A DNA stretch of 64,000 nt, from assembly GCA_022510685.1 (NCBI GenBank), contig JAFLTA010000004.1:41105-105104 (forward strand). Reading direction: 5' to 3'. The translations under genes were made by a program, and so were the position numbers. Below the pieces are notes generated by a model. It searched no databases. It saw only the letters and a program-made list of their open reading frames with translations, and was not told where the DNA came from. This document shows, one piece after another, positions 1 through 64,000 of the stretch. Numbering within the stretch: the stretch's first letter is position 1; the number at the start of each line of letters is the position of its first letter. Source of the stretch: Lachnospiraceae bacterium (GTDB lineage: Bacteria; Bacillota; Clostridia; Lachnospirales; Lachnospiraceae).

Positions 1-1091
1 ATAAAGTTAATGACTGCCGCATTTTCCGGGTGGCGGTAAAATCTCTTATAAAACATTTCCACCTGCCCCTCATCGCTCTTTAAAAATCGTCTGGCATCAT
101 TCATAAAACCTTCGTTATACTCAGCAAATGTATTTCCTGTATGATGGATGCCTGCATCGGACAGCATCCTGGAATCCCAATACGAAGACAACAACTTTAC
201 ACCGGATAAAATCGGGTCCGATGCCAGTGCGATAGATGGCATCACCTCCGTATTGACACGAAATCCGTCCACATGATAATTTAATACCCAATGGCGCAGA
301 CAATCTGTCATTTGATTTAAGTTTGTTCCCGGCACAAAATAGAAATCCAATAATACCTCTATACCATTTTGATGAAGTTTCTTTACAGTTTGTTTGAATT
401 CTGTATCAACCTGTTCATTACTACTATATGCGGCTTTCGGCGAAAAATAATAAGTATCACCGGTACCATATCCCCAATAATTTATCTTTTCTCCCTGCAT
501 CTCCTCAAACTCGTATACAGGCAGAAGAAGGACACCATTGACTCCCAGCTCCTTCATATATGGGATTTTTTCCTGCAATCCGGCAAACGTTCCCGGTTCC
601 TTCACACCCGAAGATGAGTGTTTTGTGAAGCCGCGAGGATGTAATTGATATAATACCAATTCATGAAAAGGCTTGCGCAAAATACAGTCTCCACCCCAAT
701 CAAAATCCGTGAGACAGATTTTTCCACGTAACGGCAGTTTGCCACGACGATTCCATCGTTCCCTGCCGGAAATCCCTGCAGCATATGGGTCGATGATATC
801 AATGCCATCTGCTTCATATATATATTCATATTCCTCTGTGAGAAGTCGGGCAAGTGAGATATTACTGTTTAACTCTGTCAATTCAAGATATACAAAATAA
901 ACACTGCCCATGCGATATTCTTCCTTGAGCTCAATACAATATTCCGGAGATTTCTTTCCTTTACGGTATAATTTCAAATAACACTTCTTTCTGCCCGGCA
1001 GATAGACTGCAAACTGAACACCGTCAGCCACTTTAGAAACACCAAGCGGCAATGCATTTCCCGGTTTTATGGTAAAAAGATTTTTTGTCAT
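1..1091 (-). CDS. GH13 glycogen-debranching/pullulanase-like enzyme, C-terminus beyond window edge
   Basis: My translation of the minus strand from ATG at 1091 (MTKNLFTIKPGNALPLGVSKVADGVQFAVYLPG...ELVLYQLHPRGFTKHSSSGVKEPGTFAGLQEKIPYMKELGVNGVLLLPVYEF...) is open to the window edge; absent from the ORF track because it has no stop in the window. Confidence 0.75.
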   Translation of the reverse strand, partial: MTKNLFTIKPGNALPLGVSKVADGVQFAVYLPGRKKCYLKLYRKGKKSPEYCIELKEEYRMGSVYFVYLELTELNSNISLARLLTEEYEYIYEADGIDIIDPYAAGISGRERWNRRGKLPLRGKICLTDFDWGGDCILRKPFHELVLYQLHPRGFTKHSSSGVKEPGTFAGLQEKIPYMKELGVNGVLLLPVYEFEEMQGEKINYWGYGTGDTYYFSPKAAYSSNEQVDTEFKQTVKKLHQNGIEVLLDFYFVPGTNLNQMTDCLRHWVLNYHVDGFRVNTEVMPSIALASDPILSGVKLLSSYWDSRMLSDAGIHHTGNTFAEYNEGFMNDARRFLKSDEGQVEMFYKRFYRHPENAAVINF

Positions 1092-1310
1092 AAAGTTGCT
1101 CCATTCATTTTGTCTGATTATGCGCTAAACATCACATAATGCACTCGTTTGTGAAGTAACTGCTATCGTTATAACTATGATACCCCATTTATATACTACT
1201 ACATTTTCGCTGGATATGCAAAGAAAACTTATAATCATTTTATTTTCTATAGATTTTATAGCGCTTTCGGCGACAAAAGTTCCTCATCCATAATTATCCA
1301 AAAAAAATTC

Positions 1311-1339
1311 TTGCAAAATTGCACATACTGATATATAAT
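1311..1339 (+). promoter_or_regulatory. sigma70-type promoter of the tRNA gene: TTGCAA-17-TATAAT
   Basis: TTGCAA 1311-1316, TATAAT 1334-1339, 17-bp spacer. Confidence 0.65.
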
Positions 1340-1381
1340 GGACTAGTGTTCGAGAGAGACACCTCTAAAACACAGTGATAT

Positions 1382-1452
1382 TGGGCTATCGCCAAATGGT
1401 AAGGCACTGGACTCTGACTCCAGCATTCAAGGTTCGAATCCTTGTAGCCCAG
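1382..1452 (+). tRNA. tRNA-Gln (anticodon CUG)
   Basis: Acceptor stem TGGGCTA/TAGCCCA, anticodon arm CTGGA-CTCTGAC-TCCAG, T-arm GGTTCGAATCC. Confidence 0.92.
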
Positions 1453-1454
1453 TT

Positions 1455-1491
1455 AAAAAAAGAACCCGCATCAACGGGTTCTTTTTATTTT
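1455..1491. terminator. Bidirectional Rho-independent terminator between tRNA-Gln and the ABC-F gene
   Basis: AAAAAAAGAACCCG-catcaa-CGGGTTCTTTTTATTTT. Confidence 0.85.
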
Positions 1492-1497
1492 ATGTTA

Positions 1498-3135
1498 TTA
1501 GTTATCATCTTCTGCCTGTACAGAAAGAATCTGACGCTTTCTCGCCATCTCATCGCTGTCCAGATATTCATCGTAAGTAGTAATTTTATCAATTAATCCG
1601 CCCGGCGTAATTTCCATGATACGGTTGGCTATGGTCTGGATAAACTGATGATCCTGAGATGTAAACAAAATCACCCCCGGAAATTTAATCAGTCCGTTAT
1701 TTAATGCAGTGATGGACTCCATGTCCAGATGTGCCGTCGGCTCGTCAATAATCAGTACGTTTGACGCCAAAATCATCATCTTAGAAAGCATGACGCGCAC
1801 TCGCTCACCACCGGACAGCACATTGACTTTCTTGACTCCGTCTTCCCCCGGGAATAACATACGACCCAGGAAACCACGTACATAGGTAGGGTCTTTTTCC
1901 GGCGAAAACGGCATCAGCCAATCTACTATCGTTTCATTTCCCGAGAATAAATCGGTATTATCCTTCGGGAAATACGACTGACTCGTAGTAACGCCCCATT
2001 TATAGCTTCCTTCATCCGGCTCCATCTCTCCCGCCAGAATCTGGAATAACGTAGTGGTGGCAATGGTATCACTTCCCACAAATGCCACTTTATCCTCTCT
2101 ATTCAGAATAAAGGAAATATCGTCTAACACTTTGACACCGTCAATGGTTTTTGAAATATGCTCCACCGTCAACACTTCATTTCCGATTTCCCTCTCCGGT
2201 CGGAAGTCAATGTAGGGATATTTTCTGCTGGATGGCTTGATATCATCCAATTCAATCTTTTCCAATGCTTTTTTACGGGATGTTGCCTGCTTGGATTTAG
2301 AAGCATTGGCACTAAACCGCTGGATAAATTCCTGCAGTTCCTTAATTTTCTCCTCTTTCTTTTTGTTTGCCTCTTTCATCTGTTTAATCATCAACTGGCT
2401 GGATTCGTACCAGAAATCGTAATTTCCGGCATAAAGCTGAATCTTGGCATAGTCGATATCAGCGGTATGCGTGCAAACTTTATTTAGAAAATAACGGTCA
2501 TGGGACACCACAATTACCGTATTATCAAAATTTATGAGAAATTCTTCCAACCAGCGGATAGCATCTAAATCCAAGTGGTTGGTCGGCTCATCCAAAAGCA
2601 AAATATCCGGATTGCCAAACAATGCCTGTGCCAGCAGAATCTTGACTTTGTCACCGGCGGCAAGTTCACTCATCTGCTTATAATGAAGGTCTTGCGGAAC
2701 ACCCAGTCCGTTTAGTAATGTGGCAGCATCTGACTCTGCCTCCCAGCCGTTCATCTCGGCGAATTCCGCCTCCAATTCACTGGCACGGATTCCGTCCTCC
2801 TCTGAAAAGTCTTCTTTGGCATAGATTGCATCCTTCTCTTTCATTATCTCATAAAGATGCTCATTCCCCATGATCACTGTATCCAATACCATATATTCGT
2901 CATACTGGAAATGGTCCTGTTTTAGGAAAGAAAGTCTCTGTCCCGGTGTAAGTATGATATCCCCCTTGCTGGGTTCAATCTCTCCGGTAAGTATTTTTAA
3001 GAACGTAGATTTCCCCGCACCATTCGCACCGATAAGACCATAACAATTGCCTTCGGTAAACTTAATATTGACATCCTCAAATAATGCTTTTTTTCCAAGA
3101 CGTAGTGTTACATTGCTTGCTTGAATCATAGTCAT
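1498..3135 (-). CDS. ABC-F family ATP-binding protein
   Basis: Two ABC domains (GANGAGKST, LLLDEPTNHLD; LSGGERVRV, DEPTAHLD). ORF open to 3207; start placed at MTMIQASNVTLRLGKKALFEDV. Confidence 0.88.
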   Translation of the reverse strand: MTMIQASNVTLRLGKKALFEDVNIKFTEGNCYGLIGANGAGKSTFLKILTGEIEPSKGDIILTPGQRLSFLKQDHFQYDEYMVLDTVIMGNEHLYEIMKEKDAIYAKEDFSEEDGIRASELEAEFAEMNGWEAESDAATLLNGLGVPQDLHYKQMSELAAGDKVKILLAQALFGNPDILLLDEPTNHLDLDAIRWLEEFLINFDNTVIVVSHDRYFLNKVCTHTADIDYAKIQLYAGNYDFWYESSQLMIKQMKEANKKKEEKIKELQEFIQRFSANASKSKQATSRKKALEKIELDDIKPSSRKYPYIDFRPEREIGNEVLTVEHISKTIDGVKVLDDISFILNREDKVAFVGSDTIATTTLFQILAGEMEPDEGSYKWGVTTSQSYFPKDNTDLFSGNETIVDWLMPFSPEKDPTYVRGFLGRMLFPGEDGVKKVNVLSGGERVRVMLSKMMILASNVLIIDEPTAHLDMESITALNNGLIKFPGVILFTSQDHQFIQTIANRIMEITPGGLIDKITTYDEYLDSDEMARKRQILSVQAEDDN

Positions 3136-3288
3136 CCTCCATGCCGTTTTTCTATGGTTAAAGTGTAATGATTCCCGGACTGCGTTTCCGTCTGTCTCCG
3201 GAACCATTTTTCAACCGATTTCCTCCACAACGTCTACTATTTTACAGGAAATATATTATTTTGCAAGTTTTTTTTGCTGAATACAGAT

Positions 3289-3360
3289 TCAAATCCGTTC
3301 CTTAATCTTTTATGCCGGAAAGAATCAAATCCGTTCCTTAACTTTCTGCGCCAGAAAGAA
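3289..3360. repeat. 36-bp imperfect tandem duplication spanning the 3' end of the metal ABC permease gene
   Basis: tcaaatccgttccttaatcttttatgccggaaagaa (3289-3324) followed by tcaaatccgttccttaactttctgcgccagaaagaa (3325-3360). Confidence 0.85.
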
Positions 3361-4170
3361 AATCACAAACGCACACAAATTCACCAGTACAACACTGGCT
3401 CCCGCCGGTGTGGAAAACTGATAGGAAACGATCATGCCAATACAAAAACAAATCACAGCTAACATTCCGGAAGATATTACTACACTGCGAAAACTTTTCC
3501 AGATACGCATAGAGGTGAGTGCCGGAAATATCACGAGACTGGAAATCAACATAGCTCCCATCATCTGCATCCCCAACACAATAGTTACAGCAGTAAGTAT
3601 TGCTATCATTGTGTTATAAAATGATACCCTGACACCGGTTGCCCTGGCAAAATTTTCATCAAATGTCACTGCAAAAATACTGTGATAGCAAAAGACAAAA
3701 AGACTGAGAACAACAATGGATAAAACCACACTCAGCACCACATCCTCCCTGCTCATTGCCAGTATGCTCCCAAACATATAGCTGCATACATCCGTGGTCA
3801 TTCCCGTAGTCAGACTGGTTACCGTTACACCCACAGCCAATGCAGACGCAGACATGGCAGCGATAGCCGCATCCGACTTCATCATGCCGTTTTCTGTCAT
3901 ACGCAACAGAAAAAAAGCAGCAATAATCACCACCGGAATGGAGAGGGTCAGGGGTGCAATACCACATGCCAGAGCGATGGAAAGTGCTCCGTAAGAAACA
4001 TGAGACAGACCATCGCCTATCATAGAATACTGTTTTAATACCAGACTAACTCCCAAAAGAGCTGCACAGAGAGATACCAGTATCCCCACAATAAAAGCTC
4101 TTAAAATAAATGAATATGAAAGCATCTGCATTATCATCTCCATGAAAGACCCATTCCTTTCTACTATCAA
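3325..4170 (-). CDS. Metal (zinc/manganese-type) ABC transporter permease, ZnuB family
   Basis: Multi-TM protein with SLCAALLGVSLVLKQYSMIGDGLSHVSYGALSIAL motif typical of ABC-3 permeases. Confidence 0.85.
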   Translation of the reverse strand: MIVERNGSFMEMIMQMLSYSFILRAFIVGILVSLCAALLGVSLVLKQYSMIGDGLSHVSYGALSIALACGIAPLTLSIPVVIIAAFFLLRMTENGMMKSDAAIAAMSASALAVGVTVTSLTTGMTTDVCSYMFGSILAMSREDVVLSVVLSIVVLSLFVFCYHSIFAVTFDENFARATGVRVSFYNTMIAILTAVTIVLGMQMMGAMLISSLVIFPALTSMRIWKSFRSVVISSGMLAVICFCIGMIVSYQFSTPAGASVVLVNLCAFVIFFLAQKVKERI

Positions 4171-4237
4171 TTGTTCAATATTTTATATTGAATCAGCATC
4201 CTATTATTGAAACTTTCTCATGTTGTAAAAAATCACG

Positions 4238-4981
4238 TTACCCCTCGAACATACGAGAGTATTCCGAATCCAGATAAGTCTCCACAGAGCCGTAGAAGTA
4301 ATCTCCCTCCCCAATATGAAGAATATAGTCAGCATGACGCACGGCATTGGCAATATCATGAGTCACCATAATAATAGCAACGCCTTCTTCATGCAGCTTA
4401 TCCAGATTGTCATACAAAGATGCCGCCGCTGTCGGATCCAGTCCGGTGACCGGCTCATCCAATACTAACAACTGCTCTGTGGCACACAATGCTCGCGCAA
4501 GAAGCACACGCTGTTGCTGCCCTCCGGATAAATCCCCATAGCATTTATTTTTCAAGTCCGCAATCTCCAGCCGTCCAAGATTGCGAAGTGCCTCTTTTTT
4601 CTCTGTCCGATTATGAAATGGTCTGCTTTTCATCCGGCTCTGAAATCCCGAAAGCACCACTTCCATCACACTCGCCGGAAAATGTTTCTGCACCTGTGTC
4701 TGCTGGGGAAGATAACCGATTGCTTCTCCATGCAACTCTCCTGCCAGCTCCACTCTGCCGCTCACCGGCTTAATCAAACCTAACAGTGTGCGAATCAGCG
4801 TACTTTTTCCGGAACCGTTTTCTCCCACTACACATACATATTCTCCGGAATGTACCCGGAAATCAAAATGCTCCAATATGGCTTTATTTTCATAGCCGAG
4901 TCCTGCATCCACACAGGTGAGCAGACATTCCTTCTCTCTCTGTTCCATTTCTTTCCCCATTTCTGTCACAATACAATACAA
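4238..4981 (-). CDS. Metal ABC transporter ATP-binding protein, ZnuC family
   Basis: Walker A GENGSGKSTL, LSGGQQQRVLLARAL, LVLDEP; next to ZnuB-like permease. Confidence 0.85.
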   Translation of the reverse strand: MYCIVTEMGKEMEQREKECLLTCVDAGLGYENKAILEHFDFRVHSGEYVCVVGENGSGKSTLIRTLLGLIKPVSGRVELAGELHGEAIGYLPQQTQVQKHFPASVMEVVLSGFQSRMKSRPFHNRTEKKEALRNLGRLEIADLKNKCYGDLSGGQQQRVLLARALCATEQLLVLDEPVTGLDPTAAASLYDNLDKLHEEGVAIIMVTHDIANAVRHADYILHIGEGDYFYGSVETYLDSEYSRMFEG

Positions 4982-5031
4982 ATCTATCCCATCTTACTGA
5001 TTCACATTATATTTGTCAAGAAAATGCAGGT

Positions 5032-5208
5032 ATTCTTGACAATTCTTTCTTTTCTAAAGGAAAGAAGGCGCGTTGTATACTCATTCTTGACAATTCTTTC
5101 TTTCCCAAAGGAAAGAAGGCGCGTTGTATACTCATTCTTGACAATTCTTTCTTTCCCAAAGGAAAGAAGGCACATTGTATACTCATTCTTGACAATTCTT
5201 TCTTTCCT
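5032..5208. repeat. 51-bp direct tandem repeat array (3 full units plus a partial), intergenic
   Basis: attcttgacaattctttctttcccaaaggaaagaaggcgcgttgtatactc with period 51 at 5032, 5083, 5134, partial at 5185. Confidence 0.95.
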
Positions 5209-5217
5209 TTGTAGAAT
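5189..5217 (+). promoter_or_regulatory. Predicted promoter of the CNNM/CorC-like gene: TTGACA-17-TAGAAT
   Basis: TTGACA 5189-5194 from the last partial repeat unit, TAGAAT 5212-5217. Confidence 0.6.
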
Positions 5218-5266
5218 ATTGCTAATTGAGAAACGAAATATTTCTTGATGAAGCAACAAAATATAC

Positions 5267-6613
5267 ATGATTTTAACGAATGGAGTTGATTATTTGGATT
5301 CAAGTGACGCCTCGCAGATTGCAATTTTATTGATTCTGCTGGTACTATCTGCCTTCTTTTCATCGGCAGAAACTTGTCTGACCACGGTAAGCCGAATGCG
5401 CATCAAGGCTATGGCAGAAGAAAATGTAAAAAACGCCAAGCTGGTGCTACAGCTTATTGACAAGCAGACACAGATGTTAAGCGCAATTTTAATTGGAAAC
5501 AATGTGGTAAATTTGTCCGCATCTTCGCTGACTACCACCTTTGCCATCCATCTGGCAAAGAAATTGGGCATGAGTGATTTAGCAAGTGCCATCACAGGAA
5601 TTGCTACAGCGATACTGACAATACTGATACTTATTTTCGGAGAGATTGTACCAAAATCTCTGGCTACCATGAACTCGGAAAAACTGGCTCTTGTGTATGC
5701 CAAACCGATTTATGCTCTGACCAATTTCCTGCGACCCATCTCATTTATAATGAATAAGCTTTCAGATGGACTGCTACTACTGTTCCACTTGAACCCGAAG
5801 GATCGTCCGGCAATCACAGAGACCGAATTTCGCACGATTCTGGATGTCAGCCACGAGGAAGGTGTTATCGAGAGTGAGGAACGCCAGATGATTACCAATG
5901 TGGTAGATTTTGCAGATTCTTTAGCAAAAGATGTCATGGTTCCGAAAATGGATGTGGAATTTGTCAGCGTGGATAGTTCCTATCAGGAGCTTTATGAAAT
6001 ATATAAAGAGAAATGGCATACGCGAATGCCCGTGTACAGCGAAAGCCGCGATAATATTGTAGGTATTATCAACGTAAAAGATCTAATTTTTTATCAGGGA
6101 TCCCGAGAGGAGTTTGACATCACACAGGTCATGCGGGAGCCTTACTTTACTTATGAATACAAGAAAATATCGGAATTGTTTTTTGAAATGAAGCATGAGT
6201 CTATTCCCATGGCTATGGTGTTGGATGAATATGGCGCCACAGCCGGACTACTCACTATCGAAGATTTGATTGAGGAAATCGTAGGCGAAATCCGAGATGA
6301 ATACGACGTAAATGAGGAAGACGAAATCACTTGTATTGATGAGGAAAATTACATTTTACTGGGTGTTGCCAAGCTGGACAATATCAACGAACAACTTGGT
6401 ACCCAGCTGGAGTCCGAGGACTATGACTCAATTGCCGGACATATCATTAACCTGTTAGACCATTTTCCGGATGCCGGAGAGACGGTCAGTGATGAGTTTG
6501 CCGAGTATCGTGTCCTGGAAGCCTCCAAGAACCGAATCGATAAAGTAAAAGTACATCTTTTGCCGAGAGTGCAAGAGCAAGATGAAGAAACGATAGAAAA
6601 CGGAGAGGAATGA
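5267..6613 (+). CDS. CNNM/CorC/HlyC-family protein (DUF21 + CBS pair + CorC_HlyC domain)
   Basis: LLVLSAFFSSAETCLTTVSRMRIKAMAE, EIVPKSLAT, VMVPKMDVEFV, MAMVLDEYGATAGLLTIEDLIEEIVGEIRDEYD. Confidence 0.87.
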   Translation: MILTNGVDYLDSSDASQIAILLILLVLSAFFSSAETCLTTVSRMRIKAMAEENVKNAKLVLQLIDKQTQMLSAILIGNNVVNLSASSLTTTFAIHLAKKLGMSDLASAITGIATAILTILILIFGEIVPKSLATMNSEKLALVYAKPIYALTNFLRPISFIMNKLSDGLLLLFHLNPKDRPAITETEFRTILDVSHEEGVIESEERQMITNVVDFADSLAKDVMVPKMDVEFVSVDSSYQELYEIYKEKWHTRMPVYSESRDNIVGIINVKDLIFYQGSREEFDITQVMREPYFTYEYKKISELFFEMKHESIPMAMVLDEYGATAGLLTIEDLIEEIVGEIRDEYDVNEEDEITCIDEENYILLGVAKLDNINEQLGTQLESEDYDSIAGHIINLLDHFPDAGETVSDEFAEYRVLEASKNRIDKVKVHLLPRVQEQDEETIENGEE

Positions 6614-6628
6614 TCCTCTCCGTTTTTC
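6599..6628. terminator. Bidirectional terminator overlapping the CNNM-gene stop codon
   Basis: CGGAGAGGA-atga-TCCTCTCCGTTTTT; stop TGA 6611-6613 is in the loop and first stem base. Confidence 0.8.
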
Positions 6629-6636
6629 CTGTATAT

Positions 6637-8505
6637 TTAGTGCACATTCTCCGGGCTGCAGCCCTCGTACCGACAGCGGATAACCTGATGTCCGATTCCC
6701 TTGTCAATGGCACCGCCTCTGGATTCTGCCACACATCGTTTGAAATCACAATCTTCTATACAGCCCTTTACCGAACCGTACATTCGGATTCCGGCTCCGT
6801 TTTTTTCACGGCAATTGACAAATGTACAATGGCGAATCGTACCGCCCTGGGTATACAAAGCTCCTCCCTGACAAAAATTAAACACGGAATCTTTGATTTC
6901 CGGTGCATAGGCATCATAAACAGCCCTTCCGCCTTGCGTATTGCAAAAAACGCTGTTATTTATCTTCAAACGGGTTCCCGTAGCGCTGACAACACCCACC
7001 TGAAGCTTTCCGTCAAATTCACAATTTTCCATCAAACTGCTTTTACCATGATCCATTTTAATCATATCACCGTGATCAAGAGTTCCACAATACATATGAA
7101 CCCCCTTCATATGCAGGGTTCCACGACTATAAATCGGATGATTTATGTACAATATGGCATTTTCTATCGTCAGCTTTCCGTCGATATCAATTTCCAAAGG
7201 ACAATCCAAAATCGTGGATTGGGTAATTGTCTGTTCCCCCTTTATGCGGATTCCCGATTTGGAAATGTCCGGACCGATATAAAGATGCTGTACTAATTCC
7301 ACCCCCATAGGATGGCAGTCTTTGTAATGGCAGTTTTGCACATGTTCAAATACCGGCGCATCATAAAAAATCGCTGCACCGTAATCAGCCACCAGACAAT
7401 GAGTAAACTCACAATCCACGATGGAAACTCCCGACACGGCATAAATCGCTCCGCCACGGCTCGCCTCACAGTCCCGAAAAGAACATTTTTCCACTTTACC
7501 TTTTCCGCCGCGAATCATGAGCGCTCCACCATTTTCCGGAGAATAACACTCTGAAAACTGACATCGTTTCACCTGGATCTGATCTCCCCAAAATCGAACC
7601 GCTGCACCTCTGGAAGTCTGGTTAATCTGACTGTCTACAATAACAGCCGATCCGTTTTCCGCCCTGAGAAACATCCCCATATTGCGACAATCTACGTAAC
7701 TATCCCGCATCAATACTCTGCCACCCTGATCGTGTATATTGACTCCGGCACGGTGGCTGTTACTTTTACGGATAATTTTACTGCTTTCGATGCGTAACTC
7801 TCCGCCTTCTACAGCAATATTTCCATATATTCGCACTTCTGCATGGTCAATGACCAGACGCATCCCCTTTTTTAAAACCAAATCCTCCCGAATTTCATAC
7901 CGGTCTGTCAAATACACATCATTTTCTTTATTTAACATATCCTGTGTGCATACTCTCTCATCTCCCGGCAGCCAATAAAAACGTAGTTTTCTGTCCGTCA
8001 ATTCAGAATCCCATTTCTGCATTTTCCGAATGCACTCCGCACAGGCATCCTGCTGCTCAGATTGCGCATAGCGAATAAATTCACGAATCGTCTCCCGCCA
8101 ATCGCTGTATATGCCCAATGCTTTTGCCCACAAGTCAATTTCCTCCCACGCAGACTCACTCCAACCGTTCTCTGTATAAGAGACATTCATTAAATCTAAC
8201 ATACAAATCACTTTGTCAGCGTCTTCGCGAATCTCGTTAGAGAGCTTTTGCATAATGTCGCTTTTTTCTTTAGACATGCGGATGCATTCTCTCGCCTGCT
8301 CTTTTGTAACCCCTAAGCCCGGATACAATAAACGCTCCAATTCTGCATTTTCTGCGACATCACACTCTCCGTTTTCCCTCGCCTGTGAAATCATTGCCGC
8401 ACCGTATGCTACCAAAAAATTCTTTTCTCGTGTACAGAAAGCATGCTTCGGAGTCATCCAGAAACGCTTCCTTTGATTAAATTTTGTAAGTACACTCTGA
8501 ATCAT
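6637..8505 (-). CDS. Leaderless right-handed beta-helix protein with alpha-helical N-terminal domain
   Basis: Repeated coils such as KRCQFSECYSPENGGALMIRGGKGKVEKCSFRDCEASRGGAIYAVSGVSIVDCEFTHC; no signal peptide or TM visible. Confidence 0.75.
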   Translation of the reverse strand: MIQSVLTKFNQRKRFWMTPKHAFCTREKNFLVAYGAAMISQARENGECDVAENAELERLLYPGLGVTKEQARECIRMSKEKSDIMQKLSNEIREDADKVICMLDLMNVSYTENGWSESAWEEIDLWAKALGIYSDWRETIREFIRYAQSEQQDACAECIRKMQKWDSELTDRKLRFYWLPGDERVCTQDMLNKENDVYLTDRYEIREDLVLKKGMRLVIDHAEVRIYGNIAVEGGELRIESSKIIRKSNSHRAGVNIHDQGGRVLMRDSYVDCRNMGMFLRAENGSAVIVDSQINQTSRGAAVRFWGDQIQVKRCQFSECYSPENGGALMIRGGKGKVEKCSFRDCEASRGGAIYAVSGVSIVDCEFTHCLVADYGAAIFYDAPVFEHVQNCHYKDCHPMGVELVQHLYIGPDISKSGIRIKGEQTITQSTILDCPLEIDIDGKLTIENAILYINHPIYSRGTLHMKGVHMYCGTLDHGDMIKMDHGKSSLMENCEFDGKLQVGVVSATGTRLKINNSVFCNTQGGRAVYDAYAPEIKDSVFNFCQGGALYTQGGTIRHCTFVNCREKNGAGIRMYGSVKGCIEDCDFKRCVAESRGGAIDKGIGHQVIRCRYEGCSPENVH

Positions 8506-9722
8506 ATCTTTGTCTCCTCATAATTGTGAAAAAATGGTTGTTCTTCCGGTTTACAATCCTTCGCCTGACAATCCTCCACAGACTGCCCGTATTTATGATA
8601 CTTGAAATAAACAGCACCACCTAAATATTTTGCCTGGCAACGCAGAAAACGACTGTCGGAAATGAGTACATTGCCAATGGATTCCGAATAAATACCACCA
8701 CCATATTCGCTGCTTCCCTCTTGAAACAAACAGTGAACAATCTTCATCTTGGCAGCCTTTTCCAGATACAACAGTCCATTGCCGCCCTCTTTTAAATTGG
8801 TACGCTCCATGGTGGCAGTGGAACCGGCAAAACGAATCATGGGAACACCTTTACTATGCGAAAGTCTGCAGGAATTAATGATCAGCCTGCCTCCCTCCTG
8901 CAAAAGCAAACCACAACATCCACCACAATCAATCACCGTACTTTCCATCTGCACCACTGCCGTATCCCGCAATTCCAGAAAATATTTCTGAGAACAAGAT
9001 AATACCTGAACGTTTGCATCCCGAAAGCGAATTCTTCCTCCCTGTAAACGAATTCCGCCGCGCATATGTAATTCTGTGCCGTATAGCAAAAGGGAACCAC
9101 CCCGTTCAACGATAATATCTCCATTCATCTCCACCGGACCATCCAGCACTACTGTTTCTCCCACATGTATCGTCATACCTGGAAAACGCGAAATTCTCTC
9201 GAAATCCGGAAAGAAATACTTTAATGTACGATAGGAAATTTCATAACCTTGTTTTCGAAACCGCTCATAAGCCTCCACAGCCCTCTTAACATCCCCGGCT
9301 CTGGCTGCTCTGTCAAATGTCCTTAAAAAATCACACTCTGCATCGGATAAATGAAACACCTGCAAATAGTTCTCAACAATACCCCGGCAAAAATCTTCTG
9401 ACCACAGCGCCATTTCCTGCATCTGAAACAAATCCAAAAGCAGACAATAACGTTCCTCCTTGCGGACAATCTGCCGAAACACATCCGTAAGACGTGCTTC
9501 CAGATAATTATTAACATCTCCTACTATCTGTTCCCTGTAATGATCAGACAACTGCAAACGTCTCAATATGTGCTCGTAATGCGTCTGCAATTCTGTAATT
9601 GCCCTCATATGCCCCATTGCCATCACACCCAATCCAAAAGCATACAAATACTTAAATGAATTCTCTGTGTCAGCCATGGGATGCCTCTCAGTATATTTTG
9701 TTTTTTCTCCGCTAAAATCCAT
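8502..9722 (-). CDS. Second leaderless beta-helix protein with alpha-helical N-terminal domain
   Basis: KMKIVHCLFQEGSSEYGGGIYSESIGNVLISDSRFLRCQAKYLGGAVYF; stop overlaps start of 6637-8505 by 4 nt. Start may be internal (MADTENSF). Confidence 0.72.
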   Translation of the reverse strand: MDFSGEKTKYTERHPMADTENSFKYLYAFGLGVMAMGHMRAITELQTHYEHILRRLQLSDHYREQIVGDVNNYLEARLTDVFRQIVRKEERYCLLLDLFQMQEMALWSEDFCRGIVENYLQVFHLSDAECDFLRTFDRAARAGDVKRAVEAYERFRKQGYEISYRTLKYFFPDFERISRFPGMTIHVGETVVLDGPVEMNGDIIVERGGSLLLYGTELHMRGGIRLQGGRIRFRDANVQVLSCSQKYFLELRDTAVVQMESTVIDCGGCCGLLLQEGGRLIINSCRLSHSKGVPMIRFAGSTATMERTNLKEGGNGLLYLEKAAKMKIVHCLFQEGSSEYGGGIYSESIGNVLISDSRFLRCQAKYLGGAVYFKYHKYGQSVEDCQAKDCKPEEQPFFHNYEETKI

Positions 9723-9836
9723 AGGTTCCTCCTCGGCACATGAATCTTGTAAGTAATCCTCTGTATTATATTATACTTTGCATCGCATACTTAAGCAAGG
9801 ATTTTCCCATATCAATATTCATTTCATTCTTACACT

Positions 9837-10658
9837 CTAACCCTTTTGGGAACGCAGTATATGAATTTGATTGTGAAGCATAGCACTGCCATACTTTAAC
9901 TGACGCATCAGATAGCCTGTTTCCTTATCGGTCTTACCACTGCTATTTCGATTTAAGAATTGCAGCAACCGACCATTCCACATAGCTTCCTCTAATTCCA
10001 TATGGTAGGGAACGACTCCAATCCGTTCTCTGGGAATATGAAAACGATAACAAATACGTCTTAGATTCCATGCATGTTCCTGTTGATATTTTCCGATAAG
10101 AAATAGCATCTTTTCCCGACCCATGTGATAATTTTCAAAGAAATCCGCAATCATTTCCGGGTTCTGTATGAGATTAACAACAACGATATCTGCTTCTGAA
10201 AGAATGCCGGCAGAACTGAGATTTCGATTTGTTTCCGTATCAATAAATAAAATATCAGAAAAGTCCTCCAGACATTGAAACAAAGATTTCCTAACCAGCT
10301 CAAATTCATATTCAAATACATCATGGTTTACAATATAGCTTTGGGGCAGATAAAATAAGTTATCAAATAGAAGTGGAATTGCCGTCTGACGTACTACTTT
10401 GTGACCCAGGTTACCCGAATGCAGCTCTTTTAGCAAATGCTCCATACCGTATTTATGATAGTAATGCCCCTGCTCCCGCAGGCATTCAATACGATCCGGT
10501 GACAAAAGAATATCACCAATATTTCTAAGACTATAATGATTTTCCAGCAGCATATTCTTATTTCCACTATAGAATGTCATCATAGCTGCCATACAAGCAG
10601 TGTTGGTGGTAACTCCGGCATCACCACCCCTCACGCTGCTCCAAAATGCAATTTTCAA
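9837..10658 (-). CDS. MinD/ParA/TadZ-like SIMIBI protein with degenerate P-loop
   Basis: N-term MKIAFWSSVRGGDAGVTTNTACMAAMM aligns with KGGVGKTTTT but lacks the P-loop Lys; DILFIDTETN Walker A'-like. Confidence 0.62.
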   Translation of the reverse strand: MKIAFWSSVRGGDAGVTTNTACMAAMMTFYSGNKNMLLENHYSLRNIGDILLSPDRIECLREQGHYYHKYGMEHLLKELHSGNLGHKVVRQTAIPLLFDNLFYLPQSYIVNHDVFEYEFELVRKSLFQCLEDFSDILFIDTETNRNLSSAGILSEADIVVVNLIQNPEMIADFFENYHMGREKMLFLIGKYQQEHAWNLRRICYRFHIPRERIGVVPYHMELEEAMWNGRLLQFLNRNSSGKTDKETGYLMRQLKYGSAMLHNQIHILRSQKG

Positions 10659-10844
10659 TTGCTTCCCTTACCTCCTTCCCGATTATGACAACACTATTAT
10701 CCCATCACGTAAATTCTGTTTTTGATAGAACACGGAATACTGATACTATAACGAAAAGTTTTTGATTCGTAAATAGATTTTTTAACTTTCGGCTTTTTTC
10801 TGCTATTTTTACAAATATGAACCAAATTTTTCTCCAAAAAAGCA

Positions 10845-10876
10845 AAAAATACCTCTTTCAAAGAGGTATTTTTTAT
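10845..10876. terminator. Bidirectional terminator
   Basis: AAAAAATACCTCTTT-CAAAGAGGTATTTTTTA. Confidence 0.75.
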
Positions 10877-10905
10877 ATAATGCCATATTGATTCATTACA
10901 CCATA

Positions 10906-11871
10906 TCATGTCTTGTTTTCCGGATATGCCAGTTGCAACATTTCGATATCCCATCGCAAAAACATCTCATGTATCTGCTGTCCCATTTTTTGACCATGAA
11001 CACAAAAACGATAAACCCAGTGAAGCACCTCCAGCCAATCAGTTTCTTTCAGTCCATTCCGCACTTTATAGCGACTGCAAAGAATAACGCGCATGATAAG
11101 CAACTCCCCCAAAACCTGTTTTACGCGTGTCTGTGGCTTTTCTATGGGGTACTCTATATAGCGACCGGGAATACGATAGCAACAGTAATTTGTAAAAAAA
11201 AGCTGCCACTCTGTCCGAGTACCTTGTAAAAATGCAGATAGCATTTCCGTTTGGTTTCCCTCCTCTTGATAACAGTCAAAGCTATCTTCCAGATAGGGAC
11301 ACTCCGGAAACCTTAACAATACATCCAGACAGTCCATTGCCACATCCACAAATTTTTCAAAAGTAAAACTATTATTATTTATGGTTTTCCGAAAATCCGC
11401 AAGAACATTCTCGCTGTCCTTCCACATGGGAAGTCCTGACAAAAGCTGTTGCCCGTCAGAAACATCCGTATAACGCCATTGAACTTTTTTTGTCAAGAGG
11501 TATTTTGCCACAACAGGACAGGAAGCCATCATGGAAATCCATAGTTTTCCGTCTACCTGTGCTGTCAGTCTGGGAAACTTACGACAGGTATTGCACAAAG
11601 CTTTCTCGGAAATATTTTTCTGTATTCTACACAACCCATCCGAATCCAACATGGCACATCGACCTATACTGTCATTTTGAAAACAATATTCTCCGTTCCT
11701 TTCCTCTATGTGGGAAAGAATATCATCGCGAATCGGAGCCGGCTCCATCTGCTGAAACCTCTCATAGTCTTTGTTATCCACAACAATTTTCCACCCGGCA
11801 CAACAAGTTGCCGGACAATCTCCCGCCATACAGGAAAATGTGTCGTAAAGCTCCAATATTATCGTCTGCAT
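10906..11871 (-). CDS. FliB-like (flagellin lysine-N-methylase family) Cys-cluster protein
   Basis: MQTIILELYDTFSCMAGDCPATCCAGWKIVVD, CAMLDSDGLCRIQ, ALCNTCRKFPR. Confidence 0.75.
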   Translation of the reverse strand: MQTIILELYDTFSCMAGDCPATCCAGWKIVVDNKDYERFQQMEPAPIRDDILSHIEERNGEYCFQNDSIGRCAMLDSDGLCRIQKNISEKALCNTCRKFPRLTAQVDGKLWISMMASCPVVAKYLLTKKVQWRYTDVSDGQQLLSGLPMWKDSENVLADFRKTINNNSFTFEKFVDVAMDCLDVLLRFPECPYLEDSFDCYQEEGNQTEMLSAFLQGTRTEWQLFFTNYCCYRIPGRYIEYPIEKPQTRVKQVLGELLIMRVILCSRYKVRNGLKETDWLEVLHWVYRFCVHGQKMGQQIHEMFLRWDIEMLQLAYPENKT

Positions 11872-12023
11872 CAGAATGTTAAATCAGACTTATCATGAAG
11901 CAGTTTGGCTCCTTTTGCAATCAATACCACTCCTGCTGCAGTACCGGCAATAATCAAAAGAATACCCATAACAATATTACTGGCCCCCACTGATTTCATT
12001 GTCTTATATACTTTCTCGCCCAT
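11871..12023 (-). CDS. Small (50 aa) single-TM protein, not in the ORF track
   Basis: My translation: MGEKVYKTMKSVGASNIVMGILLIIAGTAAGVVLIAKGAKLLHDKSDLTF*; GGAGGG RBS upstream; TGATG overlap with the FliB-like start. Confidence 0.75.
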   Translation of the reverse strand: MGEKVYKTMKSVGASNIVMGILLIIAGTAAGVVLIAKGAKLLHDKSDLTF

Positions 12024-12068
12024 ATTTCCCTCCATTATTTCATATCCAAAAATAGAATGATTACGGTT

Positions 12069-12743
12069 TTATATTCCATACTCCGCATAATAATCATCAA
12101 TCGCTGCCTTTAACTTGTCATCAATGAGAATCTTCCCTTGATACTCTTTATTATACAGACAGGCAATCACATCTTCCATTGTAACGATAGCATTTGCCGG
12201 AAATCCGTATTTCTGCTGTATCTCCTCCAAGGCACTGGCATTAGAGGACAATCCTCTCTCCATTCTGTTGAGAGATACCATAAGTCCGACTATTTCCACG
12301 TCCCCCTGTGCCTTGATAATCGGGAATGTCTCCTCAATAGACTTTCCCGAAGTCGTCACATCTTCGATGATGACAACCTTATCTCCATCATTTATTTTAC
12401 TTCCGAGAAGAATACCGGTATCACCGTGGTCTTTGACCTCCTTGCGATTAGAGCAGTAACGGATTTCTTTGCCATACAGTTCACTGTAAGCAATTGTCGT
12501 TGCCACACTTAAAGGAATTCCCTTGTATGCCGGTCCGAAAAGAACATCGAAATCATCTCCGTAATTCTCATGGATTGCCTTGGCATAATACTCTCCCAAT
12601 TTCTTTAACTGTGCGCCCGTCACATAGGCACCTGCATTCATAAAGAATGGGGATTTTCGTCCGCTTTTCAAAGTAAATTCACCGAATTTCAAAACGTTAC
12701 AATCTACCATAAATTGAATAAATTCCTGTTTGTAAGATTCCAT
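12069..12743 (-). CDS. pyrE: Orotate phosphoribosyltransferase
   Basis: LKSGRKSPFFMNAG, GPAYKGIPLSV, VVIIEDVTTSGKSIEETFPI. Confidence 0.93.
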   Translation of the reverse strand: MESYKQEFIQFMVDCNVLKFGEFTLKSGRKSPFFMNAGAYVTGAQLKKLGEYYAKAIHENYGDDFDVLFGPAYKGIPLSVATTIAYSELYGKEIRYCSNRKEVKDHGDTGILLGSKINDGDKVVIIEDVTTSGKSIEETFPIIKAQGDVEIVGLMVSLNRMERGLSSNASALEEIQQKYGFPANAIVTMEDVIACLYNKEYQGKILIDDKLKAAIDDYYAEYGI

Positions 12744-12836
12744 AATATCATTTTCTCCTTTTATTTAAGCCATCTTTTCTATCTTATCATATTTTTTATC
12801 CATATTCAATTTATTTTCTCTTTATCGATACGAATC

Positions 12837-14129
12837 TTACCGGCACCCATACGAATAAATTTCTCCATTTAGAGCATTCACATAGAGGTTAAGTTCATCC
12901 TGATTCGAACCAAGTTTTCCACGAAATTCCCAACATGGATATACATTCTTTTTTCTATCTGAATACCAGCAGGGGCAGTATACAAAACCCACTTCCTCAA
13001 TATCAACCGTCTCGTCTATCTCAATGATTTCTTGCGGTATCAAATTTTTCTCTAAAATGGAAACGGCTTCCTGAATGCTAACAATGTAATCCTGAGCTTC
13101 ACCTTCCGGTATGACCTCCTCCGACTCGCTGTCGCTTCCCAGACAAGCATTAACTGTTTGACCATTGACTACATACGCCATTCTATCATCTCCATCCACG
13201 CTATTCTTAATTGAATATATCTCCCCATAAGACGATATATAGGCAAAAGGAATTTCCTGATATACCCTCCGCAGCCGAAACATGTATCCATATTTATCTT
13301 TAAGCCGAAACACTTTTACTTCCGGTACATCCACGGTAACATCTTTGGCACAGGGCAAAAAAATCCCCTGCTCAAAATACCGCTTTGTTAAATCGGCAGC
13401 CGTCTTTACTGTCATTTTGCCCGACAATAACTCCCATGATTTGTCTGCCAATTCAGATACTTTTCCCTCCGCAACAGTTTCTGCATCCTCTCCATAAAAA
13501 ACATCTGCTTCTGCACGAGATTTTGAACCTAAATATTTTGCAATGATACCATCACTCATGGAATAGACTCCACCGGCATTCATTAGTATGTAACATCGTT
13601 TCGTATTTATAAAAAAACTATTTCCCGTTTCAAAATCCGGATAATATTTCGATACAGCCGGAAAACTATAGGGGTATTTTTTGCTCACATCACTTTCATA
13701 CTCCCCACCACTATCCCGTATCTCCTTATCAGTGTCTATGTCATTAATTTTTGATCTTTTTAACCATCTTTTTATCGCAGCCAGACTGTCAGCCGGTGTA
13801 ATATCTTGTTTCTCAACCTTCAACTCCATCACTGTTTCCAATTTATCTATGGGAGCAAATTCACAGGAATCAAAAGATAATACGTTAGACTCTAAAGCTC
13901 TTATAGCCTCCACATCTGATTTGTAATTCGTTATACACTTTAAGATAGAAACCCTGTTTTTATAATACTGATTTTTATATTCTATCGCCGAAACCGCGGA
14001 ATCGAGTGTATTTTGCACTTCCTCATTTTCCACTCTGTTTTCTGTATTTTTCTCTTTGTCTTCATTACTACAACTGCACAACATGATTGCGCAACAAAAT
14101 AAAGCAATTTTAAATAATCTTCCTCTCAT
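12837..14129 (-). CDS. Lipoprotein of unknown function
   Basis: MRGRLFKIALFCCAIMLCSCSNEDKE lipoprotein leader; start chosen within ORF open to 14150. Confidence 0.7.
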   Translation of the reverse strand: MRGRLFKIALFCCAIMLCSCSNEDKEKNTENRVENEEVQNTLDSAVSAIEYKNQYYKNRVSILKCITNYKSDVEAIRALESNVLSFDSCEFAPIDKLETVMELKVEKQDITPADSLAAIKRWLKRSKINDIDTDKEIRDSGGEYESDVSKKYPYSFPAVSKYYPDFETGNSFFINTKRCYILMNAGGVYSMSDGIIAKYLGSKSRAEADVFYGEDAETVAEGKVSELADKSWELLSGKMTVKTAADLTKRYFEQGIFLPCAKDVTVDVPEVKVFRLKDKYGYMFRLRRVYQEIPFAYISSYGEIYSIKNSVDGDDRMAYVVNGQTVNACLGSDSESEEVIPEGEAQDYIVSIQEAVSILEKNLIPQEIIEIDETVDIEEVGFVYCPCWYSDRKKNVYPCWEFRGKLGSNQDELNLYVNALNGEIYSYGCR

Positions 14130-14173
14130 GATAACCCCTCCATATTTCATTTGTTATTTTTAATATTACTCTG

Positions 14174-15076
14174 TCACTCCACGCAGCCAATCAATTCCTG
14201 AATGTCCTTCACCCCCTGTCTTTCCATAAAATTTTCAATGCCTTTGATAACTTTGACCGTGGTTGCCGGGTCGTTAAAATTTGCCGTTCCCACTGCCACC
14301 ATGGTAGCCCCTGCCATGAGAAATTCCAACGCATCCTCTGCTGTACGGATTCCACCCATTCCTAACACCGGTATCTTTACCGCATGTGCCGTCTGGTAAA
14401 CCATGCGCACCGCTACCGGCTTCACCGCAGGACCGGACAGACCGCCCGTCTTATTTGCCAAAGCAAAGGTACGCCGGTTCACATCAATCTTCATCCCCGT
14501 CAGGGTATTGATAAGGGATACCGCATCCGCACCGCCTGCCTCCGCTGCTTTTGCTGTTTCGGTGATATCCGTCACATTGGGACTAAGCTTCATAATTACA
14601 GGCTGCTTCGCCTTTGCCTTGATGGCTGCCGTAATTTTTTCCACCTGCTTTGGGTCTTGTCCAAAAGCAATCCCCCCCGCTTTTACATTGGGACAAGAAA
14701 TATTAATCTCCAGCATGGCGATATCTTCCTCAGCCAGGTGCTCCACAACATCTATGTAATCTTCGGGAGTTTTCCCGCAGACATTGACAATAATATTGGT
14801 ATCGTACTGCTTCAAAAACGGAATATCCCTCTCTATAAACACGTCGATACCGGGATTTTGCAAACCAATGGCATTTAACATACCACCGTAAGTTTCACAC
14901 ACGCGAGGTGTAGGATTTCCCTCCCATGGCACATTCGCTACACCCTTGGTGGTCACTGCCCCCAGAAGGCTTAAGTCTATATATTCCCCGTATTCCGCTC
15001 CGGAACCAAAGGTTCCCGAAGCTGTTGTCACAGGATTTTTCATGGGTATTCCTGCAAAATTCACTGCCAGATTCAT
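14174..15076 (-). CDS. pyrD: Dihydroorotate dehydrogenase B, catalytic subunit
   Basis: MNLAVNFAGIPMKNPVTTASGTFGSG, EINISCPNVKAGG, IPVLGMGGIRTAEDALEFLMAGA. Confidence 0.94.
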   Translation of the reverse strand: MNLAVNFAGIPMKNPVTTASGTFGSGAEYGEYIDLSLLGAVTTKGVANVPWEGNPTPRVCETYGGMLNAIGLQNPGIDVFIERDIPFLKQYDTNIIVNVCGKTPEDYIDVVEHLAEEDIAMLEINISCPNVKAGGIAFGQDPKQVEKITAAIKAKAKQPVIMKLSPNVTDITETAKAAEAGGADAVSLINTLTGMKIDVNRRTFALANKTGGLSGPAVKPVAVRMVYQTAHAVKIPVLGMGGIRTAEDALEFLMAGATMVAVGTANFNDPATTVKVIKGIENFMERQGVKDIQELIGCVE

Positions 15077-15175
15077 GCCCTTCCTCCTACTACATCAGTA
15101 TCGTCTTTGGTGACAAAGATATATTTCATTGGTACGAAACACTATTCTGTCATCTAACACTTATTTTTCATTCCC

Positions 15176-15955
15176 TCATATTTTCACAGTCTGTGCATCA
15201 AACACAGGACCGTCTTTACATATCCTCGTATTGTTTACATGACTGTGACTGTCCTTCTCCAAGGTCTTACACACACATCCCAGGCAGGCACCGATGCCAC
15301 ACGCCATGCGTTCCTCCAAAGAAATTTGTGCCGGAATGCCATATTCTGCAGCATATTCCTTGACACCTCGAAGCATAGGCATGGGACCACAGGCATAAAT
15401 GGTATCTGCCGTCAGCCCCTCTGCACGGATGGCGTCAATGACATTTCCTTTCGTTCCCACACTGCCGTCCTCCGTAGATACATAGACTTTGGCATAGGGT
15501 TCAAATTCTTCCTTTAGGAACAGGTCATTGTCACGATACCCTAATACCACCTGTACCTCACCGGACAGGGATTTTGCAAGAGCGAGCATAGGCGGAATGC
15601 CAATTCCACCACCAATCAGTATACTCTTTCCGGCTTTTGCTGTAAAGCCATTGCCCAGGGGCCCTAATACCTCTATGATATCACTCACATTTCTTCTCGA
15701 AAATTCCTCCGTCCCCTGACCTGCCACCCGGTAAACAATACGAAGCAATCTGTCCTCACCCTGAATTTCACAAATACTGATAGGTCGCGGAAGTAACCGG
15801 CTGCCGTCCCGACTGTACAGAGACAAAAACTGTCCGGGTACAGACATTGCAGCCACGTTATAATCTTCCGGAAATTTTAGCCACATGCTGAAAATTCCCG
15901 GTGCCAGTTCTACCTGACCTGTAATCGTTGCCGTACATTTCTTTTTCTCTGCCAT
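15176..15955 (-). CDS. pyrK: Dihydroorotate dehydrogenase B, electron transfer subunit
   Basis: FAD/NAD ferredoxin-reductase fold and C-terminal Cys cluster CGIGACLGCVCKT; start chosen at MAEKKKCTATITGQVEL (ORF open to 16000). Confidence 0.92.
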   Translation of the reverse strand: MAEKKKCTATITGQVELAPGIFSMWLKFPEDYNVAAMSVPGQFLSLYSRDGSRLLPRPISICEIQGEDRLLRIVYRVAGQGTEEFSRRNVSDIIEVLGPLGNGFTAKAGKSILIGGGIGIPPMLALAKSLSGEVQVVLGYRDNDLFLKEEFEPYAKVYVSTEDGSVGTKGNVIDAIRAEGLTADTIYACGPMPMLRGVKEYAAEYGIPAQISLEERMACGIGACLGCVCKTLEKDSHSHVNNTRICKDGPVFDAQTVKI

Positions 15956-15971
15956 AATCTCCCCGTTTCTT

Positions 15972-16892
15972 TTATTTAATCGCATTGTTAATATCTGCAA
16001 TCATATCGATTACTGCCTGCCTGGAAGCATCTGCATAGTTTTCCTCCCCAAAGCGACTGTATGCATCCTGCTTATAAGCCGCAATAATACCCCGGGAGGA
16101 ATTGACGATAGCCCCCAGCCCATCTGCATTAAAGTATGGCTTCAGCCCCTCTGCCGTACCTCCCTGAGCACCATAACCCGGTACGAGGATATACGTTTTC
16201 GGCATGAGTTTTCGCAGTGCTTTTCCCATCTCCGGATAGGTGGCTCCTATTACACAGCCTACATTACTGTAAGTATCACCCATACACTGCTCTCCCCATT
16301 CTACTACCTTCTCGGCCACCAGCTCATACAATGGTCTTCCGTCGATTAATTGGTCCTGAAATTCCCCGCTGGAGGGATTGGACGTCTTCACCAATACGAA
16401 TATACCTTTATTTTCTTTATTGCATATATCTACAAATGGATTGACACCATCACTTCCTAAATAAGGATTTACCGTGAGGAAATCTTCATCAAATCCGGCA
16501 TAAGTTTTATTTCCCACTGTAACCTTTCCCAAATGCCCCACTGCATAGGCTGTGGAAGTGGAGCCAATGTCGCCGCGCTTGGCATCACCAATGACAACCA
16601 ATCCCTTTTCTTTACAGTAATCTACTGTCTTTTTGAAAGATATGAGTCCCGGGATTCCAAACTGCTCATACATGGCTATCTGTGGCTTTACTGCCGGTAT
16701 CAGATCACAGGTTGCATCCACAATCCCCTTGTTAAACTGCCAGATTGCCTCTGCCGCCCCCTCTAAAGTTTCCCCGAATTCTTCAAAGGCTTTTTTCTGA
16801 ATATGCTGCGGCACATAGCTTAACATGGGGTCTAAACCGACTACAATGGGCGCATCTTTTTTAGTAATCTGCTGAATTAATTCGTTAATCAT
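15972..16892 (-). CDS. pyrF: Orotidine 5'-phosphate decarboxylase
   Basis: IVVGLDPMLSYVP, VIGDAKRGDIGSTSTAYA, GVNPFVDIC, VPGYGAQGGTAEGL. Confidence 0.94.
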   Translation of the reverse strand: MINELIQQITKKDAPIVVGLDPMLSYVPQHIQKKAFEEFGETLEGAAEAIWQFNKGIVDATCDLIPAVKPQIAMYEQFGIPGLISFKKTVDYCKEKGLVVIGDAKRGDIGSTSTAYAVGHLGKVTVGNKTYAGFDEDFLTVNPYLGSDGVNPFVDICNKENKGIFVLVKTSNPSSGEFQDQLIDGRPLYELVAEKVVEWGEQCMGDTYSNVGCVIGATYPEMGKALRKLMPKTYILVPGYGAQGGTAEGLKPYFNADGLGAIVNSSRGIIAAYKQDAYSRFGEENYADASRQAVIDMIADINNAIK

Positions 16893-16939
16893 TTTGACAA
16901 TTCCTTTCTTCTATATTTTCTTGCAATGGCTCGCTTTTG

Positions 16940-17036
16940 CGTTTATTATATCATATTTACTGCACAAGGTTTCTGCGCATATTGAGAACGAAGTTCTCAC
17001 AAGATAAACGCCGCTTTTGCGTTTATTATATCATAT
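16940..17036 (-). repeat. Dispersed structured repeat (copy in pyr cluster): one 80-bp unit plus start of a second
   Basis: Minus strand ATATGATATAATAAACGCAAAAGCGGCGTTTATCTTGTGAGAACTTCGTTCTCAATATGCGCAGAAACCTTGTGCAGTAAATATGATATAATAAACGC; matches 43992-44157. Confidence 0.9.
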
Positions 17037-17039
17037 CTC

Positions 17040-18311
17040 TTATTTCTCATATACCAGTTTTCCATCCACGAAGGTTTTCTCAATCACCCCATACACCCGT
17101 TTTCCGTCAAAAGGGGTATTCTTTCCCTTGGAGACGAAGCTGCTGCTGTCAATGGCATATTCTGTATCAATATCCGCAACGACCAAATCCGCTGCACTGC
17201 CGGGAGCCAGTGTTCCCTTAGGGATACCCAGGACTTTTGCCGGATTGGCACTCATTTTTTCCACTAATCCCGAAAGACTTAAATACCCTGCCTTCACAAG
17301 CTCTGTATAACTGATTGCAAAAGAAGTCTCCAACCCTACGATTCCAAAAGGTGCCTTTTTCATTGTCTGGTTTTTTTCCTCTGCCCCGTGAGGTGCATGA
17401 TCTGTGGAAATGATATCCATCGTCCCGTCAGACAGGGCTTTTTTCAAAGCCTCCACATCTTTCCTGCTCCTAAGGGGCGGATTCATCTTAAATCTGCCGT
17501 GATCCTCCGTAATATCTTCGTCTGTCATCGTGAAGTGATGGGGACAGACTTCTCCCGTCACGTTAAGTCCCTGCTTTTTCGCCATCTCCACCAAAACTGC
17601 GCTGTCAGCCGTAGAGCAATGACATAAATGCAATTGGCATCCGGTCTCCTTTGCCATGAAGATATCTCTGGCGGCAATTACATCTTCCACCGCGTTTGTA
17701 ATGCCGGGAAGGCCTAACTCCTCTGCTCGCGCTCCCGCGTTCATCACTCCGCCATCTACCAACGCCTTATCCTCACAATGAGAAAACATAGGCATATCGT
17801 TCCCTGCTGCCTCCTGTAACCCTTTACGAAAGACAAGAGAGTCCATGACCGACTTACCATCTTCGCTCAATGCCACTGCGCCTGCCCGTTTCATTCCGGC
17901 GATATCCGCGAGTTCCTTTCCCTCCTGCCCCAACGTTACCGCACCCACCGGCAGGATATGAACCGGTGACTGTTTTGCCCGTTCCAAGAGTTCTGTAACC
18001 CGCTCCGGACTGTCAATGACCGGATTTGTGTTGGGCATGGGACAAATGGTAGTGACACCACCCTTTGCTGCTGCATTGGCTCCTGTTGCTATCGTCTCTT
18101 TATACTCATATCCCGGCTCTCGTAAATGCACATGTAAATCAATAAAGCCGGGCATAATTATTTTTCCTGTGGCATCAATTTTTTGTTCTGCATCTTCGAC
18201 AATATGATCTGCCACGTTTTTAACTACACCGTCTTCCAACAAAATATCTCGTTTGCCGTCAATCCCCTGAGCGGGATCTACCAAATGTCCACCATAAATA
18301 AGTGTTTTCAT
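17040..18311 (-). CDS. pyrC: Dihydroorotase
   Basis: MPGFIDLHVHLREPGYEYKETIATG, DAPH-type STDHAPHGAEEK; start chosen at MKTLIYGGHLVDP with AGGAGG upstream. Confidence 0.93.
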   Translation of the reverse strand: MKTLIYGGHLVDPAQGIDGKRDILLEDGVVKNVADHIVEDAEQKIDATGKIIMPGFIDLHVHLREPGYEYKETIATGANAAAKGGVTTICPMPNTNPVIDSPERVTELLERAKQSPVHILPVGAVTLGQEGKELADIAGMKRAGAVALSEDGKSVMDSLVFRKGLQEAAGNDMPMFSHCEDKALVDGGVMNAGARAEELGLPGITNAVEDVIAARDIFMAKETGCQLHLCHCSTADSAVLVEMAKKQGLNVTGEVCPHHFTMTDEDITEDHGRFKMNPPLRSRKDVEALKKALSDGTMDIISTDHAPHGAEEKNQTMKKAPFGIVGLETSFAISYTELVKAGYLSLSGLVEKMSANPAKVLGIPKGTLAPGSAADLVVADIDTEYAIDSSSFVSKGKNTPFDGKRVYGVIEKTFVDGKLVYEK

Positions 18312-18335
18312 GTATGCCTCCTGATTAAGTAACAA

Positions 18336-18368
18336 AAGAGCATCTGCCGGAAACGGCAGATGCCTCTA
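18336..18368 (-). terminator. Terminator-like hairpin between NUDIX gene and pyrC
   Basis: Minus strand GCATCTGCCG-TTTC-CGGCAGATGC-TCTTTTGTT. Confidence 0.7.
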
Positions 18369-18372
18369 ATAG

Positions 18373-18780
18373 CTAATACAAATCCGCTTGTTGCAAATCT
18401 TCAAGCATCCGTTTGTTACTGATATACTCGTCAAACTCCATAGGTGTAATCCACTGGGCATCGTTCAATTCTTCTGACAACCGGACATCATCTTCATCCA
18501 TTTCCGTCAGACAGAGATACGCCAACCCCAGATTACATTCTGAGCCAATCATAACCGTCCATGTATACAGTACACGACCGGCAACGGTAATCAATCCTGT
18601 CTGCTCCTGAATCACGCGTACAACCGCGGCTTCCGGAGACTCTCCAAACTCTGCAACACCATCTACAAACTCCCACTGGTATGGGTTCGCAATGTTATCA
18701 TCATACCATTTTTCAACTGTTAAAAATTTATCATCTTTCTGTACAATTCCCTTTACAAGGATACGATATTGGTTCATCAA
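18373..18780 (-). CDS. NUDIX hydrolase
   Basis: EFVDGVAEFGESPEAAVVRVIQEQTGL NUDIX-box-like segment. Confidence 0.75.
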   Translation of the reverse strand: MMNQYRILVKGIVQKDDKFLTVEKWYDDNIANPYQWEFVDGVAEFGESPEAAVVRVIQEQTGLITVAGRVLYTWTVMIGSECNLGLAYLCLTEMDEDDVRLSEELNDAQWITPMEFDEYISNKRMLEDLQQADLY

Positions 18781-18801
18781 ATTCCCCCTATCTGTGCAAT
18801 G

Positions 18802-19899
18802 TTATTTTGCAGTAATATACTTCTTAGCTGTTAAAAGCTCTGCGGTGAGCAAAGCACCACCTGCTGCACCACGCACTGTATTATGGGAGAGTCCTACAAA
18901 CTTATAATCAAATACAGTATCCTCACGCAGTCTTCCCATGGATACACCAAATCCGTTCTCGTAGTTGACATCTAAATCCACCTGCGGGCGATTGTCATCC
19001 TCCAGATATTGAATAAACTGCTTTGGTGCACTTGGAAGTTCCAGTGCCTGAGGTTCTCCGCTGTACTCTTTCCAAGCTTTCAGAATCTGCTCTTTTGTAG
19101 GTTTTTTTCCCTCCTTGAAAGTGACAAAAACAGCCGCTGTATGACCATCCAGTACCGGAACACGGATACATTGTGTCGTAATTACCGGACCGTCTGCCTT
19201 GACAATCTCACCATTTTCAATGTGACCCCAAATTCGCAGAGGTTCCTGCTCACTCTTTTCCTCCTCACCACCAATGAAAGGAATGATGTTGTGCTCCATC
19301 TCCGGCCAATCTTTGAAGGTTTTACCTGCACCGGATATTGCCTGATATGTGGTAGCAACCACCGTCTCAGGCTCAAAACCAGCCACCTTCAAAGCATGCA
19401 GAGCCGGTGTATAGCTCTGAATGGAGCAGTTTGGCTTTACTACAACGAAACCTCTCGTAGTCCCGAGACGTTTCTTCTGTGCTTCAATCACATCAATATG
19501 CTCCGGATTTAACTCAGGTACTACCATAGGAACATCCGGTGTCCAACGATGTGCACTATTGTTAGAGACAACCGGTGTCTCTGTCTTTGCATATTCTTCT
19601 TCTATCTTTTTTATTTCGTCTTTAGTCATGTCAACAGCACTAAACACAAAATCTACAGAAGCAGCCACTGCTTTTACATCACTGACATCCTGTACCACAA
19701 TTTTTTTCACTGCTTCCGGCATAGGAGTAGTCATCTTCCAACGTCCTCCGATAGCATCTTCATAAGTCTTGCCGGCACTGCGGGGACTTGCTGCGATTGC
19801 AGTCACCTCAAACCAGGGATGGTTTTCCAAAAGTGCAATAAATCTCTGCCCTACCATTCCCGTACCACCTAAAATACCGACCTTTAACTTTTTATCCAT
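18802..19899 (-). CDS. asd: Aspartate-semialdehyde dehydrogenase
   Basis: KVGILGGTGMVGQRFIALLENHPWFEVTAIAASPRSAGK, VVVKPNCSIQSY, GHTAAVFVTF. Confidence 0.92.
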   Translation of the reverse strand: MDKKLKVGILGGTGMVGQRFIALLENHPWFEVTAIAASPRSAGKTYEDAIGGRWKMTTPMPEAVKKIVVQDVSDVKAVAASVDFVFSAVDMTKDEIKKIEEEYAKTETPVVSNNSAHRWTPDVPMVVPELNPEHIDVIEAQKKRLGTTRGFVVVKPNCSIQSYTPALHALKVAGFEPETVVATTYQAISGAGKTFKDWPEMEHNIIPFIGGEEEKSEQEPLRIWGHIENGEIVKADGPVITTQCIRVPVLDGHTAAVFVTFKEGKKPTKEQILKAWKEYSGEPQALELPSAPKQFIQYLEDDNRPQVDLDVNYENGFGVSMGRLREDTVFDYKFVGLSHNTVRGAAGGALLTAELLTAKKYITAK

Positions 19900-20122
19900 A
19901 GCTTTGATTCCTCCAATGTTTTAATCCGTATCCATATTACACTATTCCGTATAATAAGTCAAAGGTTGTAGAAAAGAAAGGTATTATTAACGGTGGCATT
20001 CTAAACAATCGTTGCTGACCCCATGAAAATATGATAGACTGGAAACAGTGGTTTTGGCATTCTAATTCCGCATAACTAATTGATAAATAAGAGTAACGAT
20101 AGACAGAAAGGAACCAACTATT

Positions 20123-21367
20123 ATGAAAACAACACCTGTCAAAGGAACCAGGGATTACCTTCCAAAAGAAGCGGCACTTCGGGATTATTTACAGGAAATA
20201 ATCAAGTCAACTTATCAGGAGGCGGGTTTTGAACGCATTACAACGCCCATTATCGAGGATGCAGTAAACTTAGATAAAAGCGAAGGCGGTGAAAACTTAA
20301 ACCTTATATTTAAGATTTTAAAACGGGGACAAAAATTATCTTCTGCCCTAAACGGAGAAAATCCTACGGAAAATGATTTATCAGATATGGGACTGCGCTA
20401 TGATTTAACCCTTCCTCTATCCAGATATTATGCAAATAACCGAAACGAATTGATGAATCCTTTTAAGGTGATTCAGATGGACAGGGTTTATCGCGCAGAG
20501 AGACCGCAAAAGGGACGTCTTCGGGAATTTATGCAATGTGATATCGATATTATCGGCAATGCTTCTCCGGATGCAGAGGTAGAACTGATCTTAACGACTA
20601 CAAGAGCTTTGACACGCATCGGTCTTCCTTCTTTTAAGGTAAAAATCAATGACCGGAGAATTCTGAAATCTATTTTTTCCTATGCCGGTTTTACGGAAGA
20701 AAACCATGAAAAACTGGCAATTATTTTTGATAAATCAGATAAAATCGGTATCAATGGAGTGAAAACAGAGTTAGAGGAAAACGGCTTTTCTGCTACTGCC
20801 ATAGATACTTTCATCGGTTTATTTGAGGGTGGCAGTCTTGACTTAGAATCTGTTGCAAAAGTTTGTGATGCGGAGTATGTAGCATCCTTAAAATATATCA
20901 TTGATACGGTAAACACTGTATCCGGCGGAGCTTTTCCGGTTGAATTCACTCCATCTTTAGTACGTGGACAAGGCTACTATACGGGAACTATTTTTGAGGT
21001 GGAGGCTGATGGCTACAGTGGTGCCGTCGCCGGTGGCGGTCGCTATGACAACCTCATCGGCAAGTTTCTGAACGAAGACATTCCTGCTGTCGGATTTTCC
21101 ATCGGTTTTGAGCGGATTTTCGGTATCCTGATGGAGCAGGATTACGAAATCCCCGGACTGAAAAAACGCATTGCCGTATTTTATGATAGCGACACCTATG
21201 CTGCTGCCCTGCAATACGCAGGAGAACTTCAAAAAGATTATCTGGTTTCCACGATTGCCAGACCAAAAAAGCTGGGCAAATTCTTAAACCGACTTGAGGC
21301 AAACGGATATGATGGCTTTGCTGTTTACGGACAGGAGGACGGAGTCAAATTATTCGGACAGGATTAA
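20123..21367 (+). CDS. hisS: Histidine--tRNA ligase (eukaryote/archaea-like motif set)
   Basis: KGTRDYLP, GLRYDLTLPLSRY, RVYRAERPQKGRLREFMQCDIDIIG, VRGQGYYTGTIFEV. Confidence 0.78.
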   Translation: MKTTPVKGTRDYLPKEAALRDYLQEIIKSTYQEAGFERITTPIIEDAVNLDKSEGGENLNLIFKILKRGQKLSSALNGENPTENDLSDMGLRYDLTLPLSRYYANNRNELMNPFKVIQMDRVYRAERPQKGRLREFMQCDIDIIGNASPDAEVELILTTTRALTRIGLPSFKVKINDRRILKSIFSYAGFTEENHEKLAIIFDKSDKIGINGVKTELEENGFSATAIDTFIGLFEGGSLDLESVAKVCDAEYVASLKYIIDTVNTVSGGAFPVEFTPSLVRGQGYYTGTIFEVEADGYSGAVAGGGRYDNLIGKFLNEDIPAVGFSIGFERIFGILMEQDYEIPGLKKRIAVFYDSDTYAAALQYAGELQKDYLVSTIARPKKLGKFLNRLEANGYDGFAVYGQEDGVKLFGQD

Positions 21368-21393
21368 TGGCGTAATAGTCAACATAACTAAAG

Positions 21394-21430
21394 AGGTCAG
21401 AAATCTCGACAAAAAGATTTCTGACCTTTT
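21394..21430 (+). terminator. Rho-independent terminator after hisS
   Basis: AGGTCAGAAATCT-cgacaaaa-AGATTTCTGACCTTTT. Confidence 0.85.
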
Positions 21431-21452
21431 ATGATTCCCTTCTTCTATTAGA

Positions 21453-23621
21453 TTATCGAATAAAATTTGTTCCGATTCGTTCTTCTTTTTCCGGCAATCC
21501 AAAACACTCTTTGCCCAAACCAATGCTCTTTATGAGAAATGCCATATTCTTGCCCAGGGTGCGCATGGTCTGCAATCCCTCTCCGTCTCGTCCGGCTTCA
21601 TCCGCATTATTACCGTGAATGTTATTCCAGTACTGACTGGATACCACAGGCATTCCCGAAATGGTAAAGAATTTATTCAACTCGTCAAAGGTAGCCGAAC
21701 AGCCTCCGCGTCTCGCAGACACTACCGCTGCTCCCGCCTTCATAGTCTTATCAAAACGGCTGCTATAGAATAATCTCGTGAGGAAGGCAACTAATGTGGC
21801 ATTGGCAGAAGCATAATATACCGGACTACCTACTACCAGTCCGTCTGCATCTCGAAACTTTTCTGCCACCTCATTGACAATATCGTCAAATACACATTTT
21901 CCCTTTTCCGCACAACCATTGCAGGCAATGCAACTTCGAATCGCAAGATGTCCGACCTGTATCGTCTCAACGGTGATTCCCGCTGCCTCTAACTCCTTAG
22001 CCACTTCTCCCAGCGCAGTTGCCGTAGAACCGTTGCTGTGAGGTGAACCGTTGATCAGTAAAACCTTCTTTGGCTTTTTCTCTATGATATCCACCAGACT
22101 TTGTGAAGACACGGCAGCTGACTGCTCTGCTGTATTTCCCTGACTGTCCTTTACCGCTTGATCCGGTGCAGAAACACTATTTTGCACATTATCAACTACA
22201 TTTGTCGAAGCTGTATTCTCCTGCCCTGATACTGCATTCCCTTCTATACTTCCTTCCGGCAGTTTTGCTTCCTCTACAGATTTACTGCCCAGATAAATTA
22301 CTGTTCCCCGGTTTGGCGGAAGAACAATTTGCAGACTACCGTTGCCATAAGTTACTTTGTCTGCCTGCCCAAGCAAATCCGTAGCTGCCGCTCCCTGAAC
22401 CGGTGCATTCAAAGATATTGTCGCCGGGGCATCATCACTGTTTAATGCCACAATCATAGCACTGTCAGAAAGTACACGTCCATAGGCAAACTGTCGATTG
22501 GTCAGTGACAACTCCTGATAGGCACCCTGTGTCAACTCCGGATATTCCTTCTTTAGTTCACCCAGCTTCATACAGAGTGCTGTAATCTTATTTTCCGTAT
22601 ATGCATTCTGGAAATCCTTGATATCCAGGTATGGACGCAAATTCCAATCGGAACTTTTCTCCTTCTTTCCTTCAATGGCAAACTCAGAGCCATAGTAAAG
22701 GGAAGGTATGCCATACAATGTATATACCAGAATCGTTACCAGGAATAAATGCTCTTTATTTGTTAATTTTGAGTAGATACGCTCCACATCATGGTTATCC
22801 ATAAAAGTATACAGACGGTAATTGCCGCATATACCCAACAGGCGCTTTACGGAATGGGCAATCTCGAAATAATTATGGTCATTATGTCCGGAGTACAGTC
22901 CCTTGTGCAACTCATAGTTGGTCACTGCATGGAGCATCTGGTCGCCTACCCAGCGGCTGTAATCACCGTGGATTACCTCGCCCATCAGCCAGAAATCCGG
23001 CTTCAAACCATCCGTCACCTGACGCATTGCACGCATGAAACCATGGTCTAATACATCTGCAGCATCCAAACGGATTCCATCAATATCAAACTCAGACACC
23101 CAGAAGCGGATGGCATCAAAAATATGATTTTGTACATCAGGATTTTGCTGATTGAGTTTTACCAGCAAGTTGTATCCACCCCAATTGTCATAAGAAAAGC
23201 CATCATTATATTCATTATTTCCACCAAAATTAATATTGCAGAACCAACTGCAATAAGGTGAATTTTCCCTCTTTTCCTTAACGTCTTTGAATGCAAAAAA
23301 TTCTCTGCCCACATGATTGAACACACCATCTACGATAACCTTCAAACCAATTTTATGACAATATGCCACATAATCCTTAAAATCGTCATTGGTACCAATA
23401 CGCCTGTCCACTTTGCAATAATCCGTTGTCTCGTAACCGTGTCCCACAGATTCAAACAAAGGTCCGATGTATATCGCAGTACAATTTATTTTCGCCGCAT
23501 GATCTGCCCACTCCCTCAACTGGTCAAAGTGAGACTCCTCCTTCCCCGTATTTTCTTTTGCACAGCCACACAATCCTAACGGATAAATGTGATAAAATAC
23601 TGCCTCATCATACCAAGCCAT
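21453..23621 (-). CDS. Fusion protein: GH13 alpha-amylase-family glycosidase + low-complexity linker + iron-sulfur flavoprotein/NAD(P)H oxidoreductase-like domain
   Basis: GH13 residues GIRLDAADV, WLMGEVIHG, TFMDNHDVERI; C-terminal KVLLINGSPHSNGSTATALGEV...CIACNGCAEKGKC...GLVVGSPVYYASANATL; single uninterrupted frame. Confidence 0.85.
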   Translation of the reverse strand: MAWYDEAVFYHIYPLGLCGCAKENTGKEESHFDQLREWADHAAKINCTAIYIGPLFESVGHGYETTDYCKVDRRIGTNDDFKDYVAYCHKIGLKVIVDGVFNHVGREFFAFKDVKEKRENSPYCSWFCNINFGGNNEYNDGFSYDNWGGYNLLVKLNQQNPDVQNHIFDAIRFWVSEFDIDGIRLDAADVLDHGFMRAMRQVTDGLKPDFWLMGEVIHGDYSRWVGDQMLHAVTNYELHKGLYSGHNDHNYFEIAHSVKRLLGICGNYRLYTFMDNHDVERIYSKLTNKEHLFLVTILVYTLYGIPSLYYGSEFAIEGKKEKSSDWNLRPYLDIKDFQNAYTENKITALCMKLGELKKEYPELTQGAYQELSLTNRQFAYGRVLSDSAMIVALNSDDAPATISLNAPVQGAAATDLLGQADKVTYGNGSLQIVLPPNRGTVIYLGSKSVEEAKLPEGSIEGNAVSGQENTASTNVVDNVQNSVSAPDQAVKDSQGNTAEQSAAVSSQSLVDIIEKKPKKVLLINGSPHSNGSTATALGEVAKELEAAGITVETIQVGHLAIRSCIACNGCAEKGKCVFDDIVNEVAEKFRDADGLVVGSPVYYASANATLVAFLTRLFYSSRFDKTMKAGAAVVSARRGGCSATFDELNKFFTISGMPVVSSQYWNNIHGNNADEAGRDGEGLQTMRTLGKNMAFLIKSIGLGKECFGLPEKEERIGTNFIR

Positions 23622-23708
23622 TTTTTTCTCTCCTCCAAACTTATCTAAAATAGTTTTATAATGAAAACATAATCCATTCTATTTTCTGTTCATGCATTTT
23701 GCCTGATT

Positions 23709-25610
23709 TCAAAGCTGCTGTCTCTTATGATGAATCTCTTTATCTGCATACATTGCCGCATCAGCCTCATTAATCAGTTTATCAATCTCCTTTGCCGTCT
23801 CAATCTCTCTCCAGACAGTGCCACAGCTTGCACCCATCTGATAAGATATTTCGCAATTTTCATTCAATACATCGATATGCTGCTGCAAAACATCGTTGTA
23901 ATGCTGATAAAAATCAATATCCGACTCCGAGGTGGCTTCCAACATGGCAACCATATATTCATCGCCGCCAAAACGGGCGCAAATCCCATTTTTGTTTCGA
24001 ACCACATCCTCCAACACGGAACCGATACTGCAAATCGCAAAGTCGCCTTCCTGATGCCCAAAATTATCATTGACATATTTCAAGCGGTCCATATCCACAG
24101 AGGCAATAAACAATGTTTTAGGCTGAGTCCCCAAAAGCTTCATACGGTTTTCTATTTCTTCATAAAATCCGCGCCTGTTGTACAATGAAGTCAACGGATC
24201 TCTCACATACAGACTGTATAACTGCGCCTGTTTGTGGACATTGCCAAACACCTGATCAATACTCATGGTAAATTCATAAAAAGCACCGTAGTCAATCCGG
24301 TTTAACTCCTGAGATATAATCATAAAACCGTAATCCTCCGTCTGCCAGTGCAGGGGAACTATTAATTCCAGTCCCGTCTCCTGTCTGATCCACGAAAGCT
24401 TTTCCACCTCCGTTCCCTTGGGAATCACCTCTAAAGGAACCGAATACTCACCATTCCGTATTTGAACCAGTTTAATATAACTGTCTGTATTTTCATCTTC
24501 ATCAATATCCGTATTGCGGTAAAAATTAGGATTGACACAGATGACCATATTGTCTGACGGAATAATCCAACGATACTCCCTCAGTTTTTCTGCCATGCGC
24601 TGTAAGGAATGCCCCTCCGACAATAAATTCATCATCATGAATAAATCGTTGGACAGATTGCGAATGGCGCCGCTCTTGGTATACCAGTGCATAATTTCTT
24701 CGCTGAGATTATGCCAACTGGCGGCTTCACATCCACAAGATTCCCTATATACTACATGGAAAGGAATTTCTATATCATAAGGTGTCGTTACCTCTCCGGA
24801 TAAGTATTCCGTTATCATTTTTACAGCGTAGTGTCCAACCTTTTCTGTATCATCTTTTGCCGTGGTCAGCTTAGGTGTCATGCATTGTCCCAACTCCAGT
24901 CCGTCAAATCCCGTGATAATCACATCCTCCGGCACTTTAATACCGTGATTTTGCAATACATTGCTCACTGTAATCGCCATAATATCATTGGCACAGATAA
25001 TTGCCTCCGGACGCCTCTGCTCTCCACTTTCCCACTGACTCACCCAGCTTTCAGCAATTTCTCTGGTAGGTCCTTCCCAAAATTGACCATATGCCAGATA
25101 CTCCTCCTGAAACGGCAGACCGTTTTCCTGTAATACCTGTTTAAATACGTCAATACGGTCATCGGAAAACTCATTGTTATCAAAGCCTGCTATAAAATTT
25201 ATCTCTTTGCATTGATGAAATTCCACCACGTGTCTTACAACCTGTTCAAAAGAAGAACTATACGCCATGGTAATATTGAAACATTCGGGCATACTGTGAT
25301 CCACGGAGATTACCGGCACTTGATTTTTTTTAGCTCTGTCCGCTAATTTCCTGCACACTTTTTCATTGCGAATCGACTCGGACAAAATAACCAACGCCGA
25401 AATTTTATTAAAAGGAACATTACGAAACACACTCAACTCTCCATTGCCATGACTTGTATCTACGTCCAACTTTGTGGAAATATTAAATACCATGACTTCA
25501 TAATCTTGTGCTCTCGCACTCTCACAGAGAGAACGCACAAGTTTTTCCTGCTCCCACATATGAATCCTTGCTACGCAAACTGCAATAGTTTTTTTCATCA
25601 TTATCCTCAT
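23709..25610 (-). CDS. LacI/PBP1-type ligand-binding domain fused to GGDEF diguanylate cyclase domain
   Basis: IAVCVARIHMWEQEKLVRSLCESARAQDYEVMVF..., PEAIICANDIMAITVSNVLQNHGIKVPEDVIITGFDGLELG; DPLTSLYNRRGFYEEI, ARFGGDEYMVAML. Confidence 0.85.
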   Translation of the reverse strand: MRIMMKKTIAVCVARIHMWEQEKLVRSLCESARAQDYEVMVFNISTKLDVDTSHGNGELSVFRNVPFNKISALVILSESIRNEKVCRKLADRAKKNQVPVISVDHSMPECFNITMAYSSSFEQVVRHVVEFHQCKEINFIAGFDNNEFSDDRIDVFKQVLQENGLPFQEEYLAYGQFWEGPTREIAESWVSQWESGEQRRPEAIICANDIMAITVSNVLQNHGIKVPEDVIITGFDGLELGQCMTPKLTTAKDDTEKVGHYAVKMITEYLSGEVTTPYDIEIPFHVVYRESCGCEAASWHNLSEEIMHWYTKSGAIRNLSNDLFMMMNLLSEGHSLQRMAEKLREYRWIIPSDNMVICVNPNFYRNTDIDEDENTDSYIKLVQIRNGEYSVPLEVIPKGTEVEKLSWIRQETGLELIVPLHWQTEDYGFMIISQELNRIDYGAFYEFTMSIDQVFGNVHKQAQLYSLYVRDPLTSLYNRRGFYEEIENRMKLLGTQPKTLFIASVDMDRLKYVNDNFGHQEGDFAICSIGSVLEDVVRNKNGICARFGGDEYMVAMLEATSESDIDFYQHYNDVLQQHIDVLNENCEISYQMGASCGTVWREIETAKEIDKLINEADAAMYADKEIHHKRQQL

Positions 25611-25616
25611 TTCTAC

Positions 25617-26450
25617 CTAACCTAACGGCTCCACATCATTCCTATTTTTTATATGACAATCATAAATAGTATACCACAATCCCGCACTAAAAAAAAGAAC
25701 GGACAACAGAAATATGATTGAAATAACCAAAACGGATATGGGCTTGTCTTCCGGAAATATCTGCTGCAAAATCACATTCGTTGAATTGAAAAGGATGTGC
25801 ACTGCAATTGTAGCCGCAATCGTTTCCGTCATCAACCACACCAAACCCAGCACCAGCCCCAGAGCAAAAGCATAAAGCCCCTGCACAAGGTTCATATGAT
25901 AAATTCCGAAAAATATCGCCTGAATAAAATTAGTGAGCCAAAAAGAAAATCCCCCGGAAAGCTGATTCATAATTGCTCCCCGAAAAATAACCTCCTCAGA
26001 AAGAGGTCCTATCAACAGCGCATACAGCATAGCCAATACTGTACTGCTCTGCGTGAGATTCGACATAGTATCCTGATAACTTTCAAACCATGAAGGAAAT
26101 ATCTGCTGTAATAAGGTGAGAAAAATACTAATACACACACAGCCTCCCATTCCAAGACCGATGAGCGCCGGAATCCTCGCCCCTCCAAACGCTTTGCGAT
26201 ATGAAAAATCTTCAGAATGACAGCGGAATCGCCGATACCAATATGCGCACCATCCCAGAGAAAGCAGCGCGCTCAACATGGAAAGAAAAATAATGTATGT
26301 TTTATTTTGGGGATCCACTTCTATTCTCATTCCGATGCAAATAAGCATTCCGATAAACGCTGCCACAATCTGCAACAGAAAGACGGACAAAAAAAGTAAA
26401 ATGGCACCGAATATACTACGCACCTGTACCAGTTTCTTATTCTCCTCCAT
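25617..26450 (-). CDS. CPBP-family intramembrane metalloprotease
   Basis: PLSEEVIFRGAIMNQL (EExxxR), FGIYHMNLVQGLYAFALGLVLG. Confidence 0.82.
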   Translation of the reverse strand: MEENKKLVQVRSIFGAILLFLSVFLLQIVAAFIGMLICIGMRIEVDPQNKTYIIFLSMLSALLSLGWCAYWYRRFRCHSEDFSYRKAFGGARIPALIGLGMGGCVCISIFLTLLQQIFPSWFESYQDTMSNLTQSSTVLAMLYALLIGPLSEEVIFRGAIMNQLSGGFSFWLTNFIQAIFFGIYHMNLVQGLYAFALGLVLGLVWLMTETIAATIAVHILFNSTNVILQQIFPEDKPISVLVISIIFLLSVLFFSAGLWYTIYDCHIKNRNDVEPLG

Positions 26451-26502
26451 AACAGACCTCCTGTCGATATGTTAGAATGATAACGCTAATCTGTTGGTAA
26501 CT

Positions 26503-26545
26503 AAATAAAATTCGGACAGACAAACGCCCATCCGAATTTTATATT
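26503..26545. terminator. Terminator between ftsZ and CPBP protease gene
   Basis: ATAAAATTCGGA-cagacaaacgccca-TCCGAATTTTATATTTTA. Confidence 0.75.
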
Positions 26546-26560
26546 TTAGTTCTTTATTTA

Positions 26561-27763
26561 TTAACGCTTACGCTGTAAAAATTCCGGAATTTTAATACCA
26601 TCATCTGCCTGACGGTTGTATGAAGTTGACACCGTCGATGCTGTCTGCTTTCCTGCTGCACTACTGCCCAGCGGAGAAGGTGCAACCGGACGATTTCCTG
26701 ATACTTGTCCCTCTTTCGTTGGGAAATTTGTCTTAGGCGGTGCCACTTTTTTCAAGAAAGAAGGTGTGACAGAGTCTGTCGGGTCACTGTCCAGACCGGT
26801 GGCAATCACCGTAATTTGAACCATGTCATTATCTGACTCCTCATACATAGCACCAAAGATAAGGTTTGTATTTTCTCCGGTCAATTCTGCCACATATGAT
26901 GTAGCCTCAGCTGCATCGAGCATTCCCACTGCACCGGATATGTTAAGAATTACATCGGTCGCTCCCTCAATAGTAGTCTCCAGCAACGGACTTGAAATCG
27001 CCTGTTTTACAGCATCGATACATTTATCATCACCGCTGCCGACACCGATACCAATATGTGCAACGCCTTTATCTTTCATAACTGTCTTTACATCTGCAAA
27101 ATCCAGATTGATCATAGCCGGTACATTAATCAAGTCAGTGATACCCTGTACACCCTGCTGCAATACCTCATCTGCTTTCTTCAAAGCTTCCGGCATGCTG
27201 GCTCTGCGGTCTACGATCTCTAACAATTTATCATTAGGGATAACAATCAGAGTATCAACGTTTTTCTTCAACTCCTCAATTCCCTTTGTAGCGTTGTTCA
27301 TACGGGTTCTCGCCTCAAAAGAAAACGGCTTTGTTACAATTCCCACTGTGAGGATGCCCAGTTCTTTGGCAATACCTGCTATCACAGGAGCAGCACCGGT
27401 ACCGGTTCCACCACCCATTCCGCAGGTGACAAACACCATATCTGCGCCCTTTACCAACTCCGTTAGTTCTTCACGGCTTTCTTCTGCCGCTGCCTTACCC
27501 ACGTCCGGATTAGCGCCGGCACCCAGTCCCTTGGTAAGTTTTTCTCCTATCTGGACGCGATTTCCCGCTTTACATAGCTTTAAAATCTGCTCATCTGTGT
27601 TGATACAGACGAACTCCACCCCCATAACTCCTTCTTCTATCATTCGGTCGATAGCATTGTTTCCGCCGCCACCAACGCCTATTACCAATATCTTTGCAGC
27701 CGCTTCCGACTCATTCGTCTTAATCTCTAACAAGGTTGTTCCTCCTTCACCATACATTCTCAC
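26561..27763 (-). CDS. ftsZ: Cell division protein FtsZ
   Basis: [38 protein letters not shown]-terminal [14 protein letters not shown]. Confidence 0.97.
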
Positions 27764-27824
27764 AACACCCTAAACTATATAATAACCATTTGAAGGGGAA
27801 TAATCAAGAGAAAATATGTTCTTT

Positions 27825-28586
27825 TTATGAATTTTCTTCATCCATATCGTTTTTCTCCCCACTATTCTTTGTTTTTTTCGGTGCATCAATAATGATACTG
27901 TCTCCGTTCTTAAAGTTCTCCATATGAATTTCTCCCTTCAAGGACAACTTTTTCTCTTTCGCCTTCTCAAATACTTTGGAAAGATTTGACAATTCATCAT
28001 CATACATCTTCTTTTTTCCCAAGTATATTTTCAAATCCCCGGAGTATAACGTCAACGTACCTGCGTTGACATGAATCTGCTCCGCCGGAATCTCGTAATG
28101 CACGATAGACTGGGATAAATTCATAATCGAACGGAATACATCATCATCCTCTACCTGAAATGCCTCGCCTACCGTAAAGGTTCCGAAATCAATTCCTGTC
28201 ACCACGGGAATTCCCTCTTTTTGCTCCGGAATTGTCTGCAGCACAATTCCGTCCTTATCAAAATAGACATATTGCCCCATATATTTAATACAGCCGCTAA
28301 TCGTCTTGTCATATACACGAAGCGTAATGCTTCTCGGACCGTGGTACTCCACGTCTATCGTTTCCACAAAAGGCAGCGATTCCAATCCCACTGTCTTCTC
28401 ATACACCCACAAAACAACCCCATTACGGGAAAGCTTCCGCCGGAATACCTCATTCTTTATCTCTGACTCCGTATAATACTCCGTCCCCTCCACGGCCACC
28501 TTGTCAATATGAAAAATAAAATAGACGGCGATTAGCACAAGCGCTGCCACGCCGATTCCAATTCCCACCCTCTTTAGTATCCGCAT
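27825..28586 (-). CDS. ftsQ: FtsQ/DivIB-like protein
   Basis: N-terminal TM then POTRA-like VEGTEYYTESEIKNEVFRRKLSRN...; position between ftsW and ftsZ. Confidence 0.78.
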   Translation of the reverse strand: MRILKRVGIGIGVAALVLIAVYFIFHIDKVAVEGTEYYTESEIKNEVFRRKLSRNGVVLWVYEKTVGLESLPFVETIDVEYHGPRSITLRVYDKTISGCIKYMGQYVYFDKDGIVLQTIPEQKEGIPVVTGIDFGTFTVGEAFQVEDDDVFRSIMNLSQSIVHYEIPAEQIHVNAGTLTLYSGDLKIYLGKKKMYDDELSNLSKVFEKAKEKKLSLKGEIHMENFKNGDSIIIDAPKKTKNSGEKNDMDEENS

Positions 28587-28613
28587 ACACTTACCTCATT
28601 TCTATCTGTTTCT

Positions 28614-29729
28614 TCACCTAATCTGACCGGACACACCAAGCACCAGCCCCATTTCAGCCATCATTATGGTAGCCGATGTACCTCCATAGCTGACAAGCGG
28701 CAGTGGAATACCCGTAGACGGCATGGAATTTGTCACCACCGCCACATTGATAATCACTTGTATCGCCAGCTGAATCAACACTCCCACACATATCATTGTA
28801 CCAAACAAATCCGGCGCCCGAAGCGCAATCACCACGATTCGCCAAAACAATATGAGGAATGCAATAATCAGGGCAGCTGCCCCCACAATCCCCAATTCCT
28901 CACAGATGACAGCAAATATCATATCATTATAAGCCTCCGGAATGTAGCCCAGTTTTTGCATGCTGTGCCCCAGTCCCCTGCCAAAAACGCCGCCTGTGGC
29001 AATGGCATAGAGACCCTGCTTAATCTGATGGGCATTTTCATTCGTTTCCACATGAAGCCATATATCAATGCGCTCCGCACGGAATCCCTCACCCAAAAAG
29101 ATATAGGCGGCACCTCCTGCAACTAAAAGCATCATACAAAGCACAAAATACAATTTCTTACGGCTTCCCACAAAACACATACCCACAACGATTCCGGACA
29201 CAATAATGGCAGAGCTCATATTTTCCACCAAAATCAATACAATGTTAGGTCCCATAAAGAGCATGACCTTCAGAAATCCCCCAAAACGGTCTAATGCCTG
29301 CCTGTTCTGATAAACAGCATATGCCACAAATAAAATAGCAGCAATCTTTGATATTTCGGAAGGCTGAAACTGCACAAATCCCAAGTTCAGCCACCGTTTT
29401 GCACCGTTTTTCTCCACACCCACTATCAGTACGGCAATCTGCATGACGATTGCCGCCAGATATATCATATGTACCAAATTGATTTTCAGTCCCGGTATCT
29501 TCTTGATAAAAATATCATAGTTAATTCGGGATACCACAATCATTCCCACAACGCCAATGCCAAGTCCCAAGGTCTGCTGGGTGACAAACCGCCAGACAGA
29601 ACCATTCTGCACTGCGGTATAATATCCTGCACTGTAAATCATCAGAACGCCGAAAAGAGCGATTCCGATTGTCATAAAAAGTAAAGCATAATCATAATGC
29701 AGATGATTCCTGCTTTTCATTCTATTCAT
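28614..29729 (-). CDS. ftsW: SEDS family peptidoglycan polymerase FtsW
   Basis: Multi-TM; AKRWLNLGFVQFQPSEISKIA, GRGLGHSMQKLGYIPEAYNDMIFAVICEELG, GIPLPLVSYGGTS. Confidence 0.92.
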   Translation of the reverse strand: MNRMKSRNHLHYDYALLFMTIGIALFGVLMIYSAGYYTAVQNGSVWRFVTQQTLGLGIGVVGMIVVSRINYDIFIKKIPGLKINLVHMIYLAAIVMQIAVLIVGVEKNGAKRWLNLGFVQFQPSEISKIAAILFVAYAVYQNRQALDRFGGFLKVMLFMGPNIVLILVENMSSAIIVSGIVVGMCFVGSRKKLYFVLCMMLLVAGGAAYIFLGEGFRAERIDIWLHVETNENAHQIKQGLYAIATGGVFGRGLGHSMQKLGYIPEAYNDMIFAVICEELGIVGAAALIIAFLILFWRIVVIALRAPDLFGTMICVGVLIQLAIQVIINVAVVTNSMPSTGIPLPLVSYGGTSATIMMAEMGLVLGVSGQIR

Positions 29730-29733
29730 TCCT

Positions 29734-31098
29734 TTACAGTTTATTTACATATTCTTTGAACAGGTCTCCCCGCTCCTCAAAATTCTTAAACATATCCCAG
29801 GAGGCACACGCCGGAGATAACAAAACCGCATCTCCTTTTTCCGCCTGTAAATACGCAGCCTTTACAGCCTCTTCCAGAGAATCTGCTTTATATACTGCAG
29901 TAAAGCCTGCCTCAGCTGCCGCCTCTGCAATTTTATCCCTCGTCTCACCAAGTAAAATCAACCCTTTAACTTTGGTGCCAAAGGAAGCGATCCATTCTTC
30001 ATAGGAGGATTCTTTATCATATCCTCCTCCAATTACAATAGTAGGGCGCACCATTGCCTCCACTGCTTTAATCGCTGCGTCCGGATTGGTTCCCTTGGAA
30101 TCGTTATAATATTTTACCCCCTGATGCTCACGTACAAACTCGATACGATGCGGTACTGCCTGAAATTCACAGACCACTTTACAGATAATGTCCCACGGAA
30201 CACCTGCCCCATAAGCAATCGCTGCCGCCGCCATAACATTTTCATAATTGTGTTTGCCCAGGAGTTTCAAATTATGTATATTACAGAGAATCCTTTCATC
30301 TACGTCCCTGCATATAATTTCATCGTCCTTCAGAAATATTCCTTCCTCCAGTTCCCGTTCACTGCTAAACCAGAATACACGCGCCATCATTTGTTCTGCC
30401 AGCGCTCTAAGTCTCTCATCTTCATAATTTAACACACACATATGTCTGTCGTTCTGATTCATGGCAATCCGTGCCTTTGTCTCCGCATAGCACTCCATCG
30501 TATGATGCCTGTTTAAGTGATCCGGTGTAATATTTAATATGGCGCTGACTTCCGGACAAAAGCGGTGTATCGTCTCTAACTGGAAACTGCTTACCTCTGC
30601 CACCGTTACCGTGTCATCACGCATCTCTAACGCATATTCCGTATACGGCAGACCTATATTGCCCACGACAAATACGCTTTCATAATACGCTTTCATAATT
30701 TCTCCGGTAAGCGCTGTCGTCGTGGTCTTTCCATTGGTTCCCGTAATGGCTAACACTTTTCCCTTACCACATACATAGGCAAGCTCTACTTCTCCCCATA
30801 TAGGAATTCCCGCCTCCTGTATCTTCACGACAAAAGGCAAATCCGTTGGTACGCCGGGGCTTAACACCACCAAATCAATGCGGCTGATGTTCTGTTCCGG
30901 AAACTCTCCGAGAATCAGATCATAGGTAATCCCCTCCGGAAATTTAGCAGCAATGTCCTGCGGAGTATTCTTTGTATTCCCTTCCAATAAAATTATTTTA
31001 GCTGACTGAGCAGCAAGTAGCTTCACTGCCGCCACGCCACTGATTCCCGCACCTACTACCAGCACTGTTTTTCCCGCTAAAACCATTGTATTTTCCAA
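29734..31098 (-). CDS. murD: UDP-N-acetylmuramoylalanine--D-glutamate ligase
   Basis: AITGTNGKTTTTALTGEIM, LNITPDHLNRHHTMECY, YYNDSKGTNPDAA. Confidence 0.95.
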   Translation of the reverse strand: MENTMVLAGKTVLVVGAGISGVAAVKLLAAQSAKIILLEGNTKNTPQDIAAKFPEGITYDLILGEFPEQNISRIDLVVLSPGVPTDLPFVVKIQEAGIPIWGEVELAYVCGKGKVLAITGTNGKTTTTALTGEIMKAYYESVFVVGNIGLPYTEYALEMRDDTVTVAEVSSFQLETIHRFCPEVSAILNITPDHLNRHHTMECYAETKARIAMNQNDRHMCVLNYEDERLRALAEQMMARVFWFSSERELEEGIFLKDDEIICRDVDERILCNIHNLKLLGKHNYENVMAAAAIAYGAGVPWDIICKVVCEFQAVPHRIEFVREHQGVKYYNDSKGTNPDAAIKAVEAMVRPTIVIGGGYDKESSYEEWIASFGTKVKGLILLGETRDKIAEAAAEAGFTAVYKADSLEEAVKAAYLQAEKGDAVLLSPACASWDMFKNFEERGDLFKEYVNKL

Positions 31099-31114
31099 AA
31101 TCGTTCCTCCTTTT

Positions 31115-32101
31115 TTATAAACCTGCCAAACCCAGCAGACAACACAGGGACGTCACCAGCGAAAAAACGGTTACAATCCTTGTCTCTGACCATCCACACT
31201 GCTCAAAATGATGATGAATGGGTGCCATTTTAAAAATCCGTTTTCCTCCTGTCATCCGGAAAAAGCCCACCTGTAACATCACGGACAACACTTCTATCAT
31301 GTAGACCACTCCCACAATTACGATAAATAACGGCAGTTTTAATACAAGGGCTGACGCAGAGACGAAACCGCCAAGCGCCAGAGAGCCTGTATCTCCCATA
31401 AACACACTGGCCGGATAGACGTTAAACGCCAGAAATCCTGCCAGAGTTCCTACTACAGCCGTTGTAATAGGCAGTATTCCACTCTGCACGCCCGCTGCAA
31501 CAATAGTAAAAAACACCGCTACGAGCAAAGTGACACCGGATACCAGTCCGTCCAGACCATCCGTAAAATTTGTGCCGTTAGCTGTCCCCAGCATAACCAC
31601 CAGACAAAAAAGTGCAAAGAGCGGTTTGGGCATAGTAATGTACCGACCGTGAACTAAGCCTCCCGTAAAAGGAATCAGCATCTCCGGATGCCCTCCGGCC
31701 TTCGTCAGATAATAGCAGACAAAAACTAACCCCACTACTGCCTGCAATGCCAACTTCTGCCATGGTGTCAGCCCTTCTGATTGCTTCATGATAATTTTGA
31801 TATAGTCATCCAGAAAACCAACCATGCCAAAGCCTACTGTCGCAAACAAGACAGGCAGCGCCTCTCTGTCTTCTCCTTCCAGCAGAAACACCGTCACACT
31901 CACCACCAGAAGAATGATAATCCCTCCCATTGTGGGAGTCCCCGCTTTCTTCAAGTGGGTTCTGGGACCATCTTCCCTTACATACTGGCGGAATTTAAAC
32001 CGCCTCAAAACCGGTATAATGACCGGGCAGACCAGAATACTCAAGAAAAATGCCAGTATAATCGGCATCATCGTAGCTTGATAACCCATTTTCCCCTCCA
32101 A
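31115..32101 (-). CDS. mraY: Phospho-N-acetylmuramoyl-pentapeptide-transferase
   Basis: KKAGTPTMGGIIIL, GFLDDYIKI, NGTNFTDGLDGL, MAPIHHHFE. Confidence 0.95.
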   Translation of the reverse strand: MEGKMGYQATMMPIILAFFLSILVCPVIIPVLRRFKFRQYVREDGPRTHLKKAGTPTMGGIIILLVVSVTVFLLEGEDREALPVLFATVGFGMVGFLDDYIKIIMKQSEGLTPWQKLALQAVVGLVFVCYYLTKAGGHPEMLIPFTGGLVHGRYITMPKPLFALFCLVVMLGTANGTNFTDGLDGLVSGVTLLVAVFFTIVAAGVQSGILPITTAVVGTLAGFLAFNVYPASVFMGDTGSLALGGFVSASALVLKLPLFIVIVGVVYMIEVLSVMLQVGFFRMTGGKRIFKMAPIHHHFEQCGWSETRIVTVFSLVTSLCCLLGLAGL

Positions 32102-32146
32102 TTGTAATGCAATCCCTGTCGGAAATCAACCGATTACAGGGAGTTT

Positions 32147-33910
32147 TTAATTTACGCTCTTTTCCTTCTTCTCCGTCTTTTGCTTTTTCACTCCTAAATA
32201 CGGGAGTGCATTGTCCAATAGTTCAGACACCACCGGTGCTGCTATCGTACCTCCGTAGTATATGCCTTCAGGCTCGTCAATGAGAACGACGACAAGCACT
32301 TTCGGATTATCTGCAGGAGCAAATCCCAGACAGGAGGCAATGTATTTTCCGCTCCGTCTCGGCAGCTTTTCGGAAGTTCCGGTTTTCGCTCCCACTTGAT
32401 ATCCCTCTACACTCGCTTTGGAGCCGGAGCCTTCTGTAACCACAGATTCTAATATCATTTTCATGTTATCCGACGTCTCACCGGAAACAACATTTTCTTT
32501 TTCCGAATAAGACAGCTTTTTCACTGTCTCCTCCTGTGTATTTTCAATACTTACCCCAAAATGAGGAACCACGCTGTGTCCACCGTTAATCACGGAACTG
32601 ACAGAGGTAAGGAGACGAATCGGCGACAATTGAAACGACTGTCCAAAGGACATTGTAGCCAGCTCTACGGCACCGACATTTTTCTGCTGATGCATAATCG
32701 TGGACGCCTCTCCGGGCACGTCTATGTTTGTTTTCGATAAAATTCCCAGTTGCCTCATTCCCCGGAACATTCCCTCCACGCCCAGCCTTGCACCCACCTC
32801 CATAAAGACCGGATTACAGGAATTTTGTACGCCTTGCACGAAAGTTTCCGAGCCATGTCCCTGTGTTTTGTGGCAGCGGATGCGCCTGTCCTCCACTATC
32901 TTATACCCCGGGCAGTGAAATCCATCTGTAAGAGACACCACTCCCGCCTCCAATGCAGCTGTTGCCGTAATCACCTTAAATGTGGAACCCGGTTCATAAG
33001 TATCACTGACACAGCCGTTTCTCCACATTTTATTCAATTCCTCGTTCTTTTGTTTTTCCGACAGCTTTTCTTGTTTTTTCTTTGAAATGCCCACCAGTTG
33101 ATACGGCTCTGCGAGAGAAAACTCCGGTGCATTTACCATAGCATATATTTCCCCATTCCCGGGATTCATCATAATCACCCGGACACCGGCGGCATTTTTT
33201 GCCTTGCGCACCTTTTCGGCTGCCTGAGTAGCAAACTGCTGTAAATTCAGATCCAGGCTGGTATAGAGATTTTTTCCGGCAACCGGCTCCCTGCGCTCTT
33301 CTGCCTCCCCGTCAATTTCAATCCCCCGTGCATTGGTCATGGTAAGAATGGCACCGTTTTGCCCCTGTAAAATCTCATCATAGCTGACCTCCAAACCGAT
33401 AATCCCCTGATTATCCGCACCCGTAAATCCAATCACCCGGGACGCTAATGTGTCATAGGGGTAATACCGCTTGTAGTCCTCATCCACCATCACACCGGCT
33501 AGCTCCAACTCTCTGATTTTGTCGGAAGTCTCTTTATCCACGTTTGCCTTGATGCGCTCAATGGAGGATACTTTTTCCACACGTTTCCGCACCGTATCTT
33601 CATCCAATTCCAACAGTGTGGATAATTCCCGAATCACCCGCTCCGGCTCCTCAATTTGGTTGTGAATGACAGAAATGGTGGATACCGGCTTATTCCCTGC
33701 CAATATCTCACCATTTCTATCGTAAATTACGCCCCGCTTTGCTTTTATTGAACGCTCCCGCTGCTGTACATCCTTTGCTTTTTGTCCATAGTAGTCAGCC
33801 CGGACCACCATCAGATAAGCCAGTCTGCCCGTGAGAGACAGCGCAAGCACACATATCATAAAATAGACAAAAACGATTCTCTGACGTTGTGCTGTCTTGC
33901 AATTTTTCAT
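32147..33910 (-). CDS. Class B penicillin-binding protein (FtsI/SpoVD-like)
   Basis: KRGVIYDRNGEILAGN, YEPGSTFKVITA (SxxK), QNSCNPVF, GAKTGTSEKL. Confidence 0.88.
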   Translation of the reverse strand: MKNCKTAQRQRIVFVYFMICVLALSLTGRLAYLMVVRADYYGQKAKDVQQRERSIKAKRGVIYDRNGEILAGNKPVSTISVIHNQIEEPERVIRELSTLLELDEDTVRKRVEKVSSIERIKANVDKETSDKIRELELAGVMVDEDYKRYYPYDTLASRVIGFTGADNQGIIGLEVSYDEILQGQNGAILTMTNARGIEIDGEAEERREPVAGKNLYTSLDLNLQQFATQAAEKVRKAKNAAGVRVIMMNPGNGEIYAMVNAPEFSLAEPYQLVGISKKKQEKLSEKQKNEELNKMWRNGCVSDTYEPGSTFKVITATAALEAGVVSLTDGFHCPGYKIVEDRRIRCHKTQGHGSETFVQGVQNSCNPVFMEVGARLGVEGMFRGMRQLGILSKTNIDVPGEASTIMHQQKNVGAVELATMSFGQSFQLSPIRLLTSVSSVINGGHSVVPHFGVSIENTQEETVKKLSYSEKENVVSGETSDNMKMILESVVTEGSGSKASVEGYQVGAKTGTSEKLPRRSGKYIASCLGFAPADNPKVLVVVLIDEPEGIYYGGTIAAPVVSELLDNALPYLGVKKQKTEKKEKSVN

Positions 33911-33978
33911 GGTCTAGTATTCCCTGTTTCGTTGGAATTATTATATTAAAATACAGGGAAAAGTATGACACGCTATCA

Positions 33979-36099
33979 CTATAACTCCGGTTCGCTATTG
34001 TCAGTCGGAGAAGCCGTTTCGCCACCCGCCTGTGGTGTCTGCGTTGCCTGTGGTTCTTGTGACGACTCCGTTCCTTCGGCATCTGCTGCCTCGGTTTCCT
34101 GTGGTTCCTCCTCCGGAGCCTCTGTCACTGTCGGAGCCTCTGCATTTGCAGCTTCATTTCCACCCAAACTCTGATAATCTCCGTCGCTGTATCCACCCTG
34201 AGGTACTTCCAGAGGCAGATTACCGTTTTTGGTGGACGGCAGTTGAATTTTCGTTTGCTCATCGTCCCCGGCAGATGCTTTTTTGTATATTCCAAGGAGC
34301 GGTAAAACATCCTTCATGACACTATTGGCAAATTCCGTAGCATATGTGCTGTGAGCCTGATCTTGTACATGAGGCTGGTCTATCGTCACATAAACAACTA
34401 CCTCCGGATTGTCAACAGGCGTAAATCCGATAAATGATACCAGATAATTTCCCATTCTACGCGGATATTTCTCCGCGGTACCCGTCTTACCGCCGATTTT
34501 GTATCCACTGATTTGTGCCGGTGCTGCTGAGCCTTCCTGCACTGTCTTATACAAATACTGTCTGATCAACTTACTGGTGTCCTCTGTAATTACTTTTCGA
34601 ACCAATGTGTTTTCAATATCTTCGACAGTCGCACCGCTCTCACTCTGTATCTCTTTTACCACATGAGGCTTATAATAATTTCCACCGTTGATAGTGGCAC
34701 AGAATGCTGATGCCAACTGTATCATTGTGACTGTTTGGCTTTGTCCGAAGCTGGACGTGGCAAGTTCTGTCGTGCGCAGTGTACTTTCATTAAAAATATT
34801 TCCCGTTGCCTCTCCGGGCAGGTCAATTCCTGTCTTTTGTCCGAATCCAAATTCATTGACATACCGCAGAAACTTCTTCCCCCCTAAATCTGCTCCCATC
34901 TGCATCAATGCGTCATTGCAAGACTCCATCAAAGCCTTGCACACATTAACCGTACCATGTCCTCCGTTGGCGTATGCAACGCATTTAATCTGATGACCAC
35001 CTACCTGCTGGTAACCATCACAAACATAACCTCGCTCCGGCGTGGTTGCACCTTCATCCAGACAAACAGCAGCCGTGATCGGCTTAAATGTGGAGCCCGG
35101 TTCATAGGAATCACTGATACAGTAATTTCTCCAAACAGAATTGAGTATCTCCATCTTTTGCTTTTCGTCCATTGCCGCCTGCTGTTCTTTCGAATACATT
35201 CCATCCAGATTGGAAGGATTATTCAAATCATACCCCGGCGTTGATGCCATCGCATAAATTTCCCCATTTTGGGGATTCATGATGATACATCCCATGTTTT
35301 GAGAGCCGGTGTTTTTTTGAAAGATCTGCATGTGCTGCTCCAATAGCCCCTGTACATTTACATCAATCGTGGAAATGATTTTTTTACCGTTTTCCGGCTC
35401 TTTTACTGTCTCAATCAAATTTAAATCCGAATCGTAATAGCCGTATTTCTTTCCACTACTACCACTAAGCTTATCATTATACTGATTTTCAATCCCCCAA
35501 ATCCCTACATTATCCGTGGAGCAAAATCCGATTACATTGCTTGCCACAGTGGAATAGGGATACTGTCTTACATATTCCTCCTCAAACCAGACTCCTTTAA
35601 TATACTTATCTTCTCTCTCCAGCGCATGAAACGCATCCACTGTTTCCACATCCAAGCCCTTGTATTTTTTTACTACGTAGTAGTGAGAATTTGGATATTT
35701 GTCCAATACTTTCCGTACCGATTTCGCTTTCATTCCCACTGTTTTTTCCAAGGCATCCGTGGTCGGCTCAAAGTATTTGGCATCAGAGAGCATAAGCCCC
35801 GGATCTATGATCAGATTGTACATTTTTTTGCTGGTGGCAAGCTTGTTTCCATTGCGATCCACTATATCTCCCCGACGGTACGCAATAGTATTACTTACAT
35901 AGCTTTGCTGGGATAACACTCTCTTTTCATATTCATCTCCCTTTTCCCTGTTAAGGTCGACAATGCGCCACAAATACAGCAGCATAAACACAACAATAGC
36001 ACCAAACACAACCAGTAACCTTCGGTACATTTTGCGGGTGCTAATTCTTTTTTTCCTTCTTCTGATTTTCTCTAACTGTCTATTCATGATTTCCTCCAA
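33979..36099 (-). CDS. Class B penicillin-binding protein (FtsI/SpoVD-like) with long acidic/Thr-rich C-terminal tail
   Basis: RRGDIVDRNGNKLATSK, YEPGSTFKPITAA, MESCNDALMQMG, GGKTGTAEKYPRR. Confidence 0.88.
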   Translation of the reverse strand: MEEIMNRQLEKIRRRKKRISTRKMYRRLLVVFGAIVVFMLLYLWRIVDLNREKGDEYEKRVLSQQSYVSNTIAYRRGDIVDRNGNKLATSKKMYNLIIDPGLMLSDAKYFEPTTDALEKTVGMKAKSVRKVLDKYPNSHYYVVKKYKGLDVETVDAFHALEREDKYIKGVWFEEEYVRQYPYSTVASNVIGFCSTDNVGIWGIENQYNDKLSGSSGKKYGYYDSDLNLIETVKEPENGKKIISTIDVNVQGLLEQHMQIFQKNTGSQNMGCIIMNPQNGEIYAMASTPGYDLNNPSNLDGMYSKEQQAAMDEKQKMEILNSVWRNYCISDSYEPGSTFKPITAAVCLDEGATTPERGYVCDGYQQVGGHQIKCVAYANGGHGTVNVCKALMESCNDALMQMGADLGGKKFLRYVNEFGFGQKTGIDLPGEATGNIFNESTLRTTELATSSFGQSQTVTMIQLASAFCATINGGNYYKPHVVKEIQSESGATVEDIENTLVRKVITEDTSKLIRQYLYKTVQEGSAAPAQISGYKIGGKTGTAEKYPRRMGNYLVSFIGFTPVDNPEVVVYVTIDQPHVQDQAHSTYATEFANSVMKDVLPLLGIYKKASAGDDEQTKIQLPSTKNGNLPLEVPQGGYSDGDYQSLGGNEAANAEAPTVTEAPEEEPQETEAADAEGTESSQEPQATQTPQAGGETASPTDNSEPEL

Positions 36100-36148
36100 A
36101 ACTGCAATAAAGAAGCCGGATACGAGGGAAAACGCCCCGGTATGCGCT

Positions 36149-36709
36149 TTATTTTGTCACACCAGGGATTTCTCCGTACTGTTTTACCATATCACTCTTT
36201 TTATTTTCATATGTATAAACCTGATTGCTCTTTGCATGCACCATGCCAAGCTCCTCCGTTGCCATGCGGTACACCTCAGCCAAGTCCACGGAATCAATGA
36301 CATTCTGATAAGCCAGTTCATTACTCTCTCTCATTTGAGCAATTTCCGACTGCATTTTTACAATAGTCCTTTTCTGCTCCTGTACCCGGTTCTGGCTATG
36401 TACATATGACAGACAAATATATATGGCACCTGCCAATGCCAGCAACAAAAATATGATAGACGCCCAGTGAACACCCGGCATATTCACCGGCTCTCTGTGC
36501 GGCGCTCTTCTGACCTGACGTTCCGGACGCTCCTGCTCTCTCCTCTTTGGCTCTGCCGCTAACTGTCTGGCTGTATTACCCTCCACATAGGAATTACGAT
36601 TGCCGCTCCCGGAGTAGCGGTTATCTCTACGACCATAATCACTGCTGCGATAACTGCTTCTGTGGTAGGCTGACTGATTAGATCTGTAATAATTTTGTCG
36701 ATTTGCCAT
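36149..36709 (-). CDS. FtsL-like septum protein
   Basis: Basic N-tail, single TM (IIFLLLALAGAIYICLSYV), coiled coil; between rsmH and PBP genes. Confidence 0.65.
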   Translation of the reverse strand: MANRQNYYRSNQSAYHRSSYRSSDYGRRDNRYSGSGNRNSYVEGNTARQLAAEPKRREQERPERQVRRAPHREPVNMPGVHWASIIFLLLALAGAIYICLSYVHSQNRVQEQKRTIVKMQSEIAQMRESNELAYQNVIDSVDLAEVYRMATEELGMVHAKSNQVYTYENKKSDMVKQYGEIPGVTK

Positions 36710-36764
36710 AAATAAGGCCCCCTTTTCATTTCCTTTTAGGACTCAAACATCAAATGAATCCTTT

Positions 36765-37700
36765 TTATCTATGTTCGAAAACACGTAGTTTCGCACTTTT
36801 CGAGCGTGGATTACTCTCCATTTCCTCTTTCGATGGTATAATAGGCTTTCGTCCTACTGTCTGCCCCTTCGATACTTTTCCACAGACACATACAGGAAAG
36901 TCCGGCGGGCATGTACACGGATTCTGTGCTTTTTTGAATGCCCGCTTTACAATCCTGTCTTCGAGAGAATGGAATGTAATAATACACAATCTACCACCCG
37001 GATTTAGCAAATTAATCATATCTTCCAGTGTATTTTCCAACACGGATAACTCTTGATTTACTTCAATGCGAATCGCCTGAAAAGTTCTTTTCGCCGGATG
37101 CCCCCCCTGCTTGCGCACTTTCATGGGAATTGCCTGACTGATAATCTCTGCCAGACGCCCGGTAGTTTCCACCGGTCCCTTTTCCCTCTCCTCCACTATG
37201 TGTTTTGCAATATTTTTCGCGAATTTATCCTCGCCGAAACGAGCAATTAAATGAAACAACTCACTCTCCGTATAATCATTAACCACTTCGTATGCAGTCA
37301 ATTCCTGCCTGTCATCCATACGCATATCTAACGGAGCGTCAAACCGATAGGAAAATCCCCTCTCCACGGTGTCTAATTGAAAAGAAGACACCCCTAAATC
37401 CAATGTAATCCCATCTACTCCACTTACACCTAATCGATGAAGCACTTGTTTCATATCTGCATAATTGCTTCGCACTATGCTCACTTTATCCCCAAATGGT
37501 CTTAACCGTTCCCCTGCAGCCGCTATTGCGTCTGCATCCTGGTCAATTCCAATAAACCGTCCCTTTTCTGATAATTTTTCACAGACAGCACCGGCATGAC
37601 CGGCACCACCCAATGTTCCATCCACATATATGCCATCGGATTTCACCGCCAGACCATCAATGACTTTCTGTAATAACACCGAAGTATGTTGAAACTCCAC
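36765..37700 (-). CDS. rsmH: 16S rRNA (cytosine(1402)-N(4))-methyltransferase
   Basis: [67 protein letters not shown]. Confidence 0.95.
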
Positions 37701-37727
37701 GGTTTCTCTCCCCTTTCCCGATTGGCA

Positions 37728-38156
37728 CTATAGCGAAATATCCAACTCATCCATGGCTGTGCCCATAAGCTCGTCACTCTCTGCCATGTCCTCCTGTGAC
37801 AGACGTTCCTTATCCCACAACTCTACCCGGTTCATCATACCTACAAATACAACATCCTTTTCCAAGGCAGCCATCTCCCGGAGCCTCGCTGGAACCAAAA
37901 TACGTCCCTGCTTGTCCAAACTGACTTCCATCGCCTTGGAGAGAAATTGTCGCTGAATCTGTCGGTTCTGCATACTGGATGGCAGATTTTGCAGTTTCTG
38001 TGCGAACTCCTGCCAAGCCTGTGCCGGATATAAATACAGGCATCCGTCCAGACCCTTGGTGACTACAAATTCATCCCCCAGGTCATCACGGTACTTTGCC
38101 GGTATGATAGTCCTGCCCTTGGCATCAATGGTATGTTCGTACTGACCCATGAACAT
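37728..38156 (-). CDS. mraZ: Transcriptional regulator MraZ
   Basis: MFMGQYEHTIDAKGRTIIPAKYRDDLGD; start chosen inside ORF open to 38210. Confidence 0.93.
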   Translation of the reverse strand: MFMGQYEHTIDAKGRTIIPAKYRDDLGDEFVVTKGLDGCLYLYPAQAWQEFAQKLQNLPSSMQNRQIQRQFLSKAMEVSLDKQGRILVPARLREMAALEKDVVFVGMMNRVELWDKERLSQEDMAESDELMGTAMDELDISL

Positions 38157-38205
38157 CACTATCACCGCCTTCCCTGCATTTATTTTATCGTGCAAGTGGT
38201 CGTCC

Positions 38206-38251
38206 ACCACTTTTCAGGTTTTATCAACCACTTCCTCCCACTTCCCCCCAC
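38206..38251 (-). promoter_or_regulatory. MraZ operator boxes upstream of mraZ
   Basis: Minus strand GTGGG-GGGAA-GTGGG-AGGAA-GTGGT (10-bp period, 38227-38251) plus a further GTGGT at 38206-38210. Confidence 0.8.
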
Positions 38252-38454
38252 TTTCTATGCTATTTTATATCTTTTTTGGGAATTAAGCAAGTTTTTTTTA
38301 CGAAAATTGGGAATTTATATGTCAATGAAACCACGAAAAATCCATGCTTTTTCCTCCCAAACACAACATATAGGTATGGATTTTTTATTCCAACAACAAT
38401 ATATTGTGCAATAAAAAAAATAGTGATTCAAAAAAAATTTTTAAATAGCAAAAA

Positions 38455-38486
38455 TGCCTTTGTGCAACATGCACAAAGGCTTTTGT
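38455..38486. terminator. Terminator downstream of lgt
   Basis: GCCTTTGTGCA-aca-TGCACAAAGGCTTTTGT with A-rich opposite side. Confidence 0.75.
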
Positions 38487-38551
38487 CTCAAATTATATAT
38501 ATTGGTCAGAATCCCGCAATCCGTTCTTTGACACTTCCATCCACGCCGGCG

Positions 38552-39457
38552 TCATATTTGGGATTTCCCCCCACCGGAAGAAGATGTCTCACCACCGGCA
38601 TCCTGTAAACTTTTCCTTCCACGAAGAAACTGAAATACTGACATCCCCACTGCAAATACCACCAAAGTACCGGATAACACTTGCGATACCGCAATCCCGG
38701 TATTCAAAATTTGAAGCTGGTCTGTACGAAGCCCTTCAATCCACAACCTTCCCAATCCATATCCCCCTAAATACATCAGGAATAACTGTCCATCGTATTT
38801 CTTTTTGGGTGTGAACCACAATATAAGCACTAATACCACCAGATTCCACGACAACTCATACAAAAAGGTCGGATGTACTTGAATATACTCGATTCCGTTG
38901 ACAACAGCAATATGGGACAACAACTCTCTGTTAATTGATGATACCGCCACGTCTGTTTTGGGAATCTGCATGGCAAACAAGCCATTCGTATACCCTCCGA
39001 AAGCCTCACGATTGAAGAAATTTCCCCAACGTCCGATAATCTGTCCCACCAACAATCCTGCGCAAGCAGTATCTACCAGCAGGAGAAATGAGCGTTTGCG
39101 AACTTTTGCAAATACGAAAGTGGTAAGCACCCCGGCAATGACACCTCCGTATATTGCCATTCCACCACCACGTATATTCAAAATCTCACCCGGATTACGG
39201 GAATAATAATCCCAACTAAACAGTACATAGTAAATTCTCGCACCAAGTACCGCAAAAATGATATCCCACACTGCCAAATCCAGATAAATCTCCGGATTTT
39301 GTCCCGTGCGTTTTGCCTGCCAGCTCACCAGGAAATAGCCACACATCATCCCGATGGCAATCACGATACCATAAAAAGCAATGGAAAAGCCTCCGATAGT
39401 GAGACTTCTCCCCACATGCTCCAACTCTATTCCCAAATGCGGAAAACGGATATCCAT
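38552..39457 (-). CDS. lgt: Prolipoprotein diacylglyceryl transferase
   Basis: GGMAIYGGVIAGVL, GQIIGRWGNFFNREAFGG, HPTFLYELSWN. Confidence 0.93.
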   Translation of the reverse strand: MDIRFPHLGIELEHVGRSLTIGGFSIAFYGIVIAIGMMCGYFLVSWQAKRTGQNPEIYLDLAVWDIIFAVLGARIYYVLFSWDYYSRNPGEILNIRGGGMAIYGGVIAGVLTTFVFAKVRKRSFLLLVDTACAGLLVGQIIGRWGNFFNREAFGGYTNGLFAMQIPKTDVAVSSINRELLSHIAVVNGIEYIQVHPTFLYELSWNLVVLVLILWFTPKKKYDGQLFLMYLGGYGLGRLWIEGLRTDQLQILNTGIAVSQVLSGTLVVFAVGMSVFQFLRGRKSLQDAGGETSSSGGGKSQI

Positions 39458-39526
39458 ATTTCTTCTCCTTACCTACGCAGCTTCAGATGCTATTACAAAT
39501 CCGTAAGCACTTTTGTCATTCAAATC

Positions 39527-40624
39527 TCAGACGTTAAAACGGAACAAAACAACATCCCCGTCCTGAACCACATACTCTTTTCCCTCTGAGCGAACCAGTC
39601 CCTTTTCTTTGGCTGCATTATAACTGCCCTGCTCTACCAGATTATCATAGCTGACAACCTCTGCACGGATAAATCCCCGTTCAAAATCGGAATGGATTTT
39701 GCCCGCCGCTTGAGGAGCCTTGGTTCCTCTCTCTATCGTCCATGCTTTTGACTCCATCTCACCCGCTGTCAGATAACTAATCAGTCCGAGAAGGGAGTAA
39801 CTGGCTGCAATCATTTTTTCCAGACCGGATTCCTGCAGTCCCAAATCCTCCAGAAACATTTTCTTCTCGTCCTCGTCTAACTCGGCAATTTCCTGCTCTA
39901 TCTGTGCACAGATGACAAATACTTCAGAACCTTCTTCTTTTGCATACTCACGCACACGATTTACATTCTCATTATTAGCTGCATCATCAGCCAAATCATC
40001 CTCTGCCACGTTAGCAGCATAGATGGTAGGCTTGTACGTAAGCAGATTGAAACTTGCCAAAAGTTCTTCCTCATCCTCATCCGCTGCCTCAAAGTTTTTC
40101 GCCAGCTTCCCGTCCTCCAGATGTTTTTTTAATCGCTCCACCAAGTCGGTCTCTTTCACCAGCGTTTTATCATTTTTCACACTCTTTGCCAGCTTTGCAT
40201 ATCTTCTTTCCAATATCTCTAAATCCGAAAATAAAAGTTCCAGATTAATCGTCTCAATATCCCGCAACGGGTCGATACTGCCGTCTACATGGACAATATT
40301 ACCGTCCTCAAAACAACGTACTACATGGACGATGGCATCCACTTCTCTGATATTAGATAAAAACTGATTTCCCAAGCCTTCCCCTTTGGACGCACCCTTT
40401 ACCAGCCCGGCAATATCCACAAACTCTATCGTTGCATGTACCACCTTAGCCGAATTGTGCATCTTTGCCAACACGTCCAACCGGGGATCCGGCACCGGCA
40501 CCACCCCCACATTAGGGTCGATGGTACAAAAGGGATAGTTTGCAGACTCTGCGCCCGCCTTTGTCAATGAGTTAAACAAGGTACTTTTCCCGACGTTGGG
40601 AAGACCGACGATTCCGAGTTTCAT
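39527..40624 (-). CDS. ychF: Redox-regulated ATPase YchF
   Basis: MKLGIVGLPNVGKSTLFNSLTKAGAESANYPFCTIDPNVGVVPVPDPRLD; C-term TGS-like AKEKGLVRSEGKEYVVQDGDVVLFRFNV. Confidence 0.95.
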   Translation of the reverse strand: MKLGIVGLPNVGKSTLFNSLTKAGAESANYPFCTIDPNVGVVPVPDPRLDVLAKMHNSAKVVHATIEFVDIAGLVKGASKGEGLGNQFLSNIREVDAIVHVVRCFEDGNIVHVDGSIDPLRDIETINLELLFSDLEILERRYAKLAKSVKNDKTLVKETDLVERLKKHLEDGKLAKNFEAADEDEEELLASFNLLTYKPTIYAANVAEDDLADDAANNENVNRVREYAKEEGSEVFVICAQIEQEIAELDEDEKKMFLEDLGLQESGLEKMIAASYSLLGLISYLTAGEMESKAWTIERGTKAPQAAGKIHSDFERGFIRAEVVSYDNLVEQGSYNAAKEKGLVRSEGKEYVVQDGDVVLFRFNV

Positions 40625-40888
40625 GTCTATCTCTACCTCTTTCTTTTCTTTATTCTCCTGTCCTTAGCATAACGGCTCCTATCTGAACCCTGTTCAGGCT
40701 CACAATAGCGCCTCATCCCAAGACAGCCTGCGTATTTTACAGTACAGTATCATAGCATATCGGAAGGGAAAAGTCCATAATGAGCATAGCTGTATATTTT
40801 TTTGAAATTTATAACATTTTTTTCACAATATTTTCAAATTTTATTTGCTATAATTGTCACACTAAAAACAGAAGACGGGAGGCGTGCC

Positions 40889-41641
40889 ATGAATATCCAA
40901 ACCATATTTGAACGGTATGAGATGAAATTCATCCTGACGAAACAGCTAAAAGAGGAACTGATGGAATTGCTTGAAGAATATATGAGCCCGGACCCCTTCG
41001 GGGAAGCGACCATACGAAACCTTTATTTTGATACAGACACCTACCGCCTTATAAGGCGCTCCATTGAAAAACCGGTATACAGGGAAAAACTCCGGCTTCG
41101 CAGTTACAGTCAGGTATCTTCGGACGATTCCGTTTTTGTAGAATTGAAAAAAAAGTATCGCTCTGTGGTATATAAAAGGCGCTTAATCCTCCCGGAACGA
41201 GAAGCTATGGACTGGTTGAACGGCGGTATTTGCCCGGTGCAGGGACAGATTGCTTCCGAGATTGATTATTTTTATCACTATTATGACACGCTGCACCCTG
41301 TAATGTATATTTCATACGACAGGCAAGCTTTTTATTCGGAATCCAATCCGGATTTTCGTATCTCTTTTGATGATAACATTTTATCCCGACAGGATGATTT
41401 ATCATTAACGATAGAACCAAACGGCACCCGACTGCTCGATTCAGACCATGTAATCATGGAAGTTAAGACAATGGGTGGAATCCCACTCTGGCTGGCACAT
41501 TTTCTTACAGAGAAAAAATTATACAAAACGCCATTTTCCAAATACGGGACTGCATACAGAGAACAGATTCTTCCCTATAAAACAGGTACATGGAAGTCCG
41601 AATACAATAAAAATCCAGTTTATGAAGAAAAAAGGAGATAG
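40889..41641 (+). CDS. VTC domain polyphosphate polymerase-like protein
   Basis: FERYEMKFIL, NLYFDTDTYRLI, REKLRLRSY, ELKKKYRSVVYKRR, IMEVKTMG; ATG preceded by GGGAGG. Confidence 0.85.
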   Translation: MNIQTIFERYEMKFILTKQLKEELMELLEEYMSPDPFGEATIRNLYFDTDTYRLIRRSIEKPVYREKLRLRSYSQVSSDDSVFVELKKKYRSVVYKRRLILPEREAMDWLNGGICPVQGQIASEIDYFYHYYDTLHPVMYISYDRQAFYSESNPDFRISFDDNILSRQDDLSLTIEPNGTRLLDSDHVIMEVKTMGGIPLWLAHFLTEKKLYKTPFSKYGTAYREQILPYKTGTWKSEYNKNPVYEEKRR

Positions 41642-41644
41642 CAA

Positions 41645-42337
41645 ATGAACAACTTATTTGAAGGAATGTTTGACAATAACTTTACGGACACGATATCGGT
41701 ATCAACGTTTATGATCTGCCTGTGCTGTGCACTGGTAATCGGTTTTTTACTGGCATGGATGTCCACTTATCACACAAGATACACAAAAAGTTTCGTCATA
41801 ACACTGGCGATTCTGCCGGCTGTAGTCTGTGTTGTGATTATGATGGTAAACGGAAATGTCGGAACCGGCGTGGCAGTTGCGGGCGCATTTAGTTTAATCC
41901 GATTCCGCTCTGTTCCGGGAACTGCCAGAGAAATCGGCTCTATTTTTATGGCAATGGGCGCAGGCTTACTTTTAGGTATGGGCTACATAGGTCTCGCTTT
42001 TTTGTTTGTCATTGCAGTCGGTGCATTAAAAATGTTGTATGAACATCTGGATTTCGGTGTCAAAAAGAACGGCACGAAATATAAATCTGTTCATATCACG
42101 GTTCCGGAAGATTTAGATTACTGTGCGGCATTTGAAGAAGTTTTTTCAGAGTATACTTCCGCATGGGAACTGATACAGGTTAAGACAACAAATATGGGAA
42201 GTCTGTTCCGGTTAGTATATCATGTCACCTTAAAAAATCCGGAGCAGGAAAAGGCGTTTATTGATAAGCTTCGGACACGCAACGGGAATCTGGAAATCGT
42301 AATTTCCAGACAGGAATCAGAAGGACTGGAACTATAA
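41645..42337 (+). CDS. DUF4956-type membrane protein
   Basis: N-terminal TMs, VAGAFSLIRFRSVPGTAREIGSIFMAMGAGLLLGMGYIG. Confidence 0.82.
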   Translation: MNNLFEGMFDNNFTDTISVSTFMICLCCALVIGFLLAWMSTYHTRYTKSFVITLAILPAVVCVVIMMVNGNVGTGVAVAGAFSLIRFRSVPGTAREIGSIFMAMGAGLLLGMGYIGLAFLFVIAVGALKMLYEHLDFGVKKNGTKYKSVHITVPEDLDYCAAFEEVFSEYTSAWELIQVKTTNMGSLFRLVYHVTLKNPEQEKAFIDKLRTRNGNLEIVISRQESEGLEL

Positions 42338-42389
42338 AAACTTTTAAACCACACTATCGGATGTTAACTGTTAACAAGGAGGGAATATC

Positions 42390-43943
42390 ATGAGAAGGAA
42401 ACCATTTTGGATATGCGCTTTAATCTTATCGCTTACACTCGCAGGATGTAATAATAGTAATAATACCAATACTGCTGCCGATAAGAAAACAAAGGAAAAA
42501 GGACAATTTACAAAGAGAGACCTTTCCGGGGATTATGATGAAAGCAAAGCGGAAACATTATCTTTTTCGGAGAACAGCATAGAGACATCATCAAAATCCA
42601 TATCGGTAAAAGACACTACAGCAACCATCAAATCAGACGGGCTCTACATCCTGTCGGGAACCTGTGATAACGGCATGGTAGTTGTGGATGCAGCTAAGAC
42701 AGACAAAATACAGATTGTATTAAAGGACGTGTCACTCAAGTCTCAAACTTCTGCTGCCATCTATGTAAAACAGGCAGATAAAGTATTTCTGACACTGGCA
42801 GACGGCACCAAAAATACATTAGGCTCCGGCTCTGAATATATTGCCATTGATGAAAATAACATTGACGGGGCTATTTTCTCAAAAGATGATCTGACAATAA
42901 ACGGAACCGGTTCTCTGGATGTAGAATCTCAAACCGGTCATGGAATCGTGGGCAAAGATGACTTGGTATTTGCAAACGGAAGCTATTCTGTAAATGCTGC
43001 AAAGGATGCAGTCTCTGCCAACGACAGTATTCGCATTGCCGACGGGAACTTTAAACTTCATGCAGAAGACGATGCTTTCCACTGCGATGATTATATTTAC
43101 ATCGCCGGTGGTGAATTTGAGGTCGAGGCAGGTGATGACGCGTTCCATGCAGACAAAAACCTCACAGTGGAAGACGGTAAAATTTCTGTCACAAACTGCT
43201 ATGAAGGATTGGAAGCACAAGTAATAAACATATCCGGTGGTGAAATAGATATCGTTTCCAGCGATGACGGAGTCAACGCCGCCGGAGGCAATGACAGCAG
43301 CTCCACTACAAACGACTTCGGAAAAAGAGACCGATTTGATACAGATTCGGACGCTGACATAACGATTTCCGGCGGAGTTCTTCATGTGTCTGCAGAAGGT
43401 GACGGACTGGATTCCAATGGCAACATTACAGTAAGTGGTGGAGAAATCTATATTACCGGACCCGAACATCCCGGAAATGCCTCATTAGACTACGGAATAG
43501 ATGCCGTAATCACTGGCGGTAAGTTTGTGGCAGCGGGGGCTGCCGGTATGGCAGAAAATTTCGGCAGTAAATCCACCCAAGGATGTATTCTCATAAATAC
43601 AGATGAACAGAAAGCAGGCACTGGTATCACATTGGCAGATGTAGACGGCAATGAAATGCTCACATGGGTTTCTGATAAAACATATAGCTGTGTAGTAATC
43701 AGTCTTCCGGAAATAAAGGAAGGAAGGAAATATACCCTTAAGGCAGGCAGCTTTTCACAGGAAATCACAATGGATAGTTTGATTTACGGCACCGGAAACG
43801 GAATGGGATTCGGCGGTGGTCATGGCGGGCAGAACCATCAAAAACGCTGGGGTCGCGGCAGACAAAACCAGGATCAGATGCCCAATAAACCGGAGGGCTC
43901 TGCAGCCCCCGATATAAAGCAAAAAAACAGGGGCACCACATAA
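42390..43943 (+). CDS. Lipoprotein with Cthe_2159-type carbohydrate-binding beta-helix domain
   Basis: LTLAGC lipobox; repeated ISGGEIDIVSSDDGVNAAGG / DDAFHADKNLTVEDGKISV; Gly/Gln-rich C-tail. Confidence 0.8.
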   Translation: MRRKPFWICALILSLTLAGCNNSNNTNTAADKKTKEKGQFTKRDLSGDYDESKAETLSFSENSIETSSKSISVKDTTATIKSDGLYILSGTCDNGMVVVDAAKTDKIQIVLKDVSLKSQTSAAIYVKQADKVFLTLADGTKNTLGSGSEYIAIDENNIDGAIFSKDDLTINGTGSLDVESQTGHGIVGKDDLVFANGSYSVNAAKDAVSANDSIRIADGNFKLHAEDDAFHCDDYIYIAGGEFEVEAGDDAFHADKNLTVEDGKISVTNCYEGLEAQVINISGGEIDIVSSDDGVNAAGGNDSSSTTNDFGKRDRFDTDSDADITISGGVLHVSAEGDGLDSNGNITVSGGEIYITGPEHPGNASLDYGIDAVITGGKFVAAGAAGMAENFGSKSTQGCILINTDEQKAGTGITLADVDGNEMLTWVSDKTYSCVVISLPEIKEGRKYTLKAGSFSQEITMDSLIYGTGNGMGFGGGHGGQNHQKRWGRGRQNQDQMPNKPEGSAAPDIKQKNRGTT

Positions 43944-43991
43944 AAAGTAAAGGTAATTTTTTATTTTTATATTTTACGAAATTCATTGTTT

Positions 43992-44157
43992 ATGGTATAA
44001 TAAACGCAAGAATGCGTTTATCTTGTGAGAACTGCGTTCTCAGTATGTGCAAAAAGCATGCACAGGGATTATGGTATAATAAACGCAAGAATGCGTTTAT
44101 CTTGCGAGAACTGCGTTCTCGATATGTGCAGAAAGCATGCACAATAATTATGGTATA
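43992..44157 (+). repeat. Dispersed structured repeat (copy upstream of DHH gene): two 79-bp units plus start of a third
   Basis: ATGGTATAATAAACGCAAGAATGCGTTTATCTTGTGAGAACTGCGTTCTCAGTATGTGCAAAAAGCATGCACAGGGATT repeated at 43992, 44071 and partially 44150. Confidence 0.93.
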
Positions 44158-44202
44158 CTACACTCACGGTAACCATGCATAGCAAATCAGAAAGAGGATA
44201 AA

Positions 44203-45186
44203 ATGACTAATTTACAAAAACTGTTAGATGCCATACACAATGAAAATGTATATATTCAAACACATAATTTTCCGGATCCGGATGCCATTGCTTCTGCCTA
44301 TGGACTGCAGCAGTTATTAAAGAGTCAGGGCGTGGTTTCCACTATTTGCTATGTAGGAAAAATCGAACGGTACAATACAAATCACATTATTGAAGCTTTG
44401 GGAATAGAGATGGTGAATGTTTCTGATTTGGAGACAAACCTGCAGGAGTCAGATGAGATTCTTTTGGTGGATGTCCAGAAACTAAATTCCAATGTGCTTG
44501 ATATTGTCGGGGAAGAGTGTGTCTGTATTGACCACCATCCCATCGTAAATCAGATAGAGTATCGATTCAGTGATATCAGAGCGGAAATGGGAGCCTGCGC
44601 TACCATTATTGCCAGTTACTTTTTTGAAAACGATATTCCCATGGACGAAAAGACTGCCACGGCACTGACTTTTGGCATCCGAAGTGATACCGATAAACTT
44701 TCCAGAGGGGTGAATGAATTGGATCTGGAAATGTTATACCGTATGTTTCCTCTCGTAGACAAAGGATTGATCCATCATTTGGAAAATGCCGAGTTACTCT
44801 TATCGGATCTGAATGCCTATTCACAAGCAATAGCCAGTATAAAACGCTATGACAATGTCTCCTTTGCCAATGCGGGTAAAGACTGTCCGGAGGCATTGGT
44901 TTCCTGCGTGTCTGACTTCATCCTTAAAATGGCAGAAATTACTTTTTCTGTCGTGTATTCTAAAAAACCGGATGGTTATAAATTCTCCGTAAGAAGCGAA
45001 GGCAAAGCAGATGCCGGGAAGGTCGTAACAAATGCGCTGAAGGGAATCGGCAGTGGAGGAGGTCACGGTATTATGGCGGGCGGATTTGCGCCATTCCAGG
45101 GGACAGAGGAGGAGGAACAAGCCTTTATCCAGGATATTGAGAGAAGGTTCTTAGAGCAATTGCTTTCTTCATCCCTTAATAATTAA
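44203..45186 (+). CDS. DHH-family phosphoesterase (NrnA/pAp-phosphatase-like)
   Basis: HNFPDPDAIASAYGLQQLL, EILLVDVQK, VCIDHHPIV, GSGGGHGIMAGGF. Confidence 0.88.
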   Translation: MTNLQKLLDAIHNENVYIQTHNFPDPDAIASAYGLQQLLKSQGVVSTICYVGKIERYNTNHIIEALGIEMVNVSDLETNLQESDEILLVDVQKLNSNVLDIVGEECVCIDHHPIVNQIEYRFSDIRAEMGACATIIASYFFENDIPMDEKTATALTFGIRSDTDKLSRGVNELDLEMLYRMFPLVDKGLIHHLENAELLLSDLNAYSQAIASIKRYDNVSFANAGKDCPEALVSCVSDFILKMAEITFSVVYSKKPDGYKFSVRSEGKADAGKVVTNALKGIGSGGGHGIMAGGFAPFQGTEEEEQAFIQDIERRFLEQLLSSSLNN

Positions 45187-46069
45187 GCAGGATACGCTCC
45201 AAAGAAGAAATCCGGAAATTTTTCAAATAGCGCAATGGACTCCGGGAGTCCTCCTGTCCCGAAATTCGACCAGAAAGCAGATAATTAGCATAATCATACA
45301 TGGTCAGGAATCTTCCTTTATCCCATTTTTTCTCCGATTCCTCTGGCTTTTGTGCGGAATCAAATGATATTCCGTTCACAAAAAATATTTCAGAATTTTT
45401 TTCGTAGTTCTTTCCATAAAAGAAACTGAAATTTCTAGGCGGAGCTACTTCCGTATTAATTATTTTCAGGTTTTTGTGATAACTACTCCAAAGACTGTTA
45501 TAACTAAAGTTAGGATTGATACCCGAACCGAATCCTTCTTCACACTCAAAATCCGGAATCTCCTCTTCCTTGGCAAACTCTTCAATACAACTTCTAAACA
45601 ACTCACAAGCTTCTTCGCTGGCATAGTAGTATTTAGAATTATAGTACGCAAATTTATCATCGCTTGTACCATATTTCTTACTCATTTCCCTGCCCTCAAG
45701 AAAGTTTTCAGCTTCTGCCAATTGTATTGCTTGAACTTTGAACGTATGATAAAGTGTATTGAGCAGGAGATTTACATCAGTTACAACTCCACAGTCATAT
45801 GCCTCACGGATTGTTTCCATGACACATTGTTTTAATTCATCCACACTTTTATGTCCCCGAAAAAAACCACGCATGGTAAGAGCTCTAGTCTCATAATTTA
45901 TAAGGTAAGGGTGAATATGTTGCGACGCCCCACTTGTTTCATTTTTCTGTTTCCACTTTTCATTAATGTCCACAGGTACTTCTACATCTTCCCCATGATG
46001 TGACTGCGCAACTTCATATTGATAAGCGGTATCATTTATTAATGTAGTGGCAATATTTTCTATTTGCAT
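45176..46069 (-). CDS. Uncharacterised accessory protein (297 aa)
   Basis: Long ORF, no recognised domain; N-term MQIENIATTLINDTAYQYEV. Confidence 0.65.
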   Translation of the reverse strand: MQIENIATTLINDTAYQYEVAQSHHGEDVEVPVDINEKWKQKNETSGASQHIHPYLINYETRALTMRGFFRGHKSVDELKQCVMETIREAYDCGVVTDVNLLLNTLYHTFKVQAIQLAEAENFLEGREMSKKYGTSDDKFAYYNSKYYYASEEACELFRSCIEEFAKEEEIPDFECEEGFGSGINPNFSYNSLWSSYHKNLKIINTEVAPPRNFSFFYGKNYEKNSEIFFVNGISFDSAQKPEESEKKWDKGRFLTMYDYANYLLSGRISGQEDSRSPLRYLKNFRISSLERILLNY

Positions 46070-46098
46070 TTTTTCATCCTTTCATCATTGTTTTTCTA

Positions 46099-46323
46099 CT
46101 AATTTGTATCCAAGCTATAAACGCTATGATAACAATCTACTCTGTCATCGTATTTGCTCCATTGTCTATAACTGTCATTTCGGGAATCTGCCTCTTCTGA
46201 CAAAATTGTCTGTTCTCCCAATTCCTTCAATGGTGAGGCATAACGTTTATTCGGAACATTTCCTTTATAGTAATTTTTCGCGTCTAATAATCCCCCACTT
46301 ATGTAAGTTACATAATTTTGCAT
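46099..46323 (-). CDS. Uncharacterised small protein (74 aa)
   Basis: ORF with upstream GGAGGGGA RBS-like sequence; MQNYVTYISGGLLDAKNYYKGN. Confidence 0.5.
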   Translation of the reverse strand: MQNYVTYISGGLLDAKNYYKGNVPNKRYASPLKELGEQTILSEEADSRNDSYRQWSKYDDRVDCYHSVYSLDTN

Positions 46324-46371
46324 AACTATATACTCCCCTCCTTAAAGCTTAATCGTATGGCACTTTCTTAC

Positions 46372-46596
46372 TTAATACATACCCGAATATGCATGATAGT
46401 TCTTATTAACAAGCAAATTATATGTCAATTTTTCATTGTCCGGATTATAGCGGGCAAATGCCCGAGCTAAAAAATCATCTGCCGAAAAGAAATTTTCCAT
46501 ATCTTTTAGCAAAGAATCACTGTAAATATCTGCACCTTTACCATACAACAACAGAAAAACCGGATAGAGATCGTGCAGATACTGCTTTTTCGTCAA
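46372..46596 (-). pseudogene. Probable truncated or frameshifted remnant of an island gene
   Basis: Only a TTG start (GAA TTG ACG AAA AAG); frame open upstream of it without ATG and neighbouring frames carry adjoining coding-like sequence. Confidence 0.35.
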
Positions 46597-46677
46597 TTCA
46601 CCATTCTGATACAGGGTACTCCGGATACATTTCCTACTTCATATATCCTTCCATTACATTTCGTGTGGCATATCCTC

Positions 46678-47370
46678 TTAATACAAAAACTGTTTAAAAT
46701 AGTCCTTCTCATCTTTCAAAGATGACTCTTTCAAAGATGGCTCTCCAAATAAAGCATCCTCAATATCTCTCTCCGCAATATATTTCAGCAAATAGTTATT
46801 TTTAAATATTTCCATATACTCTTCCATCCTTTTAAAAGAACTCTTATTTAATTCATTTTCAAAAAAAGGACCATCATTTGTACATATCTCCGAAAAAGTA
46901 AGATATCCATCCTTATGATAGTGAATATCAATAGCCAGATAGGAGCATCCGTTTGGATTCACACTATCCCCCAGCTTTGCATACGATACCCCCCAATAAG
47001 AATAATTTCTGGTCAACGTACCGATAATCGCAATAATATTTTTATTATCTTCTTCCGATGCGTGAAACCTTTCCAATATTTCTTCATTTAGAATTATACT
47101 CGGAGTTCCTAAATAGCTAAAAGAGCCTGTTTTGCAAATCCCCTCATATTCACCGAGAGGATTATACCTGTCACCGATTACCACAAAAGAAACACCGGGG
47201 AACATTTCACAAATTTCCTTAAAATTGCTGATTTTGTCCGGTTCCGAATGCTCTTTATATCCAGAATCGGATAAATTTGATTCCTCTTCCGCTTTTTTCG
47301 CATTATAAAAACAATTATGACAATCCATAGTGTAATTTAAATCAATGACCATACTTTTTTCTCCTTTCAT
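46678..47370 (-). CDS. Uncharacterised protein, divergent paralog of 47406-48113
   Basis: FKEICEMFPGVSFVVIGDRYNPLGEYEGICKTGSF...SIILNEEILERFH. Confidence 0.65.
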   Translation of the reverse strand: MKGEKSMVIDLNYTMDCHNCFYNAKKAEEESNLSDSGYKEHSEPDKISNFKEICEMFPGVSFVVIGDRYNPLGEYEGICKTGSFSYLGTPSIILNEEILERFHASEEDNKNIIAIIGTLTRNYSYWGVSYAKLGDSVNPNGCSYLAIDIHYHKDGYLTFSEICTNDGPFFENELNKSSFKRMEEYMEIFKNNYLLKYIAERDIEDALFGEPSLKESSLKDEKDYFKQFLY

Positions 47371-47405
47371 ACCACATTATCACTTGTACATCGTAAATTA
47401 AGTTC

Positions 47406-48113
47406 TTAACTTTTATTTTGCAATTTATCCTTCGCATATACAAAATGTTCCCGGTAATTTTCAACACCTTCCCGTAAGGATTTCGCTTTGTGTTCCTGTT
47501 TGCTTTCTCCGATTTCAAATAATTTGTCAGAAAGTTGCTTTTGTATATTCCTCAGAAAAGCCTGTAGATTCTTTTCTTTTATTCCTGTATTAATATCCGG
47601 GTGCCTATTTTTACCTTCCTCCCTGCACACGGTTGGTGCCCCATCCGGCCAATAAATCTGCCAACACGACAATCTTTTTGAATCAATATAATGAAGATGA
47701 AGTGCCGTATATTCAACTCCCGATGCAACTGCCTTTTGCTTTGTTTCGTATTCATAGCGTTCACATATCGCTTGAATCGTACTGATAATATTCTCATAAT
47801 CATTCTCCAGGTTTTCAACGACTTCTTTGTCTATCATTATACTTACCTGATTCAAATCACCAAAAGCCGGTGTCCTGCAAATACCGCTGTATTCCGGCTG
47901 TGCTGCCCCTGTCATATCCACAACAATAAACTCAACATTAGGAAATTTTTTGCATAAAGCCTTGAAAGCCTCTATGTCACTACGCTCCTTATCTTTTTCT
48001 ATAGTATCGTTTGCAGTAATATCTCTCTTTTTTACTGCAATACCTTTACCTACATAATCAGTTTGATCAAAGTTGTAGTTATTAGCATACATATTGCTTT
48101 CGTTGATTTGCAT
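47406..48113 (-). CDS. Uncharacterised protein, possibly DUF6033-like
   Basis: FKALCKKFPNVEFIVVDMTGAAQPEYSGICRTPAFGDLNQVSIMIDKEVVENLENDYE; start chosen at MQINESNMYANNYNF with GGAGG RBS (ORF open to 48215). Confidence 0.65.
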   Translation of the reverse strand: MQINESNMYANNYNFDQTDYVGKGIAVKKRDITANDTIEKDKERSDIEAFKALCKKFPNVEFIVVDMTGAAQPEYSGICRTPAFGDLNQVSIMIDKEVVENLENDYENIISTIQAICERYEYETKQKAVASGVEYTALHLHYIDSKRLSCWQIYWPDGAPTVCREEGKNRHPDINTGIKEKNLQAFLRNIQKQLSDKLFEIGESKQEHKAKSLREGVENYREHFVYAKDKLQNKS

Positions 48114-48181
48114 TTTGCACCTCCACACCTTTCTCCAATCACAATATAAATTACTTTTTACAAGTATTCTATCGACACACT

Positions 48182-48238
48182 TATATAGACACGTAACATA
48201 CATTGCACAATCCAAAAATTTTTGACAGAATCCAAAAA
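48182..48238 (-). promoter_or_regulatory. Predicted promoter with 20-bp-spaced direct repeats (LytTR-type operator candidate)
   Basis: Minus strand TTTTTGGATTCTG (N7) TTTTTGGATTGTG; TTGTGC-17-TATATA with proximal repeat overlapping -35. Confidence 0.45.
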
Positions 48239-48266
48239 AAGATACTTCAAAAACGAAATACCTATT

Positions 48267-49568
48267 TTACTCTGATATAAGAATGGAACATTGAAATAAC
48301 TGTTCATCATGCTTGAAAACGCAAGTGCCGCCATACTTCTCTACGGTTTCTTTTACATTTCGAATCCCAAAGCCATGCCTTAATGCATCTTTTTTGTTTG
48401 TTTTATATTTTCCTCCGCTCATTATCGGTTTTTCTCCATATGTATTTATTACGGATATAATGACATCTTCTTTTTCCTTAATAAATTTTAATTTCAATGT
48501 CTTATTCTCACATTTCTCACAAGCCTCTATTGCATTATTTAGCAGATTTGATAGAATAATCACAATATCTTCCTCTCCTATTCTAAGATTGGACAGATCA
48601 TTTACCTTGAATACAAAGGTTATCCCCTTTTGCCTTGCTTCCCACCACTTTGTATTTAAAATCGCATTAACTATTACATTATTGGTATCAATCGCATCCA
48701 TCCGATGGGCAATTTCATCACTAAACTTTTCCAAATAATGATTTAATTCATCAAATTCTCTTTTCTGTGCTAATGTAGCTATGACAGATAACTGACTTTT
48801 GTACTCATGTTCCCGCTTGCGTTGTAAATCGTAATTTTCCCAAATTTGCTGATACATTCCCGTCTCATTCTTTACCCTCTCCAAAATCATCTTATTTTCC
48901 GTTATCTGAACCTCTCTCTCAATTATGTCATATATTAAGTAGAAGACAAAAATATTCATAGCCAGTATTCCAAGAGCAATACATAGTAAAACACTTTTCT
49001 GTTGCTCACTGATATCTGCCATATCAAAATTAGCTAACATCGCTGTAATTGAAATAATAGTAAAAACCGGCAAAACTATAAAACGAGTCCACCCCATTTC
49101 AGTCAACATGCCACCACTATTTTTACTAAAATATCTACGAATTTGCAAAACTATAAAAAACAGCACCATCTGACTCAAGATTCCCATAAACATACTGATA
49201 ACCGGAGTCTCTAACTGTCCTTCTTGCATCATTTCTAAAATCTTTCTTATCGCCAGCATGGAAATATAATCTACAACTAAAGCCAATCCTTGAAATACAA
49301 ACACACATATTGAAATTAGCAGCAATCTTTGCTCAAAGTAACACCACATAATCACAGATGTAAAAAGGATGATAATTATCATCTTCATTAAAATATTATC
49401 TGCCAGCAAAACAGACAGCAAAAAATCTCCCCCTACTAATACAGCAAGCAATAGAAAACTGTACCCTCTTGACAGCATGGCGCGTTTTTGCATAAATGTT
49501 TCCATAAACACTTTACATAAAATCACATATACGGTTGTGTAAACGATTCCGTAGATAATATCTATCAT
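48267..49568 (-). CDS. AgrC-like sensor histidine kinase (GHKL ATPase)
   Basis: Six-TM-like N-half; REHEYKSQLSVIATLAQKREFDELNHYL, LSNLLNNAIEACEKCENKTLKL, GFGIRNVKETVEKYGG. Confidence 0.85.
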   Translation of the reverse strand: MIDIIYGIVYTTVYVILCKVFMETFMQKRAMLSRGYSFLLLAVLVGGDFLLSVLLADNILMKMIIIILFTSVIMWCYFEQRLLLISICVFVFQGLALVVDYISMLAIRKILEMMQEGQLETPVISMFMGILSQMVLFFIVLQIRRYFSKNSGGMLTEMGWTRFIVLPVFTIISITAMLANFDMADISEQQKSVLLCIALGILAMNIFVFYLIYDIIEREVQITENKMILERVKNETGMYQQIWENYDLQRKREHEYKSQLSVIATLAQKREFDELNHYLEKFSDEIAHRMDAIDTNNVIVNAILNTKWWEARQKGITFVFKVNDLSNLRIGEEDIVIILSNLLNNAIEACEKCENKTLKLKFIKEKEDVIISVINTYGEKPIMSGGKYKTNKKDALRHGFGIRNVKETVEKYGGTCVFKHDEQLFQCSILISE

Positions 49569-49570
49569 AC

Positions 49571-50296
49571 CTAAATATCTCCCTGATAATATGTAAATTC
49601 ATCCCTAACATCGTTATATCTAGACTGAGATATGCTGATGATGTCTCCATTCGATAATCTGGCACAGTAACGTTTTATATTTTCAATATAATTCATATTA
49701 ACCAAATAGCTCTTATGCACTCTGCAGAAAGGATATTCCTGCAATTCTTCGGCAATACGGTCTAAACTTTCATACATAGTATATGTTTTTTTGTCCTGTC
49801 CAAGCAAATGAAATTCCAGCCTATGCAGATTACTTTCTATATAGATAACTGCGTCCAAGCGTATTGTTTTTCGTCCTTCTTGAAATTCAAAAGTATGCTT
49901 ATTTTCCACATAATTCATTTTATCGACAATCGTATCAATGCATTCCGCCATCTCCTTTTCCAACATCTTATCATCCTTAAGGAGATAACGAATTGCGTCC
50001 ACTTTATACCCTTCTAATGCATAACTTACAAAAGCTGTCAAAAATACAATATACGGTTTTGCAGTATATGTTCTAATCTGTTTTGCCGTTTCAATACCAT
50101 CCATAGCTTCCATATTGACATCTAAAAAAATAATGTCATATCTGGCAACCTCGGAACCCTTTTCCATAAGTTGGACTCCGGATGTAAAAGTATCAATCTC
50201 ACACTGGTATCCTGATGTCTTCATATAATTGGATATCAACTCTTTTTCTGTTAACAGATATTCTTTTTCGTCATCGCAAATTGCTACCCTAAACAT
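49571..50296 (-). CDS. LytTR-family response regulator (AgrA-like)
   Basis: FRVAICDDEKEYLLTEKELI, DIIFLDVNMEAMDGIETAKQIR, FCRVHKSYLVNMNYIENIKR. Confidence 0.9.
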   Translation of the reverse strand: MFRVAICDDEKEYLLTEKELISNYMKTSGYQCEIDTFTSGVQLMEKGSEVARYDIIFLDVNMEAMDGIETAKQIRTYTAKPYIVFLTAFVSYALEGYKVDAIRYLLKDDKMLEKEMAECIDTIVDKMNYVENKHTFEFQEGRKTIRLDAVIYIESNLHRLEFHLLGQDKKTYTMYESLDRIAEELQEYPFCRVHKSYLVNMNYIENIKRYCARLSNGDIISISQSRYNDVRDEFTYYQGDI

Positions 50297-50411
50297 TTAC
50301 CTCTCCTCCCTCTTTTCGTATTTTATATCGACATAATAAAATAATAAATTATCTTTGCCGAAAGAATTATACGAATTCCATATTTTCACTTCTTCTTTTC
50401 CGCGAACAAGC

Positions 50412-50500
50412 GTTTTTCTTTATAGGAAACGAGAAGCTTCCTATAAAGAAAAAAAGTGAGTCCAAAGTCCTTTCAGACTTTGAACTCACTCTTATACCTG
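50412..50500. terminator. Two consecutive terminator hairpins
   Basis: CTTTATAGGAA-acgagaagc-TTCCTATAAAG then AGTGAGTcCAAAGTC-ctttca-GACTTTGaACTCACT. Confidence 0.7.
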
Positions 50501-50513
50501 TATTTACCGTTTT

Positions 50514-51716
50514 CTATTCTTCCCACAATCTTTTCACAAACACGGTATCCTCTTTCTGATCAGATTCTTCTTCCCCTTCATCCGCATTATGTTCATTTTT
50601 ACGAACCTGCAAGAGACCATCAAACACCGTTACTCCGATGGCATCCGCATAATCCAAAACTTTGTCTTCCTGTCCCGTCGTCTGGTCAATGTAATACACG
50701 CCGTCCACCTTATGAGTAATCACATGCTTTCCATCCGAATAAATTAATTCTACACCTTCGTATTCCTCTATCTTTTCCAAAGAATCAGTGTCTTCATTAT
50801 AAAAAAAAGAAAAACTGTAGTCCACATCGCCGGTATCCATAGTCGAAACCAAAAAGAGCGACTGGCTCTTATAAACATTACAAACCCCATACATAATACC
50901 ATCTACTTCACTGGCATACGTCTTGAAATTTTTCTCTTTCTTCTTCATCATACCTTGCAATTGTTCCAGATTATTTCTGGTCATTGCCCGATCCGGAGGA
51001 GTCGCCAATTCACCGTCTATGTACTGCGTAAAGTAAAACTGCTGTATTCGGGTCAGCTGTTTATCATCACAGTAAAATGGTATCTTATGGCTGAAACCAT
51101 CTGCCGGATATGGATAAAATATTTTCGTGCCAATCTGTAACGATTCCTCTCCTGACATTTCATTCCAATCAGAAACTGCCTCATTCCAATCGGAAATATC
51201 AGCCGCAATGTCAGCCAAAAATTCTTCCTCACTTAAATAGTGCGTCGCCTCTATATTTCCAATCCTACAGTCAAACGCTGAAAATTCGTAATCACTGTCC
51301 TGATATACGTACACTGTACCATCAGACACCAGTATTCTTTGAAAGGGAACCGACATCTCCTGAAACAGAGAACCATCTTGATTATATAATCTCAAATAAT
51401 GCTCCTCTATATTTTCAAGAAATACATAAAAATATTGTTCTCCGGCAGATACTTCCAATACATTGTAGCCGGTATTCAAATTATCTGTAACAACATTTCC
51501 CGTCTCAATGTCATAGAAACAAACATCCTTATTTGTAAAAAATACGATGGTATTGTCAAGACATGCCAAATCATGGTTATCTGATACCTCATCTATCCGG
51601 CTGTCTGATTTTTCCGCTTTTTTTTCACTTTTTTTAGTTGTTGTCTGTTTCGTACAACCACAAAATATCAGCGAAATTGCAAACATACAAACACATACCC
51701 ACTTTATTTTTTTCAT
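50514..51716 (-). CDS. Uncharacterised lipoprotein (possible beta-propeller)
   Basis: MKKIKWVCVCMFAISLIFCGCTKQTT leader; repeated strand-like segments (NTIVFFTNKDVCFYDIETGNVV); start chosen within ORF open to 51791. Confidence 0.65.
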   Translation of the reverse strand: MKKIKWVCVCMFAISLIFCGCTKQTTTKKSEKKAEKSDSRIDEVSDNHDLACLDNTIVFFTNKDVCFYDIETGNVVTDNLNTGYNVLEVSAGEQYFYVFLENIEEHYLRLYNQDGSLFQEMSVPFQRILVSDGTVYVYQDSDYEFSAFDCRIGNIEATHYLSEEEFLADIAADISDWNEAVSDWNEMSGEESLQIGTKIFYPYPADGFSHKIPFYCDDKQLTRIQQFYFTQYIDGELATPPDRAMTRNNLEQLQGMMKKKEKNFKTYASEVDGIMYGVCNVYKSQSLFLVSTMDTGDVDYSFSFFYNEDTDSLEKIEEYEGVELIYSDGKHVITHKVDGVYYIDQTTGQEDKVLDYADAIGVTVFDGLLQVRKNEHNADEGEEESDQKEDTVFVKRLWEE

Positions 51717-51904
51717 CTCTCCCCATATGATGCTTTTATCACCATATTTCCTTTCCTGTAAATAGTCAAATTCATTAGTTGCTACTCTCAACCATTTGTT
51801 CCAAAATTATATCACATCTTATTCCCTATAACAATTACAAAAAAAGAACAAAGTGTGTTTCGCTTGCGACTCAGAAAAACTCGAACAATTATCTCTTAAA
51901 AAAG

Positions 51905-52034
51905 TTGACAATCAACAGGGCAAGGCATATAATATAAACATTAAGAAAGCACTGCGACAAGCGGTTAGCTTTCGTTAGATTGTTATGGTTATATTAACAA
52001 CCGTCACTTGGCAGAGTGGCGGTTGTTGCTTTTT
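51905..52034 (+). ncRNA. Predicted promoter plus ~95-nt sRNA with intrinsic terminator, resembling antitoxin RNAs of holin-like type I TA loci
   Basis: TTGACA (51905-51910) -17 bp- TATAAT (51928-51933); terminator AACAACCGTCAC-ttggcaga-GTGGCGGTTGTT-GCTTTTT. Confidence 0.6.
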
Positions 52035-52057
52035 ACAGTTTTCTATAAAACAAAAGA

Positions 52058-52103
52058 CTGCTTTTCCTGATAACTCACATATCAAGAGAAAAGCAGTCAT
52101 TTA
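52058..52103 (-). terminator. Terminator of the 52108-53013 gene
   Basis: Minus strand GACTGCTTTTC-tcttgatatgtgagttatcag-GAAAAGCAGTC-TTTTGTTTT. Confidence 0.75.
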
Positions 52104-52107
52104 CCTC

Positions 52108-53013
52108 TTACTTACTGCTACTTGCAGATTTTTTAGTAAACAGGTTGATATTGCTTTCATAGGCTTCAGCCGCTAAAGTTGCCATATCAGATGCTTGAAA
52201 ATTGATTAACCTTTTCACTTCCTGCTCCCCTAACACATCCTGCAACAGAAAGCCCCGCAGTCTCTGCTGGCTGGCATACACGCTGTTATGATATTGTTCC
52301 TGAGCCAATTTTCTCTGAGCCTGCTCCTTCCTGCGCTGTTTCTCTACATATTCCTCCAACAGCTCTTTCATTCTCTCCTGCCGTTTTTCCCACCAGCTCT
52401 TTTCCTTCTTTTTATTAGGCGAGGTACTTGGACGAAGCTCTATACTCCCCAGGCTCTTTCCAATATGCTCATCAATCGTTGCACCAAAATACTCCATGTA
52501 ATAACTTCCGGAGGCACCTGCCAAACCGAAAAAAGGATTGGGCACAGAGCGGTTTTGAACTGTATAACCTAAAACCCATGCCTCATAGTCCGGATCTTTT
52601 TTCATCTGCTCCCATCCCGCTTCTGAGATGGAAATGAGTTCTTTATCATACCTTCTGGATGGATGAAATGGTATACTGTCTAACAATGCAAAAATAAAGC
52701 TTTTATATGCCCCCATACTCATCTTTTCGGTATCAACATCAGAAACCCCCTTTTTTTTCTTTAAGGCCTTTCCTGCCAGAACCTGCGAATCCACTACAGA
52801 AGCTTGGTCAGGATGCATTTTTTTATACTGCTCCACAACACTTTCAATAGTTTTACGGCTATTCTCATTCGTTTCTAAAACAGTATTTATAAATGCCGAT
52901 TCCTCCATTTGGTTATCCTTTTTTAAATAATCCGTCTTAGAGATACCATATACTTTTAACAAATAGTCTTTATCAATTCCACTGTCCATATATGTCCCCT
53001 CCCATCTAAACAA
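52108..53013 (-). CDS. Uncharacterised protein with charged coiled-coil region
   Basis: ISISEAGWEQMKKDPDYEAWVLGYTVQNRSVPNPFFGLAGASGSYYMEYFG; true start may be MDSGIDKDYLLKVYG. Confidence 0.65.
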   Translation of the reverse strand: MFRWEGTYMDSGIDKDYLLKVYGISKTDYLKKDNQMEESAFINTVLETNENSRKTIESVVEQYKKMHPDQASVVDSQVLAGKALKKKKGVSDVDTEKMSMGAYKSFIFALLDSIPFHPSRRYDKELISISEAGWEQMKKDPDYEAWVLGYTVQNRSVPNPFFGLAGASGSYYMEYFGATIDEHIGKSLGSIELRPSTSPNKKKEKSWWEKRQERMKELLEEYVEKQRRKEQAQRKLAQEQYHNSVYASQQRLRGFLLQDVLGEQEVKRLINFQASDMATLAAEAYESNINLFTKKSASSSK

Positions 53014-53230
53014 TATTTATGCCATGATGCATACTCTGCCCTACACTGATTCATTTTGTCTTATAGCACATTCAACCACTGTAGTAATTCAAACATTTTT
53101 ATTTATATCGGCATATTTTGTTTATTTATGAGATTTAGACGTAAAAAGGTTTTTCCACCACGGAACTTTCGCCTAATAGAAAAGAATATTGGAGACCCAA
53201 CCCCATGTCTCAAAAACTTTTTATAGAGTA

Positions 53231-53539
53231 TTATAAAAAGACACGATAACAGATACCCATGCCACCCATCACCATGGACAAAAGAAAAATAAATAGAGTT
53301 TTTTTCTTATCTTTAATTCGCGAAATGATAAACCCGAACAACACTATATATATTACCAATCCTATCACACCGAAAAAGCGAAAAGACTCCGCCTCTTCAT
53401 AATGATAAGAGCCCGGTTCTTCCATTAGATTACCGGCAAACATAATACTAAAACCTACCCAATAAACACTGATGATCCCCCAAATAATTCCCGAACACAG
53501 CATTGTAATATTCTTAAATATTTTTATTTTCTCTTTCAT
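53231..53539 (-). CDS. Small membrane protein of unknown function
   Basis: Three hydrophobic segments; start chosen at MKEKIKIFKNITML, overlapping kptA stop. Confidence 0.5.
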   Translation of the reverse strand: MKEKIKIFKNITMLCSGIIWGIISVYWVGFSIMFAGNLMEEPGSYHYEEAESFRFFGVIGLVIYIVLFGFIISRIKDKKKTLFIFLLSMVMGGMGICYRVFL

Positions 53540-54078
53540 TCGTCTCCCTCCATTTCCAGATATTCCACCGGAACATTTTTTGTCAACCATACTCCGTTTT
53601 TAGAACGATAAAAGATATAACCATCCTTCTGCATTTTCCCAGACAACACCTTATATATTACAGCTTTTCCATGTCTTCGTCCTACATCATATGCGGTTTC
53701 CCTATCCCCGGAAATATGTACATACAGTCTGCTCTTTGGCAGCAGTCCTTGTTCGTTGATGGAAGATACATATTTCTCCCCTGTCCCATGCCATAAATAC
53801 TCCGGGGGCTCCACAACATCTAATTCAACATCAACAGGTATGGAATGTCCCTGATTGGCACGAATCAATGTCTTATCCTCATTAAAGGAATATCGCTGCT
53901 TATTGTCTGTACGGACAATCTCCTCCAGAATGTCCATATTAAATTCTTTGGTCTTATTAATGCCTTTGATCACCTCATCCACATTAGCCCACCCATGCTC
54001 ATCCAGAGAAATACCAATCACCTCCGGCTTGTGGCGAAGTATTAAACTCAAAAACTTACTTGTCTCTTTTAAACCCAT
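53536..54078 (-). CDS. kptA: RNA 2'-phosphotransferase KptA/Tpt1 family
   Basis: SKFLSLILRHKPEVIGISLDEHGWANVDEVI, YLWHGTGEKYVSSINEQGL, RLYVHISGDRETAYDVGRRHGKAVIYKV. Confidence 0.92.
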   Translation of the reverse strand: MGLKETSKFLSLILRHKPEVIGISLDEHGWANVDEVIKGINKTKEFNMDILEEIVRTDNKQRYSFNEDKTLIRANQGHSIPVDVELDVVEPPEYLWHGTGEKYVSSINEQGLLPKSRLYVHISGDRETAYDVGRRHGKAVIYKVLSGKMQKDGYIFYRSKNGVWLTKNVPVEYLEMEGDE

Positions 54079-54106
54079 TCTTATCTCCAGCCTTCATTGA
54101 ATTCTA

Positions 54107-54526
54107 TCATTTAAGCAGAGCATACTGGTCATCATCCACCGGCTCAAGCCACTCATTGGAAGCACCCTCTGCAGGAACTTCGATTGCAATATGCTGAAAC
54201 CAACTATCCTTTGCTGCGCCATGCCAGTGTTTCACCTCCGGAGGGATATTGACCACATCGCCCGGATGCAGTTCCTGTGCATCTTTTCCCCACTCTTGGT
54301 ACCAGCCTCTGCCACCTGTCACGAGCAAAATCTGACCGCCTTTGTGATGCACATGCCAATGGTTAATCGTTTGTCTTGCAAACGTAACATTTGCCGTTGT
54401 CACTCCTTCTGTCGTAAGCATTTTCAAGTAACATTCTCCTGTAAAATATTGTGAAAATGGATTTTCCTCCCCGATATCAAATACAGCACCTGGTCCTAAA
54501 TCAGCTTTCATCTGTTCTATATCCAT
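54107..54526 (-). CDS. Cupin domain protein
   Basis: NHWHVHHKGGQILLVTGGRGWYQEWGKDAQELHPGDVVNIPPEVKHWHGA. Confidence 0.85.
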   Translation of the reverse strand: MDIEQMKADLGPGAVFDIGEENPFSQYFTGECYLKMLTTEGVTTANVTFARQTINHWHVHHKGGQILLVTGGRGWYQEWGKDAQELHPGDVVNIPPEVKHWHGAAKDSWFQHIAIEVPAEGASNEWLEPVDDDQYALLK

Positions 54527-54611
54527 AATTTCGTCCTCCTTAATATGGTATTTTACTATCTCTTATTTTATTGCTATCACTTATCTATGTCAAATACCTC
54601 TTATTTATAAT

Positions 54612-54920
54612 TTACAGTGCTTTTTTCAATTTCTGATTTTCCTTTTTTAATAAACCATTTTCTATTTTAAGGCTCGCCACCTGCTGTTCAAGCAGGCTGA
54701 TCTGGTTCTCCATCGCATGATCTATTATCTTTTTTCTTGGATCGATAATCCCAGCCTGCTGCTCAATGGCTTTGTCCATCTCGTTCCTCACTGACGGATT
54801 TTTATAAAAATTTGAAATTTTTTTAGAAATCAAACCGAAGCGTGGCAGTGGTCTTGCCAAAGGTAACAAAATAAAAACAACAGATATTCCAGTCATTTTT
54901 ACTGACTTGATATCTGCCAT
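54612..54920 (-). CDS. Small coiled-coil protein or remnant
   Basis: MENQISLLEQQVASLKIENGLLKKENQKLKKAL heptads; N-terminal start uncertain. Confidence 0.35.
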   Translation of the reverse strand: MADIKSVKMTGISVVFILLPLARPLPRFGLISKKISNFYKNPSVRNEMDKAIEQQAGIIDPRKKIIDHAMENQISLLEQQVASLKIENGLLKKENQKLKKAL

Positions 54921-55139
54921 GGTTCGTCGAATTTCAGGAAAGAATACAGAAGTAAAAGTAACAGGGCAAAAGCGTGTCGAAACGAAAAATACCACAATCC
55001 CCTTGAGGATCATGGTATTTATAGTGATGTTATTCGTTTGTCTGTATCGTTTCCGTTTCGATCTTCAACCGCTCAAAAGATGTGTGCTTGTTTAGAAGTT
55101 CTATCACTTCATCAAAAATCACAGAATCCCTAATCTCAC

Positions 55140-55481
55140 TCAACCCTCTTTACAACACAAAACATCGGTTATCTCCAATACTTCCGGCTGCTCTTCAGCC
55201 TTTAACTTAATCCAAATTTCTGTCATTCCAGTATCATTTAACTGGTTATCCCTCTGTATTGTTAGACGATTTTCAGATACCTCAGCTTTGACATCTCCTG
55301 GTACTTCTACAACAGAAAAGCTGTTATCAAATATTGCTGTAAATTTCTGCCCATAAGATTGATGCCCTTTATGTTCTAACTTAAAAACCATCTTAAAATT
55401 TCCATCTCCGTCTTTTCCATCTGCGTATACAAAGACTGTTACACATGTAGATCCTTGATAAATTGCCTGTAAGTTTTCCAT
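55140..55481 (-). CDS. Uncharacterised beta-rich protein
   Basis: MENLQAIYQGSTCVTVFVYADGKDGDGNFKMVFKLEHKGHQSYGQKF; directly downstream of scrK-like gene. Confidence 0.55.
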   Translation of the reverse strand: MENLQAIYQGSTCVTVFVYADGKDGDGNFKMVFKLEHKGHQSYGQKFTAIFDNSFSVVEVPGDVKAEVSENRLTIQRDNQLNDTGMTEIWIKLKAEEQPEVLEITDVLCCKEG

Positions 55482-55495
55482 ATCATATATCCTCC

Positions 55496-56473
55496 TTATT
55501 GCATTTCTTCTTTGTTCGTTTCTAAAAACTTCCACACTTCCTCTTCCTCCGGCATGACCTTTAACGCCCCTTTTCTGGTCGTGATAATGGAAGATGCCGC
55601 ATTAGCAAATTCTAGCATTTCATGCAGTTGCTCCATACTCAGATTTTCCAATCCATTCTCTAAAATAAAATTTAACACACAGGCCATAAAAGTATCTCCC
55701 GCCCCGGTCGTCTCAATCGTATTCTTATTTAAGAATGGGGGACATTCCACTTTATTTCCTTTGTAATAAGCCCGACTCCCCTTCTTTCCCATCGTGGCAC
55801 AAATCAGAGGGATGTCATATTCTTTCTGAATGATGGCAATTCCTTCATCAATATCTGATGAACCGGTAAAAAAGGCAATCTCGTCATCGGATATTTTCAG
55901 GATATCACACTGACCAAGTCCATAAGCAATTTTTTCTTTTGCATCTTCCAAACTTTTCCACAATGGCGGTCGTAAGTTGGGATCAAAAGAAATGATAACA
56001 CCGGCTTTTTTTGCAACATCGATTGCCGTTTTCGTAGCCTTTTCCACCTCTGTATCTGTCATCGACAAGCTTCCAAAGTGAAAAATCCGGGTATTTTCCA
56101 AAAGAAAAGTATTAACCTCGTTTTCCCGGAGCATCATATCTGCTCCCGGATTTCGATAAAAAGAAAAACTACGGTCTCCATCCGGAGCAGTATGTACAAA
56201 TGCCAGTGTCGTCGGAACATCTTCATCCATAATCAGATTTCTTATATCAATCTCCTGTTCGGTCACTGCGGTCTTAAGCATTTCGCCAAAAGAATCCCGC
56301 CCAACTTTTCCGATAAAAGCCGTTTTCTTTCCCAGCTTTTGCAGCATGGACAAAACATTGCATGGCGCTCCGCCTGGATTGGCTTCAAAAAGAGGATTCC
56401 CTTGTAGACTGATTCCATTTTCGGTAAAGTCAACCAACAATTCTCCCAGTGCTGTTACATCCATTTTTTTCAT
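55496..56473 (-). CDS. scrK: PfkB-family fructokinase
   Basis: VTALGELLVDFTENG, NPGGAPCNVLSMLQKLGKKTAFIGKVGRDSFG, TTGAGDTFMACVLNFIL. Confidence 0.9.
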   Translation of the reverse strand: MKKMDVTALGELLVDFTENGISLQGNPLFEANPGGAPCNVLSMLQKLGKKTAFIGKVGRDSFGEMLKTAVTEQEIDIRNLIMDEDVPTTLAFVHTAPDGDRSFSFYRNPGADMMLRENEVNTFLLENTRIFHFGSLSMTDTEVEKATKTAIDVAKKAGVIISFDPNLRPPLWKSLEDAKEKIAYGLGQCDILKISDDEIAFFTGSSDIDEGIAIIQKEYDIPLICATMGKKGSRAYYKGNKVECPPFLNKNTIETTGAGDTFMACVLNFILENGLENLSMEQLHEMLEFANAASSIITTRKGALKVMPEEEEVWKFLETNKEEMQ

Positions 56474-56492
56474 ACGCCATTTTCCTCCTGTC

Positions 56493-56729
56493 TTATCCTA
56501 CAATATATTCCTTTAATCCTTCCAAAATCTCTTCTGCCTCATCTTGCTCCGCATAAATCCTTAAACCTACCGGCTTTGATAAATTAATACTGAAAATTCC
56601 CAAAATTGATTTTGCATCAATGATATATCTTCCGCTAATCAAATCAAAATCTGCGTCATATTGGCTGGTGATAGCAACAAATTTTTTTACTCTTTCTATA
56701 CTTTCTAATAATATTTTTACTTCCAGCAT
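56493..56729 (-). CDS. HPr-like protein lacking the phosphorylatable His
   Basis: MLEVKILLESIERVKKFVAITSQYDADFDLISGRYIIDAKSILGIFSINLSKPVGLRIYAEQ; contains no His residue. Confidence 0.75.
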   Translation of the reverse strand: MLEVKILLESIERVKKFVAITSQYDADFDLISGRYIIDAKSILGIFSINLSKPVGLRIYAEQDEAEEILEGLKEYIVG

Positions 56730-56752
56730 GATTTCTCACCTTTTCCTTTCCT

Positions 56753-58252
56753 CTATAAATTTTCTTTTTCAACCAAATCATACTTTACTATATCCATTTT
56801 AACCTCGCCATCTGCACAGAAGGAAATCCCATCTGCCTCTTTTTCCGTATTGATCGTCATGGTCATAACCTGCTCTCCATCATTCACAAAGACCTCCACA
56901 CTGAACTGATCCAGTATCAATCGTAACTTGATATTCCCGTCCTTGTGATTTACCTTGCTTCTGCGCTGATGTATGATCGCTCTTCTGGAACCCGAAAATT
57001 TTCTGTCAATCTTTAAGATATCCTCATGAGGACGAAAACTGACTGAGGTATAATACTTATCATTTTGTGCAACCCTGATTGCAAACTTATGATAAATATT
57101 CTGGATATCGCCGGAATATATATTTAGCTCCAGATCAAGCTTACGTCCTTTGATCCCTTCGAGAGCCAAATTACTTGAAACCGAAACTGCCTTATACTCC
57201 ACTTTTCCGCTTCTCATATCTTCCAGTTCACGAATGGGATTTTGATAAAGTCTTCCATCCTTTACGGAAATTTCTCTTGGCAGGCTCATCTGTCCAAACC
57301 ATGGATCTTCGGTAGTACGGACATTACATGTATCCCAGTTCTGCATCCATCCGATCATTACCCTGCGCCCATCGGGAGTTAAAACCGTCTGAGGGGCATA
57401 AAAATCAACCCCATAGTCAATAGACTGATAACTCTCTTCCGTAAAGGAACAAGTATCCTCATCATACGCACCGATCAGGCATAGAGTCTCATTCCCATTG
57501 TGAAATTCAAATCCCTGCGGCAGCATATCCTGTGGACTGGTAAGCAATACCCACTTCCCATCCAGTTCAAAAAAGTCTGGGCATTCCCACATCTTCCCAA
57601 AGCGGTTATTGTTCGCAACCAACACCTTTTTATAGTTCCAATGAAATGCATCTTCGCTTTCATAGAGTAATATCTGTCCACTTCCATCTGCCGGACGGTT
57701 TCCGATCACACAGTAATAGATTCCATCTTTGCCCCTCCACATTTTAGGATCCCGAAAATCAATCCGGCTGCTGCCTTCCGGCATATCTTTTTCATCCAAT
57801 ACCGGATTGTTTTCGTATTTCTCATAATCTACGCCGTCTCCGACCGCCATGCACTGTCTCTGGATTTCAGAAAAGCCACCATTCTTATGCTTTTCCTTCA
57901 ATACACCTGTATACATCAACAAGTGCCTGCCGTCTGGCAGTTCCAACGCACTCCCTGAATAACAGCCATCCCAATCATATAATTCATCCGGGGCTAAGGC
58001 GGCAGGAAGATACCGCCAATGCAAAAGATCTTTGCTCACCGCATGTCCCCAATGCATAGGACCCCAGTGAGAATCATAGGGATGATACTGGTAAAACATA
58101 TGGTATTCCCCTTTATAATAGGAAAAGCCATTGGGATCATTCATCCAACCGGTACGTGCTGACAGATGAAATGCCGGTCTGTCTTCTTTCTGTATCAGTT
58201 TTTCAGAGACTTCCTCATATTTTCTTGCTTCATGCAATGTCTGACTTGTCAT
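56753..58252 (-). CDS. GH32 sucrose-6-phosphate hydrolase/beta-fructosidase
   Basis: FHLSARTGWMNDPNGFSYYKGEYHMFYQYHPY, FRDPKMW, WECPDFF; start chosen at MTSQTLHEARKYEEV. Confidence 0.93.
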   Translation of the reverse strand: MTSQTLHEARKYEEVSEKLIQKEDRPAFHLSARTGWMNDPNGFSYYKGEYHMFYQYHPYDSHWGPMHWGHAVSKDLLHWRYLPAALAPDELYDWDGCYSGSALELPDGRHLLMYTGVLKEKHKNGGFSEIQRQCMAVGDGVDYEKYENNPVLDEKDMPEGSSRIDFRDPKMWRGKDGIYYCVIGNRPADGSGQILLYESEDAFHWNYKKVLVANNNRFGKMWECPDFFELDGKWVLLTSPQDMLPQGFEFHNGNETLCLIGAYDEDTCSFTEESYQSIDYGVDFYAPQTVLTPDGRRVMIGWMQNWDTCNVRTTEDPWFGQMSLPREISVKDGRLYQNPIRELEDMRSGKVEYKAVSVSSNLALEGIKGRKLDLELNIYSGDIQNIYHKFAIRVAQNDKYYTSVSFRPHEDILKIDRKFSGSRRAIIHQRRSKVNHKDGNIKLRLILDQFSVEVFVNDGEQVMTMTINTEKEADGISFCADGEVKMDIVKYDLVEKENL

Positions 58253-58336
58253 ATCTTTTTCCTCCAACACAAGTATCTCTATGCCAGACACACCTCTGAT
58301 TTAAGAGATGCGCCTGACCAAGCTTCAAGCAATATT

Positions 58337-59434
58337 CTAGAGTTCAATCGCCTCTTCCGTTTCCGAATCAAAGAAATGCATTTTATGAGGCATCATTACG
58401 AATTCTACCTTATCACCAATCTTACTTACTTCATATTTGGATACTCTTGCCACTGTCGTAATGCCACCGAACTCAAAATACAGATTGTTTTCATTTCCCA
58501 TGATCTCCGTATTGTCAATAACTGCCCTCTGCTTATTATCTTTGTACAAATCCATATTCTGGTCATCAAATTTGATATCCTCTCCCCGAATACCCATGAG
58601 TAAGTTATTGGGGTGAGATGTCAGTTTGTCAGTAATGGTGTCGGGCAGAGATACTTTGTTTCCATCCTCAAATACAAGAGTGTCTTTCTCTAGTTTCACT
58701 GGATAAAAATTCATCTGCGGAGAACCGATAAATCCTGCCACGAATTTGTTTGCCGGATGCTCATAGAGTTCCATCGGTGCTCCAATCTGCTGAACCACTC
58801 CGTCCTTCATAATCACAATCCTGTCCGCCATGGTCATAGCCTCCACCTGGTCATGGGTGACATAAATCGTCGTACTTCCCAGTTCGCGATGCAGTTTGCT
58901 GATCTCATTTCTCATGCTGACACGCAGTTTGGCATCCAGATTGGACAATGGCTCATCCATGAGAAAGACCTTTTGGTTCTTCACAATAGCACGCCCCAAA
59001 GCAACTCTCTGTCTCTGACCACCGGACAGATTCTTTGGTTTTCTATAGCGGTATTCCTCCAGACCGAGAATTTTCACTGCCCAATTTACTTTTTTCTCAA
59101 TCTCATCCGCCGGCACTTTCATGTTTTTCAGACCGTAGGAAATATTTTTTTCCACTGTCATATGAGGATACAGTGCATAGTTCTGAAATACCATGGCAAT
59201 TCCACGGTCCATCGGTGCCACCTCATTCATTTTCTTTCCGCCAATCATCAATACTCCGCTGCTGATATCCTCAAATCCGGCAATCATGCGAAGTGTAGTT
59301 GACTTGCCACAGCCAGATGGTCCCACAAAAGCAATAAATTCTTTTTCCTCAATCGCCAGATTGAAATCGGTAACTGCATTTTTATCCGTTTTATCATATT
59401 TTTTACAAACATTTTTTAATTCAATAAAGCTCAT
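58337..59434 (-). CDS. MsmK/UgpC-type sugar ABC ATP-binding protein
   Basis: GPSGCGKSTTLRMIAGFED, LSGGQRQRVALGRAIVK, DEPLSNLDAKLR, MGIRGEDI. Confidence 0.93.
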   Translation of the reverse strand: MSFIELKNVCKKYDKTDKNAVTDFNLAIEEKEFIAFVGPSGCGKSTTLRMIAGFEDISSGVLMIGGKKMNEVAPMDRGIAMVFQNYALYPHMTVEKNISYGLKNMKVPADEIEKKVNWAVKILGLEEYRYRKPKNLSGGQRQRVALGRAIVKNQKVFLMDEPLSNLDAKLRVSMRNEISKLHRELGSTTIYVTHDQVEAMTMADRIVIMKDGVVQQIGAPMELYEHPANKFVAGFIGSPQMNFYPVKLEKDTLVFEDGNKVSLPDTITDKLTSHPNNLLMGIRGEDIKFDDQNMDLYKDNKQRAVIDNTEIMGNENNLYFEFGGITTVARVSKYEVSKIGDKVEFVMMPHKMHFFDSETEEAIEL

Positions 59435-59437
59435 TGT

Positions 59438-60316
59438 TTAACCCTCCTTTGATCCTGTTGACACAACACCTTCCACAATCTGTTTTGAAAAGAAAGAATA
59501 AATAATAATAACCGGTATTGTGACCATTGTAATAACTGCTAATGTCTGCCCCATTGTTGTATTATCGTTGGATGTGATCGCATTCAGACCAATCTGTGCG
59601 GTAAGCAGGTCACCGGATGTAAATACCAGTGACGGCCACAGGTAGTCATTCCAAACATTCAAAAATGTAAATACACTGACAGTAGCAACCACGCTTCTGG
59701 ACATTGGAAGTACCATGGTAAAAAAGTACTTAATCGGACTGCAGCGGTCTAACTGTGCTGCTTCATACACATCATCCGGCAAACTGAGAAACACCTGACG
59801 GAACAAAAAGATATTGAATGGGTTCACGATCATCGGAAGGATATAACCGATGACATTATTCAACAATCCTAATTTTGCAATAAACAAAAAGTGGATGGTG
59901 ATGATGGTTTCCATTGGCACGATCATTAACATCATAATAATCATCAGCCAGCGTTCCCGAAACGGAAACTTGATCTTCGCCAAAGCATATCCCGCCAGAC
60001 CATTTACAATTACCCCGAGTACGATCAACACTGCTGCATAAAAGAGTGTATTTAACATATACCGCACAAAGGAAGTGTTGGTTAATACGGTAATATAGTT
60101 GTCAAAAAAGTTTCCATTCAAAGCCGGTGGGACAAATGCCGCCAGAGAATTCATATCACTGGTAATCGCTGCATCTGTCTTGAATGAGTTTGCCAGCATC
60201 CAGAGAACCGGAAATAAAAAGAATAAGGATGCTATCAGCATGATCACTACTAAAATCACATTATTTCTTTTCTGTTTTTTGTTTAACATTTTCCTCCTCC
60301 TTATCTCTGGTTGCAA
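59438..60316 (-). CDS. Carbohydrate ABC transporter permease (MsmG-type)
   Basis: Six-TM MalG-type; EAAQLDRCSPIKYFFTMVLPMSRSVVATV; start may be MLNKKQKRN. Confidence 0.9.
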   Translation of the reverse strand: MQPEIRRRKMLNKKQKRNNVILVVIMLIASLFFLFPVLWMLANSFKTDAAITSDMNSLAAFVPPALNGNFFDNYITVLTNTSFVRYMLNTLFYAAVLIVLGVIVNGLAGYALAKIKFPFRERWLMIIMMLMIVPMETIITIHFLFIAKLGLLNNVIGYILPMIVNPFNIFLFRQVFLSLPDDVYEAAQLDRCSPIKYFFTMVLPMSRSVVATVSVFTFLNVWNDYLWPSLVFTSGDLLTAQIGLNAITSNDNTTMGQTLAVITMVTIPVIIIYSFFSKQIVEGVVSTGSKEG

Positions 60317-61166
60317 CCGTCTGGATAATAGTAAGTATCATGACAAAAATGGCAAATACAATCGCCATGGTAGATGCCAGACCGATTTCCCAGTTTACTG
60401 TGCCGGTTTCATAGATATCATATACCATTGTATAGGTGGAATGAGAAGGTCCGCCACCTGTCATAACCATCGGCTGCACCAACATACGGAAAGCACCGAT
60501 CGTAATGGTGATGAATACAAAGATGCACAAAGGCTTTAATTCCGGCAGGGTAATATCCTTAAACTTCTGCCAGCTCGTTGCATGATCCATGTCGGCCGCT
60601 TCATAAAGCGCCGGATTGATCGCCTGCAAACCGCCTAAGAAGATAATCATTTGATAACCCACCCCCTGCCATGCACTCATAATTGCAATGGACGGCAATG
60701 CTTGAGAGGCACTGTTGATAAAAGGCTGTGCAGATATTCCGAAATTTGCCAAAATGGAATTTAAGATACCTTCCGGGCTGTAAATCTGTATCCACAAAGT
60801 AGACACAACGGCAAGGGACATAACCACCGGCAGAAAAAATGCCACTTTGAAATACCTTTTACAATAGGTGACTTTGTTGATCAGCAGAGCCAGCCCTAAA
60901 GCACCCAAACCTTGTAGTGGTACAATGATAATCACAAAGTTTACTGTATTGATAAATGCTCTTCGGAAATCTTCATCCTTGAAAATCTGAAAGAAATTGT
61001 CTAAACCCACAAAATGGGTCAGACTAGGATTCAGGGCAAAGAAATCTGTAAAACTAAAGATCAATGTAAGTATCATAGGCAGGAACAGAAAGATCGTAAG
61101 CAACACTAACGCCGGTCCGAAAAATGTCATGCCTAGAATAGATTCTGATTTTTTCTTCATCGTCAT
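60261..61166 (-). CDS. Carbohydrate ABC transporter permease (MsmF-type)
   Basis: MalF-type; YEAADMDHATSWQKFKDITLPELKPL. Confidence 0.9.
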   Translation of the reverse strand: MTMKKKSESILGMTFFGPALVLLTIFLFLPMILTLIFSFTDFFALNPSLTHFVGLDNFFQIFKDEDFRRAFINTVNFVIIIVPLQGLGALGLALLINKVTYCKRYFKVAFFLPVVMSLAVVSTLWIQIYSPEGILNSILANFGISAQPFINSASQALPSIAIMSAWQGVGYQMIIFLGGLQAINPALYEAADMDHATSWQKFKDITLPELKPLCIFVFITITIGAFRMLVQPMVMTGGGPSHSTYTMVYDIYETGTVNWEIGLASTMAIVFAIFVMILTIIQTVATRDKEEENVKQKTEKK

Positions 61167-62494
61167 TTCACCGTATAACGCTTTAACTTGGCGTTAATCC
61201 TTTCTATAGATTTATCCAATTCTGTCTGCGGTTCTCTCCCGCTTAATACACAATCCTCTAGTACCTGCTGGAAAGATGTGCTTACCTGCGGATAAACAGG
61301 TGTTTTGGGTCTTGGATGTCCGTAGTTACTCAACTGATTATATAATGCGCTGTAGTTCTCATCGGTCCGGAATACGTCAATGGATTCAAATGCCGCATAG
61401 GTAGATGGGAAATTCTTCGCTTTCTCCCAAAGCATGGTTCCGCTTTCCACGCCACTCATCCACTTCACCAGTTCGGTTGCACCTTCAATATTTTCTGTCT
61501 TGGTAGATGCAGCGTATGCCCACGATCCTGTGGGGGTATACCGCTCCCCGCTCCATACGTCGCTGACAATATACGGTGCAACACCTAAATTAATATCCGG
61601 ATAGCTGGTATAGATGGTATTAACCTCCCATGCTCCATCAAACTTAAATGCGGCACGACCGCTTTCAAATAAACTGTCAATGGGCACTTTGGACATATAC
61701 CCTTTCTCCAGCAGCGTCTTAAAATATTCGATGGTCTCTACATTTTCCGCAGAATTGAATATTCCATCTACTTTCAGTCCGCTGTCATCCACCAGGTTCC
61801 CTTCATTAGACCAGAAAAACGGTGCATAATAGTAGATCGTTGCCTCTCCCACCGGAAATGTCATATCCAGTGCATATCCTTTCTTTGCTTCCATAATAGG
61901 TTGTAACTTTTCCAGAACCTCCAGAAACTCGGAACGGGTCCATGGATGGTCCGCATCCGGCACTTCAATACCTGCCTCCTCTAAAATATCCTTGTTGTAA
62001 TATAGCCCTACACTGGATTCCATAGCACCTAATGCATAGAGCTTATCGTCATAGGTTCCCTGATCGAGAATGGATTCCAAGTATACACTTCTCTCCTCCT
62101 CTGTCAGATCTGCCAGAGGTTGGATAATTCCGTTTGAGGCATAGGCTGCAATATTAGGGCCATCCACTGTCAATACATCCGGAAGGTCCCCGGACATTAC
62201 AGAGGCGTTAATCTTATCCGAATAACCTCCACCACTGTCATTTCTGGGAATGAACTCAATGTCAGCAAAATACTTGCCATCATACTTCTCATTAAATGCT
62301 TCCACTGACTCACGGTAACATCTGCCTTCATCCGTATCTTCAATAGAATGCACCCAGATAGAAAGGTATTGTTCCCCTTCCTCGTATCCGGCAATATCAC
62401 CTGGCTTTGGTATCTTTCCCTGACAGCCGGTCAAAGTACCTGTCATCAGAGAAGTCACCAGTATTGCCGTTAATAATCTCTTCATTCTGCTCAC
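61163..62494 (-). CDS. Carbohydrate ABC substrate-binding lipoprotein
   Basis: LTGCQGK lipobox; SBP1 family features DLPDVLTVDGPNIAAYASNGIIQPL. Confidence 0.9.
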   Translation of the reverse strand: MSRMKRLLTAILVTSLMTGTLTGCQGKIPKPGDIAGYEEGEQYLSIWVHSIEDTDEGRCYRESVEAFNEKYDGKYFADIEFIPRNDSGGGYSDKINASVMSGDLPDVLTVDGPNIAAYASNGIIQPLADLTEEERSVYLESILDQGTYDDKLYALGAMESSVGLYYNKDILEEAGIEVPDADHPWTRSEFLEVLEKLQPIMEAKKGYALDMTFPVGEATIYYYAPFFWSNEGNLVDDSGLKVDGIFNSAENVETIEYFKTLLEKGYMSKVPIDSLFESGRAAFKFDGAWEVNTIYTSYPDINLGVAPYIVSDVWSGERYTPTGSWAYAASTKTENIEGATELVKWMSGVESGTMLWEKAKNFPSTYAAFESIDVFRTDENYSALYNQLSNYGHPRPKTPVYPQVSTSFQQVLEDCVLSGREPQTELDKSIERINAKLKRYTVK

Positions 62495-62554
62495 TCCTTT
62501 CTTTGCAATTTGCTAGTTTCATAGATAATTTGTGCCACGTGTATACACTTTTTA

Positions 62555-62589
62555 TAACCGATTACATAACCAGTTAAGTAACCGGTTAC
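62555..62589. promoter_or_regulatory. Three tandem LacI-type palindromes
   Basis: TAACCGATTA (62555-62564), TAACCAGTTA (62567-62576), TAACCGGTTA (62579-62588). Confidence 0.8.
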
Positions 62590-62601
62590 TTTTACAGTAA
62601 T

Positions 62602-62630
62602 ATAGTAACACTCTTCCTATGTACTGTCAA
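62602..62630 (-). promoter_or_regulatory. Predicted promoter of the sugar ABC/GH32 operon: TTGACA-17-TACTAT
   Basis: Minus strand TTGACA (62630-62625), TACTAT (62607-62602). Confidence 0.6.
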
Positions 62631-62659
62631 GAAAATTTTTCCTAATTTGGTAAAAAATA

Positions 62660-62681
62660 TAATCGGTTACTTAACCGGTTA
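62660..62681. promoter_or_regulatory. Two tandem LacI-type palindromes upstream of the regulator gene
   Basis: TAATCGGTTA (62660-62669), TAACCGGTTA (62672-62681). Confidence 0.75.
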
Positions 62682-62756
62682 TATTTTTTGTTGTTTTCCC
62701 TTTTCCACTATGTTATTATAGTATATAGAGAATTATACACAGGAGGGGATATTCTT

Positions 62757-63782
62757 ATGAGCAAGAAAAAGGTAACCTTTGATGATATCGCAAAATATAC
62801 AAATTTTTCAAAAACAACCATATCCAGATATTTTAACAATCCGGATTCCCTGACTGTTAAAAATCAGGATATTATTGCGCAAGCACTCATTGATCTGGAC
62901 TACCAGGAAAACAAGCTTGCCAAAGTGCTGGCAAACGGAAAAAGTGAATTTGTGGGCGTTGTCATCCCCAATCTCTATCTGCACTACTATGCTGAAGTGT
63001 TGAATCAGCTCCTAATCTCATATGAGAAATTCGGCTATAAATTTATGGTGTTTGTGGGTACCGGTGAAGAAGAAACGGAACGAAAATATATCCAGGAACT
63101 GCTTGCTTATAAAATTGAAGGAATGATCATATTAAGCCACACTATCCCTTCTAAAGAACTTGCTTCTTATAATATTCCTATTGTTACGATCGAGCGTGAG
63201 GACGAATATGTAAACAGCGTCAACACCGATAACTATATGGGAGCACAGCAGGCTACCAGTCTATTGGCAAAAAGTAATTGTGATATCCTACTTCACATCA
63301 ATTCAAACGTTTCAGAAGAAACTCCTTCTTACAAGCGTATCCTTGGCTTCCAAGATATATGCAGAGAGCATAACATACAACACGAATTGATTATTCAGGA
63401 TTTTAAAGATTCCCACCAAGGAGCAGCAAAACAGTTACAGGATATCTATGAGTATATCAACGACAAATATCCAAATCAGAAAAAAGGATTATTCATGCCA
63501 AATGATACTTACGCTAATATTCTGCTAAATATCATTTTTCGTGAACATGGCAAGCTGCCGGATGACTATTGCATTGTGGGATTTGATAACTCTCCCATCG
63601 CCGAGGAAGCCATCATTCCCATCAGCACCATCGGACAGCAGATTGACAAAATCGCATATGAGGCTATGGATTTGTTAGTGACCCAAATGAACGAAAGAAA
63701 AAAACGCCGTCCGAATCCGCAAAAAGAATTAATCCATAAAAGTATCACCCCGATTTTGATACGGAGGGAAACTACGGAATAA
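62757..63782 (+). CDS. LacI-family transcriptional regulator
   Basis: MSKKKVTFDDIAKYTNFSKTTISRYFNNPDSLTVKNQDII HTH; GVVIPNLYLHYYAEVLNQLL; start with AGGAGGGG RBS. Confidence 0.92.
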   Translation: MSKKKVTFDDIAKYTNFSKTTISRYFNNPDSLTVKNQDIIAQALIDLDYQENKLAKVLANGKSEFVGVVIPNLYLHYYAEVLNQLLISYEKFGYKFMVFVGTGEEETERKYIQELLAYKIEGMIILSHTIPSKELASYNIPIVTIEREDEYVNSVNTDNYMGAQQATSLLAKSNCDILLHINSNVSEETPSYKRILGFQDICREHNIQHELIIQDFKDSHQGAAKQLQDIYEYINDKYPNQKKGLFMPNDTYANILLNIIFREHGKLPDDYCIVGFDNSPIAEEAIIPISTIGQQIDKIAYEAMDLLVTQMNERKKRRPNPQKELIHKSITPILIRRETTE

Positions 63783-64000
63783 ATTCGTCTTTTTATTACA
63801 AGCGATTCGACTATTTTGCACCAACATTTTTATAATACTATGGAGCAGTTTTGGCTTTCCTTAATTGGCGTTAATAAGGAAATTTTGTCTGAAGCCGATT
63901 ATCTTGATTTCACCTTTATACTCCATGGTGCTGTATCAATTATTAGCAGGCAAACCGAACAGCATAACCTTGATTTTGTAAAATCCTTACCCGACCGTGC
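63783..64000 (+). pseudogene. Open frame resembling a TetR-family C-terminal segment, truncated at window edge
   Basis: In frame from lacI stop: IRLFITSDSTILHQHFYNTMEQFWLSLIGVNKEILSEADYLDFTFILHGAVSIISRQTEQ; no HTH in the window. Confidence 0.25.

Follow-up and report, generated by a model that had tools for sequence, protein, structure and literature searches.

A GH13 glycosidase fused to a complete Isf-like flavoprotein in Lachnospiraceae, and the differing tails of its relatives

In a Lachnospiraceae bacterium (NCBI GenBank assembly GCA_022510685.1), a single open frame of 722 codons (positions 21453-23621, minus strand, ATG start) encodes an intact GH13 glycosidase, a disordered linker of about 72 residues and a whole 205-residue flavoprotein of the FMN_red/Isf-like type (Table 1). 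Positions refer to the window, i.e. the whole stretch of 64,000 nucleotides that was analysed (contig JAFLTA010000004.1). The fusion is confirmed as genuine and is shared with two other species of the genus. Our preferred reading, held with a probability of about two in three, is that of a selectively maintained bifunctional protein in which two independently working enzymes are tethered, and which is one product of repeated C-terminal fusion and tail replacement.

Table 1. Parts of the fused frame and its two neighbouring genes, in window positions
Feature	Position	Strand	Basis
GH13 catalytic core and C-terminal beta domain, residues 1-445	22287..23621	-	PF00128; phmmer alignment to 1ea9 and TVAII
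Ser/Val/Ala/Gln-rich disordered linker, residues about 446-517	22071..22286	-	identity, pN, pLDDT, composition
Complete FMN_red/Isf-like domain, residues 518-722 plus stop	21453..22070	-	PF03358; standalone homologues; AF2
Compact Cys motif CIACNGCAEKGKC, CX2CX2CX5C (C564, C567, C570, C576)	21894..21932	-	positions, invariance, motif of PMC3164229
LacI-type sugar-binding domain fused to GGDEF diguanylate cyclase; upstream context, outside the fusion	23709..25610	-	Pfam Peripla_BP_3 and GGDEF; synteny
HisZ/histidyl-tRNA-synthetase-like; downstream convergent context gene	20123..21367	+	Pfam tRNA-synt_His; synteny

The fused frame, its domains and its linker

The preliminary description had read a GH13 domain and an Isf-like flavodoxin-fold domain in one frame, and both Pfam families are found there. 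The Alpha-amylase match (PF00128) covers residues 43-323 (E 1.5e-43, 150 bits against a cut-off of 22), and a weak Malt_amylase_C match covers residues 366-436. The catalytic residues, which had been described as apparently intact, are D186 in GIRLDAADV, E215 in GEVIHG and D278 in FMDNHDVERI; they represent the GH13 Asp/Glu/Asp of conserved regions II, III and IV and align with the motifs of cyclomaltodextrinase (CMDase) and TVAII in phmmer alignments that span the barrel and the C-terminal domain. In the same alignments the N-terminal CBM34-like domain of GH13_20 enzymes is absent and the fusion protein begins at the barrel, with residues 2-16 aligning weakly to CMDase 126-140 and the main match starting at CMDase residue 177. 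The score for the cyclomaltodextrinase NCBIfam equivalog, 156.5 bits, lies below its cut-off of 540 bits. The N-terminus, MAWYDEAVFYHIYPLG, reads as lacking a signal peptide, in agreement with the cytosolic location proposed earlier. Its family and motifs suggest an intracellular neopullulanase-type hydrolase or transglycosylase acting on maltodextrins or glycogen fragments.

The flavoprotein part matches FMN_red (PF03358) at residues 519-666 (E 8.9e-26, 90.7 bits against a cut-off of 24). The CX2CX2CX5C spacing noticed at the outset is borne out, all four cysteines being invariant in 29 of 29 aligned sequences, fused and standalone; the compact Isf motif has been defined as CX2CX2CX5-7C (PMC3164229). 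The score for the SsuE NADPH-dependent FMN reductase equivalog (TIGR03567) is 39 bits, against a cut-off of 164. Judged from its sequence, the tail is a putative FMN-dependent, probably Fe-S-containing oxidoreductase of the Isf type.

Of the 299 genomes of a family sample drawn at almost one genome per genus, 184 contain homologues of the redox part (E 1e-45 or better). Nearly all fetched copies are standalone, i.e. products of a separate gene, about 205 residues long and starting MKVLLINGSPH exactly at the junction; the joined part is therefore the whole enzyme without its initiator Met. No second close FMN_red copy was found in the three GH13-fusion genomes, which is weak evidence because these are drafts and a close standalone copy is present in only 5 of 25 other members of the genus. 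The fused redox domains of the three species form one clade (support 98/94), which does not nest with standalone copies from their own genus. In genome G100 (L228:1501-2850), a homologous flavoprotein is attached, through a linker rich in Thr and Val, to another protein of no recognised family. In genome G107, a separate FMN_red gene (L023:3669-4286) follows a GH13 bearing a 50-residue tail, about 250 bp downstream and on its strand; no other adjacency of this kind was noticed.

The AF2 model gives pLDDT below 50 (about 25-35) across linker residues 451-505, which are predicted to be disordered, followed by a confident flavodoxin-type alpha/beta domain with pLDDT mostly above 80. The GH13 half of the model is poor, its alignment holding three sequences, so no contact between GH13 and flavodoxin can be read from it; also, the Foldseek matches listed for the fusion model are GH13-type folds only, leaving the flavodoxin part unaddressed. 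Internal re-initiation yielding a separate FMN_red was considered and rejected as improbable, the linker having no ATG and three GTG codons without a clear Shine-Dalgarno sequence. The linker may be cleaved in vivo.

Full-length orthologues of the fusion occur in G309 (75% identity) and G321 (74% identity), aligned over residues 1-722 without stops. Among the three species, pS over both domains is 0.73-0.84, close to saturation, and pN is 0.11-0.14 in the GH13 part and 0.13-0.19 in the FMN_red part, against 0.49-0.64 in the linker, where amino acid identity falls to 16-31%. In the fused state, strong constraint has therefore acted on both ends but not on the linker. The fused GH13 domains form one clade (support 99). 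An assembly error at the linker had been named as what would undo the finding, and the source is indeed a draft genome of 102 contigs; however, the recurrence of the identical architecture in separate genomes of two other species, at 74-75% identity and with near-saturated synonymous sites, rules an assembly or annotation artefact out for practical purposes.

Alternative tails at the locus and across the family

Across the genus, the GH13 gene keeps a syntenic position. On one side are ftsQ-ftsZ, a CAAX-type protease and usually the LacI/GGDEF gene, which adjoins it in most congeners looked at; the other flank in congeners is often hisZ-asd-NUDIX-pyrC (neighbour names, apart from those of Pfam-scanned genes, were read off translations). 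The LacI/GGDEF gene and the GH13 gene are separated in G311 by a PAS-GGDEF-EAL gene, and G319, G315 and G324 have an ORF of similar size at that place. The LacI/GGDEF neighbour could possibly link sugar sensing to c-di-GMP. The flavoprotein tail sits between the GH13 part and the HisZ-like gene. Between the fusion and this convergent gene, an inverted repeat (aggtcagaaatct / agatttctgacct, window positions about 21394-21427) is likely a two-way terminator.

What the GH13 carries at this place differs between species. A flavoprotein tail is present in G000, G309 and G321, a VOC/glyoxalase tail in G302, G303, G307, G315 and G324, and a short tail without an assigned family in G318, and the GH13 is bare in G299, G306, G308, G310, G311 and G319. 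An origin of the flavoprotein tail by fusion of adjacent genes is unsupported here, the downstream neighbour in syntenic relatives being hisZ or other genes and not FMN_red. No separate close relative of the VOC tail was found anywhere in the genus. The GH13 tree places a second pair of VOC-tailed proteins (L002, L050) outside the flavoprotein clade, with moderate supports of 87 and 91, and the two VOC groups are related (31-44% identity). Because of this placement and this relatedness, the simplest reading of the sequences is that an older VOC/glyoxalase tail was probably replaced by the flavoprotein at this locus.

Outside the genus, GH13 proteins of the same clade bear a range of further tails, including an HD hydrolase (HD_3; L006), a HicB-like domain slightly under the Pfam cut-off (L058), HTH_11 plus 3H as in NiaR (L069 and L074, Faecalibacterium), a 2-hydroxyacid dehydrogenase (L133, recurring in G661), GlgA (L132) and GlgB (L130), and GalE is found at the opposite end of the GH13 (L134). 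The HD, HicB-like, GlgA and GalE fusions were seen in one genome each, and for GlgA the locus in a congener shows a contig edge and a broken frame. The L132 genome keeps a second, separate GlgA beside its fusion, 52% identical. Several lineages lack a tail and show, within the GH13 C-terminal domain, an insert of low complexity that is probably helical.

The GlgB case shows variation within one genus, in which GlgB is a neighbour of the GH13 or fused to it (L283-L291; G069, G662, G666, G667, G673, G674, G663, G669 and G665). G662 and G666 have the intact fusion, with a repetitive linker of the EPKKVTAA type; in G667 the joined frame is broken, and GlgB is a separate frame adjoining the GH13 in G673, G674, G663, G669 and G665. 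One route to such tails is therefore the joining of neighbours, and this series represents a fusion caught in mid-course.

The commonest tail, at 73 loci, is a module of 50 residues ending in DSL(V/I)NW(V/I)KSFR (LQxxILxKMxxNGPVTDQM...HDSLVNWVKSFR in the A1 alignment, e.g. L102:7597-7746 and L012:1258-1407), carried by the GH13 of many gut Lachnospiraceae such as Blautia wexlerae. It has no match above noise in Pfam and none among PDB chains, and in 120 family genomes all strong matches to it are tails of GH13 frames already seen. The AF2 model of the Blautia wexlerae protein places it behind a disordered linker as a three-helix unit with pLDDT above 90. In G063, the C-termini of Rpn/PDDEXK_2-like ORFs match it weakly (L242, plus strand, 107 aa, 2e-5; L243, minus strand, 300 aa, 4e-4). 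There are hints, to be taken as a lead only, that the module may derive from the end of a transposase-like nuclease.

A paralogous GH13 clade, 45-50% identical and drawn from the same 299-genome sample, provides a control. Among the matches listed, frames of at least 530 codons make up 36/99 in the clade of the fusion and 0/52 in the paralogous clade (Fisher p 3e-8), leaving out three checked exceptions from the former count and one N-terminal TetR-like fusion from the latter; the comparison is approximate, because it is taken from open-frame lengths and includes inserts in the C-terminal domain, and its counts are not phylogenetically independent, because the common tail is largely inherited.

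Readings of the joining

In the bifunctional protein that we favour, an intracellular neopullulanase/cyclomaltodextrinase-like GH13 would act on maltodextrins or glycogen fragments, and a flexible, disordered tether would hold a whole Isf-type, FMN-dependent oxidoreductase, known elsewhere as a stand-alone protein. The two would behave as beads on a string, with expression and location in common and no shared reaction intermediate. This GH13 lineage would repeatedly gain and exchange C-terminal tails, of which the flavoprotein, probably in the place of an ancestral VOC/glyoxalase tail, is one outcome. Two side-by-side enzymes are preferred to channelling or redox control because the linker is long and unconserved and the tails are freely exchanged. 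A location of both domains on glucan particles is possible.

The preliminary description, in setting alpha-glucan hydrolysis beside a redox domain, had implied a meaningful functional pairing, which does not fare well. Such coupling would have the flavin, Fe-S or NAD(P)H state switch the GH13, or the redox domain act on a product connected with glucan catabolism, and it would be in keeping with the constraint on both domains within the fusion, with the FMN_red gene downstream of the GH13 in G107 and with the tendency of gene fusions to mark functional links (PMC4921024). However, the GH13 of sister species is bare or VOC-tailed, in almost every other sampled genus with a copy the redox enzyme is encoded on its own, and no fixed domain geometry is preserved by a linker so long and unconserved, so we regard coupling as unlikely. 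About equally improbable is that the GH13 is a carrier, which binds intracellular alpha-glucan (glycogen) and holds the tail enzyme at the particle or in a common assembly, with a cargo that varies by lineage. The functional diversity of tails on one GH13 clade, two of them the glycogen enzymes GlgA and GlgB, the constancy of low-complexity or disordered linkers and the lack of tails in the paralogous clade among the matches listed all agree with a carrier; yet glycogen binding is predicted from family membership, FMN_red, VOC, HD, NiaR-like and HicB-like tails have no common theme, and the GlgB case is accounted for by plain fusion of adjacent genes. We would likewise give little credence to the wider proposal that the GH13 C-terminus is a docking site, onto which lineages load enzymes or the 50-residue helical adaptor via disordered tethers at intracellular alpha-glucan. 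On that proposal, the fusion described here would amount to a redox enzyme anchored to glucan.

A more serious competitor, tentative though it is, is a neutral fusion hotspot, where extensions at the GH13 C-terminus are tolerated, insertion or read-through readily affects the 3' end of the gene, and the joining itself has no function. Tails would then persist merely as the sole copy of a useful enzyme, and this account overlaps with the bifunctional reading as its no-benefit version. The many unrelated tails, the insertion precisely between GH13 and hisZ, the fast-evolving linker and the presence of GlgB as a separate neighbour in several congeners and as a fusion in others are what such a hotspot would produce. 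Against it, some tails look made for this GH13, because the VOC tail has no close standalone relative in the genus and the 50-residue tail is essentially confined to this GH13.

Significance and relation to known systems

Frequent gene fusion in metabolism is well known (PMC4921024), and both parts of the pairing described here belong to known families; open-access papers yielded no earlier account of a fusion between GH13 and flavodoxin, nor of this exchange of tails. Within a genus, one orthologous gene at one chromosomal place exists in bare, VOC-tailed and flavoprotein-tailed versions, and other tails appear outside the genus; the series provides natural material on the assembly and exchange of multidomain enzymes. 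It also brings to light a conserved domain of 50 residues on this GH13, as yet unnamed, and it advises caution, as the GH13-flavoprotein fusion should not be taken to prove a pathway link.

Among characterized enzymes, the best sequence matches of the GH13 part are the neopullulanase/cyclomaltodextrinase/maltogenic amylase group (TVAII, 1jf6; CMDase, 1ea9; neopullulanase, 1j0h), which also gives the best fold matches for the model of a close relative's GH13. The catalytic triad and the surroundings of the catalytic Glu are conserved with this group, whereas the relationship is distant (Foldseek identity about 25%) and the fusion lacks the CBM34-like domain, scores under the NCBIfam equivalog cut-offs and bears a redox domain. 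The tail resembles Isf and FMN_red/WrbA-like flavodoxin-fold reductases in its FMN_red match and its compact CX2CX2CX5C motif, and differs in being joined behind a GH13; its FMN and [4Fe-4S] cofactors are predicted. The only PDB chain matched by the redox-domain sequence (3e-7) is 7d38, the flavone reductase FLR of Flavonifractor plautii (identified by the naming of this entry code in PMC7862272), an FMN-dependent flavodoxin-fold enzyme of gut bacteria (PMC7862272). The match is limited to residues 2-142, and FLR, the longer protein, has a C-terminal tail linked to its activity. The GlgB (G069, G662 and G666) and GlgA (G234) fusions share with the flavoprotein fusion the GH13 clade, the C-terminal position of the partner and a repetitive or low-complexity linker; their partners are functionally obvious and GlgB is an adjacent gene in relatives, whereas FMN_red is neither.
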